Part shown: one piece after another, positions 1 through 40,344 of the stretch
How the letters are laid out: the number at the start of each line of letters is the position of its first letter
Position numbering within the stretch: the stretch's first letter is position 1
Assembly: GCA_002069125.1 (NCBI GenBank)
Contig: MVZN01000023.1
Location: forward strand, 1-40,344
Length of the DNA: 40,344 nucleotides
Direction: 5' to 3'
Source of the DNA: Spirochaetes bacterium ADurb.BinA120
GTDB lineage: Bacteria; Spirochaetota; UBA4802; UBA5368
Notes under the pieces: generated by a model
Told to the model about the DNA's origin: nothing
The model's database searches: none
The model's input: only the letters and a program-made list of their open reading frames with translations
Made by a program: the position numbers and the translations under genes

Positions 1-1562
1 TCGTGGGCCGTGTCGCCGAGCTCCGAACGCATCCAGGGCCCCATCATCCTCCCCACGCCGTGGTGGTGCGACAGCGAGCCGCCGCTTGCGTGGATGGTGT
101 CCACCAGGCCCCTGTGGTAGCGCGTGAAGTCTTCGATGTCCTTGCCTTTCCTTATCGGCGAGAGAAATGTGAAGTACAAATTGGCCCCGTTCTCGTAGAC
201 GTGGGAGATGTGAACCATGCAGACGGTGTTGGCTCGCGCCTTGAGGTACGAACGGGTCGCATTCCACACCTTAAGCAGGTTCTCCCAGCTTACCGCCGTC
301 TCGAGCGTATCGGTCATAATTCCGAGGTCCATCAGCGGGTCGCGCAGGTACGCGCTCGAATAGCGCTGCTCGAGCCACTTTTTAGTCGGCCCCGCGCCGA
401 GGGAAAGGGCGCCTTGTTTCTTCGCGACGGATTTGATCTTACGCGCGACGAGCTTCGCATAATCGGCGTCACCCTCCACGGAGACGAACATCAGGCAGCG
501 CTTGAGCGGCCTGTATCCTAAGAGCCTTAGCGCCCAGTCCGCGGCCGAGCCGTTCATGCCCTTCATTGCAAAGGCCACGTCGGTCTCCTCCGGATCGGAG
601 ATGCGGAACAGGTGCGGCTTTCCAAACTCCCCCTGCATCGATTTTCGCATTGCGGTCACGGCCGACTCGAAATCCCTGAAAAGAAACGAGGCGTGGACCG
701 TATTGCCCGGGCTGAAGGAGCGGATCTTCATCGTAAGCTCGGTCACCACGCCGAAGGCCCCCTCCGAGCCCATTATGATCTGGTCCATGTCGGGGCCTAT
801 GGCCGCGGCGGGATAGTCCCTGGTAACGATGACGCCCCGAGGCGTTACCATGCGCATGGAGAGCACCATGTCCTCGATTTTGCCGTATCCGGTGGACGCC
901 TGACCCGCCCCCCGGGTGACCGCCCATCCGCCCACGGTGGAGTATTCGAACGACTGCGGGAAATGCCCGCAGGTGTAGCCGGAGCCGTAATTATTCAGGT
1001 GCTTTTCGAGCGCCGGGCCGAAGATTCCGGGCTGCACCGTAACGCTGGAATTCTCCTCGTTCACCCGAACAACCCTGTCCATGTGCCTCGTGAGGTCGAG
1101 CGATATGCCTCCCCTGGGGGCCTCTACCCCGCGCGTCACCGACGAGTGGCCGCCGAAGGGCGTGATGGCGATTTTTTTATCGTTGCACAGCCTTACGATT
1201 TTCACTACATCGTCCTCGCTCCGAGGATACACCACCGCGTCCGGCGGGTTCTCGACAATACCCATGCGCAGCTTCAGAAGGTCCAGGTAGAACTTGCCGT
1301 ATGAGTGGTATGCTCGCTCGAAGTCGCCGGTGGACAGATTGGCCTCGCCGACTATTCTTTTAAGCGACGACAGCACCGCCGGGGACAGCCTGCACCTCTT
1401 CGAAAGCCTTACGTCCTCCTCGCCGGGCATGTAGCGCGAGCCGAGATCCTTCTCCGTCAGATTGAAGGACTTGGCGATATATTCCAGCGTGCCGTGGGCG
1501 ATTATCTCTTCGTGGTTCGGGTCGCCCCATTTAAATATGCTTCGGTAGTTCTTCCGGTTCAT
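1..1562 (-). CDS. FAD-linked oxidase, alkyldihydroxyacetonephosphate synthase (AGPS)-like, C-terminus cut by window edge
   Basis: Translation from an ATG at 1562, preceded by a strong AGGAGGGGG ribosome site, gives about 520 residues that run off the left edge still open. The FAD-binding region is clear: TPFGGHSSVTRGVE near residue 134, then a STVGGWAVTRGAG stretch near 208 followed by a GYGKIEDMV / VTPRG block. Near residue 506 is HHHGVG, the active-site histidine motif of alkyl-DHAP synthases. These match the AGPS branch of the VAO/FAD-linked oxidase family better than glycolate oxidase or D-lactate dehydrogenase. AGPS exchanges the acyl group of acyl-DHAP for a fatty alcohol, making the ether bond of ether lipids. 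The gene starts 23 bases after glpD and is the third gene of the operon. The family is well supported. The substrate is inferred, because many bacterial homologues are uncharacterised oxidases. Confidence 0.85.
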   Translation of the reverse strand, partial: MNRKNYRSIFKWGDPNHEEIIAHGTLEYIAKSFNLTEKDLGSRYMPGEEDVRLSKRCRLSPAVLSSLKRIVGEANLSTGDFERAYHSYGKFYLDLLKLRMGIVENPPDAVVYPRSEDDVVKIVRLCNDKKIAITPFGGHSSVTRGVEAPRGGISLDLTRHMDRVVRVNEENSSVTVQPGIFGPALEKHLNNYGSGYTCGHFPQSFEYSTVGGWAVTRGAGQASTGYGKIEDMVLSMRMVTPRGVIVTRDYPAAAIGPDMDQIIMGSEGAFGVVTELTMKIRSFSPGNTVHASFLFRDFESAVTAMRKSMQGEFGKPHLFRISDPEETDVAFAMKGMNGSAADWALRLLGYRPLKRCLMFVSVEGDADYAKLVARKIKSVAKKQGALSLGAGPTKKWLEQRYSSAYLRDPLMDLGIMTDTLETAVSWENLLKVWNATRSYLKARANTVCMVHISHVYENGANLYFTFLSPIRKGKDIEDFTRYHRGLVDTIHASGGSLSHHHGVGRMMGPWMRSELGDTAH

Positions 1563-1585
1563 CACTCCCCCTCCTGTATCTCGAA

Positions 1586-3214
1586 TCATTTGGGAACCTC
1601 GAGCGCCCTTTTCGCCGCCGCGAGCTCCTTTTTAACACGCGCCTCGTTCCATTTCAACTCATTCGCGGCGATTCTCGCCACCTTCCTCAATACGGCCTCC
1701 CCGGGATTTCCAAGCGTTCCAAGCCCGGTGCGGCGCATGAGGATATCTATGAGAGTCTTCGCCATCTCCTCGCGCACCGCGTACACGACCTGGGCCCCTA
1801 TCTCTCCGTCGGCGTCAAGAGTCGCGGCGAGCGAGCGATCCGCGCGCGCGATCGAAAGCACCCTCGCATACTCCGTGCCGTAGTGCATGGCCAGGAAGCG
1901 CACCGTCCTTTCGTTAAAATCGGCGTTGCAGCCCACCGCCTCCGCCAGAAAGCGCTCCATGTCATCTATCTCGCACCCGGCCAGGTATTCGTTGTCGGTG
2001 CGCGATGGCGGGAGGGTCCTCTTGAGCTTCACCTGCACCATCTTGAGCACATTGACAGCCAGATTCCGGCTGGTGGTCCACTTGCCCCCCTCCACGGTGA
2101 TGAGCCCCTCCAGACCGTCCAGCGCGTTATTGTAGATCTCGTATCTTCGGGAGCTCGTGTAGGTGCCCTCGGTCTGATCGTCCACAAGGGGCCGGAGTCC
2201 CCCGTAGGCGAAGAGCACGTCCTTTAACGACAGCTTGCCGTCGCCGAAGGACCGGTTGATCTCGGATAGAAATTCCTCTATGCTCTCGCGCGTCACCCGG
2301 TAATTGTCCGGGTCGCCCTGGTACTCCCTGTCGGTGGTGCCGATAAGCGAATGCCCCCTCCACGGGATTATGAAGAAATGCCTGCCGCCGGGCGTCATCA
2401 TCGTTACGGCCCTATCGCTCAGGCTCCTCGTAATCACATGTATGCCCTCCGAACGACGGATCTGGTGAAGCCCCTTGCCGTTGTCCGAGGAGTTCAGGAT
2501 GATGTCCGCCCATGGGCCGGCGCAGTTTATGGTAAGCTCGCCGCGCAGCTCGACCGTCCTGTTTTTTATCAGATCGCGCACCTTTACGCCGGCGATCCTT
2601 CCGTCGCCGTCGTGCACGAAGCCCTCCGCCCTGGCGTAATTCGCCGCCTTCGCCCCGTACTTCAACGCCGACTTGATGAACGCAAGGGTGAAGCGTTCGG
2701 GTGAAATGCTCTGGCTGTCATAGTACATGGATGAGCCGGTAAGCTTGTCCGCCTTTACGCCGGGCGCCATGGTGAGGGTCTTTTTGCGCGAGAAGGTCGA
2801 ATGGTTCGGTATGCGCTTGCTCCTGTCCCAGGTCCATTTCTTGTCGAACGCGAGAATGTCGTAGGTGATAAGGCCGAGCTTCAGCACGTATTTGTTGTTC
2901 TTTAGCTTGTCGTAATTCGGCACCATGAAGGGGATGGGATAAACGAAATTGGGCGCGATATTGGAAAGGATTCGCCGCTCCCTGAGGGACTCGCGCACCA
3001 GCCCGTATTCCAGGTAATACAGGTATCGCAGACCCCCGTGAATAAGCTTCGAGTTCGCCGAGGAGGTCGCCCAGCCGAAGTCGTTTTTTTCGACCAGGGC
3101 GACCTTCAGGCCGCGCGAGGCGGCGTCGTAGGCGACTGCGGCCCCCGTAATCCCTCCCCCGATGATGACGATATCGAAAACTTCCCCCTTATGCTTTTCG
3201 ATGAAGCGTTCCAT
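1586..3214 (-). CDS. glpD: FAD-dependent glycerol-3-phosphate dehydrogenase
   Basis: This 542-residue flavoprotein is the usual length for GlpD. The N-terminal Rossmann dinucleotide motif is at residues 19-25 (GGGITGA), followed by the family signature SSANSKLIHGGLRYL and a conserved GTTDREY block in the middle. GlpD oxidises sn-glycerol-3-phosphate to dihydroxyacetone phosphate at the inner membrane and passes electrons to quinone. The ATG at 3214 sits behind GGAGG, and that ribosome site overlaps the stop codon of the upstream regulator gene, so the two are co-transcribed and probably coupled. The downstream AGPS-like gene would use DHAP derivatives, which suggests this GlpD supplies lipid synthesis as well as glycerol catabolism. 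That link is inference; the enzyme family is certain. Confidence 0.93.
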   Translation of the reverse strand: MERFIEKHKGEVFDIVIIGGGITGAAVAYDAASRGLKVALVEKNDFGWATSSANSKLIHGGLRYLYYLEYGLVRESLRERRILSNIAPNFVYPIPFMVPNYDKLKNNKYVLKLGLITYDILAFDKKWTWDRSKRIPNHSTFSRKKTLTMAPGVKADKLTGSSMYYDSQSISPERFTLAFIKSALKYGAKAANYARAEGFVHDGDGRIAGVKVRDLIKNRTVELRGELTINCAGPWADIILNSSDNGKGLHQIRRSEGIHVITRSLSDRAVTMMTPGGRHFFIIPWRGHSLIGTTDREYQGDPDNYRVTRESIEEFLSEINRSFGDGKLSLKDVLFAYGGLRPLVDDQTEGTYTSSRRYEIYNNALDGLEGLITVEGGKWTTSRNLAVNVLKMVQVKLKRTLPPSRTDNEYLAGCEIDDMERFLAEAVGCNADFNERTVRFLAMHYGTEYARVLSIARADRSLAATLDADGEIGAQVVYAVREEMAKTLIDILMRRTGLGTLGNPGEAVLRKVARIAANELKWNEARVKKELAAAKRALEVPK

Positions 3215-3217
3215 CGC

Positions 3218-3958
3218 CTACCTCCTTTTCGCGCCTCGAGCGCCGTAGTGCTTTTTATAAAAATCGAAAATCTTCCTCTCCGTATAGGCCAGCACATCCT
3301 CCATGATTCTCCGCGCCTCACGCTCCCCGCGCGCGGCAATGGCTTTGTAAATATCGCGATGGAAGCGCGCGGAGCGGCGCCGGTTTTCCGGGTCTCCGAA
3401 GTACAGGTAGCCGTGGTCGCGGAAGAGACTGTTGAAGAAATTCAATACGAAGATGTACAAAAGGTTCCCGCTCGCGCGGGCGATCAGATGGTGAACGGCC
3501 AGGTCGCGCTCGAGCATGTCATCTTCCCCATCGGCAAGGGCTATCGCTTTAAGCGCTTCGAGCTGTTCTTCGGTGCGGTTTTTCGCGGCGTGCGCGGCCA
3601 TTTCGGGGGCAAGGAGCCTTCTTATGGAGAGGGTATCGGCGAGAATCCCCCTGTCGAAGACCTCGTCCAGATAGATTATCGCCTGGAAAAGCTCGAGGTT
3701 TCCGCTTTCCAGGTAGTTCTTTACGTAGATACCGTCGCCGTGCCGTATCTCGACGAGGCCCATAACCTCGAGTTTTTTAAGCGCCTCGCGGAGGGTGGCC
3801 CGGTTTACCCGAAGGTTCGAGGCTATCTCGCGCTCGGCCGGAAGCCGTTCACCGGGCTTGAAATGCCCTTCGACTATCCTTCCGATCATCTGGTTTACGA
3901 TCTCCTCGTGAAGACGGCTTCGCGTAACCGGATCGAGTTTTCTGGCGGGCATAGTCAT
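3218..3958 (-). CDS. GntR-family transcriptional regulator, FadR/FCD subfamily
   Basis: The 246-residue protein has an N-terminal winged helix-turn-helix at about residues 15-80, including the GntR recognition pattern PAEREIASNLRVNRATLREAL. The alpha-helical C-terminal half (about 100-240) has the FCD ligand-binding fold, with spaced His and Asp residues such as the ERDLAVHHLIARAS segment. FCD regulators bind small carboxylates or acyl compounds and usually leave the DNA when ligand is present. The gene heads a leftward operon with glpD, three bases away, and the AGPS-like oxidase. A GAGGG ribosome site precedes the ATG at 3958. A perfect palindrome lies over the likely transcription start, so autoregulation is probable. 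Ligand not determinable from sequence. Confidence 0.9.
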   Translation of the reverse strand: MTMPARKLDPVTRSRLHEEIVNQMIGRIVEGHFKPGERLPAEREIASNLRVNRATLREALKKLEVMGLVEIRHGDGIYVKNYLESGNLELFQAIIYLDEVFDRGILADTLSIRRLLAPEMAAHAAKNRTEEQLEALKAIALADGEDDMLERDLAVHHLIARASGNLLYIFVLNFFNSLFRDHGYLYFGDPENRRRSARFHRDIYKAIAARGEREARRIMEDVLAYTERKIFDFYKKHYGARGAKRR

Positions 3959-3984
3959 GGCGTCCCTCTGGATTAGTGGTCGAG

Positions 3985-3995
3985 TGGTCCGACCA
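3985..3995. promoter_or_regulatory. FadR-type operator palindrome TGGTCCGACCA
   Basis: The 11-base sequence TGGTC-C-GACCA is a perfect palindrome. It equals the core TGGTCNGACCA of the known E. coli FadR operator. It lies 27-37 bases upstream of the regulator start codon and just after the predicted -10 box, where bound protein would block initiation. An extra half-site, GTGGTC, sits directly upstream at 3976-3981. Binding by the adjacent FCD regulator is inference. Confidence 0.75.
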
Positions 3996-4029
3996 ATAAC
4001 AATTTAGCCCCCATCCCCGAAGCGGTCAA
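3994..4029 (-). promoter_or_regulatory. Promoter of the regulator-glpD-AGPS operon
   Basis: Reading leftward, TTGACC (4029-4024) is followed by a 17-base spacer and TAAATT (4006-4001), a reasonable sigma-70 arrangement. The predicted start, near 3994, falls inside the TGGTCCGACCA palindrome. The coincidence of promoter and operator supports both calls. Confidence 0.6.
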
Positions 4030-4137
4030 GATTTTTTAAGGCTTTCCCCAAAAAACCGGAGGGAGGGCCGCGGAAATCGCCGGGGCTCGAACGGGCTTCG
4101 CCCTGGAGGATGCCCTGGATGAAGACAAAGGGACGTT

Positions 4138-4172
4138 ACGCCCGTACCGGAGTGGACCGCTCCGGCACGGGG
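4138..4172 (-). terminator. Hairpin after the nitroreductase-like gene
   Basis: CCGGAG and CTCCGG arms around a 7-base loop are extended by imperfect GCCCGT / ACGGGGC pairing. It lies about 10 bases beyond the nitroreductase stop. There is no clear T-run, so it may be only a stabilising hairpin or a weak terminator. Confidence 0.3.
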
Positions 4173-4182
4173 CAGGCGCCAA

Positions 4183-5301
4183 TCAGACGCCCACAAAGCT
4201 CTCGAGCGGCATGCGCGGACTGACCGGCCCCGGATAGCTTTTTACGTAACCGAGCCGCAAAATCATCGCGATTCTTTTAACACCGATTCTCGAGGCGATC
4301 TCTTCCCTCCACGGCGACTCCTGAAGCGCCTGCGTCATCGGATGTACCGCCATGGACTTTTCGCGCAACAGGAGGCCCATGCGCTGAAAGGCCCTGCCGG
4401 CGTCGATAAGCGCCCCCGGGCCGCTTCCGTCCGCCGCAAGCACGAGCCATCCGGCGCAGTTTTCCACCTGTTTTCGCGCCATCGCCATCCCCTGCTCGCG
4501 GAAACTCTTCGTCAGCACCGATTGCCTGTTAAAGAAGGTCCTCACGTACCATCCGGCAATGCCCGTTATCTCCATGGAGGCCGGAGTTAGGCCGTTCATG
4601 TGCCTGCTCTGTTCCTCCTTCGACCAGCGTATCCAATCCGCCAGCTCCTCCTGCGCCTCGTCCCTCCAGGCCTGTGCCCTGTTCGCCTCCAGCGTCGCCT
4701 CCGAAAGGTACCTCCCCATGGGAGTGGGCCGCGGGAAATACAGGAACCGCGCGTCCGATCCCGTCACTTCCGCAAGCTCGGCCGTACCGATCTCGCGCGT
4801 CATGAGGCCGTTTCGCACCGTGCGGCGCATGCGGATTCGCGCTGCCGGAAAGTCGAGCGCCGTACCGCGGCCTATTTGCGCCTCCACGAGCTCCGTATCA
4901 TGGGGCCCTTTTCCTTTTAGTCGATACTCGAACCTGCGACCGTATATACCGGCGGCAACGGCCAGGTTCTCAATAAACGCCCCCATGGATATCATTATAT
5001 CGTGATTTTCCGGATCGACGGCCGGAAGCCAGCGGGAGCGCTCGGTCCCAATGCTCCACACGCCCGGGCGGTCCACCCGAACGGTCCACGGCTGCGTGTT
5101 GTGCCCGCTCGGGGCGCAGGACGCGAGATCGAGCATCGCGCGCTCCTCCCTGCCCAAAAACCTCATGGCCGCGCCCCGCCCCTTGGCCCCCTCTTTTAAC
5201 CCCCGCCCTTCCGACGCAAACGCCTGGACAAAACGCGGAAGGGAGGCCGCCAGCATCGCGCCCCCCGCAGCGGACAAAAAGCCCCTTCTTGTCGTATTCA
5301 T
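4183..5301 (-). CDS. Exported nitroreductase-like (Acg-type) flavoprotein with Tat signal
   Basis: The N-terminus (TTRRGFLSAAGGAMLAA) is a twin-arginine signal with a hydrophobic core, so the protein is probably exported folded with its flavin. The mature part starts with the nitroreductase FMN-binding pattern SGHNTQPW near residue 67. It is about 370 residues long, more like the Acg branch of the superfamily than the short NfsA/NfsB enzymes. The listed start is the ATG at 5301, which sits eight bases behind GAGG. An in-frame ATG at 5307 is only two bases from that site and is less likely. The gene stands alone, pointing left, behind a long AT-rich upstream region. No substrate can be read from the sequence; such proteins may reduce quinones, nitro compounds or iodinated aromatics. 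Confidence 0.78.
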   Translation of the reverse strand: MNTTRRGFLSAAGGAMLAASLPRFVQAFASEGRGLKEGAKGRGAAMRFLGREERAMLDLASCAPSGHNTQPWTVRVDRPGVWSIGTERSRWLPAVDPENHDIMISMGAFIENLAVAAGIYGRRFEYRLKGKGPHDTELVEAQIGRGTALDFPAARIRMRRTVRNGLMTREIGTAELAEVTGSDARFLYFPRPTPMGRYLSEATLEANRAQAWRDEAQEELADWIRWSKEEQSRHMNGLTPASMEITGIAGWYVRTFFNRQSVLTKSFREQGMAMARKQVENCAGWLVLAADGSGPGALIDAGRAFQRMGLLLREKSMAVHPMTQALQESPWREEIASRIGVKRIAMILRLGYVKSYPGPVSPRMPLESFVGV

Positions 5302-5402
5302 GTCCATAACCTCATTGAAATAATTAGAGGGAACCCCTAAAATTTAATTTTTGAAGCTCCCATGTTTTATAACTACTGGCATACTCAGGACCTAGGTTTT
5401 CT

Positions 5403-5421
5403 CGCCCGCCGAAGGCGGGCG
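5403..5421. repeat. Short GC-rich palindrome (CGCCCGCC-GAA-GGCGGGCG)
   Basis: Perfect 8-base arms enclose a 3-base loop inside an otherwise AT-rich intergenic region. No T-run follows on either strand, so a terminator role is doubtful. It resembles dispersed REP-like palindromes; only one copy is seen here. Confidence 0.5.
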
Positions 5422-5448
5422 GAAAGGCCTAATTATTCGAGAATTCCT

Positions 5449-5491
5449 ATAGAGTATATGCTCTAAATTTAGATATAGAGTTTTTACTCTA
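5449..5491. promoter_or_regulatory. Paired AGAG-N6-CTCT palindromes, candidate operator
   Basis: ATAGAG-N6-CTCTAA occurs twice, at 5449-5466 and 5475-5492, with starts 26 bases apart (about two and a half helical turns). A further perfect palindrome, TCTAAATTTAGA, spans 5462-5473 between them. The array lies in the 370-base AT-rich gap between the divergent nitroreductase and first TPM gene. It looks like a tandem operator for a dimeric repressor; no regulator gene adjoins it. The rest of the gap (5308-5675) shows no coding potential. Confidence 0.5.
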
Positions 5492-5604
5492 ATCGTCAAG
5501 AAATAATTAATTTTTTATCTATTTTTTAAAGAAATAATACGGCGCGCCATCCTTCAGGCATTGGACCGGGTACGGGGCGGTATATATTTTCCTTTCAATT
5601 TCTA

Positions 5605-5633
5605 TGACTTCCGGTCAATATTTTCGTTAGAAT
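5605..5633 (+). promoter_or_regulatory. Possible promoter of the first TPM gene
   Basis: TAGAAT at 5628-5633 is a good -10 box. A weak -35 (TGACTT, 5605-5610) lies 17 bases upstream. It is about 43 bases before the chosen ATG. Confidence 0.35.
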
Positions 5634-5675
5634 ACCCGCCGCGACATGGCGCATGAACCTGTTAGGGGAAAGGAC

Positions 5676-6665
5676 ATGAGACCATATTATATCCCGGTAC
5701 GCCTTCTTTTAATCTGCCTGATAAGCGCGGTTTTCTCCACGCCCTTTCTTGGGGCCTTCATACCGCCGCTTATCGGACACGTAAACGACACGGCAGGCAT
5801 GTTTTCGGAGCCTGTTCGGGCCGAGGTGGAGAGGCTGCTCGCAAAGCACGAAAGTCGGACAACCAACCAGGTGGTGGTGGTAACGGTCCCCTCCCTTGAG
5901 GGTGAAATCTTAGAGGAGTATTCCATCCGCCTGGCCGAGACCTGGAAGATTGGGCAGAAAGGCAAGGACAACGGGGTGATACTGCTTTTTTCGAGGGACG
6001 ACCGAAAGCTTCGAATAGAGGTGGGCTATGGGCTCGAGGGCACCCTTACGGACCTCATGGCCGGGCGGATTATCCGCAACAATATTGTACCTCACTTTAA
6101 GGACGGCCGCTTCGACGATGGCTTGCGATCTGGAGTGAATGGTATACTGCGCATTCTGGATACGAAAAATACCGGTGATGATCTCTATAACGAACCGGCC
6201 CAGTCCTCAGAAACCGATAATAGCCTCTCGCATAAAATATTCAAATACCTCTCCCTTATTTTCTTTGTGGCATTTTTAGGAATAACCGCTCTGGGCATCC
6301 TCTATTTTTTTATCAGCATGGCCTTTTTCCATACGGGTGTCATAGGCTGGATTAATTTCGTTCTTCTGGGCCCGGTATTTTTTATGGTCATCTTTTTGCC
6401 CATTCTTTCCGTCCTGGAAACCTCGGATTTTGCCGTAGGATATTCCATTGCAGCCGGAGTTTTAATCGCGGCGCTGCTTATCGGTTTAAAGATCTTCTTT
6501 CTATACACCCGCCGGGGACAGGATATAGCCGAAGAATTACAAATCGATTTATCCGGCGATTCCGGCGGCGGGTCCTCCTACAGTTCTTCCTCTTCGGGCG
6601 GCTCGTCCGGATACAGCGGCGGCGGAGGCAGCTTCGGAGGAGGAGGGGCGTCGGGTTCGTGGTGA
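5676..6665 (+). CDS. TPM-domain (YgcG/TPM_phosphatase family) membrane protein, copy 1
   Basis: Starting at the ATG at 5676, behind AGGGGAAAGGA, the product has 329 residues. An upstream in-frame ATG at 5646 has no ribosome site and would bury the signal peptide. Residues 1-27 form a signal sequence. A TPM domain follows (about 30-150), with VNDTAGMF at its start, the GKDNGVILLFSRDDRK block and the VGYGLEGTLTD motif. Three hydrophobic segments fill about 180-285. The tail is almost wholly Gly and Ser and ends GGGGASGSW, as in many TPM proteins. The domain is associated with extracytoplasmic roles, including photosystem repair in chloroplasts; bacterial function is poorly known. Its N-terminal DNA is nearly identical to that of the second copy downstream. 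Confidence 0.88.
   Translation: MRPYYIPVRLLLICLISAVFSTPFLGAFIPPLIGHVNDTAGMFSEPVRAEVERLLAKHESRTTNQVVVVTVPSLEGEILEEYSIRLAETWKIGQKGKDNGVILLFSRDDRKLRIEVGYGLEGTLTDLMAGRIIRNNIVPHFKDGRFDDGLRSGVNGILRILDTKNTGDDLYNEPAQSSETDNSLSHKIFKYLSLIFFVAFLGITALGILYFFISMAFFHTGVIGWINFVLLGPVFFMVIFLPILSVLETSDFAVGYSIAAGVLIAALLIGLKIFFLYTRRGQDIAEELQIDLSGDSGGGSSYSSSSSGGSSGYSGGGGSFGGGGASGSW
5781..6148 (+). repeat. Duplicated TPM-domain segment, unit A
   Basis: This 368-base stretch aligns with 7372-7739 without any length change and is nearly identical, including many synonymous positions. The flanking membrane-segment DNA has diverged strongly. Confidence 0.8.
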
Positions 6666-6669
6666 GGGG
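6612..6669 (+). repeat. Duplicated Gly-rich tail segment, unit A
   Basis: The last 17 codons, the stop codon and four bases beyond match 8230-8287 almost base for base. It is the second conserved block of the TPM duplication. Confidence 0.75.
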
Positions 6670-6720
6670 ATGATTCATCCCGCCAGGCGGCCGCCAACCT
6701 CAAGCCGAACCATCATCCAC

Positions 6721-6745
6721 AAGGGGCTACAGCTCCTTGTTCTGT
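6721..6745 (+). repeat. Downstream flank shared by both TPM genes, copy A
   Basis: AAGGGGCTACAGCTCCTTG followed by TTCTGT can form a short hairpin. It has a counterpart at 8319-8343, at a similar distance from the second TPM gene. It is probably a weak terminator carried along by the duplication. Confidence 0.45.
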
Positions 6746-6859
6746 GGGAAGGGGCTGTTCGTTTATTATTCACGTTAAGCAGCGACACAGGATGGCTCGG
6801 CTATGCGCTTTTTAAAGTACTCCAAGCTGCCGGAAGTTTTTCCAAACTCATCCCCCCGG

Positions 6860-6888
6860 CCCCCTTCTCTTCGAGCAAGAGAAGGGGG
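6860..6888. repeat. 12-bp perfect hairpin between the TPM genes, first copy
   Basis: Arms CCCCCTTCTCTT and AAGAGAAGGGGG flank a 5-base loop. A closely similar hairpin lies at 7002-7030. Neither is followed by a T-run, so these look like dispersed palindromic repeats more than terminators. The 600-base gap 6666-7266 holds nothing convincing as coding; the one open frame in it has no ribosome site and unlikely composition. Confidence 0.6.
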
Positions 6889-7001
6889 AGTTCAGATATT
6901 AGGCTTTCAGGAAATATCCGATACCAGGCCTGCAATAGCGGATCCAGTTAATATTGATCCCTGATGTGCCACTGCTATTTCTTGTGGATCATGGCACGAT
7001 A

Positions 7002-7030
7002 CCCCCTCTCTTTCGTTCAAAGAGAGGGGG
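7002..7030. repeat. 12-bp perfect hairpin between the TPM genes, second copy
   Basis: Arms CCCCCTCTCTTT and AAAGAGAGGGGG enclose the loop CGTTC. The element continues into TTAGGGGGTGAG, as dispersed repeats often do. Same architecture (12-base stem, 5-base loop) as the copy at 6860-6888. Confidence 0.6.
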
Positions 7031-7266
7031 TTAGGGGGTGAGTTCGAAAAGCTTTCTTTCGTTCCACCAGGCAAACCGCCATCAAAAAATATTTGTATAT
7101 GAGTTGAACCTATAATATGCTAATAACATCAGCTACGAGAACTGAAGGGCAGAAAATCAATCTTAGTGGGTGAGAGCAACCGAAAACCCGTGAGGGGAAC
7201 CGATTACTAAATGAAATGCCTCCGACTATTAAACAACATGATCCAAACATCCCAGGGAGAACAGGT

Positions 7267-8283
7267 ATGAGATTCCACCGTATCTCGGCATATAATTTCA
7301 TCACCCTCCTGATACTCGCCCTTTCGGGATCAGAGCTCTTTTCCGCCCCTATACCTCTCCTCAAAGCTCGTGTGAACGACACGGCGGGCATGTTTTCGGA
7401 ATCCGTAAAGGCCGAGGTGGAGAGGCTGCTCGCAAAGCACGAAAGTCGGACATCCAACCAGGTGGTGGTTGCTACTGTCCCCTCCCTTGAGGGAGAAAAC
7501 CTGGAGGAGTATTCCATCCGCCTGGCCGAGGCCTGGAAGATTGGGCAGAAAGGAAAGGACAACGGAGTCATCCTCCTTTTTTCGCGGGACGACCGGAAGC
7601 TTCGAATCGAGGTGGGCTATGGGCTCGAGGGCACGCTTACGGACCTCATGGCCGGGCGGATTATCCGCAACAATATTGTACCTCACTTTAAGGACGGCCG
7701 CTTCGACGATGGTTTGAGGTCCGGAGTGAATGGTGTACTTCAAGTTCTAAATGGTGAAGTCAAAGCAGACGTCCCCGTTAAAACTGAGCTAAAGTCGAGA
7801 AAAGGCTTCGGCTATTACATAAAACTCGTTTTTCAATACTTCTTCATCGCAGTCGGAATCGGGATTGCTATACTTTTCCTTGGTTCGTTCTTTATCTTTT
7901 TTATCAACCTGATGTTTTTTCAAACCGGCGCCGTAGGATGGGTTACATTCGCTTTAACGTCCCTCATGTTTTTCCTTCCGTTGATGATGATGCCCGTAGT
8001 TTCTGCGCTGCAGTATATAGGTTGCTGCGAGGTGTGCCTAATACCGGGGATATCGGTTACCGCCGCCCTGCTTATCGGCCTTAAAATATTTTTCTTAGTG
8101 ACACCGTTCGGCAAGCGAATCGCCGATAGGTTTCGCTTGGACCTGTCCGCCGGCTCAGGAGGCGGCTCCGGCAGCGGTTACTCCTACAGTTCTTCTTCGT
8201 CCTCCTGGAGCTCCAGCAGCTCATCGAGCTACAGCGGCGGCGGAGGCAGCTTCGGAGGAGGAGGGGCTTCGGGTTCGTGGTGA
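7267..8283 (+). CDS. TPM-domain (YgcG/TPM_phosphatase family) membrane protein, copy 2
   Basis: The ATG at 7267 sits behind AGGGAGA and opens a signal peptide; an in-frame ATG at 7216 would add a hydrophilic leader without a ribosome site. The 338-residue product repeats the design of copy 1: signal peptide, TPM domain with VNDTAGMF and VGYGLEGTLTD, three membrane segments and a Ser/Gly tail ending GGGGASGSW. The TPM domain and extreme C-terminus are almost identical in DNA to copy 1, while signal peptide and membrane parts differ. That mosaic points to gene conversion between tandem paralogues or a recent partial duplication. Function unknown; extracytoplasmic domain anchored in the inner membrane is the likely topology. 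Confidence 0.88.
   Translation: MRFHRISAYNFITLLILALSGSELFSAPIPLLKARVNDTAGMFSESVKAEVERLLAKHESRTSNQVVVATVPSLEGENLEEYSIRLAEAWKIGQKGKDNGVILLFSRDDRKLRIEVGYGLEGTLTDLMAGRIIRNNIVPHFKDGRFDDGLRSGVNGVLQVLNGEVKADVPVKTELKSRKGFGYYIKLVFQYFFIAVGIGIAILFLGSFFIFFINLMFFQTGAVGWVTFALTSLMFFLPLMMMPVVSALQYIGCCEVCLIPGISVTAALLIGLKIFFLVTPFGKRIADRFRLDLSAGSGGGSGSGYSYSSSSSSWSSSSSSSYSGGGGSFGGGGASGSW
7372..7739 (+). repeat. Duplicated TPM-domain segment, unit B
   Basis: Partner of 5781-6148, with no insertions or deletions between the two copies. Confidence 0.8.
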
Positions 8284-8287
8284 GGGG
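8230..8287 (+). repeat. Duplicated Gly-rich tail segment, unit B
   Basis: Partner of 6612-6669; covers the GGGGSFGGGGASGSW tail and stop codon. Confidence 0.75.
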
Positions 8288-8318
8288 CTACATTATCCGC
8301 AGAGTGCAACATAACAAT

Positions 8319-8343
8319 AAGGGACTACAGACCCTTGCTCTGA
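8319..8343 (+). repeat. Downstream flank shared by both TPM genes, copy B, forming the hicB stop
   Basis: AAGGGACTACAGACCCTTG followed by CTCTGA matches the flank of TPM copy 1. Read leftward it supplies the last codons and the stop of the hicB gene, so the duplication edge lies at about 8343. Confidence 0.45.
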
Positions 8344-8624
8344 AATGAAATATTCATCTTTGTAAAAGCAATGGCCGCTTCGCGGTGCAATTCAGGAGAA
8401 ATCCTTAAATTAAATTTTCCGGAATAAGGCTTTTCAGGCTCGACCCCTTCTTCTTTACACCATTTAATATAATCGTCGATCGAATCTTTAAACGCTTTCT
8501 CAATCTCTTTCACCGAAGTCCCCTGGAACGTAATGACGTCTCTCGTATTTATTACGTCTCCGTGAAAAATCTTCGCATCTGGATAATAGTTTACCACTCC
8601 AATATAACCTTTATATTCCATCAT
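8325..8624 (-). CDS. hicB: HicB-family antitoxin, C-terminus replaced
   Basis: The 99-residue product is a recognisable HicB: a partial RNase H-like fold with FHGDVINTRDVITFQG, then SIDDYIKWCKEEG, then NLRISPELHREAAIA, the start of the ribbon-helix-helix DNA-binding part. HicB antitoxins neutralise the HicA mRNA interferase and repress their own operon. Here the RHH domain stops early: after the ISF near residue 93 the reading frame enters sequence shared with the TPM downstream flank and ends in QSKGL. The last dozen or so residues of a normal HicB are missing, so DNA binding is probably impaired. The upstream hicA survives only as a fragment. The likely state is a decaying orphan antitoxin; residual toxin-binding function is possible. 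Confidence 0.75.
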   Translation of the reverse strand: MMEYKGYIGVVNYYPDAKIFHGDVINTRDVITFQGTSVKEIEKAFKDSIDDYIKWCKEEGVEPEKPYSGKFNLRISPELHREAAIAFTKMNISFQSKGL

Positions 8625-8707
8625 GGCTTTATACCCGCATTTTTTAAAAATCGTTTCATCGACGTGACCGCTCCTTTGCCTGTTCCATTTTTAGCGTATA
8701 TCTGCCT
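8621..8707 (-). pseudogene. hicA: hicA toxin remnant (C-terminal 28 codons)
   Basis: Directly upstream of hicB, in another frame, the sequence encodes GKGAV, then MKRFLKNAGIKP and a TGA that overlaps the hicB start as TGATG. That is how HicA proteins of this pairing end and how hicA-hicB genes normally overlap. An in-frame TAA 28 codons earlier closes the frame and no HicA N-terminus, including the catalytic His region, is visible. I read it as a truncated toxin gene. Short length limits certainty. Confidence 0.55.
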
Positions 8708-8778
8708 TTATATACGTTTTGTCTTCACTTCTGGCATTATTATGTACTTGGCCTTAAAACTTATTGAAATTTGAAGTC

Positions 8779-8874
8779 CTAACTGTTGTATTTAAGAAAC
8801 ACGCCGGGTGTTACTCCGACTATTTTACGGAAGTACCTGCTGAAGTGGCCCTGGTCCGATCAATCAAAACCGCA
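8779..8874 (-). pseudogene. AraC-family regulator fragment (C-terminal HTH)
   Basis: Reading leftward, SDQGHFSRYFRKIVGVTP and GVFLKYNS precede a TAG at 8781-8779. This is the signature end of an AraC/XylS helix-turn-helix domain (consensus GFSDQSHFSR.FK...G.TP..YR). The expected Gly-Phe lies just before it but is separated by a stop, and nothing further upstream fits because ftsK begins there. It is a gene remnant. Together with the broken hicAB it marks 8290-8890 as a debris zone. Confidence 0.7.
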
Positions 8875-8891
8875 TCACACCAACCCCCCAC

Positions 8892-11576
8892 TCACACATA
8901 AACCTCGCGCGGCTTGCTCCCCTGCTGGGCGCTGATATAGCCGCGGTCCTCCATGAGCTCGATGATGCGGGCCGCCCGGTTATAGCCGATTGAAAGGCGC
9001 CTCTGCAGGTACGAGGCCGAGGCCTTCTTGGTCTCCTCCACTATCTTGAGCGCCTCGACGAAGAGCTCGTCGTCCTCGCCGTCATCCTCGCCGGAGAGCT
9101 CCTCCTCGAAGATGCTCGCGTCGATATCGATGTAGTCGGGATTCCCGAGCGAGCGCAGGTGCTGCACCACCGTCTGTATTTCGTCCTCGGAGATGTAGGC
9201 CCCCTGTATGCGCACAGGGAAGGAGCTCATGGGCGACTGGTAGAGCATGTCCCCTTTGCCCAGAAGTTTCTCCGCGCCGTTCTGGTCGATTATGGTGCGC
9301 GAATCGGTCTTCTGGGCCACCTGAAAGGCTATGCGCGCCGGAAAGTTCGCCTTGATGATGCCGGTAATAACGTCAACCGATGGCCGCTGCGTTGCGAGCA
9401 CCAGGTGGATTCCCACCGCGCGCGCCTTCTGCGCGATGCGGGTTATAAAGCCCTCTATCTCCTTCTGCGCCACCATCATGAGGTCGGCAAGCTCGTCCAT
9501 AATGATGACGATATACGGAAGGCGCTCGTAGGCGTCGCCGTAGGCGGCCGCCTTCTGGTTGTAGCGCTCTATATCGCGCGTGTTCATCCGCGAAAGCAGC
9601 CGATAGCGCCTCTCCATCTCGTACATGGCCCACTTGAGCGCCTTGGGCGCCACGCCCGGCTCGACTATGACGGGCGTAAGAAGGTGCGGGATGCCGTTGT
9701 AAAGCTGCAGCTCCACCATCTTCGGGTCGACTAAGATGAAGCGCACATAGTTCGGATCGTAGTTGTAGATAAGGCTGGTTATAATGGAGTTAACGCATAC
9801 GGACTTGCCGCTTCCGGTGGCCCCGGCTATTAGAAGGTGCGGAAGCTTCTTAATGTCGAGCGTTACGGGCTTGCCCAGAATGTCCTTGCCCAGGGCCACC
9901 TTGAGGCTCCCGTTATGCGACTGGTACTCCCTCGCGGTTATAATGTCGCCAAGGTTCACCATCTCCCTCTTTTTGTTCGGCACCTCGACGCCTATGGCCG
10001 ATTTGCCGGGAATGGGCGCTACGATGCGCACCCGGGAGCCCGAGAGCGCCATTGCGATGTCGTCCGAAAGCCCCACTATGCGGTTCACCTTGATGCCCGG
10101 CGCTATCTGCATCTCGTAAAGCGTAATTACCGGCCCGCGGTTTACGTTTACCACGCGCGACTCTATTCCGAAATCGTTCAGCGTGCCTACGAGAAGCTCG
10201 GAATTTTTTATAATCTCGCCCTTCCAGCTCTCCGCGTCCGATGCCGAGGAGGGCTGCAGAAACGCGGCCGGGATGATGTAGTCGCGGTTGATGGATATGC
10301 TTTCGAAAACCCGTTCCTCGAGGTCCCCGTCGCCGAAATCGAAGGTCTGCTGGACCTCTCCGGCCCCCTTGCGCGGCCTCTGCTCCCCGTCGTTCCTCAC
10401 CGGGCCCTTCGCCCCGCGCCCATCCTCGCTCGACGCGAGCGAGGAGGCCGCCGTCCGATCGGCGTCCTCGTCCTCGGAAAGGCGCCCCGGTATGTCATCA
10501 TCCTCCGACAATGCGCTCAGGCGAAGCCTGTTGGTCGCGATGCGGCTCCCGTCGTCCGCGTCGGGCGTCCCGGCCTCTTCGGCCTCCAGTCCCGCCGGGG
10601 CGCCATCATCACCGACATCCGCCGCCTGTTCCGTTTCAATCGTTTCCCCGGTATGATTGCCCGTCGATGGGCCCTCGTCGCGTAACTCATAGGCATCCGC
10701 AGGGATGTACGCGTCATCGTGGTCGGCGGTGTCGGCCGGATGCCGCGTCTCCATTATTTCCAAATCGACGGCTGCGCCGTCATCGAAATACGCCCCGCGC
10801 GGACCTTCCGCCTGGCCCAAGATGCCGGCATCCGCGTTCATGTACTCCAGAAGCTCCACCCTGGAGGGAAAAGTGGAATCGTCCTTCGTCTCGCCCACGA
10901 TCCTGCCGCGGTAAACGCGCACCCGGCGCTTCACCACCCAAGGAGGTTTGGCGGCCCGGCGGGCCTTCTTTCGGATTTCCGGGTCGATGCGGGTTAGCGG
11001 CACTGCGTTCGGATCGCTCCTGCGCAGCAATTTAATGTAGGCCGACCGCACCGCCGCCTGGAGCCTCCCGCCGGGCGAGGCCTCGAAGAACGACGCGATC
11101 GAAAATACGCCGAGCAGGAGAAGAGCGCTTAAGTTAAGCACAACCACCACCAGCGCGCCGCCCACGCTGCCGAGGAAGTGCGAGAAAAAACGCGAGAGGT
11201 ACATCCCCACATAACCGCCGGCACGCTGGGGAACGGACTCGGTCCCAAAGAGCGCGCATAGTGCAGCGAAGCTTATCAGAAGAAACGAAAGCGCGAAGAT
11301 GCGCTCCATGGAGCCGGCAATATTGCCCCGGCGCAGGACGTGCCAGGCCGAGAGGGCCCCTATTGCCACCAAAATATAAGAGGAGATTCCAAAGGCCACG
11401 TGCAGAAAATTGGAGATCCATGCCCCGAAGGGGCCCATGAGGTTCGCTACCTGCCTGCCCTCAGCAAGGAGCCGGCAATCGTCAAGCGAAAAGCTTGAAA
11501 GCGCCAGGAGCAGCATCAGCGAAAATAGAACCATGAATACGCCGGTGATCTCCTGAAAACGCCTATCGCTGGACAC
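8892..11576 (-). CDS. ftsK: DNA translocase FtsK/SpoIIIE
   Basis: The 894-residue product has the complete FtsK plan. Four membrane segments lie in about residues 13-165. A long acidic, low-complexity linker runs to about 420. The motor carries Walker A GATGSGKS at 585-592 and Walker B IIMDE near 691-695, plus the LATQRPSVDVITG region. The C-terminal gamma winged helix (about 840-894) would read polar KOPS-type sequences and contact XerD. FtsK sits at the division septum and pumps chromosome ends into daughter cells while resolving dimers. The start is GTG at 11576 with GGAGG six bases upstream. It follows the dut-rnj pair after a 208-base gap that shows no other gene. Family and completeness are certain. 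Confidence 0.96.
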   Translation of the reverse strand: MSSDRRFQEITGVFMVLFSLMLLLALSSFSLDDCRLLAEGRQVANLMGPFGAWISNFLHVAFGISSYILVAIGALSAWHVLRRGNIAGSMERIFALSFLLISFAALCALFGTESVPQRAGGYVGMYLSRFFSHFLGSVGGALVVVVLNLSALLLLGVFSIASFFEASPGGRLQAAVRSAYIKLLRRSDPNAVPLTRIDPEIRKKARRAAKPPWVVKRRVRVYRGRIVGETKDDSTFPSRVELLEYMNADAGILGQAEGPRGAYFDDGAAVDLEIMETRHPADTADHDDAYIPADAYELRDEGPSTGNHTGETIETEQAADVGDDGAPAGLEAEEAGTPDADDGSRIATNRLRLSALSEDDDIPGRLSEDEDADRTAASSLASSEDGRGAKGPVRNDGEQRPRKGAGEVQQTFDFGDGDLEERVFESISINRDYIIPAAFLQPSSASDAESWKGEIIKNSELLVGTLNDFGIESRVVNVNRGPVITLYEMQIAPGIKVNRIVGLSDDIAMALSGSRVRIVAPIPGKSAIGVEVPNKKREMVNLGDIITAREYQSHNGSLKVALGKDILGKPVTLDIKKLPHLLIAGATGSGKSVCVNSIITSLIYNYDPNYVRFILVDPKMVELQLYNGIPHLLTPVIVEPGVAPKALKWAMYEMERRYRLLSRMNTRDIERYNQKAAAYGDAYERLPYIVIIMDELADLMMVAQKEIEGFITRIAQKARAVGIHLVLATQRPSVDVITGIIKANFPARIAFQVAQKTDSRTIIDQNGAEKLLGKGDMLYQSPMSSFPVRIQGAYISEDEIQTVVQHLRSLGNPDYIDIDASIFEEELSGEDDGEDDELFVEALKIVEETKKASASYLQRRLSIGYNRAARIIELMEDRGYISAQQGSKPREVYV

Positions 11577-11784
11577 AAACCGCCTCCGATATCAGTCTGC
11601 CGCAATCCGGACGGGTAAAGCGCATAAGGGCACAGCTTGGCCCCTTCGCATGCCGGGTCTTTGTTATATATCGGCATCCCGGGGCGGGGAATTGAGGCCC
11701 AAACCGGCTTAAATCCAGATGGGAGCGCTGGAGGTTCCATCCCCGTCACCGCGCAGGCCGGGGTCACGCCGATGGAGGCCGGCG

Positions 11785-13443
11785 CTAAACGTCCATCACC
11801 TGGACCTCTACAAGGGGATTCCGCCTGGTCATGCGGAAGATGGAATTTTTAAGGTGCTTTCGCAGAAAGGCGGCTATCTCGAGCTCTCCCCGGCCTTCGG
11901 CGAGCATCCTGTGCACCTGTGACTGCGTGTCGGCGCGGATCGCCTCGAGCACTTTGACCTTGCTGCCGGCCACAAAGCCCTTGGCCACCACCTCGGGCGG
12001 GCGGATCAGCATTCTCTCCGCCGTTACGACCGAAACCAGCACTATTCCCTCCGAGGCCATGGCCTTGCGGTCCTGTATCACGCCGTTACCCACGTCCTCT
12101 ATGTCCTGGCCGTCCACGTAAATACGGTCCAGATGCATTCCCCCGGCCTTACTGACGCCCTTTTTGGAAAGCTCGAGAATGTCGCCGTTATCCGCAATTA
12201 CTATCCGCGATGGCTTTATGCCGAGCGACTCCGCTATTCGCGCGTGCGCCCGCAGGTGGCGGTACTCGCCGTGGATGGGCATGAAGTACTTCGGCTTCGT
12301 GATCGATATCATAAGCTTAAGCTCCTCCTGCGAGGCGTGGCCCGAGACGTGCAGGTCCTCGTCCTGTTCGTAATAGACCTCGCAGCCCATCCGCATGAGC
12401 GAGTTTATGACCGAGTAGACCATGCGCTCGTTCCCCGGAATGACGGAAGCCGTAATAAGCACCGTGTCGCCGGAGCCGGCGGCAAAATTCCGGTGCGTGC
12501 CCGAGGCCATCCGCGAAAGCGCCGACATCGGCTCGCCCTGGGACCCCGTGCAGATGATGACGAGTTTTTTCGCGGGAAGCGAATTCGCCTCGGCCACCTC
12601 GACGATCAGGTCGTCGTGGTATTCCAGGTAGCCGAGGCTGCGCGCTATCTCCACGTTCTTCAGCATGGTTATTCCGCTGATGACGACCCGTTTGTTGTAC
12701 TTCCTCGCCGCGTCCAGCACCTGCTGTATCCGGTGTATGTTCGAGGCGAAGGTTGCGACGATGATCCGCCCCTTAACCGACGAAAAAATCTCCAGCAGTC
12801 GCTCGCTCAATATGCTCTCCGAGCGCGTGTGTCCTTTTCTAAGCGCGTTCGTGCTGTCCGACATGAGGAGCAGCACCCCCCTTTCGCCGTATCCGGCGAA
12901 CGCGTGAATATCGGTCACCCTGCCGTCCACCGGCGAGTAATCGATCTTGAAGTCGCCCGAGTGTATGATGACGCCGACCGGGGTGCTTATGGCGATTGCC
13001 GCGCCGTCTATTATGGAGTGGTTGACGGCGATGAACTCCACCTCGAAAGCTCCAAGCGCAAACCTTTCTCCCGGCGCCACTTCCCTAAGCTCGGGCTTCC
13101 GCCGCGGCGGCCGCTCCTCCAGCCTGTTCTGTATCAATCCGAGCGTTAGGCGCGTTGCGAATACCGGCGCGGATACCTCCTTTAAAAGAAACGGCACCGC
13201 GCCTATATGGTCCTCGTGCCCGTGGGTGATGAGTATTCCTTTTATGCGGTGGCGGTTCTTTACTACATAGGAGAAATCCGGAATTATGAAGTCTATCCCC
13301 GGGGTCTCCTCGGTGGGGAACATGATCCCGCAATCGACGATGATGATGTCCTCGCCGTACTCGAAGACGGTCATGTTCTTTCCTATGGCGTCAAGCCCGC
13401 CGAGGGGCAGTATCTTTACGCTCTGTTCCTTTCCCTGTTTCAT
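11785..13443 (-). CDS. rnj: Ribonuclease J (metallo-beta-lactamase/beta-CASP nuclease)
   Basis: The 552-residue length fits RNase J. The zinc-binding motif THGHEDH is at residues 73-79, followed by HSGDFKID and SDSTNA, then the beta-CASP part with [10 protein letters not shown] and the late histidine region [13 protein letters not shown]. The C-terminal domain (about 450-552) is present. RNase J degrades and matures RNA with 5'-exonuclease and endonuclease activity in the cytoplasm, often replacing or complementing RNase E. The start codon overlaps the stop of dut by four bases (ATGA), so translation is probably coupled. No terminator with a T-run is seen between it and ftsK. Confidence 0.95.
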
Positions 13444-13874
13444 ATTCCGCTGTGACCGAATCCTCCGTCGTTTCTTTCGGTGCTTCCGAGCCCGTCGACC
13501 TCGACGAAATCCGCCCGCAGCACGCGCGCAAAAACCATCTGCGCTATACGCATACCGGGCATAACCGTAAAGGGCTCTTGCCCCAGGTTCGCGAGAATGA
13601 CCTTCACCTCGCCCCGGTAGTCCGAATCGATAGTCCCCGGCGTGTTTAGGCAGGTAATGCCGTGCTTCAGGGCGAGGCCGCTTCGCGGGCGTATCTGGGC
13701 CTCATAGCCCTCGGGGATCTCCATTGTGACGCCCGTAGGAATGAGGGCAACCGCCCCGGGGGCGATGGTGATGGGAGCCTCCGGGAGGGCGAACACATCG
13801 GCTCCCGCCGCGCCTGAGGTCTGATAGGCCGGGACCGACGCTCCCGCCCGCGCCGTGATACGCACCTGTATCAT
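13440..13874 (-). CDS. dut: Deoxyuridine 5'-triphosphate nucleotidohydrolase (dUTPase)
   Basis: The 144-residue trimeric-type dUTPase shows all five motifs: [40 protein letters not shown] and the C-terminal [16 protein letters not shown]. It hydrolyses dUTP to dUMP and PPi, keeping uracil out of DNA and feeding thymidylate synthesis. The start is the ATG at 13874, with GGAGGGG just upstream. A longer open frame continues upstream to 14390 but is non-coding: the motif-1 distance fits only the short start. The gene overlaps rnj by four bases. Confidence 0.95.
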
Positions 13875-14073
13875 GCGGTCCCCTCCGATGTATTCTTTCC
13901 GCGTTCGCACTGGTATTGCCCGGCCGTTTTGTGGGCCATACGGGGATACTCCGCGCGGCATGTCCCAATCGCAATCACTTTTTTTGAAAACGCCTTCCGC
14001 TTCGTGCGCCCGTCCACCGCATCCGGCATCGTACATATCGTCCTTGACGCGTGCGCGGCCCTCAATTTCTCTC

Positions 14074-14102
14074 TTGCCCGCGGCCATGGAAACCGATATT
14101 AT
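14074..14102 (+). promoter_or_regulatory. Promoter of the TPR gene
   Basis: TTGCCC (14074-14079), a 17-base spacer and TATTAT (14097-14102) precede the TPR start by about 60 bases. It lies in the 288-base divergent gap shared with dut. Confidence 0.4.
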
Positions 14103-14162
14103 GTACGGAGGGTGGAGCCGTTGCCGCACGCGGCCGGCGGCCCGCTTAGACACAGGAGGCCC

Positions 14163-14999
14163 ATGCACGATTCCGCCTCGTTCAAGCGATACAACAACGC
14201 CCTCCGGCTCGAGAAGGAGGGCAATTACGTCATGGCATTGCACGAATACGTCGCTGCGATAGAGGTCGACCCCTCGAACAGGGACGCGTATCTCAACCTG
14301 GGGTCGCTCTATTCCCGCATGAACCGCCTCGGCGAGGCGATGGACTGCTACAGCAAGGCGCTCGAGCTGGGGGACGACTATCTCGTCCATTTCAACATGG
14401 GCGGCATCCTCTATAAAAGGGGTGAATACAAGCAGGCCGTTCTCACGCTGGAAAAGTCCCGGCGCCTCAACGGCTCATTTCCCCTCACTCTGCTCGTCAT
14501 GGGGCTCGCGTTCAGCCGGCTCCGCAACCATAACGCCGCGAGCGCCTGTTTCGAGCGTGTGCTCGAACTCGATGCAGGCAACCGTATCGCCCTCACGGCT
14601 CTGGCCATAATCGAACTGGACCGCGACGACTACGAACGCTCCCTCCGCCTGATCGACCGCATCCTTACCGACGACTCCACGAACGGCGGAGCCCGAAAAC
14701 TCCGCGCCGACGTGCTGTACCGCATGAACCGCCTCGACGAATCGGCGAGCGAAATTAAGTCACTGCGAAACGAGGAGGGCCAGTACCGCTCCTATGACGA
14801 GTTCATACGGACGATTCCGCTCGAAATCTTCACCGACCGCTACGGCACCATAGAGGAGAAGATAGCCGCGCTCGGAGAAAAGACCGCCTCCGGCGACCGT
14901 GACAGCCTGCTTGGCCTGAGCCTTTGTTACCTCCTGACGGGCGATTCGGACAGGGCCATCGACCTTCTTTTCGAGGCGAAAAAAAACATCTTGAACTGA
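14163..14999 (+). CDS. Tetratricopeptide-repeat protein
   Basis: From the ATG at 14163, with AGGAGG three bases before it, the product has 278 residues. The first two thirds are about five TPR units: A-x-x-x-Y-x-x-A-I-x-x-DP patterns such as [15 protein letters not shown], then [19 protein letters not shown], and repeats at roughly 34-residue spacing up to about residue 190. The rest is charged and helical and ends FEAKKNILN. There is no signal peptide, so it is a cytoplasmic scaffold or co-chaperone-like protein. No partner is identified; it stands alone between divergent dut and tRNA-Val. An upstream extension of the frame to 13929 lacks a ribosome site and TPR sequence. Confidence 0.8.
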
Positions 15000-15028
15000 T
15001 GTTGACGCCCTCTTTTTGGCTATAATGC

Positions 15029-15057
15029 TTGACATCGTAAAACGGGCCGAATAGGTT
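15029..15057 (+). promoter_or_regulatory. Promoter of tRNA-Val
   Basis: A perfect TTGACA (15029-15034), a 17-base spacer and TAGGTT (15052-15057) place the start about four bases before the mature tRNA. Confidence 0.65.
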
Positions 15058-15067
15058 CACCGCGGCG

Positions 15068-15141
15068 GGGCGATTAGCTCAGTCGGTTAGAGCGCCTGCC
15101 TCACATGCAGGAGGTCACTGGTTCGAGTCCAGTATCGCCCA
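15068..15141 (+). tRNA. tRNA-Val (anticodon CAC)
   Basis: A full cloverleaf is visible. The acceptor stem is GGGCGAT (15068-15074) with ATCGCCC (15134-15140), and the discriminator is A at 15141. The D-arm contains TAGCTCAGTCGGTTAGAGC. The anticodon stem CCTGC/GCAGG (15095-15099, 15107-15111) encloses the loop CTCACAT, giving anticodon CAC (15102-15104), which reads the valine codon GUG. The T-arm has GGTTCGAGTCC. The CCA end is not encoded. No integrase or attachment-site duplication is seen downstream. Confidence 0.96.
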
Positions 15142-15174
15142 CAGCCCCGTCTCCGGCAGCATTCCAGGGAAAAC

Positions 15175-15203
15175 TTGACGTTCCCCGTCCCATTTCCTTG
15201 AAT
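15175..15203 (+). promoter_or_regulatory. Possible promoter of the EAL gene
   Basis: TTGACG (15175-15180), 17 bases, then TTGAAT (15198-15203). It is in the 204-base gap after tRNA-Val, which otherwise shows nothing. Confidence 0.35.
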
Positions 15204-15345
15204 AATGCGCCGTCAGGGGTACATTGGGGTAAATACCGGCCCTGCGAGGGCGGAACTCGGTCGGGCCATTCCAGGCCGGCCGCGCGGCGGTCCCCATTTT
15301 TCGGTCCCCAGCTTCATCTTTTCAACCAGCGCATAGGAGCACCCA

Positions 15346-16590
15346 ATGCAAAACACGGAAAAGGGCGTGGATATCAAAGGAATTCTCCAGCCCAAGCGCG
15401 TAATAACTCACTTCCAGCCGATCGTTTCAATAAAGAAAAATTCGGTCATCGGCTTCGAGGCGCTAAGCCGCGGGCTGGTGGAGGGGGGCGATGCGCTCAT
15501 TCCCCCGAGGCGGCTCTTCGAAGCCGCAGAAAAACAGGGGCTTGCCATGGAGCTCGACAGCGTGTGCCGGGCGAAGGCGTTTGAATCGTACGGCGCCATG
15601 GGAAACGACCCCGACCGATTCATCCTGACGGTCAATCTGGACCCCTCCACACTCAGGGAGGAATCCTCCGGCTCCAAACACCTCCTGGCCCTTGCGGAAT
15701 CCGTCAATATGCAACCCGAAAAGGTCCTCATCGAAATCATCGAATCGCGGATAGGCGACATCACGGAGCTTGAAAAGCTGGTATCGCTTTACAGGGGATA
15801 CGGCTTCCTCATCGCCTTCGACGACATGGGCACAGGCCTTTCGAACCTCGACCGAGTGGCGGTAATAAAGCCCGACATAGTGAAAATAGACACCTCGCTC
15901 GTACAGGACTCCGAAAAAATGTATCACAGCCGCGAGATCGTTAAATCGCTTGTTTCGCTGGCGCACCGCATCGGGTCGCTTGTAATTGCGGAGGGCGTCG
16001 AAACCGGTGAGCAGGCCGTCAACGCGCTCGAGCTTGGAGTCGACATGCTGCAGGGACATCATTTCGCCGGGCCCGCTCCGGCCGGGGAGGACCTTACGAA
16101 AGGCATAGCGGAGAGGATGGAGTCGGTCGCCGCGAACTTCAAGCAAAGGACCGTTCAGAGGATCAACGACAAAAAATTCCGGCATCGAAGCTATAACCGG
16201 ATTATCAACAACCTCATAAGCGAACTCTCCCGCATTCCCGAGGAGGAATACGACACGGCGCTCCGATCGCTCATCAAGCCGCATTCGGAGCTGGAATGCG
16301 TCTACATACTCGACGAGGACGGAATTCAGCTCAGCGACACCATTTTTTCCGTGAATGGAGGAGGATCGAAGGGGTTCTTTTTTCAACCGGGAAGCAAGGG
16401 GACGGACCAATCGTCCAAGGATTACTTTTTTCTGCTGTCGGCCGGCCTGCCCAAATACACCACGGCCCCCTATATATCGCTCGCCTCCAGAAACGTGTGC
16501 ATAACCGTCTCGGTGGCCTATCGCGACGCCGATTTCCGCAAGCGCATACTGTGCATGGACATAATTCAGGACAACGGCATTTCCGGCTGA
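15346..16590 (+). CDS. EAL-domain c-di-GMP phosphodiesterase with C-terminal sensor-like domain
   Basis: Residues about 15-255 form a complete EAL domain. The signature FEALSRG is at 37-43. The metal and catalytic residues appear in NLDPSTL, EIIES, AFDDMGTG, IKPDIVKID, AEGVET and LQGHHF. All are intact, so active hydrolysis of cyclic di-GMP to pGpG is expected. The remaining 160 residues have a helical linker (about 265-300) and a PAS/Cache-like domain, ending SVAYRDADFRKRILCMDI, much as in YkuI-type proteins where EAL precedes the sensor. There is no signal peptide or membrane segment, so a cytoplasmic signal is likely. AGGAG lies seven bases before the ATG. It converges on galK with a 33-base gap. 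Confidence 0.9.
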   Translation: MQNTEKGVDIKGILQPKRVITHFQPIVSIKKNSVIGFEALSRGLVEGGDALIPPRRLFEAAEKQGLAMELDSVCRAKAFESYGAMGNDPDRFILTVNLDPSTLREESSGSKHLLALAESVNMQPEKVLIEIIESRIGDITELEKLVSLYRGYGFLIAFDDMGTGLSNLDRVAVIKPDIVKIDTSLVQDSEKMYHSREIVKSLVSLAHRIGSLVIAEGVETGEQAVNALELGVDMLQGHHFAGPAPAGEDLTKGIAERMESVAANFKQRTVQRINDKKFRHRSYNRIINNLISELSRIPEEEYDTALRSLIKPHSELECVYILDEDGIQLSDTIFSVNGGGSKGFFFQPGSKGTDQSSKDYFFLLSAGLPKYTTAPYISLASRNVCITVSVAYRDADFRKRILCMDIIQDNGISG

Positions 16591-16623
16591 AGGCGGGGGA
16601 CGACTCTCCGGTAACGAACCCCG

Positions 16624-17790
16624 CTATCGAATGAGCTCGCTCACCCCGTCCCCTATCGCGCACTCGAGCACCCCGGGCGGTGCTCCGTACTCCTCTTGAA
16701 ACTTAAGGGCGATCTCCGCGGCGAACCGCCCCGCGGACGGCGCGTCGACCATGGTGACGGTGCAGCCGCCGAAACCGCCGCCCATCATTCGTGACCCGTA
16801 CGCTCCCTCCACACCGCCCGCCCACTCTACGAGGCGGTCCATTTGGTCGATGCTTACCTCAAAATCGTCTCGCAGGCTCGCGTGGGAGGCATAAAGAAGC
16901 TCACCTGCAGCGGAAAAGTCGCCGGAGCGCATCCGGCGTAAAAATTCAAGCGTGCGGGCGTTTTCGGTAATCGCGTGGCGCGCGCGCCTTAGCTCCAGCG
17001 GCGGAAGAGAGGGCCCGAGCGGCATGAAATCGACGGGCGACAGGTCGCACAGATGATCGATCTTCGCGCCCAATCCTCTTAGAAGCGCGAGGGCCGACTC
17101 GCATTCCATTCTCCGGTCGTTGTAGCCGGACTCGCGAAGGGAATGCCGGACGCCGCTGTTCACCAGGACGAAACGCACCCTGGAGGGATCGATGTAAAGA
17201 TACTCATATGACAGGTCGCGCGTATCGAGGAGAATCGCGCTGTCCTTCCTGCCATGAATGACGGCAAACTGGTCCATAATTCCGCATGCGACCCCCGCGT
17301 ACTCCCTTTCCACCCTCTGCCCCATCCGCGCAAGCTCGATTCCGTCGAGCTCCATGCCGAGCGTTTTTGCCATTGCGAAAAGCGTTACGGTGGTGATTGC
17401 CGCCGAGCTCGACACCCCGGCGCCGACGGGGATTGTGCTCAGATAGCTGAGGTCGAATCCCCGGTCCCAGTCGGCGCGAAGCGCCGCCAGTGCGCCGGCT
17501 GGATAAAGCCACACCCTCGGCACCTCTATGCCTTCGCGGAAAAGCGACAGCGGAAGCTCCCCCGAGTCTTGGAATCCCGCGTCATGGAACCGGAAGAGCC
17601 CGGAGGCATTTTCGGAAACGCACAGGTATACGGCCCTGTCGATTGCCGCCGGAAACACATGGCCGCCGTTGTAATCAACGTGCTCTCCGATGAGATTGAT
17701 TCTTCCCGGACAGGAAAAGACGCGCGGGTGGGCCGCTCCGGGAAAGGACGAATTATGGGCAGCGACCAGTCTGTCGATATATTCGTTCAT
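16624..17790 (-). CDS. galK: Galactokinase
   Basis: The 388-residue GHMP kinase has the galactokinase N-terminal signature GRINLIGEHVDYNGG at residues 29-43. The ATP loop PVGAGVSSSAA and the GIMDQFAV catalytic-base region follow, with the C-terminal GGGFGGCTVTMV motif. It phosphorylates galactose to galactose-1-phosphate in the first Leloir step. No galT or galE is adjacent. It follows the unrecognised gene 17834-18733 by about 43 bases in the same direction, so the two probably form one transcript under the palindromic operator upstream. Related GHMP kinases acting on N-acetylgalactosamine or heptoses cannot be fully excluded, but the signature favours galactose. Confidence 0.92.
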   Translation of the reverse strand: MNEYIDRLVAAHNSSFPGAAHPRVFSCPGRINLIGEHVDYNGGHVFPAAIDRAVYLCVSENASGLFRFHDAGFQDSGELPLSLFREGIEVPRVWLYPAGALAALRADWDRGFDLSYLSTIPVGAGVSSSAAITTVTLFAMAKTLGMELDGIELARMGQRVEREYAGVACGIMDQFAVIHGRKDSAILLDTRDLSYEYLYIDPSRVRFVLVNSGVRHSLRESGYNDRRMECESALALLRGLGAKIDHLCDLSPVDFMPLGPSLPPLELRRARHAITENARTLEFLRRMRSGDFSAAGELLYASHASLRDDFEVSIDQMDRLVEWAGGVEGAYGSRMMGGGFGGCTVTMVDAPSAGRFAAEIALKFQEEYGAPPGVLECAIGDGVSELIR

Positions 17791-17833
17791 GGGACGGCGC
17801 AGGCGGCCCCCCTGTGGTTCAGGCGAAGCATTT

Positions 17834-18733
17834 TCAGGCGCGCTGGAGGTGTTTTAGAAAGGACTTCCCCCGCTCGGTGGCGTTTATGCGGACCGCGTCG
17901 CCGTCGTCCGATTCGGCGTATTCGACAAGTCCGAAGTGAGCAAACCAGGTAAACAGGTAAAAATCCAGAAACGAGATGAGGAAAACGTCGTTCCGCGCCC
18001 CGAAACCCGTCAGGTCGAAAAACTCGGCCGCGACGGAATCGAGGTTGAATACGCCGTCCTGCCGGAGTAAAAGATCTACCAGTATATGGCGATTGCGCCG
18101 GAGCTCGCGCGCCGCGGACGGGTTTGACGGGAAGATGTCCTCCCAGCGCACCTTGCCCCAGAAGGAGCCGAACAGGGCCGTAAAAACGCCGCCCGCCATG
18201 CAATCCGGGGAGGGAACGGCGGCCCCGCCGTCCACGTCGATCATTCCAGCGGCTTTCATCATTACGACACACTGCTTGATATATATCTCTAAAAGCTCCG
18301 AATCGCCGGCGTCGCCCAAGAGCTCTGTCCGGGCCGCGCTCTCCGTGCATCCGTCGTAAAATTCCTGGCTAAGGCGGCTTCCTCCGACCACATTCGCCCC
18401 GCCGTTTCTGAGCATGGAGACTATAAACCTGCAAAGGCGGGCGGCGAAACAGTTTTCCAGTCCGCGTCCGGGGACCGAATCGTCGAAGCGAGCGAGCGTA
18501 TGGGCGAACCCGCCGGTGCGGGAACGCAGGTCCCCCGTCCACGCGTGCTCGAAGCTCCGATCCACCACAACCGACAACAGCACCGATTTCTCGGCGCGCG
18601 GAAGATCGAGAAACATCCTGTCTATTTCCTTTGCTATCCTGTCGCGGGAATAATCCATTGAAACGACCTGTTGAACAAGTAAATTAATTTCCTTATCGCG
18701 CTGGTGCCCCGCTTCACCATGGGTATTTTTCAT
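17834..18733 (-). CDS. Unrecognised protein upstream of galK, strongly regulated
   Basis: I do not recognise this 299-residue protein. The listed start is the ATG at 18733. A longer TTG start at 18802 would put the coding region inside the palindromic operator and a shorter ATG at 18658 has a weak ribosome site, so the start is uncertain. There is no signal peptide. The N-terminal third is charged and helical (MDYSRDRIAKEIDRMF). The middle has small Gly-rich stretches and a Cys-containing segment (IKQCVVMMKAAGMIDVDGG). The last 100 residues are richer in aromatic and hydrophobic residues (FLISFLDFYLFTWFAHFGL), probably a buried core because it is followed by charged sequence. It has a near-consensus promoter overlapped by palindromes. 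It probably shares a transcript with galK, but a sugar role is only guilt by association. Confidence 0.7.
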   Translation of the reverse strand: MKNTHGEAGHQRDKEINLLVQQVVSMDYSRDRIAKEIDRMFLDLPRAEKSVLLSVVVDRSFEHAWTGDLRSRTGGFAHTLARFDDSVPGRGLENCFAARLCRFIVSMLRNGGANVVGGSRLSQEFYDGCTESAARTELLGDAGDSELLEIYIKQCVVMMKAAGMIDVDGGAAVPSPDCMAGGVFTALFGSFWGKVRWEDIFPSNPSAARELRRNRHILVDLLLRQDGVFNLDSVAAEFFDLTGFGARNDVFLISFLDFYLFTWFAHFGLVEYAESDDGDAVRINATERGKSFLKHLQRA

Positions 18734-18799
18734 ACCGACGAGATTCTCCCCTCTTTCTATATGCCGTACAGGAAGCGCCAATGGGAACAAAAGCACGGT

Positions 18800-18824
18800 C
18801 AATTAATTTCTGTGAAATTAATTG
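18800..18824. promoter_or_regulatory. 25-bp perfect palindromic operator (CAATTAATTTC-TGT-GAAATTAATTG)
   Basis: Two perfect 11-base arms flank TGT. The palindrome begins where the predicted transcription start of the downstream unknown gene lies. A partial copy, CAATTGAATTAATTT at 18836-18850, sits in the promoter spacer, and AAATTAATTT recurs at 18681-18690 in or near the coding start. The pattern suggests a cooperative repressor. Confidence 0.65.
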
Positions 18825-18829
18825 ATAAT

Positions 18830-18858
18830 CATTTACAATTGAATTAATTTAAAGTCAA
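18830..18858 (-). promoter_or_regulatory. Promoter of the unrecognised gene and galK
   Basis: Leftward TTGACT (18858-18853), 17-base spacer, TAAATG (18835-18830). Transcription would start near 18823, the edge of the 25-base palindrome. Confidence 0.55.
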
Positions 18859-18949
18859 CGATAATTTGAAAAAGACAGCGCGAAAAGAGAAAAAATCACC
18901 GCTCGGACACGGCTCCGACAAGCCCCAAGGTCATCACAAGGGCGTTGCG

Positions 18950-19070
18950 TGTCCATAATAAAAAAATTAATAATAAAACATAATTGATCAGATCACGCCC
19001 TCCGACGCATGTTATGCACAGATATAATCCGGCCTCGGACGGAGTGTGGATAAGAATGTGGATAAAGCCC
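18950..19070. other. DnaA-box cluster beside an AT-rich tract: candidate replication origin or DnaA-controlled site
   Basis: TTATGCACA at 19012-19020 fits the DnaA consensus TTATNCACA. TGTGGATAA at 19045-19053 and again at 19057-19065 are exact reverse complements of the strong box TTATCCACA, 12 bases apart. Immediately to the left is an AT-rich tract (about 18955-18990) suited to unwinding, ending TGATCAGATCAC. All three boxes lie within 54 bases in the 466-base gap 18734-19199, which carries no gene. Against an origin: no dnaA, dnaN or gyrB is nearby, and gene direction does not flip here. Confidence 0.5.
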
Positions 19071-19199
19071 GGCAGGCCGTCCGCTTTGCCTGAAAACGGC
19101 CCGGTGAGTTCAATGTTTCCAGGGTGGGAGGTGATGAGGCGTTCCCATTTTATCGACCATAGGGGTTATATCCAGATCGAAGCAGCCCGGCCTCCGGCA

Positions 19200-20039
19200 C
19201 TACTCGAAGCGCATCGACAGGTCGAAGGCCCTCACCGAGTGCGTGAGCGCCCCGATCGAGATGAAATCGATCGCGAGGTCCGTTATCCCTTTTATTCGCA
19301 TTTCGTCCATGTTTCCCGAAGCCTCTATCTTCGCCCTTCCGGCAACAATTTCGATCGCCTCGCTCATTCGGTCCCTGTCCATGTTGTCTAGCATGATGAT
19401 GTCCGCCCCGGCCTCGGCCGCCTCCCGAGCCCCGGCCGCGTTCGTCACCTCGACCTCCACCTCGAAGCGCGTCCCGTGCATGGCGCGCACGCGCCTTACG
19501 GCCTCGGTGATGCCGCCCGCCGCCCGTATATGGTTGTCCTTTATCATCGCCATGTCGAAGAGCCCCATCCGGTGGTTCGTGCCCCCTCCCGCAGCGACCG
19601 AGTACTTGTCCAAAAGGCGCAGGCCCGGGGCGGTCTTGCGTGTGTCAAGAATCCGTATTTGGGTTCCGGCAAGCAGGGCTACAGCCGAACGGGTGGCGGT
19701 CGCTATGCCCGACATGCGCTGGGCGAAATTCAGAGCCGTGCGCTCGCCGGTGAGCAGCGCCTCAGTCGGCCCCGAGAGCATAAGGGCGGTCTCCCCGCTC
19801 GCTATCGCCTCACCGTCGCTTTTGCGCGCCACCACGCGCACCTCAGGGTTCAGACGCCGGTACACCATGCGAACAACCTCGCCCCCGCAGAAAACCCCGT
19901 CCTCCTTGGCGACCACCCTTGCGGTAGATAGCCCCCCTCCGGAGAAAATGGCTTCGGAGGTAAGGTCGCCGTCGCCTATGTCCTCACGAAGCGCCGCGTC
20001 TATTATGTGCATGATCTCGTGTTCGCCAGGCATTCTCAT
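19200..20039 (-). CDS. nadC: Nicotinate-nucleotide pyrophosphorylase (quinolinate phosphoribosyltransferase)
   Basis: The 279-residue product is the normal NadC length. It shows DGDLTSEA near the start, the [16 protein letters not shown] helix, [25 protein letters not shown] and IKDNHI, and the later EVEVTN and IMLDNM barrel strands. NadC converts quinolinate and PRPP to nicotinate mononucleotide in de novo NAD synthesis. No nadA or nadB is in the window. Its start overlaps the uvrB stop by four bases (ATGA), making it the last gene of metX-metW-uvrB-nadC. Confidence 0.95.
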
Positions 20040-22042
20040 CGCTTAACCTTTTCCAGAAGTGAAATCTTTTTCTCGGCCTCCAGCATCTGGTCGCGCAGAA
20101 CGGCTGCCTTTTCGAACTCCAGGTTCGACGCGGCCTCGAGCATGTCGGCCCGGATGGTCTCGACAAGGTCCTTAAGAGTCGCCAAGTTCGATGAGCGGTA
20201 GGCGTTTTTATACTCCGCGACATAGGAGGCGTACTCGTCGTCGCTATGATACTCGCGTTCGATGATGTCCACTATCTCCTTGGAGATGGAGGCCGGGGTG
20301 ACGCCGTGCTCCGCGTTATAACGGGATTGTATCTCGCGCCTTCGGTTAGTTTCGTCGATAGCGGTCTTCATGGACGGCGTTATCGTATCCGCGTACATTA
20401 TGACCGTGCCGCCGAGGTTGCGCGCCGCCCGTCCGGCCGTCTGAATTAGGGAGCGGGCCGAGCGAAGGAAGCCCTCCTTGTCCGCGTCGAGGATCGCCAC
20501 AAGCGACACCTCCGGGATGTCGAGCCCCTCGCGCAGGAGGTTTATCCCCACCAGGCAGTCGAACTCCCCCTTTCGAAGGTCGCGAATAATCTCGACCCTC
20601 TCTATGGTCTCGATTTCGGAGTGAAGGTATTTGGCCCGGAGCCCCGCGTTTTCCAGATAGGCGGTCAGGTCCTCCGCCATCTTCTTGGTAAGCGTAGTTA
20701 CAAGCACGCGCTCATCCCTTTCGGCCCGCGATCGCACCTCGCCTATGAGGTCGTCCACCTGGTTTTGTGCCGGGCGCACCTCGATGGACGGGTCGATGAG
20801 CCCTGTCGGCCTTATTACCTGCTCGACCACCTGTGAGCTCACCTCGAGCTCGTAGTCGGCCGGCGTGGCCGAAACGAAAACTGCGCGGTCTATGATCCGC
20901 TCGAACTCCTCGAAGTACAGGGGCCGGTTGTCGAGCGCCGAGGGCAGGCGGAAGCCGTATTCCACCAGGCTCATTTTCCGCGAGCGGTCCCCCTCGAACA
21001 TGCCGCGCACCTGCGGCAGCGTGACATGCGACTCGTCCACGAAGAGCATGAAGTCGCCCTTGAAGTAATTCAATAGCGTGGGAGGCGGCTCCCCCGCGGC
21101 GCGGCGGCCGATGATTCGCGAGTAATTCTCGATGCCCGAGCAGTAGCCCATCTCCATCAGCATCTCCATGTCGTAACGCGTTCGGCTCTCCAGGCGCTGT
21201 GCCTCCAGCAGCCTGCCCTCCGACCGGAGCGTTTCGAGGCGCGGCGCGAGCTCCTCGTCTATCATCCTCACCGTCTCCTTCATCTCGTCCGGCGTCGAAA
21301 CGAAATGCTTCGCCGGATATATGTATGCGACCTCGATCCTCTCCATCTTCCTTCCGGTAAGCGGGTCCGTGCGGTACAGGGCCTCAATACGGTCGCCGAA
21401 AAACTCGACGCGCACCGATTCCTGAAGGTAGGCGGGGAATACCTCCACCATGTCGCCGCGCACGCGGAACGCCCCCCGGGTAAAAGCCATGTCGTTGCGG
21501 GCGTAGTGGATGGCGACCAGCCTGCGCAGAAGCTCGTCGCGGCCCAAATCGTCCCCGACGCGCAGCGGAACGTGCAGCTTCTCGAAGTCCTCCGGGCTTC
21601 CGAGGCCGTAGATGCACGAGACCGAGGAAACCACGATGACGTCGCTCCTCGTGAGTATAGACGAGGTCGCCCTCAGCCTCAGGCGGTCAATCTCGTCGTT
21701 GATCGAGGCGTCCTTTTCTATATAAAGGTCCTGCGAGGCCACATAGGCCTCGGGCTGATAGTAATCGTAGTATGAAACGAAGTATTCGACGGCGTTGTGC
21801 GGGAAAAACTCCCGAAACTCGCGATAGAGCTGGGCGGCGAGCGTCTTGTTGTGCGTGAGCACCAGCGCCGGTTTCCGGACCCGCTCTATCACCTTGGCCA
21901 TGGTGAAGGTCTTGCCGGACCCGGTCACCCCCAGAAGCGTCTGGTACTTCATCCCCTCGTCTATGCCCTTTACCAGGAGTTCGATCGCCTGCTCCTGGTC
22001 GCCCGACGGCGAATATCGAGATATCAGCCTGAACTGTGGCAT
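20036..22042 (-). CDS. uvrB: Excinuclease ABC subunit B
   Basis: The 668-residue length is typical. Walker [13 protein letters not shown] starts at residue 38. The DNA-gripping beta-hairpin region [11 protein letters not shown] lies near 91-101, helicase motifs follow ([18 protein letters not shown], and the [16 protein letters not shown] and QTAGRAARN blocks), and a C-terminal UVR domain ends the protein. UvrB verifies damage handed over by UvrA and recruits UvrC for nucleotide excision repair. It starts only seven bases after metW and overlaps nadC by four, so it is embedded in a biosynthetic operon. Confidence 0.97.
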
Positions 22043-22049
22043 CGCATAC

Positions 22050-22694
22050 TCAGGATAGTCCGGAATATTTTTCGCCGTCGAGTATGAACATTCCGTACTG
22101 GGCGAACAGATTCGACGCCGCTACGCTGGGGAGCGAGACCCCGCCATCGCCGACATTGAAATGCCGTTCTCTCTTCACCGGATATCCGCGCCCGCGACAG
22201 TAGCGGCGGAAATCTCGGATGGTCAGAAGATGGATATTGGGCGACTCGTACCATTCGTACGGTAAAAGCCTGTTTTTAGGCATTGTCCCCTTTAACAGAA
22301 GCTGCATTCGGATGCGGTAGTAGCCGAAATTCGGGAAGCTGATGATGGCGTTCTTACCTATCCGCATGATCTCCGCAAGAACGTACTCGGGCTTTTTGGT
22401 GCTCTGCAGGGTCTGGTTGAGGATGACGTAGTCGAACGAGTTGCTTTTGTAATCGGCAAGGCCGTCGTCGATGTCGCCCTGGTAGCAGTACAGCCCCTTC
22501 TCCAGGCAAACGCTCACCCCCTCGGCCGAAAGCTCGACCCCGTAGCCGTCGATCATCTTGATCCGCTGTAGCGTATGCAGCAGGACCCCGTCGCCGCACC
22601 CCAGGTCCAGCACGCGCGAGCGCAACGGGATCTCTTCTATAATGATGTCATATCCGGCGCGAATCTCCGCTGGGTTGTCAACCATGCTTTTCAA
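22050..22694 (-). CDS. metW: MetW, methyltransferase-like methionine biosynthesis protein
   Basis: The 214-residue protein has a SAM-binding fold with [12 protein letters not shown] near residue 28. The MetW-specific stretches [13 protein letters not shown] and [12 protein letters not shown] follow, with a further [19 protein letters not shown] block. MetW acts with MetX in homoserine acylation. The start is taken as TTG at 22694 because GAGGAG stands five bases upstream; the next in-frame ATG is at 22685 and its spacing is too long. The gene overlaps the metX stop by 17 bases, indicating tight coupling. Confidence 0.92.
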
Positions 22695-23841
22695 ACTGGC
22701 TCCTCAGAAAATTGGAGATGTTGCGCTGCGTCTGCCGGTCGTCGAGCAGGAAGGTATCGTGCCCGGTGTCCGATTCGATTTCGGTATAGCCCACATGTAT
22801 GCCCCCTGCGCGAAGCGCCCGCACGATCTCCCTGGACTGCTCGCTTGGATAAAGCCAGTCCGAGGTATAGCTTATGATGAGGAAATCCGCCGTCACCTTC
22901 TCGAAGGCTGCGGCCAGGCTTCCGTAATCGGCCTTCAAATCGAAGTAATCTATGGCCTTGGTGATGTAGAGGTAGGAGTTCGCGTCGAAGCGGTTGACGA
23001 ACTTTATCCCCTGGTGGTGCAGATAGCTCTCCACCATGAACTCGGACTCGAAGTTGAAGCCGAAGAGATCGGCGTTCTGCAGCCTGCGGCCGAACTTTTC
23101 GTGCATCAACCGCTCGCTCATATAGGTGATATGGCCTATCATCCGGGCCAGGCCCAGCCCCGCCTCGGGCTTGGTTTTACCGTAGTAGTCGCCTCCCTTC
23201 CAGTTCGGATCGCGGAAGATGGCCTGCCTGCCCACCTCGTTGAAGGCGATCCCCTGCGCCGAGAGCGAGGCGGAGGTCGCTATCGGTATGGCCGAGGCGA
23301 CCATGTCCGGGTACGAAATGCACCACTGGAGCGCCTGCATGCCACCCATCGAGCCCCCCGCCACGGCGAGAAGCCGTTCGATGCCTAAATGCCGCACCAG
23401 GCGGTACTGGGCGTTCACCATGTCCTGGATCGTAACGATGGGGAATGAAAGCCCATACTCGCTTCCCGACCCGGGATCTATGGAAGCGGGCCCCGTCGAG
23501 CCGGTGCATCCCCCAATGACGTTTGAACAGATGATAAAATACTTGTTCGTGTCGAAGGTCTTGCCCGGCCCCACATAGAGGTCCCACCAGCCGGGATAGA
23601 GATCATCGGCGCTGTTAAAGCCTGCCGCATGCGCCGAGCCCGACAGGGCATGCAGCAGAAGCACCGCGTTCGAACGCCTCCCGTTCAATTTTCCATACGT
23701 CTCGTATGCCAGGGTGACGGGGCCAAGCATGCGGCCGGACACAAGCCTCATCTCCTCCGGCGGGGCCGCAAAAGTATAATACTCGGTCTGGACTATCCCT
23801 ACCGAGTCATCGGGCAATTCGAGTATTCCGTTGGTTTTCAT
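22678..23841 (-). CDS. metX: Homoserine O-acyltransferase (MetX)
   Basis: This 387-residue alpha/beta hydrolase has the nucleophile elbow GGSMGG with Ser164. It also shows NVIGGCTGSTGP near 108-118 and the late Asp and His of the triad in TSDWLYP and GHDTFLL. It transfers an acyl group, normally acetyl, to homoserine, opening methionine synthesis by direct sulfhydrylation or transsulfuration. The pairing with metW is the common metXW arrangement. The ribosome site is weak. It is the first gene of the leftward four-gene operon; a T-tailed hairpin 35-70 bases upstream belongs to a different small gene. Acetyl versus succinyl specificity is not settled here. Confidence 0.95.
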   Translation of the reverse strand: MKTNGILELPDDSVGIVQTEYYTFAAPPEEMRLVSGRMLGPVTLAYETYGKLNGRRSNAVLLLHALSGSAHAAGFNSADDLYPGWWDLYVGPGKTFDTNKYFIICSNVIGGCTGSTGPASIDPGSGSEYGLSFPIVTIQDMVNAQYRLVRHLGIERLLAVAGGSMGGMQALQWCISYPDMVASAIPIATSASLSAQGIAFNEVGRQAIFRDPNWKGGDYYGKTKPEAGLGLARMIGHITYMSERLMHEKFGRRLQNADLFGFNFESEFMVESYLHHQGIKFVNRFDANSYLYITKAIDYFDLKADYGSLAAAFEKVTADFLIISYTSDWLYPSEQSREIVRALRAGGIHVGYTEIESDTGHDTFLLDDRQTQRNISNFLRSQFEKHG

Positions 23842-23874
23842 CTGCTCGTCCGCCTTGACGGACCCTCTTGGATT

Positions 23875-23912
23875 AAAAAAACCGCGTATCGTATGGATGG
23901 CGATAGCGGTTT
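23875..23912 (-). terminator. Rho-independent terminator of the small gene 23911-24147
   Basis: Read leftward, AACCGCTATCG and CGATACGCGGTT form a stem with one bulge around a 9-base loop, followed by a run of seven T. The hairpin base overlaps the small gene stop codon. It also insulates metX. Confidence 0.75.
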
Positions 23913-24147
23913 ATTTCCCAATAAACTGCCATCCCATCTCCCGGATTTTCATCCGCTGGAGTTGGCACCGCCCGACGGAGACGGTTGCCGTGGCTTCCCG
24001 GGGCCAGTCCCTCCACCACTCTGGATAAGATAGCTCGATGTCCGGTAACGCCGCCTTCGAAACGGCGTCCGCAAGGGGCACACTATGCGACCCCTTCCCG
24101 GCCGCTGTCAATAACAATTGGCGGGCCGGATTGTTGAAATATATCAC
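23911..24147 (-). CDS. Small hypothetical protein with dedicated terminator
   Basis: I do not recognise this 78-residue protein. I chose a GTG start at 24147 because AGGGG lies seven bases upstream. The open frame continues to 24240, but that extension is a poor-quality, Arg-rich sequence without a ribosome site. The product has no membrane segment. It has a hydrophobic start (MIYFNNPARQLLLTAAGKG), then an acidic-aromatic stretch ELSYPEWWRDWP and a basic end. The best evidence that it is real is the strong terminator whose stem begins at its stop codon. It lies alone between metX and the HdrD-like gene. Moderate confidence as a gene, no function. Confidence 0.45.
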   Translation of the reverse strand: MIYFNNPARQLLLTAAGKGSHSVPLADAVSKAALPDIELSYPEWWRDWPREATATVSVGRCQLQRMKIREMGWQFIGK

Positions 24148-24241
24148 CGGCGGCCCCTTTAGGCACGAAAAAAAGCCGCCTTCGCGCCGTTCTCGACGCA
24201 ATTTACGCTGCGCTCCGGCCCCTAATGCAAATATATACATT

Positions 24242-24480
24242 CATATTAATATGTTATGATTCGCCGATAAAATAAAGTTGACAACCGTCCTCGCACTTAC
24301 GTAATGGACTTTGAGCTGTCAGGTTTGCATTATTCGCTGTCGCATGACCCGGAGAGCCGGGATCGCTATGGCGGGGAGACGTTTCAATCGTCATATCCGC
24401 CAACAACGCGACAGATCGTTTCGTATGAGTTCCGGATGAACTCGCATTATCACCAGCGATTATCGTTTCATATCTAACAG
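24242..24480 (+). promoter_or_regulatory. Structured leader of the HdrD-like gene
   Basis: The 349-base gap 24148-24496 holds CATATTAATATG, a perfect palindrome at 24242-24253, and a consensus -35 TTGACA at 24278-24283 without a convincing -10. Downstream are two small hairpins, CCCGG-AGAG-CCGGG (24348-24361) and GAGTTC-CGGAT-GAACTC (24427-24443). It may be a regulated leader; I recognise no riboswitch class. Confidence 0.3.
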
Positions 24481-24496
24481 AAGCGGAGGATTTCTA

Positions 24497-26626
24497 ATGA
24501 ATTTCGCCGGTTTGTACGATATGCCCGCCACCGACATAGCCCGTCAGATGTACTTCAATGTTGGAGGTTCGCATGGCTTCATGCGCTGGGGCATTTACAT
24601 CTTCATGTTCGCCGCGCTCATTTACCTCGGCATCACCCTCTATCGTCGAATAAGAATCTGGAGACAGGGAGTCGGTGAGCTCCGAACGGATTTTCCGGAA
24701 AAGAGGATTGTTGCATTCATCAAGTACGTCATATTTCAGGCCAAGGTGCTCCGCGAATCCTACGCCGGCATCTTCCATGTAAGCCTTTTCTGGGGATTCA
24801 TCGGGCTCTTCATAGTGACACTAATCATCGTGGTGCAGGAGGATCTAACCGAACTCTTCTTCCACATAAAGTTCATCTATGGTAATTTCTACCTTATATG
24901 GTCCCTGGCCGGCGACCTCTTCGGGGCCGTGGTCATAATCGGCCTGGGCATGGCCATCTACCGGCGCTACAGGTTAAAACCCTCCCGTCTCGATACCAAG
25001 ATGATCGACACCTTCGCGCTCACGCTCATCACCTTCATCATCTTCACCGGCTTCTTCAATGAGGCGATGCGCATCGCGATCACCGACTTCCCGAAATTCG
25101 AGGTATGGTCGCCCTTCGGCTACGCCCTGGCCCACGCCTTCTCTTGGATCAGCAAACCTACGCTCGAAACCATGCACTATGTCAACTGGTGGCTGCACAT
25201 GGTAGCCGCTTTCTCCTTCATCGGCCTCGTCGGCACCGACAAGCTCGGGCATGTGGCCATTACCATGCTAAACGTCTATTACCAGAACCTTGACAACGAG
25301 AGCACGAAGACCAAGTACTCCATGAAGCCAATCTCGCCCGAGGTCTTCGAGACGGCGGAATCCTTTGGCGTCGGCTCCGTCGAACAGTTCACCTGGAAAC
25401 AGCTTATGGACAGCGACGCCTGCACCCGCTGCGGGCGCTGCCAGGACAACTGCCCGGCCTTTCTTACCGAAAAACCGCTATCTCCCAAGAAGATTATAAA
25501 CGACGTCAAGGCGGCCATGGACGAACGCGTCCCAAAGATCATGGAGGCCAAAAAGGCCGGCCAAGACCCGGCTGCCGTCGAATCCAAAATGCTCATTGGC
25601 GAGCACATATTGGACGACGAAATATGGTCCTGCACCAACTGCGCCGCCTGCGTGGAGGCCTGCCCGGTACAGATTGAGCATATCAACAAGATCAACGATA
25701 TGCGCCGCTACAAGATACTCATGGAAGGCTCCATGGCCAATGAACTCCAAACGACCCTCTCGAACATGGAGAACAATTCCAACCCGTTCGGCTTCGGTTT
25801 CGCGGGTCGCGGCGACTGGCTGCCCGCGGACCTCGGAGTGAAGACCCTTGCCGAGGACCCCGAGGTCGACTTCGTATATTACGTCGGCTGCTACGCCTCT
25901 TTCGACAAGCGCAACCAGAAGATCGGCATCGCCATGTTGAAGATCCTCCAGAAGGCCGGATACAAGGTCGGCATCTTGGGAGCGGAAGAGGCCTGCTGCG
26001 GCGACGCCGCAATGCGCGCGGGAAACGAGTATCTATTCCACGCCCTTGCCACGCAGAACCTCGAGATGTTCAAGACCTACGGCGTGAAGAAGATCATCAC
26101 CACCTGCCCGCACGGTTACAACGTCATAAAAAAGGAATACAAGAAGTTCGCAAAAGTCGGCGTCGGCTCTGATGGCGCGCCGCTCGAGGCCGACTACGAG
26201 GTTTATCACCACACCGAGGTCATCGCCGACCTCATCAAGAAGGGGGTCATCAAGCTCGTCGAGCCGCTCAACGAAACGGTCACCTATCACGACTCGTGCT
26301 TCCTCGGCCGCTATAACGAGATCTACGCCGCGCCGCGCGACATCGTCAAGGCGATTCCCGGAACCAAAATCGTCGAGATGAGCCGTAACCACCATCGCAG
26401 CTTCTGCTGCGGGGCCGGCGGGGCGCGCATGTTCATAGAGGAGCATCTGGGCACCCGGATAAACCAGTTCCGTACAAAGGACGCCCAGGCAAGCGGAGCC
26501 ACGAAGATAGCGACCGCTTGTCCGTTCTGCCTGACCATGCTCTCCGACGGCGCGAACGAGCTGGACATCCAGAACCTTCAGACCTTCGACCTCGCAGAAT
26601 ACGTTTATAACGCGATGGAAAAATAA
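24497..26626 (+). CDS. Membrane-bound HdrD-like iron-sulfur oxidoreductase with NarI-like cytochrome b domain (candidate EtfAB:menaquinone oxidoreductase)
   Basis: This 709-residue fusion starts at an ATG seven bases after GGAGG. Residues about 30-260 contain five or six membrane helices with spaced histidines, as in the NarI/HdrE heme-b subunit. Two ferredoxin-type [4Fe-4S] motifs follow, CTRCGRCQDNCP at 309-320 and CTNCAACVEACP at 379-390. Two CCG domains then appear, with GCYASFD...ACCGD near 464-502 and DSCFLGRYN...FCCGAGG near 597-640, which bind noncubane clusters in HdrB/HdrD. The same plan occurs in proteins that pass electrons from EtfAB to menaquinone during acyl-CoA oxidation. No etf genes are adjacent, so the donor is inferred. 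A terminator separates it from hppA. Confidence 0.87.
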   Translation: MNFAGLYDMPATDIARQMYFNVGGSHGFMRWGIYIFMFAALIYLGITLYRRIRIWRQGVGELRTDFPEKRIVAFIKYVIFQAKVLRESYAGIFHVSLFWGFIGLFIVTLIIVVQEDLTELFFHIKFIYGNFYLIWSLAGDLFGAVVIIGLGMAIYRRYRLKPSRLDTKMIDTFALTLITFIIFTGFFNEAMRIAITDFPKFEVWSPFGYALAHAFSWISKPTLETMHYVNWWLHMVAAFSFIGLVGTDKLGHVAITMLNVYYQNLDNESTKTKYSMKPISPEVFETAESFGVGSVEQFTWKQLMDSDACTRCGRCQDNCPAFLTEKPLSPKKIINDVKAAMDERVPKIMEAKKAGQDPAAVESKMLIGEHILDDEIWSCTNCAACVEACPVQIEHINKINDMRRYKILMEGSMANELQTTLSNMENNSNPFGFGFAGRGDWLPADLGVKTLAEDPEVDFVYYVGCYASFDKRNQKIGIAMLKILQKAGYKVGILGAEEACCGDAAMRAGNEYLFHALATQNLEMFKTYGVKKIITTCPHGYNVIKKEYKKFAKVGVGSDGAPLEADYEVYHHTEVIADLIKKGVIKLVEPLNETVTYHDSCFLGRYNEIYAAPRDIVKAIPGTKIVEMSRNHHRSFCCGAGGARMFIEEHLGTRINQFRTKDAQASGATKIATACPFCLTMLSDGANELDIQNLQTFDLAEYVYNAMEK

Positions 26627-26639
26627 CTGGCTCATTCAT

Positions 26640-26671
26640 GCCCGTCCGGTCCAGCCGGACGGGCTGTCTTT
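26640..26671 (+). terminator. Terminator after the HdrD-like gene
   Basis: GCCCGTCCGG and CCGGACGGGC form a perfect 10-base stem with loop TCCAG, followed by TGTCTTT. The weak T-run may allow read-through to hppA. Confidence 0.6.
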
Positions 26672-26706
26672 ACAAATAAAAACTAATGGTAAAGGAGTGA
26701 CTCACT

Positions 26707-29061
26707 ATGGTTAATCCTCTGTTTTATATCGCCCCGGTGGCGTCGCTCATTGCCCTTTTCTTCGCCTGGGTTTTATACCGGCTGATGATGGGAGCGGAGA
26801 AGGGCAATGAAACGATGGAAGAGATAGCCGGGTATGTCCGTGAAGGCGCGTATGCCTATCTCAAGCGCCAGTACACGGTGGTCACCTTCGTTTTCATGGC
26901 GCTGGTGATACTGTTTGCCGTACTGGCTTACTTCGGAATCCAGAACCCGTTCGTACCGGTCGCCTTTCTCACCGGCGGTTTCTTTTCGGGCCTCTGCGGA
27001 TTTCTCGGCATGAAGACGGCGACAAACGCCTCTTCCAGGACCGCCCAGGGGGCCTCGAAGTCCCTCAACCGCGGGCTCCAGGTCGCATTCCGTTCCGGGG
27101 CGGTCATGGGACTCATTGTCGTCGGTTTTGGCCTTCTGGATATCTCCCTCTGGTATATGGTGCTTAACTACATTTATGACAACAATATCTGGAACCTGAG
27201 CGAAACCCTGGTTCAGAAGGTAGGGATCGCCGGCGGTTTGTTCGACATGCACATTGTCAACAGCGCGGAATTCAAGCACGCCAAGCTCGTTGAAATAACG
27301 ACCACCATGATCACATTCGGAATGGGCGCGTCGACCCAGGCGCTCTTCGCGCGTGTGGGCGGCGGCATCTATACCAAGGCCGCCGACGTCGGCGCCGACC
27401 TGGTTGGCAAGGTCGAGGCCGGCATTCCGGAAGACGATCCCCGCAATCCCGCTACGATCGCTGACAATGTGGGCGACAATGTGGGCGACGTCGCCGGCAT
27501 GGGCGCCGACCTTTACGAGTCCTACTGCGGCTCCATTCTGGCCACCGCCGCCCTCGGCGCGGCCCTTCCCCTCGTGGCCACCGAGGCCACCGAGGTGGTC
27601 AAGCCCATCATCGCCCCCATGATCGTCGCCGGACTCGGCATCCTCTTCTCGATCATCGGAATCTTCATGGTCCGCACCAAGGAAGAGGCTACAATGAAGA
27701 ACCTACTCGTATCCCTGAACATAGGGGTATGGGCAAGCTCTCTCCTTATCATCGCCGGTCTCGCCGTTATGGCCCATGTGAATCTCATAACCTGGGGTGT
27801 CTTCGGGGCCATCATCGCCGGGCTTATAGCCGGCCTTATAATCGGCCAGTCCACTGAATACTACACCGCCGATGAGTACGCCCCAACGCAGGGGATCGCC
27901 AAACAGCACACGATGGGCCCCGCTACCGGCATTCTTGACGGCATGTCCACCGGCATGCTCTCCGCCGGCATTCCGGTCGTAACAATCGTGCTCGGCATAA
28001 TCATCGCCTACGCCTCGGCGGGCGGTTTTTCCCAGGGGCCGAGCTTCGGCCTCTACGGTATCGGTTTTGCGGCCGTCGGCATGCTCGCCACCCTCGGCAT
28101 TACCCTTGCCACTGACGCATACGGCCCCATTGCCGACAACGCCGGCGGAAACGCCGAGATGAGCCACCTTCCCCCGGAGGTACGCAAGAGGACCGATGCC
28201 CTCGATATGCTGGGCAACACCACGGCCGCTACCGGAAAGGGCTTCGCGATCGGCTCGGCCGCTCTTACCGCCATGGCTCTTCTCGCCGCTTATATAGAAG
28301 AGGTAAAGATCTGGATTGGCAAATACGCCGCTACCTCGGCTGAAGGATTTTTCCAGGTTGGCGCCGTAAAATTCTATGCGCAGAAGCTTCCCGAGGGCGT
28401 CATAGCAAGTGATTTCGATGTAATCGCCCACACGGCGCAGATAAAGCACTTCGCCGCGGCCTACGACATGTCGCTCATGAATCCCCTCGTGCTCTGCGGT
28501 CTTTTCCTCGGCGCGATGGTGGCGTTTGTCTTCTGCGCCATGACGATCAAGGCCGTCGGACGCGCCGCCGGCTCGATGGTCGAGGAGGTCCGACGCCAGT
28601 TCAAGGAGTTCCCGGGCATCATGCAGGGAACGCAGAAGCCCGACTACGCCCGTTGCGTTGAGATTTCCACAAAGGGCGCACAGAGCAAGATGATCGTTCC
28701 CTCCTTTCTTGCCCTTCTTATACCTGTCGTTACAGGCCTGATTCTTGGGGTGGCCGGGGTTATGGGCCTTCTCGCCGGCTCGCTTGCAACCGGCTTCTCC
28801 GTAGCGTGCATGCTCAACAACGCGGGCGGCGCCTGGGACAACGCGAAGAAGTTCATCGAAAAGGGCAACTACGGCGGCAAGGGCTCCGAGGCCCATAAGG
28901 CCGGAGTAATCGGCGACACGGTCGGCGACCCGTTCAAGGACACCGCCGGCCCATCGCTCAACATTCTGCTCAAGCTTATGAGCATGGTATCGGTCGTCTT
29001 CGCCGGCGTTATCGTCAAGCTTTCGCCTGTCATCGGAAAGGCGCTTGGCTTCGTGAAATAG
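26707..29061 (+). CDS. hppA: K+-dependent membrane-bound ion-translocating pyrophosphatase
   Basis: The 784-residue polytopic protein has the substrate motif DVGADLVGKVE at 227-237, NPATIADNVGDNVGDVAG just after it, and the C-terminal GDTVGDPFKDTAGPS. It couples PPi hydrolysis to H+ or Na+ export. In GNTTAATGKG (503-512) residue 507 is Ala and residue 510 is Gly, the state of K+-dependent enzymes; K+-independent ones have Lys and Thr there. It is longer than many family members because of loop insertions near 145-195 and 530-580. AAGGAG precedes the ATG and a strong terminator follows. Whether it pumps H+ or Na+ is not decided by what I can read. Confidence 0.96.
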   Translation: MVNPLFYIAPVASLIALFFAWVLYRLMMGAEKGNETMEEIAGYVREGAYAYLKRQYTVVTFVFMALVILFAVLAYFGIQNPFVPVAFLTGGFFSGLCGFLGMKTATNASSRTAQGASKSLNRGLQVAFRSGAVMGLIVVGFGLLDISLWYMVLNYIYDNNIWNLSETLVQKVGIAGGLFDMHIVNSAEFKHAKLVEITTTMITFGMGASTQALFARVGGGIYTKAADVGADLVGKVEAGIPEDDPRNPATIADNVGDNVGDVAGMGADLYESYCGSILATAALGAALPLVATEATEVVKPIIAPMIVAGLGILFSIIGIFMVRTKEEATMKNLLVSLNIGVWASSLLIIAGLAVMAHVNLITWGVFGAIIAGLIAGLIIGQSTEYYTADEYAPTQGIAKQHTMGPATGILDGMSTGMLSAGIPVVTIVLGIIIAYASAGGFSQGPSFGLYGIGFAAVGMLATLGITLATDAYGPIADNAGGNAEMSHLPPEVRKRTDALDMLGNTTAATGKGFAIGSAALTAMALLAAYIEEVKIWIGKYAATSAEGFFQVGAVKFYAQKLPEGVIASDFDVIAHTAQIKHFAAAYDMSLMNPLVLCGLFLGAMVAFVFCAMTIKAVGRAAGSMVEEVRRQFKEFPGIMQGTQKPDYARCVEISTKGAQSKMIVPSFLALLIPVVTGLILGVAGVMGLLAGSLATGFSVACMLNNAGGAWDNAKKFIEKGNYGGKGSEAHKAGVIGDTVGDPFKDTAGPSLNILLKLMSMVSVVFAGVIVKLSPVIGKALGFVK

Positions 29062-29083
29062 GGAGCTTTGCTACAAGGCTTTT

Positions 29084-29120
29084 AGGAAGGCGGGGATTGA
29101 CACCCCGCCTTCCTGTTTTT
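29084..29120 (+). terminator. Rho-independent terminator of hppA
   Basis: Perfect 12-base arms AGGAAGGCGGGG and CCCCGCCTTCCT, a 7-base loop, then GTTTTT. Confidence 0.92.
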
Positions 29121-29157
29121 AGCGTACACCGGGCTTTATTGTATAAGGAGGCTTGTC

Positions 29158-29418
29158 ATGTTCGAGGCGTTAATGCTGGTCTGTTTCGGGGTTTCATGGC
29201 CGGCATCGATTTACAAATCCATCAAACTGAAGGATGTGCGGGCCAAGTCCAAGCTCTTCCTATGGCTGGTGCTGGCCGGCTACGGATGCGGAATCGTCAA
29301 CAAGATACTCAATGGGATCGACTGGGTGATCTTCTTCTATATCGCCGTCGGCATTCTCGTACTTGTGGACCTGATACTCTATTATTACTACTCCTCCCGT
29401 TCGGAAAAAACGCGCTGA
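29158..29418 (+). CDS. Small three-helix membrane protein, PQ-loop/SemiSWEET-like
   Basis: The 86-residue protein follows a strong AAGGAGG ribosome site. It has three hydrophobic helices (about 2-20, 33-50, 55-76). The first runs into SWPASIYKSIK, resembling the Pro-containing transition of PQ-loop and SemiSWEET half-transporters, where WPQ is typical; here Gln is replaced by Ala. The tail is basic (SSRSEKTR). Three helices would dimerise to make a transporter, but no substrate is known. It lies between the hppA terminator and a bidirectional terminator, so it is an independent unit. Function inferred only from shape. Confidence 0.65.
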   Translation: MFEALMLVCFGVSWPASIYKSIKLKDVRAKSKLFLWLVLAGYGCGIVNKILNGIDWVIFFYIAVGILVLVDLILYYYYSSRSEKTR

Positions 29419-29446
29419 GCGCGGATCATCCCCTCAGCGCCCTTTT
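29404..29446. terminator. Bidirectional terminator between convergent genes
   Basis: GCGCTGAG (29412-29419) and CTCAGCGC (29433-29440) form an 8-base stem. Rightward it is followed by CCTTTT, leftward by GTTTTTT. It overlaps the stop codon of the gene on its left and serves the convergent unknown gene on its right. Confidence 0.75.
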
Positions 29447-30169
29447 GCGATAGCGGTCAAGTTCCGCCTTGAAGAGCTTGGTAATGCCCGCGAGGTCCTG
29501 GAACTTTTTCACCGTGAAGAACGTCTTTATTATTTCCTTGATTTTAGCCTCGTCGCCCAGCTCGGCGAGCTGGCGCTGTTTCGCGTTGAACACCTCGTCG
29601 CAATTATTGTATATCCCCCGAATGGCCGTTTCCGCCGGGGCCGACGGAGGGTTAAGCGGCAGCCCGGTTTTACGGTGTATGTTTTTTAGAATCAGCGCAA
29701 CCAGGGTAATCACCTTTCTCGAACGGTCCGCTTGGCGGTCGGTCTTTATTTTTTCGAACGCCTCGAGTATCAATCGGTTTCGTTCCTTTACCCTCTGGAG
29801 AAGCTCTTCGCGCACATCCGGCGGGAGCTTGTTGAACGCGGGCGGATGGTGCGGATAAAAGGCCTTTAAGTAATCGGCGGTTATCATAATCCTTCCGGAA
29901 AGGGAATCGTTGATCGTGTCCCGCTCTATAAAGGCCGCAAGCTTTTCCATGTCCACTTCGATGAGTGAACGGTGTTCGCCGAGGAAATCAGGAAGCTTCA
30001 TATTATCGATTAGAAAGGCGATCCTTTTGCTGTCGTAAACATCCCCCTTGAAAAAATAGTCTGACAGCAGGTGCCTGAACATCTCACTTGCGTTTCCAGC
30101 GAGATCTGGATTCTCCTCCATCTGGATGCAGATGTCGATAAGATTGTTAAATGTCTCTTTTTTTGCCAT
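29426..30169 (-). CDS. Unrecognised cytoplasmic protein divergent from a GGDEF cyclase
   Basis: I do not recognise this 247-residue protein. The ATG at 30169 has AAGGA six bases upstream. A TTG extension to 30217 would overlap the divergent GGDEF start, so I rejected it. The product is mostly helical and charged. Visible segments include NNLIDICIQMEENPDLAG, KLPPDVREELLQRVKERN and a basic C-terminus with FKAELDRYRKRALRG. There is no signal peptide, membrane segment, HTH or nucleotide-binding motif. It shares a 47-base upstream region with the diguanylate cyclase gene, so joint regulation is likely. A link to c-di-GMP signalling is only suggested by position. Confidence 0.75.
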   Translation of the reverse strand: MAKKETFNNLIDICIQMEENPDLAGNASEMFRHLLSDYFFKGDVYDSKRIAFLIDNMKLPDFLGEHRSLIEVDMEKLAAFIERDTINDSLSGRIMITADYLKAFYPHHPPAFNKLPPDVREELLQRVKERNRLILEAFEKIKTDRQADRSRKVITLVALILKNIHRKTGLPLNPPSAPAETAIRGIYNNCDEVFNAKQRQLAELGDEAKIKEIIKTFFTVKKFQDLAGITKLFKAELDRYRKRALRG

Positions 30170-30216
30170 GCCCGATCCTTCCTTCGGCGGCGAAGCTTTG
30201 ATATCGGCCAGCTTCA

Positions 30217-31305
30217 ATGCGCCCTATTCCGGACAAACTGTTCAACACATATTATGAACCCGGCAACTCCCCATATATTGACCGGATATCCGAATATGTA
30301 AAGAAATTCTCCAAACCGAAATCTAAAAACGGCCTATACGCCGCTTCCCGGGATAAAATTCTATTGACATTCGATCGAGAGTGTGGTGAAAAATGGTTTT
30401 TCGATTATCCACCGGGTTTTTGGAAGGGTTTTTTCAAATTAGGAAGCCCATCATCCTCGCCGGTTTCGCCGGCAGGTGCATCCATGATAAACAAATTATT
30501 GCAGACCAAAGAAAGCATCGAGCTGGACATCCTGTCCGATTTTAACGATGACATGGTGCTCTCTTTCGTCATCGAATCGCTCAGGCATGAGACGGATTCC
30601 CCATTCTCCGTTTTACTTGAGAGCATTTTCCATTATAAGACATCCGAGGACAGGGCAAAAGCCCTCTGGCACAACATAACGGAGAACAGAAAAGTGCTCT
30701 CCCAAAAGCTTGGCAGGCCGGTAAGCCTCAAAACGGCGGTCGTCGACCATTTCAGCACAACCGGCACGGACGTCGCGGTTTTTATCAAGGACAGCATGGC
30801 CGACATAATAGAGGCCGCTACCAGGGACGGCCTTACCGGAACATTCACGCACGAATACATAGAAAACGATCTCGCCCGCGAATTTCAGAGGGCCCGCCGT
30901 TACAGCCTGCCTTTATCAGCGCTTTTCATCGACATCGACAACTTCAAGCGCTTTAACGATCTCTATGGCCATAAAATCGGCGACAGGGTGCTCTCCATGG
31001 TCGGGGCCACCCTCCGCCGTTGCATACGGAAGATCGATTCCGTCGGCCGCTACGGCGGGGAGGAATTTCTCGTGGTACTGCCTCATACCGCAAGGCGGAA
31101 CGCAATGAAGATAGCCAGAAAAATATCGCGCGAGATCAAGGATGCCACATCGAAAAAAGAGGCGCTACCCGAGGGGGTGACCGTAAGCATCGGAGTCACT
31201 GAACTGGACCAGTCCACTAAAGACGCTTTCACTCTCCTCGATCTCGCCGACAGGGCCATGTACAGGGCCAAGGCCCTGGGCAAAGACCGCTGCTGCTCCG
31301 GGTGA
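30217..31305 (+). CDS. GGDEF diguanylate cyclase
   Basis: The C-terminal half (about 200-362) is a GGDEF domain: DGLTGTFTHEYIENDL opening, FIDIDNFKRFNDLYGH metal and substrate region, active-site GGEEF at 280-284, and SIGVTELD and ADRAMYRAKALGKDR at the end. GGEEF is a functional variant, so c-di-GMP synthesis is expected. RKID at 271-274, five residues before GGEEF, matches the RxxD product-inhibition I-site. The N-terminal 200 residues are not a recognised sensor; they are helical and polar with no membrane segment, so the enzyme is cytoplasmic. Divergent from the unknown gene 29426-30169. With the EAL protein at 15346 it gives a make/break pair in the window. Confidence 0.9.
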   Translation: MRPIPDKLFNTYYEPGNSPYIDRISEYVKKFSKPKSKNGLYAASRDKILLTFDRECGEKWFFDYPPGFWKGFFKLGSPSSSPVSPAGASMINKLLQTKESIELDILSDFNDDMVLSFVIESLRHETDSPFSVLLESIFHYKTSEDRAKALWHNITENRKVLSQKLGRPVSLKTAVVDHFSTTGTDVAVFIKDSMADIIEAATRDGLTGTFTHEYIENDLAREFQRARRYSLPLSALFIDIDNFKRFNDLYGHKIGDRVLSMVGATLRRCIRKIDSVGRYGGEEFLVVLPHTARRNAMKIARKISREIKDATSKKEALPEGVTVSIGVTELDQSTKDAFTLLDLADRAMYRAKALGKDRCCSG

Positions 31306-31308
31306 GAG

Positions 31309-32313
31309 TCAGGCCCGCGCGCGGACGTCGGTATCGAGCGGGCTGTGCAGCCCCCGCGTGAAGTAATGGTAGCCGATTCCCGCAACCATGGCGGCGTTGT
31401 CCGTACAGAGCACCGGAGAAGCCACGATGAGCTCCTCCTCGCCGGAACATGCCTCCTTTAACATCTCCCGCAGCCGGCCGTTCGCCGCGACCCCGCCTGC
31501 AACGACGATCCTCGGAATACCGAATTCCCGCGATGCGGCGTACACGCGCCTCACCAGTATCTCGAGAGCGCGCTCCTGGAAGGCGTGAGCCATCTCGGCC
31601 GGGTCCGCTTCGGGATGGGCCCTGCGATACTGCATCACCGCCGTCTTGAGCCCGCTATACGAGAAACGGTAATCAGCGTCGGGATCGGGCAGAATTTTGG
31701 GAAAGAGCCTCTCACGGCGCGCCGCCCGCCGGGCCAGCCGTTCCACCGCCGGGCCTCCCGGATAACCCAATCCCAGTATCTTCGCCACCTTGTCGAAGGC
31801 CTCCCCAACGGCGTCATCCACGGTTTTTCCTATAAGCCGGTAATCGCCGCAGCCATGCACCTCGTACAGGGCCGTATTCCCGCCCGATACCAGAAGCCCT
31901 ATGTACGGATACTCCGGCTCGCGCCCCTCGAGGAATGGGGCGTACAGATGAGCCTCGAGGTGGTTGACGGCGATCATGGGAATGTTCATTGCGTACGAGA
32001 TCGCCTTGGCGGACTGCAATGCGATAAGGAGCGAGCCTACGAGGCCCGGCCGCTGCGTCGCCGCAACGTAATCGAGCTCGCCGAAAGAAAGTCCAGCCTC
32101 GCGAAGCGCCCGGTCGACAAGCCCGTTTATAGCCTCCAGGTGCGCCCTGGAGGCTATCTCCGGAACGACGCCGAAATACTCCCTGTGAAGTTCTATCTGG
32201 CTGAAGATGAGATTGGAGAGAATCTTCCGGCCGTCCGCGACCACCGAGGCCGATGTTTCGTCGCAAGAGCTCTCCAGGCCGAGTCCCGCAATCCTACGGT
32301 TCTTTTCCGACAA
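31309..32313 (-). CDS. tsaD: tRNA N6-adenosine threonylcarbamoyltransferase TsaD
   Basis: TsaD/Kae1 transfers the threonylcarbamoyl group to A37 of ANN-decoding tRNAs. The protein has LGLESSCDETSA near the start, the metal-binding NHLEAHLYAP motif, the LLVSGGNT loop, YPGGPAVE and the later VVAGGVAANG. The chosen TTG start at 32313 puts the ESSCDET motif near residue 14, the normal position, and gives 334 residues with a 20-base overlap of ctpA. An ATG at 32355 is also in frame but has no ribosome site and would overlap ctpA by 62 bases. It converges on the GGDEF gene with three bases between stops. Confidence 0.94.
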   Translation of the reverse strand: MSEKNRRIAGLGLESSCDETSASVVADGRKILSNLIFSQIELHREYFGVVPEIASRAHLEAINGLVDRALREAGLSFGELDYVAATQRPGLVGSLLIALQSAKAISYAMNIPMIAVNHLEAHLYAPFLEGREPEYPYIGLLVSGGNTALYEVHGCGDYRLIGKTVDDAVGEAFDKVAKILGLGYPGGPAVERLARRAARRERLFPKILPDPDADYRFSYSGLKTAVMQYRRAHPEADPAEMAHAFQERALEILVRRVYAASREFGIPRIVVAGGVAANGRLREMLKEACSGEEELIVASPVLCTDNAAMVAGIGYHYFTRGLHSPLDTDVRARA

Positions 32314-33664
32314 CTTCAATCGCCTTTTTAAGCTGCGAATCGAATTCGAGGTCATAAAGGGGCTGTTTGACGAAACGGTTGACCTCGCTTTTTAAAATAT
32401 AATTGGCGCTCTTTTCGCTTACCGGAAGATTGCGGGCCTTTAAAAATTCCAGAAAATCCCTTCTGTTCTCGACTGTGTAGCCCCGGTGCGTTTTCAGGAA
32501 CTCATCGGCCAGTTTCTCCCGATAAATCGCGTTTATGTTTTTCTTGTCGGCCTCGGGAAAGCTTTCGGACGATACCGTAAAATCGGGCTCTATCCCCTTG
32601 CCGTGAATCGAGACACCGGAGGGTGTATAGTATTTCGCGATGGTCACCGCCAGGCCGATTTTTTCGTTGAGATTATACGATTTCTGCACCGAGCCCTTGC
32701 CGAATGTCTTTTCGCCCACCAACCGGCCGCGCCCATTGTCCCTTATGGCCCCCGCGAAAATCTCCGAGGCCGACGCGCTCCCCTTGTTCACCAGAACCAC
32801 AACCGGCGCCCCGTATAGCGCGGGCCTCTCGGCGTGGTATTCCTTGAAATTGCCCGAGCCCTCGCGGCCCCTCGTCGACACGATGGTCTTCCCCTTGTCC
32901 AGAAATAGCTCGGACATGGCGATGGCCTGATCAAGCAGCCCGCCCGGGTTCCAGCGCAGGTCCACTATCACGCGCCGAATCCCTGCAGCGTTAAATTCCG
33001 TTAGGGCCTTTTCCATCTCGCGTGATGTGTCGGAGCTGAAGGTCTTAACCTTTATATAGCCGGTGCCGTATTCCTTCAGCATGGTGTAACTAACTGCATC
33101 TATCTTGATGGGCATACGCTCGAGGTCGAAGGTGATGGGATCGTCGAACCCGTCGCGCACAACCGTAAGCTTCACCTTGGTGTGAGGGAGGCCCCTTATA
33201 AGCTTGATGATCTCCGGCAGGCTTTTATCCTTAAGCTCGCTCGAATCTATTCTTGTTATCTTGTCCCCGGCCTTTATTCCGGCCCTCATCGCCGGCGTGT
33301 CGTCAATGGGGGATATCACCACGATCTCGCCCTCTCTCATGGTGATCTCTATGCCCACGCCAACGAACTTGCCCGTCGTCTCCTCCTTTAGCTCGGCAAA
33401 GTCCTCCTCGTTCAAAAAGCGCGTAAAAGGATCATTGAGCGACTGGAGCATGCCGCGGATCGCGCCGTAAAACAGGCCCTTAGTGTCGACCGTATCGACG
33501 TACTCCGTCCTTATTATCTGATACACCTGATGGAAGTAATCGAGATAGCTGTGCGCCGGCTCGAGCGCCTCCGCCTTAAACGAGAGGTTTGCTCCGAGAA
33601 AAAGGCCCGTGAGAAAGGCGAAGACGGCAAAATGCAGGCTTCGCTCGCGAATTTTCTTAAACAT
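32294..33664 (-). CDS. ctpA: Carboxyl-terminal processing protease (S41)
   Basis: The 456-residue enzyme has a membrane anchor or signal at about 10-30. A PDZ domain (about 100-185) contains SPIDDTPAMRAGIKAGDKI. The S41 core has RWNPGGLLDQA near 237-247 and catalytic Ser in KGSASASE (probably Ser298), with general-base Lys in TFGKGS (Lys323). CtpA-type proteases trim or degrade periplasmic and membrane proteins from their C-termini, often with a lipoprotein adaptor. A small lipoprotein gene lies 20 bases upstream in the same operon and could be such an adaptor; that is inference. tsaD follows with overlap. Confidence 0.94.
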   Translation of the reverse strand: MFKKIRERSLHFAVFAFLTGLFLGANLSFKAEALEPAHSYLDYFHQVYQIIRTEYVDTVDTKGLFYGAIRGMLQSLNDPFTRFLNEEDFAELKEETTGKFVGVGIEITMREGEIVVISPIDDTPAMRAGIKAGDKITRIDSSELKDKSLPEIIKLIRGLPHTKVKLTVVRDGFDDPITFDLERMPIKIDAVSYTMLKEYGTGYIKVKTFSSDTSREMEKALTEFNAAGIRRVIVDLRWNPGGLLDQAIAMSELFLDKGKTIVSTRGREGSGNFKEYHAERPALYGAPVVVLVNKGSASASEIFAGAIRDNGRGRLVGEKTFGKGSVQKSYNLNEKIGLAVTIAKYYTPSGVSIHGKGIEPDFTVSSESFPEADKKNINAIYREKLADEFLKTHRGYTVENRRDFLEFLKARNLPVSEKSANYILKSEVNRFVKQPLYDLEFDSQLKKAIEVVGKEP

Positions 33665-33684
33665 GCTGCCTCCCCTTACTCATC

Positions 33685-33957
33685 CTAACGCCGTATGAAG
33701 ATCATGTCGTATTTTTCCTTCTGCTCGGCAGCCATATATCTCTTTAGCGCCTCGTAATCGACGCCGTGGACAGCGGCCGCCTCGCGCAGCAGGGTCTCCC
33801 GCTGGGACATCGACTGCCTCTCGTCGAAGCTTTCCTCGAACTCCCGCTGCAGGTAGTCGTTCCAGACCCCCCGGAATATGTTTTCGTCAATGGGCCTGGT
33901 CCTGCAGGCCTGTAGAGAAAAGAGGGCGCACAGCAAGAGCAAATATAAACGCTTCAC
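33685..33957 (-). CDS. Small lipoprotein upstream of ctpA
   Basis: The 90-residue product begins with a short basic stretch, a hydrophobic core and the lipobox LQAC, so Cys18 is the likely lipidated residue. The mature part (about 72 residues) is charged and helical (REFEESFDERQSMSQRETLL), ending KYDMIFIRR. I recognise no domain. As first gene of lipoprotein-ctpA-tsaD it may bind or guide the CtpA protease, as NlpI does for Prc, although it lacks TPR repeats. A small spirochaete- or delta-like envelope lipoprotein of unrelated function is equally possible. Confidence 0.75.
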   Translation of the reverse strand: MKRLYLLLLCALFSLQACRTRPIDENIFRGVWNDYLQREFEESFDERQSMSQRETLLREAAAVHGVDYEALKRYMAAEQKEKYDMIFIRR

Positions 33958-34007
33958 GATGGACTCCCGGATGCCATGGTTGGATTGCCGCTCGGTACGG
34001 CAAAAGG

Positions 34008-34036
34008 ATATTCGCGCGCGGCACGGCCTGTGTCAA
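34008..34036 (-). promoter_or_regulatory. Promoter of the lipoprotein-ctpA-tsaD operon
   Basis: Leftward TTGACA (34036-34031, perfect), 17-base spacer, GAATAT (34013-34008). It lies in the 97-base gap after the Nudix gene. Confidence 0.5.
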
Positions 34037-34054
34037 TGAAATAAATCGACGGGA

Positions 34055-34660
34055 TCACGGGCGGATGGGGGCGAGCATCTTTGCCGCGAAATCGGTCAGA
34101 ATACGGGCGGTCATCCCCCATATCTCGAAATTCCTGAAATAATAATAATACACATTGTACATCTCCCCCTCGAATTCGACCCTCTGCACTCTGCCGAACT
34201 CTCTGTTGACGAACATCGAGAGAGGCACCTCCACGTAGTCCTCTATCTCGTCCCGGTTTATCTTATACTCGTAGGGAAAGGGTATAATCCCGATATAGCT
34301 GACCACCTGAAAACCCGCAATGGAGATGAAATCGTCGAAGCGGCCCAACACGTCGATATCCCCCGGCCTAACCCCTACCTCCTCCTCGGTCTCGCGAAGC
34401 GCGGTGCGCAGAAAATCCCCATCGTCCTCGTCATACCCGCCTCCCGGAAGGGCCATTTGTCCCTTGTGCGTTCCGACCTTTTCCGTTCTTTTCGTTAGAA
34501 GAACATGGGGCACACCCCCGTCGTTCATGATGAGTATCATGACCGCGGCTGGACGAAAGCCCTCCCTTTGGATCGAACGGGGCGAATGGGCCGAAAGCCT
34601 CCGCCTTAGCTCCTCCTTGAAAGCGGTAAATTCATCCTCGTTCTCGAAGCGCATCTTCAT
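34055..34660 (-). CDS. CoA-pyrophosphatase-type Nudix hydrolase
   Basis: The 201-residue protein has a Nudix box GGGYDEDDGDFLRTALRE followed by TEEEVGV. Upstream of it is the CoA-family signature LLTKRTEKVGTHKGQMALPGG in part (key residues Arg, His, Lys, Gly, Gln), as in NudL/UPF0035 CoA diphosphatases. These cleave CoA or acyl-CoA to 4'-phosphopantetheine compounds and 3',5'-ADP. GGAG precedes the ATG at 34660. The gene overlaps the fumarase beta stop by 29 bases and is last in the hyp-fum run. Confidence 0.87.
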   Translation of the reverse strand: MKMRFENEDEFTAFKEELRRRLSAHSPRSIQREGFRPAAVMILIMNDGGVPHVLLTKRTEKVGTHKGQMALPGGGYDEDDGDFLRTALRETEEEVGVRPGDIDVLGRFDDFISIAGFQVVSYIGIIPFPYEYKINRDEIEDYVEVPLSMFVNREFGRVQRVEFEGEMYNVYYYYFRNFEIWGMTARILTDFAAKMLAPIRP

Positions 34661-35180
34661 ACAGGTCTCCGCCGTGGATATCGTTGATAACGATGGCCGG
34701 GAAATCGGCCACCTCGAGTTTGAGCATCGCCTCGGGCCCGAGGTCGTCGAAGGCGATTACCATGGAGGAGCGGATCCTCTTTGAAAGATAGGCCCCGGCC
34801 CCGCCGAAGGAGGCGAAATATACGGCGCCGTGGGCGCGCATCGCCTCCCGCGCCTCCGGCGATCGCCGCCCCTTTCCTATAAATCCCCTTACGCCCGCGC
34901 GGCACATGGCTTCCGCAAACGGGTCCATCCTGTACGAGCTCGTGGGACCGGCCGAGCCTATGGGTTTTCCCGGCGGCGCCGGGCTCGGCCCCATGAAATA
35001 TATCACCTGGCCCCGCGGATCGAACGGGAGATTCGCCCCTTCCTCGATCATGCTCGTTATGCGCTCGTGCGCCTTGTCGCGCGCGACATAGAGCGTGCCC
35101 GAAAAGAGCACGCTGTCGCCGGCTCGAAGCATTACGGCCGAACCCTCGTCAAGCGGGGCCCGCAGGGCAATCCAGTTCAC
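34632..35180 (-). CDS. Class I (Fe-S) fumarate hydratase/tartrate dehydratase, beta subunit
   Basis: Starting at GTG 35180, the product has 182 residues, the usual beta length. AGAGGG stands four bases upstream and GTGA overlaps the alpha stop by four bases. Conserved swivelling-domain elements are visible: GDSVLFSGTLYVARDKAHER, GPSPAPPGKPIGSAGPTSS in part, GKGRRS and the late FPAIVINDIHGGDLY. It forms the mobile half of the active site and closes on the alpha subunit. A longer ATG start at 35213 would overlap alpha by 37 bases and adds nothing. Fumarate versus tartrate specificity cannot be decided. Confidence 0.9.
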   Translation of the reverse strand: MNWIALRAPLDEGSAVMLRAGDSVLFSGTLYVARDKAHERITSMIEEGANLPFDPRGQVIYFMGPSPAPPGKPIGSAGPTSSYRMDPFAEAMCRAGVRGFIGKGRRSPEAREAMRAHGAVYFASFGGAGAYLSKRIRSSMVIAFDDLGPEAMLKLEVADFPAIVINDIHGGDLYEDALRERG

Positions 35181-36028
35181 AACACCCTCTTCGCGTATCT
35201 CAGCGAGTGGCAATTAAGATTGAGGGCCACCGGAAGGGTCGCTATATGTGTCGGCGCGGCCTCGATGTACACGGCCGCCGCCGTCGAGACGCCGCCAAAA
35301 CCCAGGGGGCCCACCCCTGTTTTGTTGAGCCTTTCGAGGATCCGGCTTTCGAGCCCCGCGTAAAAGGGATCCGGGTGCACGCTCCCCACGCCGCGAAGCA
35401 CCGCCCGCTTTGCGTTCAGCATGGCCAGGTCGGCCGTACCCCCTATTCCCACGCCCAAAAAAAGCGGCGGGCAGGGATTCGGCCCGGCCTCAACGACCCG
35501 CTCCGTGATATAATCCATTATCTCGTCTATTGAAACAGTGGGCCTGAACATTCGCAGGCAGCTCATGTTCTCCGAACCGCCCCCCTTGAGATATACGGTA
35601 ATACCGACACGATCGCCGGAGACGATATCCGTGTGAATGAAACAGGGGGTATTGGTGCCGGTATTGGCGCGGGTAAGAGGGTCGGCCACTATGGATTTTC
35701 GAAGATACAGCCGCTCGTAGGCCTCCAGCACGCCCCGGTCCAGCGCGTCGCGAAGGCTTTCGCCCTCGAGCGAGACGTCCTGTCCGATGTCACAGAATAC
35801 AATAGTCGCGCCGCAGTCCTGGCAAAGCGGAAGCCTTTCCTTTCGGGCTATCGAGGCGTTCTCTACAATGACGCCAAGCGTATGCCGGGCCATCTCGAAG
35901 CGCTCGCGTCCGCGCATGGCTTCATAGATCTCCTCCACTCCGGGCGGCATTGCAAAGCTCGCCCGCTCCACAAGCTCGCCTACAGCCCCGGCAACGATCT
36001 CAGTGGGTATCAAACGCCTATTCCCCAT
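35177..36028 (-). CDS. Class I (Fe-S) fumarate hydratase/tartrate dehydratase, alpha subunit
   Basis: Starting at ATG 36028, behind GGGAGG, the product has 283 residues as expected for the alpha chain. The three cysteines of the oxygen-sensitive [4Fe-4S] cluster lie in LCQDCGATI, NMSCLRMF and NPCPPLFLG, and the GIGGTADLAMLNAK block is present. The enzyme interconverts fumarate and malate. It overlaps the hypC stop by 11 bases and is coupled to the beta gene. A further upstream extension to 36139 is only hypC read in another frame. Confidence 0.92.
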   Translation of the reverse strand: MGNRRLIPTEIVAGAVGELVERASFAMPPGVEEIYEAMRGRERFEMARHTLGVIVENASIARKERLPLCQDCGATIVFCDIGQDVSLEGESLRDALDRGVLEAYERLYLRKSIVADPLTRANTGTNTPCFIHTDIVSGDRVGITVYLKGGGSENMSCLRMFRPTVSIDEIMDYITERVVEAGPNPCPPLFLGVGIGGTADLAMLNAKRAVLRGVGSVHPDPFYAGLESRILERLNKTGVGPLGFGGVSTAAAVYIEAAPTHIATLPVALNLNCHSLRYAKRVL

Positions 36029-36272
36029 CCGGCCTCCCGGTAGTTCCATCGTCCCCCAGGGCCCGATGGTATTCGTCCCAGGCGGCCTCCATCTCCCGCG
36101 CCGATTCGGGGTCCAGCCGCTCGATAACGAAGCCGGCATGTATGATCACCCTGTCGCCGACCGAAACCTCCGGCATCATCACGATGTTCACAAATCTCTC
36201 GACGCCATAGGCCTCGGCAAGGGCTCGATTTCCCTCAACCCGCTTGATCGTCATCGGAACCGCAAGACACAT
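36018..36272 (-). CDS. hypC: [NiFe]-hydrogenase assembly chaperone HypC
   Basis: The 84-residue protein begins MCLAVPMTI, with the essential Cys2 that carries the iron-cyanide/CO unit after removal of Met1. It continues with VSVGDRVIIHAGFVIERLD, the conserved HypC core. The C-terminal 20 residues are polar. HypC shuttles the Fe(CN)2CO group between HypD and the hydrogenase large subunit. It lies 63 bases after hypE and overlaps fumarase alpha by 11 bases, so the order is F-D-E-C and not the more familiar C-D-E. Confidence 0.96.
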   Translation of the reverse strand: MCLAVPMTIKRVEGNRALAEAYGVERFVNIVMMPEVSVGDRVIIHAGFVIERLDPESAREMEAAWDEYHRALGDDGTTGRPDGE

Positions 36273-36335
36273 AAATAGTCTCCTTTTACAAACCCGCTGT
36301 CAGGCTAATTGCCCTTCGATTTCAACACCGGCTTC

Positions 36336-37337
36336 TCAGCATATCCGGGGAAGCTGCTCCTCCAGGAGCACCGGCAATATGCGCCTGCCTCCTATCCTGG
36401 TTTCGAGATAGGCCCTACCGGGATGAGCCTCCGTGACCCTGCCTATTACCGCGGCGCTGGAGCCCTCCGGAAGGGAGCGCATCGACTCGACAATGGCTTC
36501 AGCGTCCCCGCCCCGCGCAATCATGAGGACCTTGCCCTCGTTCGCCGCGTACAGCGGGTCGATGCCGAGCATCTCGGAAACGCCTCTCACCTCGTCTCTT
36601 ATCGGTAGTTCCGACTCGTAAAGGCCGATCCCAAAAGGAGCCCCTTTAACGATCTCGTTAAGGACCGAGGCCACCCCTCCCCGCGTCGGGTCGCGCATGA
36701 ACTTCACGCTTCCCGGAAAAGCGGCCGTCACCCTTGCTATCAGCCGGTTCATCGGCGCGCAATCAGAAACAAGCCCCCGGCTGAAACTCAGATCGTTACG
36801 CAGCGCCATGATCGACATGCCATGGTCGCCGATGAATCCGTTTATAATGACCGCGTCCCCCGGCTCAAGCTCCCTGCGCTCGGCTCCGCGTTCAAGTATA
36901 CCAATCCCGGCGGTATTAATAAAAATTTTATCGGCCTTGCCCCTCTCCACCACCTTTGTGTCGCCCGTAACTATCGCGACCCCGGCCCGGTCGGCGGCCT
37001 CGCGCATCGAAGATAGAATGCGCTCGAGCACGGCAATCTCAAGGCCCTCTTCCAGGAGGAGGGCGCAGCTCAGATACAGCGGACGCGCCCCCATCACCGC
37101 CAGGTCGTTCACCGTACCGTTTACGGCAAGCGAGCCTATGGTCCCGCCCGGAAACTCCAGAGGGGTTATGGTAAAGGTGTCGGTGGTAAAGGCTATTCTT
37201 TCGAGGCCTATGGCGAGAATCGCCGAGTCGTCGAGCTGGACACTCTCGGGGCCAAGTACGCGGCGTATGTGGCCGGCGATCAATTCGTTCATCAGTTTTC
37301 CGCCGCTTCCGTGCCCGGCGAGGATCCGGCCCTCCAT
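36336..37337 (-). CDS. hypE: Hydrogenase maturation protein HypE
   Basis: The 333-residue product starts MEGRILAGHGSGGKLM, contains LDDSAI, GTVNDLAVMGA, VTGDTKVV, FMRDPTRGGVA and ends PRIC. The terminal cysteine accepts carbamoyl from HypF and is dehydrated to thiocyanate, the cyanide donor for the NiFe site. The ATG at 37337 overlaps the hypD stop by one base (TGATG). A longer frame to 37487 is hypD in another frame. Confidence 0.96.
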   Translation of the reverse strand: MEGRILAGHGSGGKLMNELIAGHIRRVLGPESVQLDDSAILAIGLERIAFTTDTFTITPLEFPGGTIGSLAVNGTVNDLAVMGARPLYLSCALLLEEGLEIAVLERILSSMREAADRAGVAIVTGDTKVVERGKADKIFINTAGIGILERGAERRELEPGDAVIINGFIGDHGMSIMALRNDLSFSRGLVSDCAPMNRLIARVTAAFPGSVKFMRDPTRGGVASVLNEIVKGAPFGIGLYESELPIRDEVRGVSEMLGIDPLYAANEGKVLMIARGGDAEAIVESMRSLPEGSSAAVIGRVTEAHPGRAYLETRIGGRRILPVLLEEQLPRIC

Positions 37338-38404
37338 CAAAGCCCCCCATATAGATAATAGGCCGAACATGGCCCTTCCGACGACACCATGCAGGGGCCG
37401 ACTGCGTTTTCCGGCGTGCACGCTTTCCCGAAAAGGCCGCAGTCGGTCGGCGCGATGAGCCCGCGCAGCAGTTCTCCGCATCGGCATCCCGCGTGCTCCC
37501 TCGCAGGAGGCGGCGTGACCGGGAAGCGCTTCTCGGCGTCGAACTCAAAGTATTCCTCGCGAAGGGCAAGCCCGCTTCCCGGAATAATGCCCAGGCCGCG
37601 CCAGTTTGCTTCGCATGCCTCGAACACCCGGTACATGATCTCCCGGGCCCTGACATTCCCGTCGTCGCGCACTGCCCGCCGATAGGCATTCTTCACTGCG
37701 TTACGCCCCTCGTCAATCATCCGCAAGAGCGTGACGACCCCAAGGATGAGGTCGCCCGCCTCGAAACCGGCAACCACGCAGGGCTTGCCGTAGTCCTCGG
37801 CCGCAAAGCGCCATGGGTCGAGTCCCGTAATTGCGCTTACATGCCCCGGCAGGATGAAACCGTCTATGGCCGTCTCTCCCGAGTCGAGAAGCGCTTTTAC
37901 GGCCGGCGGCGTAAGCTTGTTTCCGCACAATATGGAAAAATTTTTTATTCCCCTTTCGGCGGCGGCAAGCACCGTTGCGGCCTCCGTCGGCGCGGTCGTC
38001 TCGAAGCCAACGCTTAAAAAAACAACCTGGTTTTCAGGCCTTGCGGCGGCGAGTTCGAGCGCGTCGAGCGGCGAATAGACCACCTCCAGGGATAGTCCGC
38101 CCGCCCTTTCGCGTCCAAGCGAACTGTAAGACGAGGGCACCTTTACCATGTCCCCGAAGGTGGCCACTATAACGCCATGAACATGCGAGATCTCGATTGC
38201 CCGGTCCAGGTAGTCGTTCGGCGTCACGCATACGGGGCATCCGGGACCGTCGATCAGGGAAAGCTTTTCTGGGAATAGTCCCCGCACACCGGTGCGGAAG
38301 AATTCCGTGGTGTGCGTGCCGCAGACCTCCATGATGCGCAGTTCCCGCTCCAGTCGGAGGGAACGAAGGGCGCCGGCCTGTGATTTTATGCCATCATCAT
38401 CCAT
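37337..38404 (-). CDS. hypD: Hydrogenase maturation protein HypD
   Basis: The 355-residue Fe-S scaffold has the catalytic CGTHT near residue 28, GPGCPVCVTP near 60-70, and the SVGFETTAP and LPGHVSAITG motifs. The C-terminal cysteines around CRCGELL and CGLFG ligate its [4Fe-4S] cluster. HypD assembles Fe(CN)2CO with HypC. Its start overlaps the hypF stop by eight bases. Confidence 0.96.
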   Translation of the reverse strand: MDDDGIKSQAGALRSLRLERELRIMEVCGTHTTEFFRTGVRGLFPEKLSLIDGPGCPVCVTPNDYLDRAIEISHVHGVIVATFGDMVKVPSSYSSLGRERAGGLSLEVVYSPLDALELAAARPENQVVFLSVGFETTAPTEAATVLAAAERGIKNFSILCGNKLTPPAVKALLDSGETAIDGFILPGHVSAITGLDPWRFAAEDYGKPCVVAGFEAGDLILGVVTLLRMIDEGRNAVKNAYRRAVRDDGNVRAREIMYRVFEACEANWRGLGIIPGSGLALREEYFEFDAEKRFPVTPPPAREHAGCRCGELLRGLIAPTDCGLFGKACTPENAVGPCMVSSEGPCSAYYLYGGL

Positions 38405-40344
38405 CTTTCAAATGTTCCCTTGCCACCGCTATCTGGCCGAGCGCGATACAGCCGTCGTTAAATGGTATTTTTTTCGGAAGATGGATGTCAAACCGTTTTT
38501 CCCGAAGGCCGTCCAGCATAAGGCCGAGCAGCAGCCTGTTCTGAAAGGCCCCCCCCGAAAGCGCCACGCGGTTTGGCCCCCCTTCCGACCTAATTCGCAC
38601 AGCGATTTCCACCGAGGTCTTCGCTATCGCGGCGTGGAACGCATAGGCCGCGGCTTCTACACCGGCGCCCCCGCGGAAGAGGGACATGACCCGCTCCACA
38701 AGCGCCTTTGTGGAGATCACGGCCGGAGCGTCCCCCGTAAGCGGGACTGACCAGCCGTCCTCACGCCAATAGGCCGCACCGCGGAGGGCCGCCTCTTCCA
38801 AAAGCATCGCGGCCTCAGCCTCGGCGCTGACCGTTTCCGTTAGCCCGAGAATCGCCGCCACCCCGTCGAAGAGCCGCCCGATGCTGCACGTCTCCGGGCA
38901 ATTGATGTTTTTCTCGATCAGTTCGCACGCCATGGCCGTTTCATCGTCCCTGCGCATGAACGGATACTCTTTTCCATAGAGACCGTACAGCAGCGCGACG
39001 CCGATCTTCCATACGTCACGGATCGCGCTCTCACCGCCGGGAAGCGGAAAGTATGCAAAATGCGCGCGGCGATCGAAGGAACGCCTGTCCGCCACGAGGA
39101 ACTCGGCGCCCCACAGATGTCCGTCCGTGCCATAACCGGTGCCGTCGAACGCGATACCGATCACTTTTCCCCGAAGATTGCGCTCCTCCATCACCGAAGC
39201 GATGTGAGCGTGATGATGCTGAACCATAATCTTCCGCAGGCCCGCGGCCTCCAATTCCTCCGCGAGCGCCGTGGTGAAATACCCCGGATGCAGATCGCAG
39301 GCGACGACGCCCGGATCGAATCGATAGATATCGCGAAAACGGCCCATCTCGGCGCGATACAGGTCGTTCGCAGACGGCGACTCCAGGTCGCCGATAAACT
39401 GGGACATGACGGCAGCCCCCCCTCGCGCGAAGGCGAAGGAGCTTTTTAAATCCCCTCCAGCGGCGAACACCTCCGCACCCGCGCCCGAGAGCGGTATAGG
39501 CACCGGCACATGGCCGCGCGAGCGCCGCACGAAGAAGGGCATGCCCCTTTCCACGAAGAGCACGCTGTCGTCGCTCCACTGTTCGATCTCGCGGTTATAG
39601 ACTACGAAAAAGTCCGCTATCCTTCCAAGCTTAACGAACGCATCCCGGTCGCGGTATGTTATGGGCTCGTCTGCGACATTACCGCTCGTCATTACCAGCA
39701 CCATTTCGGGATCTATGTCGAAAAGCATGTGTTGGAAGGGGGCATAGGGCAGCATAAGTCCGATAAAACTCAGGCCCGGGGCCACATGGCGGCTGATTGT
39801 TTCGTTTTTTTCCTTCATAAGTATTATTGGCCGCTCTTTCGACAGAAGCAGGGATTTTTCCGCTTCGCCGATATACAGAAACTCTCCGGCCCTTTCGAGG
39901 TTTGCGGCCATCAGCGCAAAGGGCTTGAAGGGTCGCCCTTTTCTTCTCCTAAGTTCGAACACCGAACCGTCATTCTCGGCGTCACAGGCCAGAAGGTAGC
40001 CCCCGACCCCCTTTATCGCGACTATGGCCCCGGCTCGAAGCCTCGCCGCGGTCATTACCGCTATTTCCCGGCCGTCACTGGAAAGCGAGGTCCCATTCGC
40101 GTCGCAAAGCTCCATGTGTGGACCGCACGCTGGACAGGCGTTCGGCTGGGTGTGAAAACGCCGATCGAGCGGGTCGGCATACTCCTTCGAACAGGCCGGG
40201 CACATGGTGAAGGACGCCATGGAGGTGTTTTTTCTGTCGTAGGGAATGTCGTGCACGATACTGAAGCGCGGGCCGCAGTTGGTGCAGGTTATGAAGGGAT
40301 AGGCGAAACGCCTGTCATCGGGGCTGCGAAGCTCCGCCAGGCAC
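38397..40344 (-). CDS. hypF: Carbamoyltransferase HypF, N-terminus cut by window edge
   Basis: About 648 residues are visible and the frame is open at the right edge, so the N-terminal acylphosphatase domain is outside. What remains begins in the zinc-finger region (CTNCGPRF, then CPACSKEY and CPACGPHM). It continues through the YrdC-like domain (GAIVAIKGVGGYLLACDA) and the Kae1-like domain with QHHHAHIASVMEE, FDGTGYGTDG, and GGAFQNRLLL near the end. HypF makes carbamoyl-adenylate and carbamoylates the HypE terminal Cys. It is the first visible gene of hypF-D-E-C-fumarase-Nudix; hypA, hypB and the hydrogenase itself are not in this window. Confidence 0.95.
   Translation of the reverse strand, partial: CLAELRSPDDRRFAYPFITCTNCGPRFSIVHDIPYDRKNTSMASFTMCPACSKEYADPLDRRFHTQPNACPACGPHMELCDANGTSLSSDGREIAVMTAARLRAGAIVAIKGVGGYLLACDAENDGSVFELRRRKGRPFKPFALMAANLERAGEFLYIGEAEKSLLLSKERPIILMKEKNETISRHVAPGLSFIGLMLPYAPFQHMLFDIDPEMVLVMTSGNVADEPITYRDRDAFVKLGRIADFFVVYNREIEQWSDDSVLFVERGMPFFVRRSRGHVPVPIPLSGAGAEVFAAGGDLKSSFAFARGGAAVMSQFIGDLESPSANDLYRAEMGRFRDIYRFDPGVVACDLHPGYFTTALAEELEAAGLRKIMVQHHHAHIASVMEERNLRGKVIGIAFDGTGYGTDGHLWGAEFLVADRRSFDRRAHFAYFPLPGGESAIRDVWKIGVALLYGLYGKEYPFMRRDDETAMACELIEKNINCPETCSIGRLFDGVAAILGLTETVSAEAEAAMLLEEAALRGAAYWREDGWSVPLTGDAPAVISTKALVERVMSLFRGGAGVEAAAYAFHAAIAKTSVEIAVRIRSEGGPNRVALSGGAFQNRLLLGLMLDGLREKRFDIHLPKKIPFNDGCIALGQIAVAREHLKDG

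Follow-up and report, generated by a model that had tools for sequence, protein, structure and literature searches.

Conserved DnaA boxes upstream of an order-wide orphan gene in uncultured Spirochaetota: a probable DnaA site outside the replication origin

What might a tight group of DnaA boxes beside AT-rich DNA be doing when dnaA itself lies on another contig? The group in question is found in a stretch of 40,344 nt (the window), which is the entire contig C23 of the metagenome-assembled genome of an uncultured member of the Spirochaetota (G000; 216 contigs, 3.5 Mb). This placement follows from NadC, whose nearest named relatives belong to Spirochaetota MAGs. The boxes and the genes on either side of them are as follows:

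17834-18733, minus strand: orphan protein, 299 aa, winged helix predicted at the C-terminus; order-wide single-copy gene
19012-19020, plus strand: DnaA box TTATGCACA, one mismatch relative to TTATCCACA
19045-19053, minus strand: perfect DnaA box TTATCCACA, position kept within the genus
19057-19065, minus strand: perfect DnaA box TTATCCACA; the counterpart is TTATCCACA in G001 and TTATTCACA in G002
19200-20039, minus strand: nadC

The starts of the two perfect boxes are 12 bp apart, all three boxes span 54 bp, and an AT-rich tract (88% A+T in 18954-18993) lies 19-60 bp from the first box. The cluster is held in a gene-free gap of 466 bp (18734-19199) flanked by the 299-aa ORF and nadC; since both genes are on the minus strand, the gap lies upstream of the 299-aa ORF. 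Boxes, tract and gene-free gap are as described in the original prediction, and the accompanying claim that such a cluster would rarely arise by chance was borne out as well. TTWTNCACA occurs four times in the window against 0.79 expected, and neither two perfect boxes within 30 bp nor three TTATNCACA within 54 bp appeared in any of 400 Markov-simulated windows or 20,000 simulated gaps. Perfect TTATCCACA is present only 21 times in the whole genome, with clusters at C5, C1 and the window site, and the mismatch-free tandem pair TTATCCACA-N3-TTATCCACA is present twice, at the window site and on C5; a reversed control pattern of the pair has no occurrence in the genome.

The cluster had been put forward as a possible chromosome origin away from dnaA, with cumulative GC skew as the check and a minimum at dnaA as the outcome that would speak against it, and this is the outcome we obtained. 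Skew at the window site is uniformly negative and does not change sign (-0.055 to the left, -0.059 to the right). On contig C6, which carries dnaA, dnaN and recF, skew flips sharply at dnaA (from about -0.08 to -0.056 before it to +0.09 to +0.095 after it), and the cumulative minimum, at C6:15686, falls inside dnaA. Skew minimum and dnaA lie at 42.8 and 42.1 kb in the genus mate G004 and at 183.0 and 181.2 kb in G107. Several DnaA boxes adjoining an AT-rich tract would suit an oriC separate from dnaA, but given the unchanged skew here, the sharp change at dnaA in all three genomes, and the fact that the gap upstream of dnaA has conserved boxes of its own, we regard that reading as scarcely credible. 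A textbook-looking box cluster with AT-rich DNA thus need not mean an origin. The related element on contig C5 (see below) is more origin-like in appearance than the dnaA gap, and as an oriC candidate it too was rejected, there being no skew flip at G000:C5, G004:C44 or G107:C19. A separate observation is that most of the order genomes examined (L001, L199-L204, L206) have a conserved ATTAATTGGTTGC-AAAAA block some 190 bp ahead of dnaA.

Conservation of the boxes in close relatives, another check named beforehand, gave a positive answer. Five genomes of the genus, eight of the family and 46 of the order were searchable, and we aligned the DNA upstream of the 299-aa gene in relatives, anchoring the identities on the box pair. 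At least two boxes are kept upstream of the gene in all five genus genomes. Between G001 and G000 the box pair (21 bp) and the third box (9 bp) are 100% identical, as against 33% identity in the 24 bp between pair and third box and 30% in the 60 bp to the left; for G002 the corresponding values are 90% for the pair, 89% for the third box, 25% between them and 23% to the left. The 12- and 33-bp spacings are exactly kept in both sister species, in G002 even though some 180 bp have been inserted between boxes and gene, and the third box remains TTATGCACA in G001 and is TTATACACA in G002 at the same spacing. As judged from these alignments, the pattern is a phylogenetic footprint, and the boxes are under selection because they show 89-100% identity at exact spacing amid DNA that is, over its whole range in the two sister species, 23-38% identical. 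Conservation becomes looser further out: G003 and G004 retain two boxes, TTATCCACA and TAATCCACA, 23 bp apart, altered in both sequence and spacing; G005, from another genus, has one perfect box upstream of its 299-aa orthologue, adjoining AATTAATTGACT; and no comparable cluster was found upstream of 299-aa homologues in the other families sampled.

Some 280-330 bp separate the boxes from the 299-aa gene downstream, and this intervening DNA holds further features:

18954-18979, no strand assigned: conserved AT-rich block, TATTATTAATTTTTTTATTATGGACA on the gene strand; in 7 of 7 aligned family genomes, three genera
18830-18858, minus strand: putative promoter of the 299-aa gene, with TTGACT at 18853-18858, a spacer with AAATTAATT, and TAAATG at 18830-18835
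18800-18824, no strand assigned: 25-bp palindrome CAATTAATTTCTGTGAAATTAATTG, candidate operator directly downstream of the putative promoter

Within the genus the AT-rich block reaches 96% column identity. Seven of the eight family genomes have a single copy of TTGACTTNAAATTAATTT, in every case ahead of the 299-aa gene, and a similar block precedes most homologues of the gene in the order. A consensus promoter scan of the region did not call the conserved TTGACT block, so this promoter is one that we infer. In the genus, the TTGACTTNAAATTAATTT block is followed by the palindrome CAATTAATTTC-N3-GAAATTAATTG, a pattern with two strong sites per genome, one window-type and one C5-type; a perfect 23-bp core is present at two places in G000, G001 and G003, and the C5-type copy carries one to two mismatches in G002 and G004. 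The putative promoter region carries AATTAATT palindromes, and the overlap of the candidate operator with this putative promoter suggests that the 299-aa gene may be autoregulated.

AATTAATT is found in 36 copies in the genome, six of them at three DnaA-box loci and the remainder mostly at unrelated intergenic sites; at about 20 other intergenic places it stands alone, without DnaA boxes. Overlap between AATTAATT and DnaA-box loci exceeds a uniform expectation, though both favour AT-rich gaps, and we place no weight on it. Reading AATTAATT as a replication-only signal would be too strong, with most of the copies at unrelated sites. Multi-copy AATTAATT sites without DnaA boxes are seen between der and a divergent PilZ-like gene (L220:1953-2191) and ahead of fliL-fliM (L221:1920-1991), these genes being named from sequence only; the sites could be further targets of the palindrome-binding protein, motility genes included.

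The 299-aa gene is single-copy in 43 of the 46 order genomes sampled, and one marginal match (E = 9.5e-4) was obtained among 347 other Spirochaetota genomes. Its product has no sequence relative in Pfam, NCBIfam or PDB: a PDB sequence profile returned a designed repeat protein only, and Pfam and NCBIfam gave no PadR match, the only hit being PF14947 HTH_45 (E = 0.12) with one homologue. The full-length model is of moderate quality (pLDDT 64.7), and the C-terminal 114 residues modelled alone reach 85.5, with the order helix-helix-strand-helix-helix-strand-strand-helix that is typical of winged helices. The nearest folds to this C-terminal model are LmrR/PadR (Z 8.0, rmsd 3.1 over 87 residues, Foldseek E about 0.01), where a Z of about 8 can reflect no more than a commonly seen arrangement; no other fold stood out in these comparisons, which does not speak against others. 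DNA binding by the protein is plausible because its modelled C-terminus is winged-helix-like, with LmrR/PadR nearest at this score; the putative recognition helix is unusually hydrophobic.

The C5 palindrome in G000 adjoins a DnaA-box triplet, TTGTGGATAATGTGGATAAGTTTGTGGATAA. When searched with the core AAATTAATTTAGTAAATTAAT, 15 of the 46 order genomes gave exactly one match each, and at 14 of these, from three families, DnaA boxes lie at about +39, +48 and +60 with near-constant geometry; most C5-type elements have a further distal box at about -192 to -220. These elements (L010:4847-4931, that is G000:C5:43847-43929; L184-L196; L198) thus comprise three boxes and the core AATTAATTTAGTAAATTAAT. 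In the 15th genome, G144, the AAATTAATTTAGTAAATTAAT match is just upstream of the 299-aa gene itself, which at the level of the motif search is an independent link between window-type and C5-type sites. Neighbouring genes of the C5 element are constant in families f1 and f2 and differ in f3. This makes it unlikely as the promoter of one fixed gene, and because of it the element appears, from its comparative pattern, to be kept for itself. The genome G166 has a C5-type element, and a copy of the 299-aa protein was not detected in it.

Taking these results together, we consider that the cluster is probably a site outside the origin where DnaA binds the regulatory region of the 299-aa gene and modulates an autoregulated gene for a DNA-binding protein. 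DnaA would bind the tandem pair and the third box; the palindrome would be bound by another factor, most simply the 299-aa protein itself as autoregulator; and the two together would raise or lower transcription of the gene with DnaA level or replication phase. Less certainly, the 299-aa protein may also bind the related C5 palindrome, making a DnaA/299-aa regulatory pair. The original prediction had included a DnaA-regulated promoter among its options, and this is the best supported of them: conserved boxes upstream of a gene with a strongly conserved promoter region are there, and DnaA binding is what we infer from them. In its favour are the conserved AT block, the promoter-like block and the palindrome, all in front of one order-wide gene, and the sharing of the palindrome with the C5-type DnaA-box element. 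Against it, a distance of about 155-210 bp from the putative -35 is large for a classical regulator; the boxes differ in sequence and spacing in G003 and G004, and no comparable cluster was found in the other families sampled; relatives have the boxes between two divergent genes, of which they could serve the one on the far side; further points against it are the hydrophobic putative recognition helix, the roughly 20 box-free places with AATTAATT and the C5-type element of G166, where the protein was not detected.

The same boxes could instead act as a DnaA-titrating or DnaA-remodelling site that tunes free or ATP-bound DnaA, their position upstream of a gene being incidental. The cluster is among the few groups of perfect boxes in the genome, the C5 sister element keeps its geometry in 14 genomes despite differing f3 neighbours, as would fit a site acting as a site, and in B. 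subtilis deletion of the clusters leads to early initiation (PMC13220808); at the window site, however, there are only three boxes, arranged differently in G003 and G004, and a single order-wide gene has the AT block, the promoter-like block and the palindrome in front of it, so that we find this account rather unlikely here, and more possible for the C5 element. Another explanation looks to the far side of the boxes, where a divergent tocopherol-cyclase-like gene starts just past them in G001, G003 and G004 and nadC stands in the window: the boxes may formerly have regulated that gene and be left over after its loss. We think this improbable, since the window, although missing the gene, has two perfect boxes at unchanged spacing, and since G005, in which the divergent gene is instead an M28-type peptidase (a name given on sequence alone), still has one perfect box. 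AT-rich gaps are in general richer in box-like sequences, which would favour a chance cluster without function; yet the failure of 20,000 simulated gaps to produce it, and its conservation against a diverged background, leave that idea with very little probability.

A non-origin site upstream of a gene, as we favour, would be of a known kind. In B. subtilis, several non-oriC box clusters sit at promoters under activation or repression by DnaA (PMC4447404), and six clusters outside oriC influence initiation (PMC13220808). Like those at sda, ywlC, trmE-noc and others, the window cluster consists of several consensus boxes close together away from the origin; it differs in belonging to another phylum, in its unrelated target gene, and in having only three boxes with a AATTAATT palindrome, binding being predicted. 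Among spirochaetes, Borrelia burgdorferi offers a case in which DnaA binds the dnaX-ebfC 5' region, and the nucleoid-associated protein encoded there takes part in the co-regulation (PMC9879097). This resembles our proposal in that a spirochaete DnaA acts upstream of the gene of a DNA-binding protein, but dnaX-ebfC has one predicted box and a non-consensus site, whereas the window has an unrelated orphan gene and three consensus boxes. The E. coli sites datA, DARS1 and DARS2 are non-origin box clusters that act together with another DNA-binding protein, IHF or Fis (PMC4245941), and the C5-type element, compared by layout only, resembles them in its grouped boxes beside the likely site of another factor.

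The locus gains in interest through having an order-specific protein and a sister element spread across the order. A bolder proposal, which we hold to be speculative, is that this order of uncultured Spirochaetota controls initiation through DnaA and an order-specific winged-helix protein binding AATTAATT palindromes. The two would meet at a conserved non-origin element (boxes at about -218, +39, +48 and +60 around AATTAATTTAGTAAATTAAT), possibly at oriC (with its conserved ATTAATTGGTTGC ahead of dnaA), and at the promoter of the protein itself, through which DnaA would feed back on its partner; such a system would have evolved independently as the equivalent of datA/DARS with IHF/Fis. Detailed knowledge of non-origin DnaA sites that work with a partner protein comes from a few model bacteria only, and according to a review it is not known if B. 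subtilis keeps ATP- and ADP-DnaA in balance at all (PMC13220808). If the circuit were true, an uncultured spirochaete order would possess a regulatory protein and a conserved DnaA element of its own, each sufficiently narrow to be tested with purified proteins and short DNA; the modest reading alone would give a lead to the function of an order-wide orphan gene.

The surroundings of the locus offer some minor observations. Directly downstream of the 299-aa gene, here as in genus mates and in G007, the next gene is:

16624-17790, minus strand: galactokinase-like GHMP kinase

On the other side, nadC directly adjoins the boxes in the window (19066-19199), and in relatives (L013, L134) about 2.8 kb with the tocopherol-cyclase-like and other genes intervenes, which suggests that the lineage of the window species underwent a deletion with one end just short of the boxes. 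Elsewhere in the window, a tRNA-Val (CAC; 15068-15142, plus strand) is just upstream of an EAL-domain gene, and a SAM riboswitch (RF00162; 23931-24031, minus strand) precedes an alpha/beta-hydrolase gene and a MetW gene, the alpha/beta-hydrolase being probably a homoserine acetyltransferase.
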